From a virus: a DNA stretch of 28,598 nucleotides. Shown here piece after piece: positions 1 through 28,598 of this stretch. The notes under the pieces were generated by a model. It saw nothing but the letters and a program-made list of their open reading frames with translations. It did no database searches and had not been told where the DNA came from. The stretch spans positions 1 to 28,598 of the IMG/VR virus record IMGVR_UViG_3300047551_000816; one strand, 5' to 3'. The translations under genes and the position numbers were made by a program. Numbering within the stretch: position 1 is the stretch's first letter; every line of letters starts with the position of its first letter.

Positions 1-3000
1 TCATTAGAGGTATTAACGGCTCCACTGTTTGTTACTGCAGCACCAATAAATTCACTAATTACTGGGGATGGTTTAAAGTTTGCAGTTTGATCATTTCCTG
101 CACCATCAAAGAATCTTAAAACATATAAGTCTTGTTCCGATCTACCCAAACCAACTACTTTAAGAGTTGTTAGTCCACCAGAAGTTCCAGTTGCTGCAAT
201 TCTTCCTCTGTCAAATCTAAATGAATTTGGACTAAATCCGGTAGATCTTAGAGCATAGAATCCAAAGTTTGTTGCAGAGTTGGTAATTGAGAGATAACCA
301 CCAGACTGAGTTAAGGATCCATAACGACAGAAGATTTGGAAACAAGAAACAACCTGTGCATATCCATCATTAATTGTTCTCCAACCAATACCACCGAACG
401 AAACCATGGTAAATGTTGCAGCAACCATGGACTTACCTTGTTCTGGTTGTTCATCTAAAACAGGAATTTCAGCTTCTTGTGCAATAACTGGAATGTTTGG
501 TGATAATACTTTAGAGCCATCAACTAAAATTCCATTTCCACCTAAGAATGAAAGAATAGAACAGTTTTGGATATATGGTGATCTTGTAATAGTTGGTTTA
601 TCGGTTTTTGTTGCGTATCCGGCTCTGGAAGTTAAAGGATCGTTGGGATCATCAAATGCAACTGCATAGTCAAATGTTGATTGAGGAATACCAGCGGCAT
701 CAACCGCATCCTTCATTGCAAAACCCGTTACATAAACACCATTTCTAACCCTAAAGAGGTCTTTACCAGCATTTAGAGGTCTAATAATAGTATTTCTGAG
801 GTTATCGCCAACAACTGCAACGTCATCATAAAGAAGAATTGGGTTATCTTCAGTGTAATCACCAGCCTCAACGATAATACAAACAGGATTAGATTTTGTT
901 TGTGGTAGAGATAACGCTGGACCAGCAGCGGTGCCAAATCCAATTATAGTAGTAACAATACCCGTATAGTTAACAATAGCAGATCTTACGTCAGCACAAT
1001 CAGTTCCACCAATGCTTGTAGAAGCAATACCAACCAAACTTCCACTCAATAAAGCAGTGGTAAGAATACCAACAAGACTGTCAATAGTAGATCTTGTGTT
1101 TGCACATACATTTGGATTTTTATTAGTCGCTCCTATAGAAACATCATTTTGAATTGTAAGATCTTGGTAATTTAACCAGTTTGTGACTGCTTGTTTTGCA
1201 TAAGTTCCTAAACTTCTGAATGCATAAACGGAAGCAGTTTGTTCTCCAAGAACACCATTTGAAAGAAGTGTTCCAGCACCATTGAAATACTTCTTAGTCG
1301 CATATATTGTATGTTGGTTTGTTCCGTAGGAAACGTCTTGTGCAATCGCGTCTACAATGTATCCAAGGTCTCTTGCACATTTACGGCCGCCAACCACGGT
1401 TGTGGTTCCAATACCAACTGAACTGACTCCAATGCCAAGGGTACTAATTCCAGTAAGATTTCTTACATTATATGTAGGAGTAACAAGGAAATATCCATAG
1501 TTAGTTGTAGTTCCAATACCTGCGGTGCTTCCTGCAGCAACTACTGTAGTAACAATACCAGTAAGAGCTGAAATTGTAGATCTAACGTTTGCACATGAGT
1601 TAGGACTTGTATTAAATCCTGTGGTAGAATCGGCAGTAATAGTTAAATCTCTTGAATTTAACTGATTTGTTACTGCTGAAGACATTAAATCTCTAGCACT
1701 ACTAAAGACATAATTTGATTGTGCAGTTTCACCAACCAATCCATTTGGAATTGGAGATCCAACATTATTAAAGTAGAATCCAGCAAATCTTCTGGTGTAG
1801 TTATTACCACCAGTAAATACGTCAGTTGAAACTGCATCTACAAAGAATCCGGTGTCTCTAGCACACTTCCAAATTCCTGCAGTCGTTCCAAATCCAATCA
1901 CACTAAGATTGAAGTTTCCAAGATTTAGTGCAGGAAGTCCACTAGTATTTCCAGCACCAACTGCGGCAGTAACAACTCCAACAAGAGAAGTAATGTTATT
2001 TTGTACATCAGTACATGCTGCAGTGCTTGTAACTCCTACTGCTCCAACTTTGGTTCCTGTATAAGATGTTGGTCCACTTGAAATGCCCAGATTTTTATTT
2101 GTGAGTCTGTTTGTAATAGCATTTCTCATTTGAATTCCAGCTTGCTGGAATCCATAAATGGTTTGTTGCTCTTCACCAGCTAAACTGGTTGTTCCGACAC
2201 CAACAAAGTAGAAACCGGTAAATGCTCTTGCATAGTTGTTACCACCAGTAAATACGTCGGTTGAAACTGCGTCAACAAAATATCCAAGGTCCCTTTGACA
2301 CTTGGCAGATGACACTCCAGAAGACCAAAGAGTAGGATACTGAACATTGATTGCCGTCATTGCAGTGGCAACAATTTCAGCCTTGTTAATTTGGATCAAT
2401 CTATAAGCATCATAATATCGAGAATCCTTAGACGTAGATCCAATTCCAGGACCAGGAACATAGAATCCAGTTGGGAATCCAATGGCAAGAGAAGCCATTG
2501 ACTTATCAACGATTTCCTGTTTATTAATTGTAATTAACTTATATGAATCATAGTATCTGGACCTTGGATTAGTCTCAACTTCTCCAGGGAAGAAGAACGT
2601 TGAACCAACTCCAACTGCAACAGAAGCTAAAGACTTATCAATAATTTCTTGTCTATTTCCAACAATAAGATTTCTAGCATCTTTAGATCTATGGAAATAA
2701 TTTGTATTATTATTTTCTGGATCATCAATGATAGTGAAGTCAAATGTCTGCGAAACTGCAGTTTGGTATAAAGTTGGTGGACTTTGATTGTTAATTACGT
2801 ATTGGCCAAGGAATTTTACATAATCGATTGCAAAAGTAAATGGAACTTCTTCTCCAGTATATGTTCCAGAATTTCTAAGTACAGATCCAACATTTATGGA
2901 TTTAGAATTTCCACCAAATCTAACGTCATACGCAAGAGCATCTACAACTGAACTTATACCTGCTTTCCAAGTAGCTGCATTAAAGTCTGGGAATATTGTA

Positions 3001-5657
3001 GCAACGCCAATATTTTCATAATTAAACTGAACATAAGCAATTGATTCTTCTTTGATAAATTCTTTGTTAGCTTCTAGTAGATCTCCAGCATCCAAATATC
3101 TTTGACCCGGAATCTGAAAACTATCAAATGAAGCTAATTGAGCTGCCCTCTTAATAGTTTTAACAGGTAATGATTTACCATTGTAAGCATCATTACCATT
3201 TTGCGCTGAAACATAATATCTACTTTCAAATAGTCCAGCTCCGTTTGTACTGAATCCTAACGTGCCGTCAGGATTTAATCCCAACAATTGTCCAGCACTA
3301 CCTAACTGGTCTGGTAAAATTAATGTATAATCCGAAGCGATACCAGAATTGGAAAGTTGAATTCTTACAGTTTTATCTCGAGCACCTACAGTATTAAATC
3401 CAACAAGAGACAATGTAGCTCCAACACCAACCTCGTTAAATGTTGAAATGCCAGTATATTTTAAATTTCCACCAACGAGATTTGTAATTGTTCCAGCTGC
3501 AGCAACGAGTTTTGAAATTCCAGTAACCTCAGAAGATTCACCATCTATAGTTACAGAACCAGTGCCAATGGTCAAAATTCCGGTAATTCTAGCACTACCA
3601 TCAACAAACAAAGCCGTAGTTCCAACACCGACAGTGACTGTACCTGCTTGAGTGCCGGATCCAAATGTAGAAACTCCAGAATAATTTAAATAAGTGCCTA
3701 CAAGACTTGTAACTAATCCGGAGTTAGCCTGTAAAGTTTCTGTTGATGTTAGATCCGAAACAACTAAATCTGTTGCAAATCCAATATTTGCATAAACCTG
3801 GGAAACCCCAACTCCAGTTATTGAGAGTGTTGTGCCAATTCCAACATTAATATATGCAGTACCTATAGATACCGTTGTTGCATAAAGATCTGTAGCTATA
3901 CCAGAAGTAATATATGCATCAACGATATCAAAACTTGTTGCAAATCCAGAGTTTACGTATTGTGCATTGACATATGATGTTGTTATAAAGGCATTAGTTG
4001 CAATTGCAACGTTAACTCCTAGATTACTAAGATACGTATCAGTTGCATTTAAAGAACTTACAATTCCAGAAGTAGCAAAGAAATTATCTACTCTAGCACT
4101 AGAAATTCCTGCGGTGGTTACAATTCCAGAAGTAGCAAAGAAATTATCTACTCTAGCACTAGAAATTCCTGCAGTGGTTACGATTCCAGAAGTAGCAAAG
4201 AAATTATCTACTCTAGCGCTTGTAATTCCTGCAGTAGTTACGATTCCACTATTAATATAAGCTTGATTAATAGAAGCCGTAGAAATGCCAGCCGAAGTTA
4301 TAATACCAGCATTAATATATGCAGTACCAACATATTCTGTACCTACATTTGATGTAGTTATTACTGTTGACGTTAAAATTCCACTTGCAGCATAAAAATC
4401 ATCAACTCTTGCGCTAGTGATTCCTACAGTAGTTACGATACCCGAATTAATATAAACTTGATTAATAGAAGCCGTGGAAATTTCAGCGGAAGTTATGATA
4501 CCAGCATTAATATTTGCAGTACCAACATATTCTGTACCTACATTTGCTGTACCTACTACAGCAGAAGTTAAAATGCCAGCATTGATATTTGCCGTATCTA
4601 CATATTGTGTAGTTATATGTCCAGTTGTTATTACTGAAGAGGTTAAAATACCAGCATTAATATATGCAGTACCAACATATTCTGTACCTACATTTGATGT
4701 AGTTATTACTGTTGACGTTAAAATTCCACTTGTAACGTAAAGATTATCTACTCTAGCACTAGAAATTCCTGCAGTGGTTACGATTCCAGAAGTAGCAAAG
4801 AAATTATCTACTCTAGCACTTGTAATTCCTGCAGTGGTTATGATACCTGAATTAATATTCGCCTGATTTACAAATAAAGTTGTTACAACGCCAACATTAA
4901 CAAAATTATCACCAATATAAGCAACAGTAATTCCTGCAGTAGTTACGACTCCACTAGCAGCATAAAAATCGTTGATTGATAAACTACCAATCCCAGCAGT
5001 TGTTATTGTAGCGTTTGTTATGATACCAGTATTAACAGATAAGTCCTGAACATAGGCTGTTGTAATTCCAGCCTCAGCTATAATTGCTTGGTGTGAAAGA
5101 TTTAAGTCATATAAATTTGTTTGGCCAGCTAGTGGATCTATAAATTTGAGAGTAACCGTTTCCCCACCCTCTACCAATCCACCATGGTTACCAGATATAC
5201 CAATAACTCCTTGACCAATAGATGTAACCGTAGTGCCTGGAGTTATTAAAACGGCATTGTCATCTACCAAATAACCGACTCTAATATTATCCGTTACAAT
5301 TCCAGTGATATTCAGAAGATCTAAATTATCTAAAATTCCAGTTCTCTCAACAAAAGGATCAAAGGCAACGTCTAAACTTCTTACTATTAAATTGCCAACT
5401 ATTTTTGAATCTCCTATTGCAGCAAATGCAAGAGATCCAGTTGTAGAAGTTCCTATACCAACAAAAGTTTTATTTACAATTCCTTGTGTTACTGTCGCTC
5501 CATATCCCGTCCCAACTAGGTAATGACCTCCAAGTGTAACCCCGTCATGAACAACTAAAACATCTAAAGTAGTATCTACAGTTACTTCTCCAACAGCTCC
5601 TGTAAATGCTAAATGTTCTGAAGCTGTTCCCCTTCTAAGCTGTACCTGCTTGGTCAT
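1..5657 (-). CDS. Giant tail fibre / adhesin with Mtd-type N-terminus and split beta-helix (C-terminus outside window)
   Basis: The frame is open from the ATG at 5657-5655 to the window edge, giving 1885 codons with no stop, so the C-terminus is missing. Residues 1-50 (VQLRRGTASEHLAF, then GEVTVDT and VVHDGVTLGG) match the N-terminal domain of major tropism determinant-like phage fibres, which attaches a fibre to the tail. Residues about 170-600 are a stalk of 20-residue repeats of the type ATSGIVTTAGISSARVDNFF. Near residue 785 is YTLILPDQLGSAGQLLGL, a peptide common in phage tail proteins. Residues 812-840 (RYYVSAQNGNDAYNGK, KTIKRAAQLA) look like the cap and first turn of a pectate-lyase-type beta-helix. 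About 740 residues of RDLGY modules then intervene before the helix appears to resume at about 1590 (CIIVEAGDYTEDNPILLYDD). It is the last gene of the block, with a late promoter motif just upstream. The likely role is host attachment at the tail tip or side; the exact receptor and T4 counterpart are unknown. Confidence 0.88.
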   Translation of the reverse strand, partial: MTKQVQLRRGTASEHLAFTGAVGEVTVDTTLDVLVVHDGVTLGGHYLVGTGYGATVTQGIVNKTFVGIGTSTTGSLAFAAIGDSKIVGNLIVRSLDVAFDPFVERTGILDNLDLLNITGIVTDNIRVGYLVDDNAVLITPGTTVTSIGQGVIGISGNHGGLVEGGETVTLKFIDPLAGQTNLYDLNLSHQAIIAEAGITTAYVQDLSVNTGIITNATITTAGIGSLSINDFYAASGVVTTAGITVAYIGDNFVNVGVVTTLFVNQANINSGIITTAGITSARVDNFFATSGIVTTAGISSARVDNLYVTSGILTSTVITTSNVGTEYVGTAYINAGILTSSVITTGHITTQYVDTANINAGILTSAVVGTANVGTEYVGTANINAGIITSAEISTASINQVYINSGIVTTVGITSARVDDFYAASGILTSTVITTSNVGTEYVGTAYINAGIITSAGISTASINQAYINSGIVTTAGITSARVDNFFATSGIVTTAGISSARVDNFFATSGIVTTAGISSARVDNFFATSGIVSSLNATDTYLSNLGVNVAIATNAFITTSYVNAQYVNSGFATSFDIVDAYITSGIATDLYATTVSIGTAYINVGIGTTLSITGVGVSQVYANIGFATDLVVSDLTSTETLQANSGLVTSLVGTYLNYSGVSTFGSGTQAGTVTVGVGTTALFVDGSARITGILTIGTGSVTIDGESSEVTGISKLVAAAGTITNLVGGNLKYTGISTFNEVGVGATLSLVGFNTVGARDKTVRIQLSNSGIASDYTLILPDQLGSAGQLLGLNPDGTLGFSTNGAGLFESRYYVSAQNGNDAYNGKSLPVKTIKRAAQLASFDSFQIPGQRYLDAGDLLEANKEFIKEESIAYVQFNYENIGVATIFPDFNAATWKAGISSVVDALAYDVRFGGNSKSINVGSVLRNSGTYTGEEVPFTFAIDYVKFLGQYVINNQSPPTLYQTAVSQTFDFTIIDDPENNNTNYFHRSKDARNLIVGNRQEIIDKSLASVAVGVGSTFFFPGEVETNPRSRYYDSYKLITINKQEIVDKSMASLAIGFPTGFYVPGPGIGSTSKDSRYYDAYRLIQINKAEIVATAMTAINVQYPTLWSSGVSSAKCQRDLGYFVDAVSTDVFTGGNNYARAFTGFYFVGVGTTSLAGEEQQTIYGFQQAGIQMRNAITNRLTNKNLGISSGPTSYTGTKVGAVGVTSTAACTDVQNNITSLVGVVTAAVGAGNTSGLPALNLGNFNLSVIGFGTTAGIWKCARDTGFFVDAVSTDVFTGGNNYTRRFAGFYFNNVGSPIPNGLVGETAQSNYVFSSARDLMSSAVTNQLNSRDLTITADSTTGFNTSPNSCANVRSTISALTGIVTTVVAAGSTAGIGTTTNYGYFLVTPTYNVRNLTGISTLGIGVSSVGIGTTTVVGGRKCARDLGYIVDAIAQDVSYGTNQHTIYATKKYFNGAGTLLSNGVLGEQTASVYAFRSLGTYAKQAVTNWLNYQDLTIQNDVSIGATNKNPNVCANTRSTIDSLVGILTTALLSGSLVGIASTSIGGTDCADVRSAIVNYTGIVTTIIGFGTAAGPALSLPQTKSNPVCIIVEAGDYTEDNPILLYDDVAVVGDNLRNTIIRPLNAGKDLFRVRNGVYVTGFAMKDAVDAAGIPQSTFDYAVAFDDPNDPLTSRAGYATKTDKPTITRSPYIQNCSILSFLGGNGILVDGSKVLSPNIPVIAQEAEIPVLDEQPEQGKSMVAATFTMVSFGGIGWRTINDGYAQVVSCFQIFCRYGSLTQSGGYLSITNSATNFGFYALRSTGFSPNSFRFDRGRIAATGTSGGLTTLKVVGLGRSEQDLYVLRFFDGAGNDQTANFKPSPVISEFIGAAVTNSGAVNTSN
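900..3120 (-). repeat. RDLGY module block inserted in the beta-helix of the tail fibre gene
   Basis: This part encodes diverged repeats of about 135-170 residues. Each has a KC-x-RD-x-G-[YF] start, then [VI]DA-x4-DV, a KYFNG or FYF stretch, GL-x-GE, a segment like AVTNQL, and a second cysteine in C-x-[DN]-[VT]-[RQ] followed by a GI[VL]T helix. The KC-RD starts lie near 2300, 1865 and 1380. An earlier degenerate copy near 2930 has lost the KC-RD. The second-cysteine motifs lie near 2020, 1590, 1110 and 1000. A homologous block occurs at 25720-27270 in another gene. Boundaries are approximate. Confidence 0.75.
3960..4860 (-). repeat. 60-bp tandem repeats encoding a 20-residue stalk unit
   Basis: Units with a 60-bp period encode ATSGIVTTAGISSARVDNFF and variants. 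Near-identical copies lie at about 4057-4116, 4117-4176 and 4177-4236, and again from about 4741 to 4860. Between them the same register continues with diverged units (for example INAGIITSAGISTASINQAY). A longer segment containing VGTEYVGTAYINAGI recurs near 4330, 4530 and 4680. The copies keep the reading frame and differ mainly at third positions. They probably form a rod or solenoid between the attachment domain and the distal domains. Confidence 0.9.
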
Positions 5658-5693
5658 AGTACTATACGACTCAAATTACTATTTCTTCTGATT

Positions 5694-5701
5694 TATTTAT
5701 C
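5694..5701 (-). promoter_or_regulatory. T4-type late promoter motif GATAAATA
   Basis: Reading on the minus strand, GATAAATA lies in the 48-bp gap between the 1245-residue gene and the giant fibre gene, about 37 bp before the ATG at 5657. It matches the T4 late -10 element TATAAATA at seven of eight positions. A purine stretch (AGAAGAAA) follows but is far from the ATG, so the ribosome site is weak. The motif fits separate late expression of the fibre gene. Its function is inferred from sequence and position only. Confidence 0.55.
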
Positions 5702-5705
5702 AGAA

Positions 5706-8700
5706 TTAAATGATAACAACATAAGTTCTTGGAATCTGGAAAGGATTATTATTAGTGGATCCAAAGACTTCCTGAATATAAATTGTTCCAACTCCAATAT
5801 AAGTAGATTTTGTAAATGATTCTAGACCAGAAGAGAATCCAAATAGATTTCCATCAGTTTCATCATATGTCTTGATAAGAGAATTGTTGGAAGATCCAAG
5901 AACATTAATCGTTCCAGAACCATCTGGTGATGGAATGTAAATAACATCTGAATAAACGAGTTCACCAGAAAGAGTTATAGTTCCAGAACCTATTTGCGTA
6001 TAAGTTGCAATTTCAGAAGTTACTGCAGATCCACTTAATGCAAACAATCCAATACCAACGACTGGATAATCAACTTCTACAGACGTTACAGCAGATCCGG
6101 AAATTTGGAATAGTTGTGTATTTTCTGGAGTTTGTGAAGAGTACGACTCAGATGCACCAGATATTACAAATATATTTCCAGATCCAACATAAACATTTCT
6201 TTCACTTTCCGAAGAGATTTCTGTAATGAATATTGTGCCAATACCAGATTGCGAATAACTAAATTTAAGATCTTGATATGATCCAGATAGAGTAAACAGG
6301 CCATCTGCAACTTCTGTGTATAAGGCGGTTTCAACTGCAAGGGCACTTCCATCAATATTAAATAGAACTGTATTTTCTGGTGGATTTGCAGTGAAACTTA
6401 CATTTGCCGAATCCTGTTCGTCCGATGTAATATCTTCGGAATCGCAAGTATCATAAAGATTATCAACATGATGTGTATTTGCAAATCTAATAGTTCCACT
6501 TGCTGGATAATTTGGAACATAGAATGTATTGGATGATCCATTAAGAGTAACAGATCCAGATGCATCATAACTATGAGTAATAGATTCTTCAATAAATCCA
6601 TTAATAATATAAAGAACTTCAGTTTCTGGTGTTTGTGCAGAATATACCTCAAGACATGATCCAAAGATGTTAAAGAGTTGTGTATCTTCTGGAGTTTGAG
6701 CTGCAAAGGATTCCAGAGCAGTTCCAGACAATGTACCAGTACCAAATCCAACGTAAGATTCGGTATTTCTTTCAATTATGGTTTCGGAAACAAATATAGT
6801 TCCAATTCCAAGATAAACCTCAGTATTTTTCTCAATAGTTGAAACTTGTTGTGATAAGAATATTGTTCCAGAAGTTCCGGGATTATTATCATCTCCATAA
6901 TAACCATATACATTAATTTCTCTTGTCGATGCAATTCCAGATAGTGTAATTATTCCCGATCCATCATAATTTGATTTACTGAAAGATTCGTTTCCACTAC
7001 CAATTACGTAAATAGATCCTTGGCCAGGATAACGAGGAACTTTAAGTGTTCTTGCCTTCGATGAGAACCTTATAGTCCCTATACCAGAACCTTGGTTAAA
7101 GTCTCCAATTAGGAATCCATATCTGTTAGAATATGTCTTAGCATCACGAGGATTGCCATCTCCATCTGGGAAAGTTCCAACTCCAACTCTGAATTGAATT
7201 CCTGTTGTACCAATACCAATATTTTTCTCAATACCATAATGAGGAGTATAATCGATATTTGGATGTACAAGTTCTCCGTAAATATTAAAGAGTTGGGTAT
7301 TTTCCGGAGTATCTGCCGTGAACGATTCTAGAGCGGTTCCAGAAAGTGTTACAGTACCTAAACCAACATAAGATTCCGTATTTTGTTCTATTCCGAATCC
7401 AGAAATAATAAAGAGTTGTGTATCTTCTGGAGTATCTGCCGTGAAGGATTCTACGGCAGCTCCAGAGAAGTTATAGAGAACAGTATCTTCCGGAGTTTGT
7501 GCAGAGAACGACTCTAGAGCGGTTCCGGAGAAGCTATAGAGAATAGTATCTTCAGGAGTTTGTGCAGAGAACGACTCTAGAGCGGTTCCAGAAAGTGTTA
7601 CAGTACCTAAACCAACATAAGATTCGGTATTCTTCTCTATTAAAGTTCCAGAAATAATAAAGAGTTGTGTATCTTCTGGAGTATCTGCAGTGAAGGATTC
7701 TATAGAAGTTCCGGAGAAACTATAAAGAACAGTATCTTCAGGAGTTTGTGCAGAGAACGACTCTAGAGCAGTTCCGGAGAAGCTATAGAGAATAGTATCC
7801 TCAGGAGTTTGTGCAGAGAACGACTCTAGAGCGGTTCCAGAGAATATAGCAATACCAACTCCAACATAAGATTCGGTATTCTTCTCTATTAAAGTTCCGG
7901 AAATAATAAAGAGTTGCGTATCTTCTGGAGTATCTGCCGTGAAGGATTCTATAGAAGTTCCAGAAATTAAAATATTTCCAGATGAAATATAGTTGCCTTT
8001 TGTAAAACTCCAAGATCTTCCAACACCAGGTTCTGGTAACCATGGATAAGATTCTTTAGGACTGAATCCATTGACAATATTAATAGAACCAAATGGACAG
8101 TTAATCGTTAACTCATCTATTATCCATCCAAAATTATCAGGAATATTGCCAGTCTCTTCCTCGGATACTAACCCATAATCAAAGAAATCAGTATTAGGTA
8201 AAGTTATTGGAACTATAGGTGTTCCAGTTAACAATCCAAAATCAAGAGATTCTGCAATTGAATTATAACATGGGGTGTCTTCATTATATGAGAATACAAA
8301 TCTTTCTGGGAATACTCCAGATCTAAACTGAATGCCTGTAGTTCCAACTCCAATATTTTCATCAATACCATAATGAGGTGTATAATCAATATTTGGATGT
8401 GTAAGCTCCCCAGAGAAGTTATAAAGAATAGTATCATCTGGAGTGTTAGCGGAGAAAGACTCTAGGGCTGTTCCAGAGAAGTTGTAGAGGATAGTATTGT
8501 CTGGAGTATCTGCAGTGAAGCTTAAAGGTACAGCACTACTTACAAAGGTTACTTGTCCGAATGGAAGTAATGGATATATGGTTGGTACATTTGATATTGA
8601 TCCAAAATCATCATATGGGAAATGTCCGGGATCTTGCTGAGTTATGAATCCAAGATTATCTCCTCCAGTAACATAAGAAGATATGCTTCCCCAATCTAGA

Positions 8701-9443
8701 ACTGGATCATAAATTGAACTTAGATTATATGCCTTCGTTGCACTTTCTAATGCTGAAATTCCACCAATATCACAAGTAATTTCGCTATCGCACGTATCAT
8801 AATCATTATCTGTTCTGGTGCCAAAGGCACCTGGACGGACTCGCAGTGTACCAGAAGCAATATATGGTTTGACAGTCCTTTCTAAACCACTTCCTATTTC
8901 AAATACCGTTCCACTACCCACCCAAGTCTTAACAAGTGACTTTAAGGCGTTGCCAGTAATCGGTAAAGTTGTTTGTGGCGCTGTATAATGGAAAGTAACT
9001 GCTTCGCCACTTAGACTACCACTACTACTAATATTTCCAAATGCAGTTAATGTAGAATTAATGTAAATATATCCAAAGTCTTCACTTTGTCTAGAATCAA
9101 AGGTATCTGAAGAAGAATGAAATACATCATATTGAGAAACTCCATAACCGGGATCTATATTATTAAAAGAAGAAAACTCAATACTAGAACTATCATAATT
9201 TGGCGCGGAATCCCAAGTTTTTAGTGCTGATGAAAATTCGGTAGGTGCTCCCGAAGTACTTCCATCTGGAGGGGGTAGTAAATAATTATATGTACTATAA
9301 TCCGGTATGGTTTGAGGTTCTAATGAGCTCGCACCCCAATCTAATACAGGTTCATCAACAGGAGAAGAAATACTGCCATAATCTCCTGTAGAATAAACAT
9401 TTGTACTTATGTCTGGATTTGAATTATATACATAAATGCTCAT
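5706..9443 (-). CDS. Repetitive fibre-like virion protein, 1245 residues
   Basis: No enzymatic family is recognised. The whole protein is short beta-prone repeats, low in lysine and rich in Ser, Gly, Thr and acidic residues. The N-terminal third repeats D-[FYW]-G-x-[IL] elements (DYGSI, LDWGSI, DDFGSI, LDFGLL). From about residue 300 two 20-21-residue units alternate: SGTALESFSAQTPEDTILYSF-type (about 14 TPEDT-like copies in all) and Y-x-G-x-GT-[IV]-x-LSG-type. Residues 493-719 are organised as a 249-bp higher-order repeat. A YDTCDSE motif occurs twice, near residues 214 and 997. The ATG at 9443 is preceded by only a weak GAGATTAG purine stretch. The gene lies between a terminator and the giant fibre gene, so a role as a tail fibre or surface decoration is inferred from repeats and position. 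It may be trimeric, but no trimerisation domain is recognisable. Confidence 0.85.
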   Translation of the reverse strand: MSIYVYNSNPDISTNVYSTGDYGSISSPVDEPVLDWGASSLEPQTIPDYSTYNYLLPPPDGSTSGAPTEFSSALKTWDSAPNYDSSSIEFSSFNNIDPGYGVSQYDVFHSSSDTFDSRQSEDFGYIYINSTLTAFGNISSSGSLSGEAVTFHYTAPQTTLPITGNALKSLVKTWVGSGTVFEIGSGLERTVKPYIASGTLRVRPGAFGTRTDNDYDTCDSEITCDIGGISALESATKAYNLSSIYDPVLDWGSISSYVTGGDNLGFITQQDPGHFPYDDFGSISNVPTIYPLLPFGQVTFVSSAVPLSFTADTPDNTILYNFSGTALESFSANTPDDTILYNFSGELTHPNIDYTPHYGIDENIGVGTTGIQFRSGVFPERFVFSYNEDTPCYNSIAESLDFGLLTGTPIVPITLPNTDFFDYGLVSEEETGNIPDNFGWIIDELTINCPFGSINIVNGFSPKESYPWLPEPGVGRSWSFTKGNYISSGNILISGTSIESFTADTPEDTQLFIISGTLIEKNTESYVGVGIAIFSGTALESFSAQTPEDTILYSFSGTALESFSAQTPEDTVLYSFSGTSIESFTADTPEDTQLFIISGTLIEKNTESYVGLGTVTLSGTALESFSAQTPEDTILYSFSGTALESFSAQTPEDTVLYNFSGAAVESFTADTPEDTQLFIISGFGIEQNTESYVGLGTVTLSGTALESFTADTPENTQLFNIYGELVHPNIDYTPHYGIEKNIGIGTTGIQFRVGVGTFPDGDGNPRDAKTYSNRYGFLIGDFNQGSGIGTIRFSSKARTLKVPRYPGQGSIYVIGSGNESFSKSNYDGSGIITLSGIASTREINVYGYYGDDNNPGTSGTIFLSQQVSTIEKNTEVYLGIGTIFVSETIIERNTESYVGFGTGTLSGTALESFAAQTPEDTQLFNIFGSCLEVYSAQTPETEVLYIINGFIEESITHSYDASGSVTLNGSSNTFYVPNYPASGTIRFANTHHVDNLYDTCDSEDITSDEQDSANVSFTANPPENTVLFNIDGSALAVETALYTEVADGLFTLSGSYQDLKFSYSQSGIGTIFITEISSESERNVYVGSGNIFVISGASESYSSQTPENTQLFQISGSAVTSVEVDYPVVGIGLFALSGSAVTSEIATYTQIGSGTITLSGELVYSDVIYIPSPDGSGTINVLGSSNNSLIKTYDETDGNLFGFSSGLESFTKSTYIGVGTIYIQEVFGSTNNNPFQIPRTYVVII
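7285..7965 (-). repeat. 249-bp higher-order tandem repeat (about 2.7 copies)
   Basis: The landmark tatcttctgg on the plus strand recurs at 7421, 7670 and 7919, and tcaggagttt at 7552 and 7801; every spacing is exactly 249 bp (83 codons). Each copy encodes four subunits of 21, 20, 21 and 21 residues: SIESFTADTPEDTQLF, LIEKNTESYVG, and two ALESFSAQTPEDT units. Related single units lie outside the array near 6700 and 8450. The exact period and high identity suggest recent duplication. Confidence 0.92.
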
Positions 9444-9476
9444 TTCTAATCTCTAACAACACTTGTATGTGTTAAT

Positions 9477-9511
9477 AAAAGGGGGGATCGCCATAAAATA
9501 GCAATCCCCCC
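9477..9511 (-). terminator. Rho-independent terminator after the 335-residue gene
   Basis: On the minus-strand transcript GGGGGGATTGC (9511-9501) pairs with GCGATCCCCCC (9491-9481) in an 11-bp stem with one G-U pair and a 9-nt A/U loop, followed by UUUUAUU. Only the minus direction has a U run. It lies in the 104-bp gap between the 335- and 1245-residue genes and should end or reduce transcription entering the fibre genes. Confidence 0.9.
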
Positions 9512-9547
9512 ATTCACAATAAAAATATTAAATTTTAAATTCAAATA

Positions 9548-10555
9548 TCAGTCAAGAGCTACGTTTAAAGTAATCTTGATTTGGTCACCATTATTTTGGA
9601 TAGCGTATGGACCATTCGTAAATCTCTCAGCATACATGATGCTGGAGTAAAGAGTTGCTGTATTAAGTCCCACTACAGTATTGAGAGTTGGATTAATAGA
9701 TGGAGTCGTTAAAAATTCGTTTGCGTTTGGAACTGAAAATACTGTATATACATTTGAATCAAGTCTTGTATTACCTACTCCAGCAGCAATGTATAGGATA
9801 TCTCCAGCAACTAATTGGTGTCCTACTGCTGAAATTTTACCAAAACTAAATTCCACACTTGGATCAGTCGCAACTTGAATATTATCAATTAAAGGTTTAT
9901 CCAGATAAACTACTTTAAGCGCTCGGTCTACTCCAATGACTTTAGTTCCAGTTTGAATGCCGGCATTTCCTCCAACAACCATTCCTAGAGTTAAATCATC
10001 AACACTAACATCAGGATCTACAGTAATATATGAGTTACCCACAACCCCAATAGTTGGATCAACTGGATTTCCTTTTGTAATTGTAGTTCCAATTCCAACA
10101 GAAGCATAGTGAACTTTACCTTGAACTGCAACCGGCATATTATTTGCACGAGTTACATAATAACCATAAACATCTCCGGCATCTCCGGTAAACGTAAAGG
10201 TTTGTTCTGGATATGTTGCAGTTGTACCAGAACCTACTTGATTAATTCTCCAACGAGAACCATTTAAAAGAATACCGGTTTGAGATGTATAACTTTGATC
10301 ATTTCTATTATTTACGCAAAACGGATAACCTGTATAAGGAGCAAATCCATAAGCGTTGGTATTACCAATACCATATGGTTCATAATATGCAGTAGCTGAA
10401 GGAACATCAGATTCTACTGGAGTAGTATTACTTGTGAAAAGTTTTAAAACTAAGTTTCTGGGAGACTGGTCAGCAAGACTTGCCGTGTGGTTGTTCTGTG
10501 CAACCAAGTATCTGAGTGACTCAAGTTCTCCAATATTTGGAACTAATAGTGCCAT
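9548..10555 (-). CDS. Virion structural (tail) protein, 335 residues
   Basis: The protein begins MALLVPNIGELESLRYLVA, a start I associate with a family of small virion proteins of marine phages. It continues with NLVLKLFTSNTTP, an aromatic region (YGFAPYTGYPF), then EQTFTFTGDAGDVYGYYVT, and ends with MYAERFTNGPYAIQNNGDQ and a beta-strand tail. The central part (about residues 150-270) holds beta-rich segments including VGIGTT and resembles an insertion between the two conserved ends. No signal peptide or membrane segment is seen. The start is well supported by AGGGGAG (10570-10564), 8 nt before the ATG, with a perfect TATAAATA further upstream and a terminator just after the stop. It is probably a tail or fibre-associated structural component; the precise role is unknown. 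Confidence 0.85.
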   Translation of the reverse strand: MALLVPNIGELESLRYLVAQNNHTASLADQSPRNLVLKLFTSNTTPVESDVPSATAYYEPYGIGNTNAYGFAPYTGYPFCVNNRNDQSYTSQTGILLNGSRWRINQVGSGTTATYPEQTFTFTGDAGDVYGYYVTRANNMPVAVQGKVHYASVGIGTTITKGNPVDPTIGVVGNSYITVDPDVSVDDLTLGMVVGGNAGIQTGTKVIGVDRALKVVYLDKPLIDNIQVATDPSVEFSFGKISAVGHQLVAGDILYIAAGVGNTRLDSNVYTVFSVPNANEFLTTPSINPTLNTVVGLNTATLYSSIMYAERFTNGPYAIQNNGDQIKITLNVALD

Positions 10556-10563
10556 TTAAACAA

Positions 10564-10570
10564 CTCCCCT
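10564..10570 (-). promoter_or_regulatory. Strong Shine-Dalgarno AGGGGAG for the 335-residue gene
   Basis: AGGGGAG on the minus strand ends 8 nt before the ATG at 10555. Most other genes here have weak or no Shine-Dalgarno sequence, so this one fixes the start and suggests high expression. Confidence 0.8.
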
Positions 10571-10598
10571 ACAGGCTATGATTTTTAATAACTATCTT

Positions 10599-10606
10599 TA
10601 TTTATA
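10599..10606 (-). promoter_or_regulatory. T4-type late promoter TATAAATA
   Basis: A perfect TATAAATA, the T4 late -10 consensus, reads on the minus strand 44 bp upstream of the 335-residue gene. It overlaps the last codons and stop of the 225-residue gene (stop at 10602-10604). Initiation would give a leader of about 35-40 nt containing the strong AGGGGAG. With the downstream terminator this makes a likely single-gene late transcription unit. Confidence 0.7.
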
Positions 10607-11279
10607 ATTTTAATTTTAAAGAAACTAGAAAACGATTTATGTTATTTACTGCAATAACATCGAATGTTAAAATATCACCTGATATTAAGGTTGTATCCCA
10701 TCCGATTAGATTATCATCACGAATTTTTCTAGAATTTGTCATTTGTGGGTAAACCCCACCAACTATTGATGTAAAAGTTGGAAAAGTATTATAATTGGAT
10801 TTTTTAATATCCAATGTTAAATCGCCCTGTTGATCAGATAAAATGACCAAAGATTCGATAATTCCACTTACATCTAAAGTTACAGAACCTTTGTTTCCTG
10901 CAAGCATTGTTATAGATCCACTATCAATCACATAATTAATAGTTCTAGTAAGATCTGCTGTTGTTGCAAGAGCTATAATAAAAACATCATCACCTGGATT
11001 TGGTGGAATAGTAAAAATAATATTATTAGTTGAAGTAGTATAATCTTCAATTGGTTCCATTACAAGATTATTTTTAACAACAATAAGTTGTTGATCATTT
11101 ATAGGTACATATGAGTCGCCACTTGCGTATAATCCAAAAGTCTGAGCAATTCCAGTGAATTGTGAATTTATGTTATCGAGAATGATGTTACCGTATTGTA
11201 TAGATTTGGTCGGTATCTCATAATCTACACCAATTCTATAAGGACCTGGTTCATTTAACGTTACTAAGTAATCGGTCAT
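10602..11279 (-). CDS. Modular tail / virion structural protein, 225 residues
   Basis: The N-terminal half (residues 35-110) has NSQFTGIAQTFGLY, then LIVVKNNLVMEPIEDYT, then IIFTIPPNPGDDVFIIAL. This pattern (FTG-x-x-x-F, [iv]-[NK]-N-x-[LV], F-x-x-PP-x-x-GD) also occurs inside the giant protein upstream (SFNGFRKKFTL, IFINDILQDP, IFTEAPIEG). The C-terminal half ends with MTNSRKIRDDNLIGWDTT and SGDILTFDVIAV, a tail-protein C-terminal pattern (GW, then GD-x-L-x-F-x-V) that I recall from phage fibres. Translation is coupled to the preceding gene: its TAA and this ATG share one base (TAATG), with AGGAG 7 nt upstream. It is probably a small fibre or baseplate component. The family name is not certain. 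Confidence 0.85.
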   Translation of the reverse strand: MTDYLVTLNEPGPYRIGVDYEIPTKSIQYGNIILDNINSQFTGIAQTFGLYASGDSYVPINDQQLIVVKNNLVMEPIEDYTTSTNNIIFTIPPNPGDDVFIIALATTADLTRTINYVIDSGSITMLAGNKGSVTLDVSGIIESLVILSDQQGDLTLDIKKSNYNTFPTFTSIVGGVYPQMTNSRKIRDDNLIGWDTTLISGDILTFDVIAVNNINRFLVSLKLKL

Positions 11280-11291
11280 TATGATACTCCT
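11277..11291 (-). promoter_or_regulatory. TAATG stop-start overlap with AGGAG ribosome site
   Basis: The stop of the 110-residue gene (TAA, 11281-11279) and the ATG of the 225-residue gene (11279-11277) overlap by one base. AGGAG lies at 11291-11287 with a 7-nt spacer. This indicates translational coupling and confirms both gene ends. Confidence 0.85.
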
Positions 11292-11611
11292 GGAGTTACT
11301 AGAACGTTTCCTTGAACAGCTCGAGATCTGTAGGAATTGGGAGAGATGAGGATAACATCATAAACATACCGACCACCTTCAATTGCATCTGTTGCCGTAT
11401 ACCCCATTGAGACCGAAATTTTTCCATTCAATCTATCCACAAAAGAAAGAGTTAATGGATATGCAGTAGAAGATGTTGGATGTTTTCTAATAGAAGAAAT
11501 TCCCGTATAACCCGTCAAATTTAATGGTGCATTATTCGTGTTCCTGATTGTAAAGGTGGCTTGAAAGTCAACCCCTTGTTCAAGAACTAAGTTTACATTC
11601 CTTGCCGCCAT
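11279..11611 (-). CDS. Small Ig-like baseplate / tail protein, 110 residues
   Basis: The pattern is LEQGVDFQATFTI, then PLNLTGYTGISSIRKHP, then LNGKISVSMGYTATDAI, then GGRYVYDVILISP and a final V-x-G-N-V-x-V-TPGVS. This matches a compact beta-sandwich common in phages and prophages, resembling the N-terminal domain of BppU-type baseplate proteins: QG-x-D-F, LTG, an IRK strand, G-x-Y-x-YD and a terminal G-x-[VL]-x-V-TP. No extra domains are present, so it is the minimal fold. No Shine-Dalgarno is visible before the ATG, but a CATAAATA late motif lies 20 bp upstream. It is coupled to the 225-residue gene by TAATG, so the two products may assemble together. It is probably a minor tail component; function beyond structure is unknown. 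Confidence 0.85.
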   Translation of the reverse strand: MAARNVNLVLEQGVDFQATFTIRNTNNAPLNLTGYTGISSIRKHPTSSTAYPLTLSFVDRLNGKISVSMGYTATDAIEGGRYVYDVILISPNSYRSRAVQGNVLVTPGVS

Positions 11612-11631
11612 TATTAGAACCCGTTTTTAAG

Positions 11632-11639
11632 TATTTATG
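11632..11639 (-). promoter_or_regulatory. T4-type late promoter motif CATAAATA
   Basis: CATAAATA on the minus strand lies 20 bp upstream of the 110-residue gene and overlaps the stop codon region of the 71-residue gene (stop at 11635-11637). It differs from TATAAATA only at the first, least constrained base. The leader would be very short, about 10-15 nt, which fits the lack of a clear Shine-Dalgarno. Assigned by similarity and position. Confidence 0.5.
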
Positions 11640-11850
11640 AGTTAGAGTCTAATTTAGATAGAATAATTTTCATCATATCCTTTATTTCACTGACTTCATT
11701 TTTTAAATTTTGCATTTCATTTTGTTTTTCAAGTAGAGAATTTTTATGTTCCAAATACGATTCATAATCAGTGGAAGAACAGTTCAACACTGCTCCAGAT
11801 TCAGCATCTCTATATAAAGACTTATTATTTTCTATTGGTATTAAATCCAT
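11635..11850 (-). CDS. Small predicted coiled-coil protein, 71 residues
   Basis: Residues 1-35 contain NNKSLYRDAESGAVLNCS and YESYLEHK; the YRD-x-x-[ST]-GA-[VI]-x-N pattern is typical of a small protein I associate with T4-like cyanophages. Residues 36-68 are a charged heptad-like helix (LLEKQNEMQNLKNEVSEIKD followed by MMKIILSKL), predicted to form a coiled coil. There is one cysteine and no signal peptide. The gene starts 1 nt after the stop of the giant DUF4815 gene, so it is probably co-translated with it. Its role is unknown; a virion linker or an assembly chaperone for the giant neighbours are both possible. Confidence 0.85.
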   Translation of the reverse strand: MDLIPIENNKSLYRDAESGAVLNCSSTDYESYLEHKNSLLEKQNEMQNLKNEVSEIKDMMKIILSKLDSNS

Positions 11851-11851
11851 T

Positions 11852-14800
11852 TTATATTGTAGCTATCGCTCTAAAATCTCGGATTAATGGTACATATGAA
11901 GAATTAGTCCCTGACATTAGTACTTTAATTTGGAACCCTTGGAATTGGGGTAAATTTTTAGCATTATACTCATAAGAACTAAAATCACCAAGAGAATTTG
12001 ACGATAAAACATTAGTATCTGACAATCCATTATTCAGAGACGAACTTATTACATTTTTATTAACATCCAAGTTAGTATAACCGGGGAACAATTCCCATAG
12101 AGGATTGGAATTTTGATCTGTTCTAAACAATCTGTATAATACTCTTATATCATTTGTTGAGTGTCTATAAGCATCAAATAAAACTTTAAGATTATCTGCA
12201 GATTGTTCTAGAGTAACTATTTTACTCAAATAAATTGCCGCTGTTGGATCTGATGATGACGTATTAACTCTAAAATCAGATGCATAATTTGTCACTTTAG
12301 AGTTTATTCTATTTCCTATTGTAATTAAATTAACTCTGTCTAAATCTATAACAGGAGAGACCAAAGTATTATTGGTTGTCATGTCAATTTCCAAAGTAAA
12401 TGATTTAGATCCAGGAAAATTGGATAAGTAAGCGGTTTCATTTACTTTTGAAGCAACAATTCTTGGAGAATCAAAATAATTTGTTTCATTTAATGCTACG
12501 CTTTCAAATCCTTGATCTAAGAAAGCAGTTAAAGATGAATCGGGAGTAGATCCAGAAAATGTTCTTGCTCTCGCAGAAACTGATGTTCCTGATGGTAACA
12601 TCAATTGAATATTTGGTCTAATTGCATTAAAAGGAATATTTTGAGTAGCTTTTGGACTTCTTATTGATCCAACAAGGGGAACAATATCATATGAACCACA
12701 AGATTTACTTGAAGAGAAGTATAATTGTGGGAAAGAATTTATATTCAAAGAAGATCTATCAGTTATTGCCACTCCAGGTATTCCACCTTGGTTTATTTTG
12801 ATATAATAAAAATCTAAATCATTTGGATATGTAGATTGATCAGCGTCAGCCAAACTATGAGTTTTATTGATTCTATTTAAAGAAACTCCAGATAGTTCAT
12901 ACTTATAAACAAGATTTCCACTGGAATATGATCCAGAAATAGATCCTCCAATGTTTCTTTGAATGCCAGTAAGGGAATTGGTTGAGGTAACAACTCCAGT
13001 ATACTTAATAATTTCATCCTCTACCAAAATATATCCAGGATTCAAAGTGCTTATAGGTATATTTTCAAAAGTTGTAAGTATTCCAACAGAACTTACTACT
13101 ATCGCATCAGTTGAAGATGGGGATACTGAAGAAGTCAATGTTACGGGTCTAACATCAGGTTCTATACCGCTTAATGTTACATAATCATTGTCAGCATACA
13201 TTCCATGATTATTATGAGCAACTCGGAAATGAAGACCATCCGATTTTACGTTTGAATATCTTACTGTAGCTCCAGATAAATTAGTTGTCCCAGCAATTCC
13301 AACATAATATAAAGAATCTGTAGAATTTTCATTTATATTACCCTGAACTCTATCTAATACTAAAGAATTAAAAGCAGATATTACGCCAACATTATTTGGA
13401 ATAGTTAAGACTAAATTTTTACCTCTGTTGTCGGTATCCGAATAATCAATAGTTAATGCATCTCCATAAGAGTAACCTGTTCCTCCAATAGCGACTGTAG
13501 CTGCTACAGCAACCCCTCCAGTAACTGTAAGATTTATTTTTGCTCCAATACCATTTCCAGTTAATGATATTAGATCAACATTAGAATAAGTTCTGGAAGA
13601 AGAAGTAAATGCTGTACCAACATTTGTTATTGTCAAGGTACTTCCTATTCCAACAGCACCGCTAAGATTTTTAATTTTTGAAGAAAATTTACTATTGTTA
13701 TTTTGTAATACGGTAGTTCCGGGAATTAGAGCGGTCTGTTCAACAGAAGTAAGACTTCTTGCAATACCAACCAATATAGATCTAGAAATAGTGTCTATAG
13801 GATTTGGTCTTAAAGTTGCAATTTGTCTATTTCCAATATTTAATTCTGGATTGTAGAATCTTATTGTTGAAGTTCCTCTATAAAAATCTCCTCTATAAAT
13901 TGTTAATTTTAAATCTTCAAGTTGACTTGGATCCCACGTAGCTCCATTTTGAGACTTAAACAAAGATCCCAATAATGGTTGTTGGGAGACTAAAATCCTT
14001 TCAGATTCAACTCTGTTTATAGTTGAACGATCCGCTTCACCCATTCTGGAAATCCAAACAGTATATTCGTCGGACGCAGATAATAGAACAACGCAATAAG
14101 CTTGACCACCTTCACAATAAACGGGAGATGGGAATGTAAACGTAGTAGGAGTTAAACTATCTTCCGAAATTCTAACTTGAGATGGATCTAATATAACTTC
14201 ACCAAAAGGAAGAATCTCTTGTGTTGGCAAACCAGTCTGCATCGTTCTGATTTGCATCGTAACAGGAAGATTTCTTGTATCCTTTGTTCTAAAAAATACG
14301 TCTACTTTAGTAATAAAAATTCCGGGTCTATCGGTTACTTCAAATGATTGAGCTAAGGGATCAACCCATCTAGTTTGTCTTACAGTTCTATCAGTAAATG
14401 ATGTTGAAGCAACAGTATTTGTTTCCGTTTCGCTTGTAGTTCTTGAATCGGATCTTGGCACTCTTTGGATAGTTGCATTTCTAACTCTAAGAGTAGACTC
14501 CTCAACATTATTAATAGTTCCTGAAGCTGTGTAGGTTGCTTCACCAGTGCTTTCACTTGTGCCTCCAACAGTAGAATTTTGTTCACTAGTTGTTAACACA
14601 AAAGTTTTTGTTCCTGTTTCAAATGAAGGCGTAGATGGCAATGTTGCATCTGGAATATAGAAAGATCCGATAAGAGTTCCAGCTTCATCACTGATAAGTC
14701 TCAAATTACTTATTCTAGCAACAGCGCCACTTGTTTCTCCACGCAATTGCATTCCACTAACAATATAACCATAAAATCCAGATGCAGCTTGCAATTCTAA

Positions 14801-17800
14801 GCTTGCCGTGTCTACATTAAGTAAAGAAGATGTGCTTGAGTAAGAAGTTGGAATATTTTCATTACTGTTATATGGATTTGTAACAAAAACTTGGGTCGGA
14901 TTATTATATGGTCCATACTTGTGATTTGATTTAGCCAATCTAAATCGTATAGAAACCGTACCCAAAGTACCAGAAACCGTTTCACCCAAAGAAAACGTTC
15001 CGCTCTGCATTTGCACTTCTATTAATTTTGGAATTATGTAGCTACTAACAGCTACATTGTCAAAAAATGCATACAACCTTGTTCTTGGTTTGAGTCTTCT
15101 ACCTATAAATTCTATATTTCTAGAACGCATCGTATGAATAATATCAGTAGAAACCACCCTATCGCCAAGATTGGTTGTATCGATTCTCTCTCCAACTCTA
15201 TATTGAATTCCTTGTCTACTTTGATTGGTTGTAGTTAATGTAGTTACATTATTAAAATTAATAAAATTATCTCTTAAGTTTGTTGTAGTAGTAATTGGAA
15301 TGCCTCTTCCAGCTCGGAACCTACCTCTAGTAGTTGAACTGGAAAGCGTATCTGTTCCAGTTTGAATACGACCAACAAATGTAGTATTTGTTGTTGTAGT
15401 TCCTGTCCAGGTGGTTTCCCATGAACCCCAGTCAATAGGAGATAGTCCAGTATTAGTATCTACTCCAAGAGATTGAACTGCGCTACTGTAACTACCTTCT
15501 ATGTCTATATCTCGTCTACTTCTTCTAGTTTCTACCCAAGTATCTGTTGCAGGATTTAATTCTATTACTCCAACCCAGTTAACTACGTTAAATGGATTAA
15601 CATTTTCAGATCTAGTGGCAAATCTATTCTGTAACCAAACAACATCGGTATATTTTAAACAAACAACATCTCCAACTTTGACTGAATTTGGAGATCCCAA
15701 ATCACGAACGAATCTTAAATCGGCATTTGGGTTAGAAGTATTTGCAACTCCAACAACAGCTTCAGATCCAAGCAGTAAATCAATAGAACTAGTATAATGT
15801 TGTGGTCTAACAACACCCTCCACTGTATCTGTACTACATCTGTGAAGAGAATCGCCTAAAGATCCGGATAAGTTTGATTTAAAGTTGTCTACTAAAAATC
15901 CAGATTTAAATCTATCTAATCCAGTTGTAGCATCTCTTATAACTAAATTTCTAGTTTCAGTTTCCAATAAACTCAATGAACTATAATATTCTACATTTTT
16001 TATTCTATCTTCTAATAGAGATATATCCTTCATTCTATATCTCTTATGACTTACTAATTTAACTTTGACTTGATCTATATTATAAACATATGGTGGTAAA
16101 GTTATTGTAGCAACTTCCATACCACCATCAACTGGGTCTGGAGTGACTGGTGATATAGAAGGAACACCTTTTGCTAATATAAATTCTCCAGTTCTATCCA
16201 AATAAAGTCTATCAATTCTACCAAGATAATAATTATAAGATAAATTTAAATTTTTATTTTTCGCTAAAATATATGAAGATGAATTGGTAACTGAGCTGAA
16301 AGTCCTTGCGTTCCACTCAAATGGTGAAAAAGTGTTAGTATTAGGATCATATGGTACTACTCTTGGACGTAAATCAATTAAATCGGTGACACTATTTCCA
16401 TCTAGAGATATTTTATCATTGGTAAATCTATTAATATCATAAGAATTTGATACAACCAAATTTCCTTCATCTGAAGGATTTATATAATAATAATTGTATA
16501 CAATCTTTAATTTTTTGGATGGTGGGGTTGCAGAAGAGTTTCTCTCAAGATAAGAGTAATTTACAATATCTTTTTCTTGACCAGAATTGAAAGTAAAATC
16601 GTTTACAATGTTTCTATCACCTTCTATTAAATAATCTACATTTGCTACTAAATTTGACTCCAAAAACGTAACTTTTTCATCTTTTATAAAAGAATTTTCA
16701 TTTACATAAACAAAATCTACTCTATTACTCCCATTGTTAGAAACCAACATTGCTCTAGCATTACTAGATGATCCATATATGATTTCTCCATTTATGGTAT
16801 TTAAAATATTGGTATTTAAATTTTTTAATTGCAATTTTGGCAAATCCGGCTCATTCGTATCATTAGACTCAAATACTCCAATAATCTCAGTAACATCGGG
16901 CACTTGTAAAGAAATTTTATCATCTTGAACTCGTGTACCATAAATTGTACTATAAGTTAATCCATCATTTAAAGACGTATTTCCTACACCCGAACCCACC
17001 GAAGAAGATCTAGTTAGATTTAAAATTCCAGCTCTTTTATGAATTTTTCTTCTGGGTTTTAAATTTTGTTTTTTAAGAGTTGCTATTAAGGTAGCAGATC
17101 CACTAGCTACACTCAAATCTACGAAAGTTACAGTTCTACCAGCAGTAATACTGAATTTAGTTTCGTCTAATGGTTCAATTGTACCATTAGAATAAATTAG
17201 TGTATAATCTTCTTCATCAAAAGGTTCAGCAGTGATGCTAGTATCAGATTCCAGAGTTACCGTAAAACTATTTGATGAAATAGTTACCGGATATGATTTT
17301 CTAAATATTAGATTTCCAGAACTAAGATCAACAGAAGATATGTTTCTGTGTTCTAACTTTTCATATAAGTAGGCTTCTCTAGAATTTAATATCTTTGGAA
17401 CTACTTTAAAAACTTCGTTGGAAGAAATCTGAGTTGTTGGAAGAGTTCCCGAACAAACGTTGGCAACACTTGTAGTGGCTTCGATTATGATTGATCTAGA
17501 TGAAGTATTTACGGTTGTTACTCTGTTATAAGTTGGTAAAATTTCTCCGGGTTTGGTATAAGAAATTATATCTCCAGTTTGAATTCCTACACCAAAGTTT
17601 ATGTTAGAAGTTGTTATAGTACTTATTCCAGAATTAGCGGTAGATATAGTAAATCCAGAAGTAACTGGTGCTAATAAAATATTTTGATTTAATATTGGAT
17701 CTGCTGTGAAAATATTACCCGATAATCCAGTTCCGGCTATTTGATGAACATCAGATATCGAATAATCATTTACTTTGCTAATGATTCTCGTATTCTCAAC

Positions 17801-19378
17801 TCCATTTATTATTATAGCCTCTTGTAATGAGAATTTTCCTGTAGTTTGATATAAAACTAACTCATTAGTATTAGAAGCATTTTTAGCTAAAAATCCTGTT
17901 GCTCCACTATTTTTTCCTTGAATATAAGCAGGAGTAGATAAAGTAATTGTTGTATTTAAATTTAGATATGTGTAAGTTTGAATATCATATAAAACCGTTT
18001 CAAAAACAGATCCGTTATTGGCATATGCAGAATTTTTTAATTTTAGATCATAAATTCTTGCCAATCCAACTTGAATTCCAGAAGATGTTCCTTGAGTACT
18101 AGTACGATTTGAGAATAATCTAACTTGACTGGTAGTACCGAATCCAACATTTGTAGTTCCGTATACATTATTCAATTCAAGTTGATTTCCCAAATTTATA
18201 GTTACAGAAGTATCATTATTTGACGCGGTTGTTCTTGGTTTATCAACATCCAAATTTATTGTATTAATAGTTTCTACTTCATATCCTCTTACATAAGCTT
18301 TACCTGGAGATATTTGCAAATTAAACAAATCATCACTAGGAACATTACCTTGTGTGGTTAATTGAGTAAAATTAAATACACCATTATTACCAATACCATT
18401 ATTTAAAGATTCTTTAGCAACAACTGTAAATGGTTTTACATAATAATCACCAGATTCATCATATGTTCTTCTAGCCATTATATCTGTTATCAATTTATCC
18501 AGTTCTGTTTTTTTAACAAATCTGGATAAAACTCCATTTTCAATTCTCATCAATTCTATAAAACTTTCATCATTAAAGTCATTCAAAGACTTTTTAGCCA
18601 AAGTTGCAGATATTTTCAGTCTATCTGCTCCTGGAGCAGCAAAATTAGAAAATCCTCTAGCATTGTCAAAAAGATCTTGATTAGCCTGCGATGCTACGGA
18701 TATCTCTTCGTTTATATTAAGTCCTATTCTATATGAAGGAGTATTATTATATTGATCTAGTATCAAAGTTTCTGCAAAAACATCTACAAAAAATCCTCTG
18801 ATAAAATAAACTCCATTCTCTATTTTTGCAGCTGATCCAGTGGCTGCAGCATCATTAATAATACATGTTGCAAAAGTTGAGTCCTGTCTTATACTACCAA
18901 CTCCGTAGTCAATAGTTTCTACGGATACTAAATCTTCTCCATCTTGAAATACCGATGTGGAAAAATCGCCTTCACCAGAACTTTGATATTTTACATATAA
19001 AGTATAATTATTATTTTCTGATTCCAAATCAGATATGATACGTTCTACTTTTGCAACAACTCCACTAATGGATCCTCTTATCTGTTTTCCAACAAAATTT
19101 GAGATATAAGTTGATACTGGTAATCCTAGGTGACTGGGATCGATCTGAACACAGGTATATTCAGAATCATAAGCAATATTTCCCGGAATAACAACCGCAC
19201 CTTCTTTCAGAAAATGTTTCCCAAACTTTTCGACTTGATCTTGAAGAATAGTCTGTAAGGTTGTTAATTCTCTTGCTTGTATGGGAGTTCCTGGCTTAAA
19301 TAATACCTTTTGATAATTTTTAGTTGGATCAAAATCGTCAAAATATGGGGATGTGTTGAGGTTGGTATTTTGTGCCAT
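11852..19378 (-). CDS. Giant DUF4815-type virion structural protein, 2508 residues
   Basis: The N-terminus (NTSPYFDDFDPTKNYQKVLF, then PGTPIQARELTTLQTILQ, then FLKEGAVVIPG) fits DUF4815, a domain of phage structural proteins. Near residue 1670 is a second typical module: DPLAQSFEV, ITKVDVFFRTKD, IRTMQTGLPTQ, PVYCEGGQAYCVVL. Around 1920-1990 is a GIGSTLTITN to GGTGYSYGDALTIDY beta motif. Around 2090-2130 a segment (GYILVEDEIIKYTGVV, then a shared RG-like turn) resembles one in the giant gene upstream. The C-terminus ends YVPLIRDFRAIATI. It is probably a peripheral baseplate or fibre-network component assembled near gp8, since it starts 6 bp after the gp8 stop. GGAG lies 12 nt before the ATG. 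T4 has no protein of this size at this place (gp9-gp12 follow gp8 there), so direct equivalence is not claimed. Confidence 0.9.
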   Translation of the reverse strand: MAQNTNLNTSPYFDDFDPTKNYQKVLFKPGTPIQARELTTLQTILQDQVEKFGKHFLKEGAVVIPGNIAYDSEYTCVQIDPSHLGLPVSTYISNFVGKQIRGSISGVVAKVERIISDLESENNNYTLYVKYQSSGEGDFSTSVFQDGEDLVSVETIDYGVGSIRQDSTFATCIINDAAATGSAAKIENGVYFIRGFFVDVFAETLILDQYNNTPSYRIGLNINEEISVASQANQDLFDNARGFSNFAAPGADRLKISATLAKKSLNDFNDESFIELMRIENGVLSRFVKKTELDKLITDIMARRTYDESGDYYVKPFTVVAKESLNNGIGNNGVFNFTQLTTQGNVPSDDLFNLQISPGKAYVRGYEVETINTINLDVDKPRTTASNNDTSVTINLGNQLELNNVYGTTNVGFGTTSQVRLFSNRTSTQGTSSGIQVGLARIYDLKLKNSAYANNGSVFETVLYDIQTYTYLNLNTTITLSTPAYIQGKNSGATGFLAKNASNTNELVLYQTTGKFSLQEAIIINGVENTRIISKVNDYSISDVHQIAGTGLSGNIFTADPILNQNILLAPVTSGFTISTANSGISTITTSNINFGVGIQTGDIISYTKPGEILPTYNRVTTVNTSSRSIIIEATTSVANVCSGTLPTTQISSNEVFKVVPKILNSREAYLYEKLEHRNISSVDLSSGNLIFRKSYPVTISSNSFTVTLESDTSITAEPFDEEDYTLIYSNGTIEPLDETKFSITAGRTVTFVDLSVASGSATLIATLKKQNLKPRRKIHKRAGILNLTRSSSVGSGVGNTSLNDGLTYSTIYGTRVQDDKISLQVPDVTEIIGVFESNDTNEPDLPKLQLKNLNTNILNTINGEIIYGSSSNARAMLVSNNGSNRVDFVYVNENSFIKDEKVTFLESNLVANVDYLIEGDRNIVNDFTFNSGQEKDIVNYSYLERNSSATPPSKKLKIVYNYYYINPSDEGNLVVSNSYDINRFTNDKISLDGNSVTDLIDLRPRVVPYDPNTNTFSPFEWNARTFSSVTNSSSYILAKNKNLNLSYNYYLGRIDRLYLDRTGEFILAKGVPSISPVTPDPVDGGMEVATITLPPYVYNIDQVKVKLVSHKRYRMKDISLLEDRIKNVEYYSSLSLLETETRNLVIRDATTGLDRFKSGFLVDNFKSNLSGSLGDSLHRCSTDTVEGVVRPQHYTSSIDLLLGSEAVVGVANTSNPNADLRFVRDLGSPNSVKVGDVVCLKYTDVVWLQNRFATRSENVNPFNVVNWVGVIELNPATDTWVETRRSRRDIDIEGSYSSAVQSLGVDTNTGLSPIDWGSWETTWTGTTTTNTTFVGRIQTGTDTLSSSTTRGRFRAGRGIPITTTTNLRDNFINFNNVTTLTTTNQSRQGIQYRVGERIDTTNLGDRVVSTDIIHTMRSRNIEFIGRRLKPRTRLYAFFDNVAVSSYIIPKLIEVQMQSGTFSLGETVSGTLGTVSIRFRLAKSNHKYGPYNNPTQVFVTNPYNSNENIPTSYSSTSSLLNVDTASLELQAASGFYGYIVSGMQLRGETSGAVARISNLRLISDEAGTLIGSFYIPDATLPSTPSFETGTKTFVLTTSEQNSTVGGTSESTGEATYTASGTINNVEESTLRVRNATIQRVPRSDSRTTSETETNTVASTSFTDRTVRQTRWVDPLAQSFEVTDRPGIFITKVDVFFRTKDTRNLPVTMQIRTMQTGLPTQEILPFGEVILDPSQVRISEDSLTPTTFTFPSPVYCEGGQAYCVVLLSASDEYTVWISRMGEADRSTINRVESERILVSQQPLLGSLFKSQNGATWDPSQLEDLKLTIYRGDFYRGTSTIRFYNPELNIGNRQIATLRPNPIDTISRSILVGIARSLTSVEQTALIPGTTVLQNNNSKFSSKIKNLSGAVGIGSTLTITNVGTAFTSSSRTYSNVDLISLTGNGIGAKINLTVTGGVAVAATVAIGGTGYSYGDALTIDYSDTDNRGKNLVLTIPNNVGVISAFNSLVLDRVQGNINENSTDSLYYVGIAGTTNLSGATVRYSNVKSDGLHFRVAHNNHGMYADNDYVTLSGIEPDVRPVTLTSSVSPSSTDAIVVSSVGILTTFENIPISTLNPGYILVEDEIIKYTGVVTSTNSLTGIQRNIGGSISGSYSSGNLVYKYELSGVSLNRINKTHSLADADQSTYPNDLDFYYIKINQGGIPGVAITDRSSLNINSFPQLYFSSSKSCGSYDIVPLVGSIRSPKATQNIPFNAIRPNIQLMLPSGTSVSARARTFSGSTPDSSLTAFLDQGFESVALNETNYFDSPRIVASKVNETAYLSNFPGSKSFTLEIDMTTNNTLVSPVIDLDRVNLITIGNRINSKVTNYASDFRVNTSSSDPTAAIYLSKIVTLEQSADNLKVLFDAYRHSTNDIRVLYRLFRTDQNSNPLWELFPGYTNLDVNKNVISSSLNNGLSDTNVLSSNSLGDFSSYEYNAKNLPQFQGFQIKVLMSGTNSSYVPLIRDFRAIATI

Positions 19379-19384
19379 TTTATT

Positions 19385-20980
19385 TTAGAACTCCAGTATA
19401 ACTTTAATGTCTTCCTTTTGGTTTGCTGATCTCGGAATTGGCGCCCTGTTATCTATGTATATTATTTCTCCGGATTTTACGTTATATTCTGCAGAAGAAA
19501 TTCCGGAAACAAAATTCAAACCCAACTGATATATTCTATTATTTATTGTGGTAGTAATACCATTAAATCCCGTGTCTATGGATAAAGCGGGTCCAATGAT
19601 AGAACTGCAATTGATCGTTACTCCATATCCAGAAACTGGAGTTGACGTAAAAGGAGTTATTTTAAAACCAGATTCACTTGAGGCTAATCCAGTTGGTTGA
19701 TAATATTTCAATACTCCAGTAATAGGATCCCAGGAAGCTACATATCCAACAGCTGTTGATCCTAATCCAACTGTCTGTTTAATAACAGAATCCACTGCAT
19801 ATGTAGTATTTGTTGTAACCCCTGCCAATTTTAATGCTTTAAGTCCACTTGCTAAGGAAGTATTTAAAAGTTCAACATTACTATTAAGAACAGTAGGATT
19901 TCTAATTATTCCAACTCTAGCAAAATCATTTCCTATGATAATATCTGGATTTGAATCCAAAGTTTCATATCTAGAATATAAAAGAACTCTATATGCACCC
20001 AATTCTCTATAAACATCATATCCATGTCCACCTTTAGGTGGAATAACTACATTAAAACTTGCTTTTGATGTAGTTCCAATACCAGTATTACTTAATTTAC
20101 TCAAAGGTCCATTTAATTCACTTCCTGGAGCCCCAGGATAAAATTCTACAGTACCATAAGTATAATCCGTACCTCCTTCGGTTACAAAAATTTCAGAAAC
20201 TTTTCCAAAAGAATCGATAGTAATAGTTGCTTTGCCATCTTTACCATCACCCAATATTGGGACATTGGAAAATGAAGTTGAAATTGGTTGATAATTACTT
20301 CCTCTATTATTAACTAAAATAACTTCAATTTTTCCATCAATAGCATTGTTTTTAGTAGCGACTGTTTCTCCGGTAACTCCCCAATCTTCAGGAACTGGTA
20401 TGTATTCAATAGAATCGAACTTTATTATCTCTGCAGGTTTTATTGTATAAAGATATTTCCATAAATATCCATCACCACTAGACCCTGCGGTTCTTGGTTC
20501 AAGATCAATGAAAGTTGGTTGATCATAAGAAGGCCTGCCCTTTGGATTTTCGGGATCAGTTCCATTTTGTAAACAAATATAAACTCTAAGATCCTCATTG
20601 ACAACATAATAATTTGCTTCATACAAACTTGTATTACCTGTAACGGGAGTGGGATTGTACACACTATAATCATGTCTATACATCTCGTAGGTATTACCAC
20701 TAACCCATTGAACCTTTCTTACTAGTCTTCTCACATCTTGACTAGTAATTTGTTTCATCGCAATGATACTTTCTTTTATCTGATACTCTTCTTTAAACCC
20801 ATCTAGTGGTGAAGGAGTATTATTTAACCAAATTGGAGATCCTCCAGATTGAACACTGGTTGAATTTGGCAATCCAATAAAAGTATAATACTTATTAGTA
20901 GTATCTCCGACACCAGAAACACTTTTTACAAAGTTTTCTGCGTTTAAAATCCTAAATTGATCAGATATGATGGCAGGCAT
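19385..20980 (-). CDS. 8: Baseplate wedge subunit gp8
   Basis: The ends match T4 gp8. Residues 169-180 read GDGYLWKYLYTI, followed by EYIPVPEDW, where T4 gp8 has GDGYVWEYLFEI and EYIVVPWPEEL. The C-terminus SGEIIYIDNRAPIP, then QKEDIKVILEF, corresponds to SGEMIYMENRPPII, then QTEEINILFTF in T4. The residue 95-165 region (YRHDYSVYNP, YVVNEDLRVYICL) fits the same domain. In T4, gp8 forms a dimer in each of six baseplate wedges. At 531 residues this protein is about 200 longer than T4 gp8 (334). The excess lies between residues 200 and 500 and includes G-x-D-Y and VEFYPGAPG beta motifs shared with neighbouring giants. The gene lies between a giant gp7-position gene and the DUF4815 gene, consistent with T4 order 7-8. 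Confidence 0.93.
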   Translation of the reverse strand: MPAIISDQFRILNAENFVKSVSGVGDTTNKYYTFIGLPNSTSVQSGGSPIWLNNTPSPLDGFKEEYQIKESIIAMKQITSQDVRRLVRKVQWVSGNTYEMYRHDYSVYNPTPVTGNTSLYEANYYVVNEDLRVYICLQNGTDPENPKGRPSYDQPTFIDLEPRTAGSSGDGYLWKYLYTIKPAEIIKFDSIEYIPVPEDWGVTGETVATKNNAIDGKIEVILVNNRGSNYQPISTSFSNVPILGDGKDGKATITIDSFGKVSEIFVTEGGTDYTYGTVEFYPGAPGSELNGPLSKLSNTGIGTTSKASFNVVIPPKGGHGYDVYRELGAYRVLLYSRYETLDSNPDIIIGNDFARVGIIRNPTVLNSNVELLNTSLASGLKALKLAGVTTNTTYAVDSVIKQTVGLGSTAVGYVASWDPITGVLKYYQPTGLASSESGFKITPFTSTPVSGYGVTINCSSIIGPALSIDTGFNGITTTINNRIYQLGLNFVSGISSAEYNVKSGEIIYIDNRAPIPRSANQKEDIKVILEF

Positions 20981-20999
20981 TTTAATTTAGACTTTTTTT

Positions 21000-21006
21000 T
21001 ATTTAG
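21000..21006 (-). promoter_or_regulatory. Possible variant late promoter CTAAATA before gp8
   Basis: CTAAATA on the minus strand overlaps the stop of the giant upstream gene (21003-21005) and is followed by a run of A residues, with the gp8 ATG about 20 bp on. It is one base shorter than a NATAAATA match and lies in an AT-only stretch, so chance is a serious alternative. Confidence 0.3.
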
Positions 21007-24000
21007 TTACTTAAATTAGGTCTTGTTCTAATAACTTTTGGAGAAGTTGACAATCCAGTCAAACCATTATCAGTATAAACGTCGAAGGATTTTGAACCTG
21101 TCAATGATAAGGCTCTGTTTTGGAAATCGTAAAACTTGGACCAACTATATCTACCATAAAAACCATTGGTATTAATACCAGAGAAAGTTAGAGTTCCTGT
21201 GTTATAAGTTCCTCTACCGGAAACAGATACTGATGTTCCGTAATCTGGAGCAAAATGACATGTAACTGTAACTATTCCGGCAAAAGGAGTGGTTACATTT
21301 TCGACAATATAAACACCATCTAAGAAATTGGTAGCTATTCCAATCTTAGAATTTGGATAATTACTCATTCCACCCAAAAATGTTGAAATTCCTATTAAAC
21401 TTCCATCTGTCTGAACGTTACTTTGACTTATGACAAAGTAATCTCCCTTTTGAAGTTGAGATGCTGTTACTCCAAAAGTATTTGGTGATGAGTATCCAAC
21501 GCCAAGAGTAGTATTGTCGTAAGTTTCAGATTTTAATCTAAATTCAATTTTGGGCGATGTAGTTCCTATTCCGGGTGTTCCTGGTAAGAATGTTGTTATT
21601 CCAATAATATCTCCATAATCTCCAGTGACTTTAAAAGACTTCACCAATTCAGTTTTAAATGTATCCGATTCTATAATTACGCTTGGAATATCATAATCAA
21701 AATAACCAAATCCACCATCAGTAATATTAATAGAAGAAACTTGACCACCAACTACAACAGCCTCGGCTGTAGCTCTATGATAAACCGGAGTGGATGTTAT
21801 AATTGTTCCAGCGTATCCAACAGAAATAAATGTGCCTTCAATACCTAAATTATTTGCAAATAATAAATCATTCAACTGATTTGGTTGCAAAGTATCTCTA
21901 TAAGTCCAATTAGATAAATCATATGAATAGTATACCTTATTCACAGAAGTAATAACAACGTATAAACCATCAAAATAAGTTATGTTTATAATATTTTCAG
22001 AAGGATTAATATTATTGGGTATTACTTGATATAAGTTTCTATTAATAGACTTTAATATTGTTCCTCCATTTCCAACAACAACAAATTTACTTCCATCAAA
22101 TATGACTTTATTATATTTTTGGAGAACTACTCCATTTTGATTAATATCCCAAGAAGATCCGTTATCTGAAGAAATAACGGTTCCATTATTACCAACGGCG
22201 ACGTAATAGTTATTACCATAAGCAACAGAATTTAAATCCTGAATAACTCCAGAAAATCTACTAACAAACCTAGAAGTTATTATACCAGAAGAAGTAAATA
22301 TAGATCCGCCCGTTCCTACGACAACCCAATTATTATTTCCAGAACAAATTGAATTAAATGTTCCAGAGTATGTTGTTGGATTGTATCCAACAACTCCAAC
22401 TCCAACTAAGTTAACTTCCTCAAAACAAGGAATCACTGTCCAAGAAGTTATAGTTGAACTGTATCCAACGGCTTGTGCTATTTGTGATTTAGATCCAACC
22501 GTTAAAATTATATCTGATGATCCGATGCTGACTTTTTTAACTGACTTCAAGTTAACAGTACTTCCAACACCAACATTACCGGTCATCCAAAGTTGTCCAT
22601 CAAAACTATAAGAATATAAAGAACTATTACCAACAGCTACAAGTTGATTTCCATATGATAATTCATTGAATACGGATAATGTTGTTATTCCAGTAATATC
22701 AACATATTTCCAATTATATATCGGGTCTTTTTTCTTTATAGAAGATGAAGATATTTTTACTTTAGGGGATAAAGTATTTGCATATCCAACACCAGAATCA
22801 ATTATGTTAATTGAAGAAACAGTTGATGCTCCAGAAACTACTGCTTGACCTGTAGCCGGAGAAATTTCTCTATGTTCCGTAATTAAAATATCTCTAATAT
22901 TTTCATTTAGTTCATCTAAATCCGAAAATAATGGGAAAGCATTATCAACATAAATTACATCATCTGATGGCAATACTTTTTTAATTATATTTGCTGTTGG
23001 AGTTATATTTGCTTGTAAACCTGGTCTAGATTTTGAAAATAAAGTTCCAGAAATAATTCTATCTTGCTTTTGTTTATTCCAAGTTAAAGGTCTAAATTTG
23101 TTAAAATCGGTATTAATTCCGATACTTGAATATATGAAAGTTTCCAATTGATCAGAAGAAGTTAAATTCTTTACTACACGATCAAATTGTTCTATATCAA
23201 ATGGGTCATTTTTGTTTTCTTGAATAATAACAGAATCTCCTTCTTTTATGGTTTTTGGTGGAACTACTTCAACCACATCTACGGAAGAACCCCTATAGTA
23301 TAGAATAACACACTTAGAACCCTCTATTGGAGCCTCTGTAAATATGACTCTACTACCAACAAATGTATATGCATATGTTGGATCTTGTAATATATCATTT
23401 ATGAATATGAATATATTATTTGTTATGTCTAGATCCGAGCCAGTAGGTGTTTTTAAATTAATAATTTGATTTACTCCATTAATTTCAGCGGATAAAGTAA
23501 ATTTCTTTCTAAATCCATTGAAAGAAGTACTAATATCATTAAATATTATGAATTGACCTGGGTAAAATCCACTGAAAGAATCTGTCTCTACTGAATCTAC
23601 AGTTAAAACAAACTCTGTTAATGTTGAACCAGAGATAGTTGGTATTCCAACCACTTTTAATTTATCACCCACTTTATAAGCAATTCCAGGATCATCAAAT
23701 TTATATGAAATAATACTAGATCCAGAACCAACTTCTACTGTTATTTTTGCCTTTTGGCCAACTCCAGATGTTCCTCCAGTGTAAGCTAAACCAAGATTAC
23801 TATATCCAGTTGGTATACCAATTACTACCGTTGGTGGTGAAGTTATGGTATATCCAATACCAGGAGAAACTACTTGTATAGAGGTTATAATTCCCAAAGT
23901 TGTTCCACTTGTACCAACAAGTGCTACTAAACTTGCACCATATCCAATTGTAGAAGCTAAACTGACTGGTGGTGGATTTCTATATCCAGATCCACCACCG

Positions 24001-27000
24001 TTTACTGTAATAGAAGATATTGTACCAGATACAGAAACAACCGCATCAGCTGATGCTACCAATCTTGGTTGATATCCAAATGAAGTGCTTATTGAAACTG
24101 CTGAAATTCTTCCCGCAGATGGAGTTCCACTCAAAAATGCTAAAGAATTCGTTATAGAATTTTCAACTGTTACATCAACCGATGGAGACTGGAACACACC
24201 ATTAATAAAAATTAATGGATTATTACTAATATCAGTACTATTATTAACGTTATTGAATAATGTTGTGGTTGTATTTCCATCTACTTTAACTGTAAATTGA
24301 GTTGCAGCTATACCAGTAAATGAATTAGAAATATCATCAAGTACTATATTTTTATCCCTGGGTTCGCTGGAATCAATTTGTCTAGAAAAAGCTCTTCCCG
24401 AGAATGAAGATCTGGTTTCTATTCCTGTTGGTCCTGTTGGTCCATATGGAGGAGTAGAGAAGAAAATAGTATCCCCAACAATATTAAATTTTCCTTTAAA
24501 AATTGTGCCTGATGTACCAACAGTATGTACTCCCGAAATTGATCCAAAAGATCCTCGTTCGATATCAAGTTTATTTTGACTCAACAAAACATTTTTTATT
24601 TGTAAATATTCATTATTTAATTTAATAACATCGCCAGTAACCAAAGAAGATATTCCAGAAGAAACACTTATTATTGTAGTAGTCGCTGTAGAAACAGAAG
24701 AACCCAAACTAATGACTATAGGACTTCTGGAAAGTGGGGGTTGAACAATATTATCAACGGAAATTAATACACTTGGGTTAGGATTTTTTAGACTTAAACT
24801 GTGAGTACCAACACCCAACTGAGTAATATTCAAAAATACTGGACTAGTAGATAATCCCAATAATCCAAATTGATTATCATTTAATTTGTATACAAATACA
24901 GTTTCTGGTAATTTGTCAGTACCAAGTTCAGTAGGTTTAAATGTAATATAATCTAAGTTTATTCCACCAATGTATGTACCTGCAATAGAAACTGTAGATT
25001 GAGTTGAATAGCCAACACCGCCTTTAAGAACCGTAACATTGGAAATATCTCCATTTCCATCACGGAAAACATTAAATGTAGCCCCACTTGAATCATTGGA
25101 TGGGACACTTAAATAAGAAGAATTTGCCTGTGAAGGCACTTGAGATGTAGTTGTATTTGAAACTTTAAATGTTAAATTATTGGTTGGAGTAATTCCGCCT
25201 AGGTAAGTTCCAGCAATTGAAACCACATCACCAATCGAATATCCCCTACCACCTTTTTGAAGTATTACTGAAGTAGATATTGGTTGACCCGTTATTGTAT
25301 TATATGCTATTAGAACATCAAATTCCGCACCAACACCAGTAGTACTAACACCAATTACATCAGTATAAATTTTGTTGGAAAATCCAGCAGGTACTAAAGT
25401 AGTAGAAATTCCAGATACAGTTGTAGTTATACCCACATTATATCCGTTTTCAAAAATTGCCGTTCCATTTAAATTTCCAATTTGTATTAATGATGATGTA
25501 ATTCCGGTAACATAAGAAGTTGTTGCTATTCCTATTGGACTTCCATTATTAAAGTTGTAAATTAATTCTTGTCCTGTTTGGTAATTATGATTAACAATAT
25601 TGAATATATTTTGCGAAACAGAAATTATATTAGAATTATCGGAGTTAAATTCATGTTTGAACAAACTGGTTCCATTATTTTTAAGTTTAAATGTGCTTAG
25701 TCCAACAATTGCACCCCCTAAGGATAGTGATGGATATGTTATTGATGGTGCAAAATCGGTTCCTAATCCAATAATACTGGTTATTATGCCAATATAATTT
25801 CCTAGGGACGTTCTAACATCAGCACAATCTGTTGTACCGTAACTTTCTGTTGGGATTCCGGAAAGACTGCTATTGCCAATAGCTACAGTTAAGATACCAA
25901 CTAATGTATCAATGCTTGATTGAATATCCAAATAAGAATTAGTACTTGTATTAACTCCAGTCAATGGATCAACTTCAATAGTTAAATCTCTACCATATAA
26001 CTGATTTGTTATAGCTTGTTTCATAAAATATTTGGAAGTTTCAAATACTAAAATTGATTGAGATTCTTCTCCTACCAATCCATTAGTTAGTGCAACACCA
26101 GCTCCATTAAAGTATTTTTTAGTATTATAAATTGTATGTTGATTTGTACCGTAAGAAATATCTTGTGCAACACCATCAATAATATAGCCCAAATCTCTAA
26201 AACACTTCAATCCACCAGTAGTATAAGTTCCGGGATTTGCAAGTGGTAATATTGACGTATTTCCCAAAGAAATAGTTGTAGTTACTATTCCAGCCAAACT
26301 AATAATGGTAGTTTGTACATCTGTACAAGCCGCTGTGGAAGTTATTCCAACTGTTGTACCTATTCCATAAACAGGTGGGCCTGCAGTGACTGTAAGATCT
26401 TTTATAGTCAATTCATTTCTTACCGCCCTCCGCATTAAGGTTGTCGCTTGGCCAAAAGCATATATTGACTCTAATTCTTCTCCAGCTAATCCATTTAAAA
26501 TGGGTAAACCATTATTAAAGTACTGCAGTACAAACTTTCTAGAATATAAATTGCCACCAGTAAACACGTCTGTAGAAAGTGCATCTACAAAATATCCAAG
26601 GTCTCTTTTACATTTTGTTTGCGTAGAAGATATTGCCGGATAAACAGCAACCGTATTATTCCAAGCGGTATCTACAATTTCAGTTCTATTTTGTTGAATA
26701 AGTCTATACCCATCATAATATCTTGATCTAGAATTAGTTTGGGAATCTCCTGGGAAATAAAAATCAGAGTGAGCTACTGCAACTGAGGCTAAAGATCTAT
26801 CTTGTATCTCCTTTTTATTAAGTAGAATTAAATTCCTAGCATTTTTATACTTAGTAGAAGTATAATTCAATGGATCATCAATAATATCAAAGTTAAATTG
26901 TTGAGGAATCAAACTTTGATATAATGTTGGGGGAGTTTGATTATTAATTATGTACTGGCCAATAAATTTTACATAATTATATGCAAACAAAGTTTCTTCG

Positions 27001-28598
27001 GTTTCATTGGTAATATAGGATGATCCTGCATTCCAATAAGCAAGACCGGCTTCGACTGATCTATTATTAGAATTATATTTCAAGTCATGAGATACTGCAT
27101 CGACAATGTAACCAACATCTCTCTTACATTTAATAGCGTTATATGTTGTACTCAATCCAATGTTTGGATAATTGAATTCAACAAAAGCAACAACTTCTTC
27201 TTGAATAAATTCTCTATTTAAATCCAACAAATCTGATGCATCATAATATCTTCCATTAAACTCTGTTGAGGTTGTGCCCGTAAATTGTGGACTGATATCA
27301 TCTATTCTTATTACTTTATTTGTTTGATTCAAAATATATGGTCTAAGTTCAACACCCTCGGTAAAGAAAATTTTATCTACAGATCCATCTGGATATGGAT
27401 CATCTTCATAAACTAAAGCGTAGTTTTTTCTGGATGAAAAATCAATTTTAGTATCAATATTAAACAAGAGACTAGAATCACCAACCAAAAGTTTTGGTTT
27501 CATATTTATAGATTTTGCAATTCCCACCGAAACTTCGGAAGAAGTTGGCTGAGTAAACAAAGTATAATCAGAAAATTCTTGGAATCCAGATGGATGAACT
27601 ATCGATCTTACAGATTCTCTCCATGTAGAATATGGGACATTAGTTCTCAAAGAATAAGAAAACTTTTGATAATAGAAGTTATCCGAAATTCTTTGTTGAA
27701 AATCATTTAAAATTCCATCACTATTTGTTGAAGTTTCATTATTTCTAGTAGCTCCTAAAGTTGAATTAAGTTCAAAATAACTAAGATATTCTACTACTCC
27801 ATTAACTTTTGAAGTTTGTCCAAATAATGAATCACCAATTTGAAGATCTCCAATCGCATTAGTTATTCTCATTTGATTTAATTTATTATCCCACCCATTT
27901 TCCATTATTTTTCCACTAAACTTGGGAGATACCACTTTTTCGGAAGATTGATAGTTAACATCATCTTTTAATATCATCTCAAAAGAAGCCATATCTTTTC
28001 TATTCACAACAATACCCCTTCTCTCACCATTATAAGTACCAAAACTACCTGTAGATATGCCAGACATGCTGTAAGTTATGGTATTATTTGAGGTGCTTAC
28101 ACCGGTAACAGTAAAGAATGTATAGTCATATGATGAAGAATTATAATTTGCTAAAGAGTTGGTATCATTAGTTAATAAACATTTTTCAATAAAAATTTCA
28201 TCTCCGATTGCAAATGGGAATATGGTTATTGTTGATCCATAGCCAGAATTAATAAATGGGTAGGAGGTTGGGGTATTAAACAATTCAATAGTTACATCTG
28301 TTCCAGAAATTTGAAATGCATCAATTTCGTAACCATTAGAATTATAAATTGGAATTATATCTAACGGGGATGCGAGGTTTGTTGAATTTTTAATTACGTC
28401 TACGGAGGTTACCGATCCACCACTTATATTTGATCTCAATTCAATCTCACCACCATTTCTCACAAACAAAACAGGTGCAGTATTATATTTTCTACCAGCG
28501 TTTACAATTTTTATTGTGTCTATAGTTCTTATATTTTTTATTCCACAAACTATAGTTGAACTAAGTTGTGCAGATAACGTAGGGTCTGTTGGGTAATC
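21003..28598 (-). CDS. Giant baseplate-region structural protein in the gp7 position (N-terminus outside window)
   Basis: The frame stays open for 43 codons upstream of the TTG at 28469 to the window edge, so the N-terminus is missing; at least 2531 residues are present. Using numbering from 28469, residues about 400-910 carry the RDLGY module block shared with the gene at 1-5657. Residues 960-1160 and 1450-1600 hold G-x-GY beta motifs (GGRGYSIGD, GGGSGYRNPP, PGIGYTITSPP). Two FTG/FNG modules with FINGVFQ and FINDILQDP lie near 1390 and 1660. A conserved-looking stretch follows (SSDQLETFIY, RPLTWNKQKQDRIISG, SKSRPGL). Residues about 1915-2225 form an Asp-box beta-propeller. The gene lies directly before gp8, where T4 has wedge initiator gp7, but gp7 homology is not visible, so only the position supports that link. 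It is most likely a structural protein at the baseplate periphery. Confidence 0.88.
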   Translation of the reverse strand, partial: DYPTDPTLSAQLSSTIVCGIKNIRTIDTIKIVNAGRKYNTAPVLFVRNGGEIELRSNISGGSVTSVDVIKNSTNLASPLDIIPIYNSNGYEIDAFQISGTDVTIELFNTPTSYPFINSGYGSTITIFPFAIGDEIFIEKCLLTNDTNSLANYNSSSYDYTFFTVTGVSTSNNTITYSMSGISTGSFGTYNGERRGIVVNRKDMASFEMILKDDVNYQSSEKVVSPKFSGKIMENGWDNKLNQMRITNAIGDLQIGDSLFGQTSKVNGVVEYLSYFELNSTLGATRNNETSTNSDGILNDFQQRISDNFYYQKFSYSLRTNVPYSTWRESVRSIVHPSGFQEFSDYTLFTQPTSSEVSVGIAKSINMKPKLLVGDSSLLFNIDTKIDFSSRKNYALVYEDDPYPDGSVDKIFFTEGVELRPYILNQTNKVIRIDDISPQFTGTTSTEFNGRYYDASDLLDLNREFIQEEVVAFVEFNYPNIGLSTTYNAIKCKRDVGYIVDAVSHDLKYNSNNRSVEAGLAYWNAGSSYITNETEETLFAYNYVKFIGQYIINNQTPPTLYQSLIPQQFNFDIIDDPLNYTSTKYKNARNLILLNKKEIQDRSLASVAVAHSDFYFPGDSQTNSRSRYYDGYRLIQQNRTEIVDTAWNNTVAVYPAISSTQTKCKRDLGYFVDALSTDVFTGGNLYSRKFVLQYFNNGLPILNGLAGEELESIYAFGQATTLMRRAVRNELTIKDLTVTAGPPVYGIGTTVGITSTAACTDVQTTIISLAGIVTTTISLGNTSILPLANPGTYTTGGLKCFRDLGYIIDGVAQDISYGTNQHTIYNTKKYFNGAGVALTNGLVGEESQSILVFETSKYFMKQAITNQLYGRDLTIEVDPLTGVNTSTNSYLDIQSSIDTLVGILTVAIGNSSLSGIPTESYGTTDCADVRTSLGNYIGIITSIIGLGTDFAPSITYPSLSLGGAIVGLSTFKLKNNGTSLFKHEFNSDNSNIISVSQNIFNIVNHNYQTGQELIYNFNNGSPIGIATTSYVTGITSSLIQIGNLNGTAIFENGYNVGITTTVSGISTTLVPAGFSNKIYTDVIGVSTTGVGAEFDVLIAYNTITGQPISTSVILQKGGRGYSIGDVVSIAGTYLGGITPTNNLTFKVSNTTTSQVPSQANSSYLSVPSNDSSGATFNVFRDGNGDISNVTVLKGGVGYSTQSTVSIAGTYIGGINLDYITFKPTELGTDKLPETVFVYKLNDNQFGLLGLSTSPVFLNITQLGVGTHSLSLKNPNPSVLISVDNIVQPPLSRSPIVISLGSSVSTATTTIISVSSGISSLVTGDVIKLNNEYLQIKNVLLSQNKLDIERGSFGSISGVHTVGTSGTIFKGKFNIVGDTIFFSTPPYGPTGPTGIETRSSFSGRAFSRQIDSSEPRDKNIVLDDISNSFTGIAATQFTVKVDGNTTTTLFNNVNNSTDISNNPLIFINGVFQSPSVDVTVENSITNSLAFLSGTPSAGRISAVSISTSFGYQPRLVASADAVVSVSGTISSITVNGGGSGYRNPPPVSLASTIGYGASLVALVGTSGTTLGIITSIQVVSPGIGYTITSPPTVVIGIPTGYSNLGLAYTGGTSGVGQKAKITVEVGSGSSIISYKFDDPGIAYKVGDKLKVVGIPTISGSTLTEFVLTVDSVETDSFSGFYPGQFIIFNDISTSFNGFRKKFTLSAEINGVNQIINLKTPTGSDLDITNNIFIFINDILQDPTYAYTFVGSRVIFTEAPIEGSKCVILYYRGSSVDVVEVVPPKTIKEGDSVIIQENKNDPFDIEQFDRVVKNLTSSDQLETFIYSSIGINTDFNKFRPLTWNKQKQDRIISGTLFSKSRPGLQANITPTANIIKKVLPSDDVIYVDNAFPLFSDLDELNENIRDILITEHREISPATGQAVVSGASTVSSINIIDSGVGYANTLSPKVKISSSSIKKKDPIYNWKYVDITGITTLSVFNELSYGNQLVAVGNSSLYSYSFDGQLWMTGNVGVGSTVNLKSVKKVSIGSSDIILTVGSKSQIAQAVGYSSTITSWTVIPCFEEVNLVGVGVVGYNPTTYSGTFNSICSGNNNWVVVGTGGSIFTSSGIITSRFVSRFSGVIQDLNSVAYGNNYYVAVGNNGTVISSDNGSSWDINQNGVVLQKYNKVIFDGSKFVVVGNGGTILKSINRNLYQVIPNNINPSENIINITYFDGLYVVITSVNKVYYSYDLSNWTYRDTLQPNQLNDLLFANNLGIEGTFISVGYAGTIITSTPVYHRATAEAVVVGGQVSSINITDGGFGYFDYDIPSVIIESDTFKTELVKSFKVTGDYGDIIGITTFLPGTPGIGTTSPKIEFRLKSETYDNTTLGVGYSSPNTFGVTASQLQKGDYFVISQSNVQTDGSLIGISTFLGGMSNYPNSKIGIATNFLDGVYIVENVTTPFAGIVTVTCHFAPDYGTSVSVSGRGTYNTGTLTFSGINTNGFYGRYSWSKFYDFQNRALSLTGSKSFDVYTDNGLTGLSTSPKVIRTRPNLSN
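21790..22730 (-). other. Beta-propeller domain with Asp-box-like repeats
   Basis: About 310 residues repeat a unit of the kind [NS]-[SK]-[IV]-x-x-[GN]-N-x-[FWY]-V-[AV]-VG-x-x-G-[TS]-I-x-[ST]-S. Examples are NNWVVVGTGGSIFTSS, NYYVAVGNNGTVISSDNG and KFVVVGNGGTILKS, ending SVGYAGTIITST. SSDNGSSW fits the Asp-box S-x-D-x-G-x-x-W; SFDGQLW and SYDLSNW are degenerate forms. About six or seven blades are visible. Such propellers occur in sialidases and Ycf48-like proteins; no catalytic residues are identifiable here. Confidence 0.75.
25720..27270 (-). repeat. RDLGY module block, second copy, in the gp7-position giant
   Basis: KC-x-RD-x-GY starts lie near 27125, 26608 and 26203, with second-cysteine motifs ACTDVQTT near 26320 and DCADVRTS near 25820. 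Long stretches match the block at 900-3120. FIGQYIINNQTPPTLYQ pairs with FLGQYVINNQSPPTLYQ, SRSRYYDGYRLI with PRSRYYDSYKLI, and YGTNQHTIYNTKKYFNGAG with YGTNQHTIYATKKYFNGAG. The order of elements is the same in both genes, although the fibre gene has one extra RD unit. Confidence 0.85.

Follow-up and report, generated by a model that had tools for sequence, protein, structure and literature searches.

The Locus and Its Tail Module

The window analysed here, by which we mean the whole stretch of 28,598 bases of one IMG/VR virus record, is probably an environmental sequence, and its source virus is a relative of the marine cyanobacterial phages. Judged by its genes, it holds a T4-like tail module of the Kyanoviridae type, in which a gene for a protein of 1245 residues has a baseplate block on one side and a second fibre gene on the other (Table 1). 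The order runs from a large baseplate-type protein through gp8, a DUF4815 protein, a small virion protein, an LtfC-like protein, a virion protein, and a 335-residue protein to the 1245-residue protein and the second fibre protein, and it matches that of the Synechococcus phages S-SCSM2R and S-SSM7 and, in part, that of Sf-FS3 and S-CAM3. In the cultured Synechococcus phages, the DUF4815 protein (which follows gp8 in S-SCSM2R), a small protein, an LtfC-like protein, and a virion protein are followed by a 1008-bp gene, then by the homologue of our gene (SSCSM2R_111 in S-SCSM2R, SSSM7_110 in S-SSM7, and SfFS3_93 in Sf-FS3, in the Kyanoviridae-type module with PHROG 11522), and then by fibre or tropism-determinant-like genes. 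The 1245-residue gene of the window stands in this same order, after a 1008-bp gene and ahead of the fibre genes, as expected for a protein of the SSSM7_110 type.

The relationship is also seen in the protein itself, which matched the PHROG 11522 profile in four stretches (E = 1.3e-38) and S-SSM7 by tblastn (2e-35, 87% of the query covered), with 28–37% identity to its protein relatives in cultured phages; a Pfam search of the protein returned no domain. Its homologues in S-SCSM2R, S-SSM7, and Sf-FS3 are annotated just as hypothetical or “TolB” and, unlike the gene of the window, are without a near-identical internal repeat. From the gene context and the repeat architecture, we take the protein to be fibre-like and presumably located in the virion, and its place in the tail module agrees with the preliminary description, which had already called the gene fibre-like.

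Table 1. Features of the window that bear on the repeat array (positions in the window; aa, residues of the 1245-residue protein).
Feature	Position	Strand	Remarks
Repeat-bearing gene, predicted fibre-like virion protein	5706..9443	-	1245 aa; relative of S-SSM7 SSSM7_110 and S-SCSM2R SSCSM2R_111; PHROG 11522
N-terminal part of the protein	7965..9443	-	aa 1-493; sequence and length variable among relatives
Whole array	7281..7964	-	aa 494-721; 11 units, ABAA-ABAA-ABA (A = 21 aa, B = 20 aa)
Higher-order copy 1	7716..7964	-	249 bp, 83 aa; aa 494-576
Higher-order copy 2	7467..7715	-	249 bp; 92.4% nt identical to copy 1
Higher-order copy 3, partial	7281..7466	-	186 bp, 62 aa, ABA; 83% to copy 2, 78% to copy 1
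C-terminal part of the protein	5706..7280	-	aa 722-1245; conserved in sequence (mean 60% identity), near-constant in length among relatives
Second tail-fibre-like gene	3..5657	-	Truncated by contig edge; own in-frame tandem arrays at 4058-4728
Baseplate wedge gp8	19385..20980	-	Pfam Phage-Gp8, PHROG 438; context

Architecture of the Repeat Array

When the gene was compared with itself at all lags from 3 to 899, the strongest self-match was found at 249 bp, and Tandem Repeats Finder (TRF) gave the same period (249 bp x 2.7 copies, 7297-7964, score 1063). The array is made of A-type units such as SGTALESFSAQTPEDTILYSF and B-type units such as SGTLIEKNTESYVGLGTVTL, with lengths along the array of 21, 20, 21, 21 / 21, 20, 21, 21 / 21, 20, 21 residues. 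The best 90-nt self-match at lag 249 reached 97.8%, compared with at most 58.9% in 100 codon-shuffled versions of the gene, and therefore the repeat is not due to chance. Copies 1 and 2 are 92.4% identical (19 of 249 nt differ), copies 2 and 3 are 83.3% identical, and copies 1 and 3 are 78.0% identical, with a longest exact run of 50 bp at lag 249.

The preliminary description had placed at 7285-7965 an exact, near-identical repeat with landmarks every 249 bp and subunits of 21, 20, 21, and 21 residues. The period and the subunits, which sum to 83 residues, were borne out, and resolving the units moves the limits to 7281-7964. “Exact” thus holds for the spacing but not for the sequence, and “near identity” was an overstatement for copies that share 92%, 83%, or 78% of their DNA.

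As for the fold, the AlphaFold2 models were poor (mean pLDDT of 49 for the array and 32 for the C-terminal part) and were rejected as fold assignments, although the low-confidence monomer model of the array contained regular beta strands, two per unit and one per half. A Foldseek comparison of the array model with the PDB gave a best E of 0.76, rejected as a fold match, and a sequence search of solved structures with the protein gave no credible match. Because the models are poor and no fold match was significant, we treat the shaft fold considered below as putative.

Descent and Age of the Copies

Copies 1 and 2 descend from a duplication of DNA and do not just repeat a peptide, given that they differ at only 9 synonymous codons, while 1000 reshuffles of synonymous codons with the protein fixed gave a mean of 41.6 and a minimum of 27. 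Their dN of 0.036 and dS of 0.234 give a ratio of about 0.15, indicative of purifying selection; these dN and dS values, as well as those that follow, are NG86 estimates on 46–62 synonymous sites that ignore gene conversion. The dS was 0.37 between copies 2 and 3 and 0.55 between copies 1 and 3, and it was 0.46 when the C-terminal part was compared with that of L003, the nearest ortholog found. Copies 1 and 2, with their lower dS, thus probably arose after the split from L003, yet well before the present, and the third copy is about as old as that split. The recent amplification that had been proposed is therefore right in relative terms for copies 1 and 2, which are younger than the nearest-ortholog split, but a very recent amplification is not supported, since the distances of the third copy are comparable with that split.

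Repeats in the Related Phages

We fetched 77 related loci and compared the repeat lags in about 70 relatives, where all the internal repeat lags of the homologous genes were multiples of 3, so that the claim of a preserved reading frame extends to the relatives compared. Near-identical repeats (at least 90% identity), surveyed in 33 representative IMG/VR loci, were present in 17 of the 33 focal genes, in 4 downstream regions, and in none of the 33 upstream regions; within the window, repeats of this kind occur in no genes other than the two fibre genes (645 and 718 bp). Other higher-order periods were found, of 303 bp (L046, L051, L067, and L069), 309 or 369 bp (the L022 group), and 186 bp (L012), and the relatives hold in-frame repeats that differ in copy number or order. 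The unit orders of three relatives, read by eye from the translations, were B A B A A B, a 51-residue insert, and A A A A A B in L003; A A A A A' B A in L004; and B A A A A A B A B in L006. The tandem ABAA block is absent from all three, which makes it lineage-specific to the extent covered here. The insert that breaks the L003 array is non-repeat sequence (DVGIFSVPLTTDDDD...).

Seven of the eight A-units of the array have their best DNA match in their own gene, with the eighth tying with L012, while the unit outside the array at residue 927 matches the orthologs better than its own array (0.87 vs. 0.65), which means that concerted evolution has taken place in the array only. Several A-units of the window are closer to L012, a more distant relative, than to L003, the nearest ortholog, and these matches hint that units may be exchanged between lineages.

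The C-terminal part has a mean identity of 60% among the relatives, rising to 77–88% at the very end, and a length of 486–560 residues, and the parts ahead of it vary greatly. A variable repeat chain before a conserved end would be more in keeping with a shaft or spacer than with a variable tip for receptor binding. In L019 (6000-6753 and 6716-10283), L038, L040, and L063, the gene appears to be divided between two frames close to its N-terminal part, through a frameshift, a real split, or an assembly error.

Tempo of Length Change

The length of the protein does change between lineages, since relatives at about 79–90% protein identity differ by indels of 20, 21, 41, 81, and 82 residues, mostly whole-unit multiples and mainly of one, two, or four units. 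In pairs of at least about 92.5% amino acid identity, no unit indel was found, and neither was any difference in unit number within the clusters whose units are 100% identical (7 contigs around L012 and 5 around L022); because the samples behind these contigs may be related, and polymorphism can go unseen in short-read assemblies, this test is suggestive and not final. No copy-number difference was found in the strain pairs compared, so the process was not caught in action, and an exact 23-mer search of viral contigs for the phage's own population returned no other contig. Among cultured isolates, the gene length is constant in S-CAM1 (6 records) and S-CAM3 (4 records), with little or no high-identity array, which makes them a weak test.

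The proposal that recombination between copies would add or remove 83 residues in frame was thus supported for whole units between lineages (20, 21, 41, and 81 residues) but not for the 83-residue step, found in none of the relatives compared. As for the copy counts suggested for related genomes, order and unit number vary among lineages, and unit number is constant at or above about 92.5% identity, so that the length variation expected at the population level was not supported. Taken together, these comparisons suggest that the relatives rearrange similar repeats with a slow turnover, and they give no support to fast length switching.

Origin of the Array

We consider it probable that the array arose by a lineage-specific, in-frame duplication of the ABAA block within the repeats of a fibre shaft, with slow turnover and no rapid switch within the population. 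The middle of a long fibre-like tail protein would be a chain of 20–21-residue units of types A and B, probably two-stranded beta, set between the N-terminal part and the strongly conserved C-terminal part. Recombination or template switching at similar units would have duplicated the four-unit A-B-A-A block of 249 bp in frame in this phage's lineage, probably in two or more steps, and purifying selection, along with some homogenisation, would have accompanied the later divergence of the units. The likely outcome would be a shaft length or valency that changes between lineages, not a rapid switch within a population, and adsorption may conceivably be affected. Some indels in the relatives (71, 50, and 26 residues) are not whole-unit multiples and count against this explanation. 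That replication template switching or slippage, instead of homologous recombination, made the duplication is a possible, if tentative, variant: exact stretches of 29–50 bp are common to the units, enough for misalignment, and the two routes are indistinguishable here, since both yield in-frame whole-unit changes. More doubtful is a wider reading in which the whole family is a modular fibre shaft with interchangeable A and B units reshuffled among cyanophage lineages, exchange between genomes included; if true, such reshuffling would make shaft length or valency an evolvable trait.

The other explanations differ in tempo, in cause, or in the trust placed in the contig. A fast, contingency-type variation, in which near-identical copies recombine often and add or remove 83 residues within one population to tune the host interaction, could draw on the exact runs of 41–50 bp at lag 249, sufficient for homologous recombination, and on the in-frame fibre duplications that appear within days in phage EfV12-phi1 (PMC6365445); we regard it as unlikely, however, given that the copies are already 8–22% apart in DNA, that the 83-residue indel was not observed, and that close relatives keep their unit number even with perfectly identical units. 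An assembly artefact, with an array collapsed or chimeric in a metagenomic contig and a wrong copy number, seems more improbable still: short-read assemblers often collapse tandem repeats and the contig is probably environmental, but the longest exact run is below ordinary read length and the copies differ by 19–41 nt, so the displayed copies are resolvable, even if one more perfect copy could be hidden. Least credible of all is selection on the fold alone, by which structural constraint would keep the peptide repeats alike without any recent DNA duplication; similar units of 20–21 residues do make up much of the length of this family, but the relatives differ in unit order, and the synonymous-codon reshuffling (9 vs. 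a minimum of 27) rules out, for copies 1 and 2, a constraint on the protein alone.

Comparison with Other Phage Fibres

In the Enterococcus phage EfV12-phi1, tandem duplications of 1.8 kb in the tail-fibre gene arise within days of coevolution and vary within the population (PMC6365445). The window shares with it the in-frame tandem duplication of a segment within a long fibre gene, but its segment measures 249 bp, has diverged, and seems to be stable among strains. The Xanthomonas phages OP1, Xp10, and Xop411 have shuffled duplications of an N-terminal tail-fibre domain that are linked to host range (PMC2248197), and domain duplications of T4 gp37 are cited in that same paper (Tetart et al. 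1996). As in the window, small modules are duplicated there, and their order differs among related phages; nevertheless, these are different proteins, their homology with that of the window is not shown, and the link to host range was made for them. Our literature search found no direct precedent for tandem repeats in cyanophage fibres, and we see in the window a well-documented case of a route by which phage fibres are already known to evolve, not something new.

Its value lies in being a natural, sequence-dated duplication of whole units in a fibre-like cyanophage gene that is otherwise uncharacterised, and a rough time scale of turnover can be read from it, with arrays that are stable when identity within a lineage exceeds about 92.5% and rearranged at about 79–90%. 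This time scale sets the evolutionary remodelling of the shaft apart from rapid switching of the phase-variation type.

Additional Repeats in the Two Fibre Genes

The arrays of the second fibre gene, all in frame, have periods of 60 bp (3.2 copies, 95% match), 195 bp (2 copies), and 75 bp (3.2 copies). The 1245-residue gene has an older second duplication as well, 7180-7343 vs. 8314-8477, of 164 nt and 76% identity, 1134 bp apart, with the motif HPNIDYTPHYGI. A cysteine motif (DNxYDTCDSE...), partly conserved in the relatives, also occurs twice in its protein, at roughly residues 210-225 and 993-1005, far apart.
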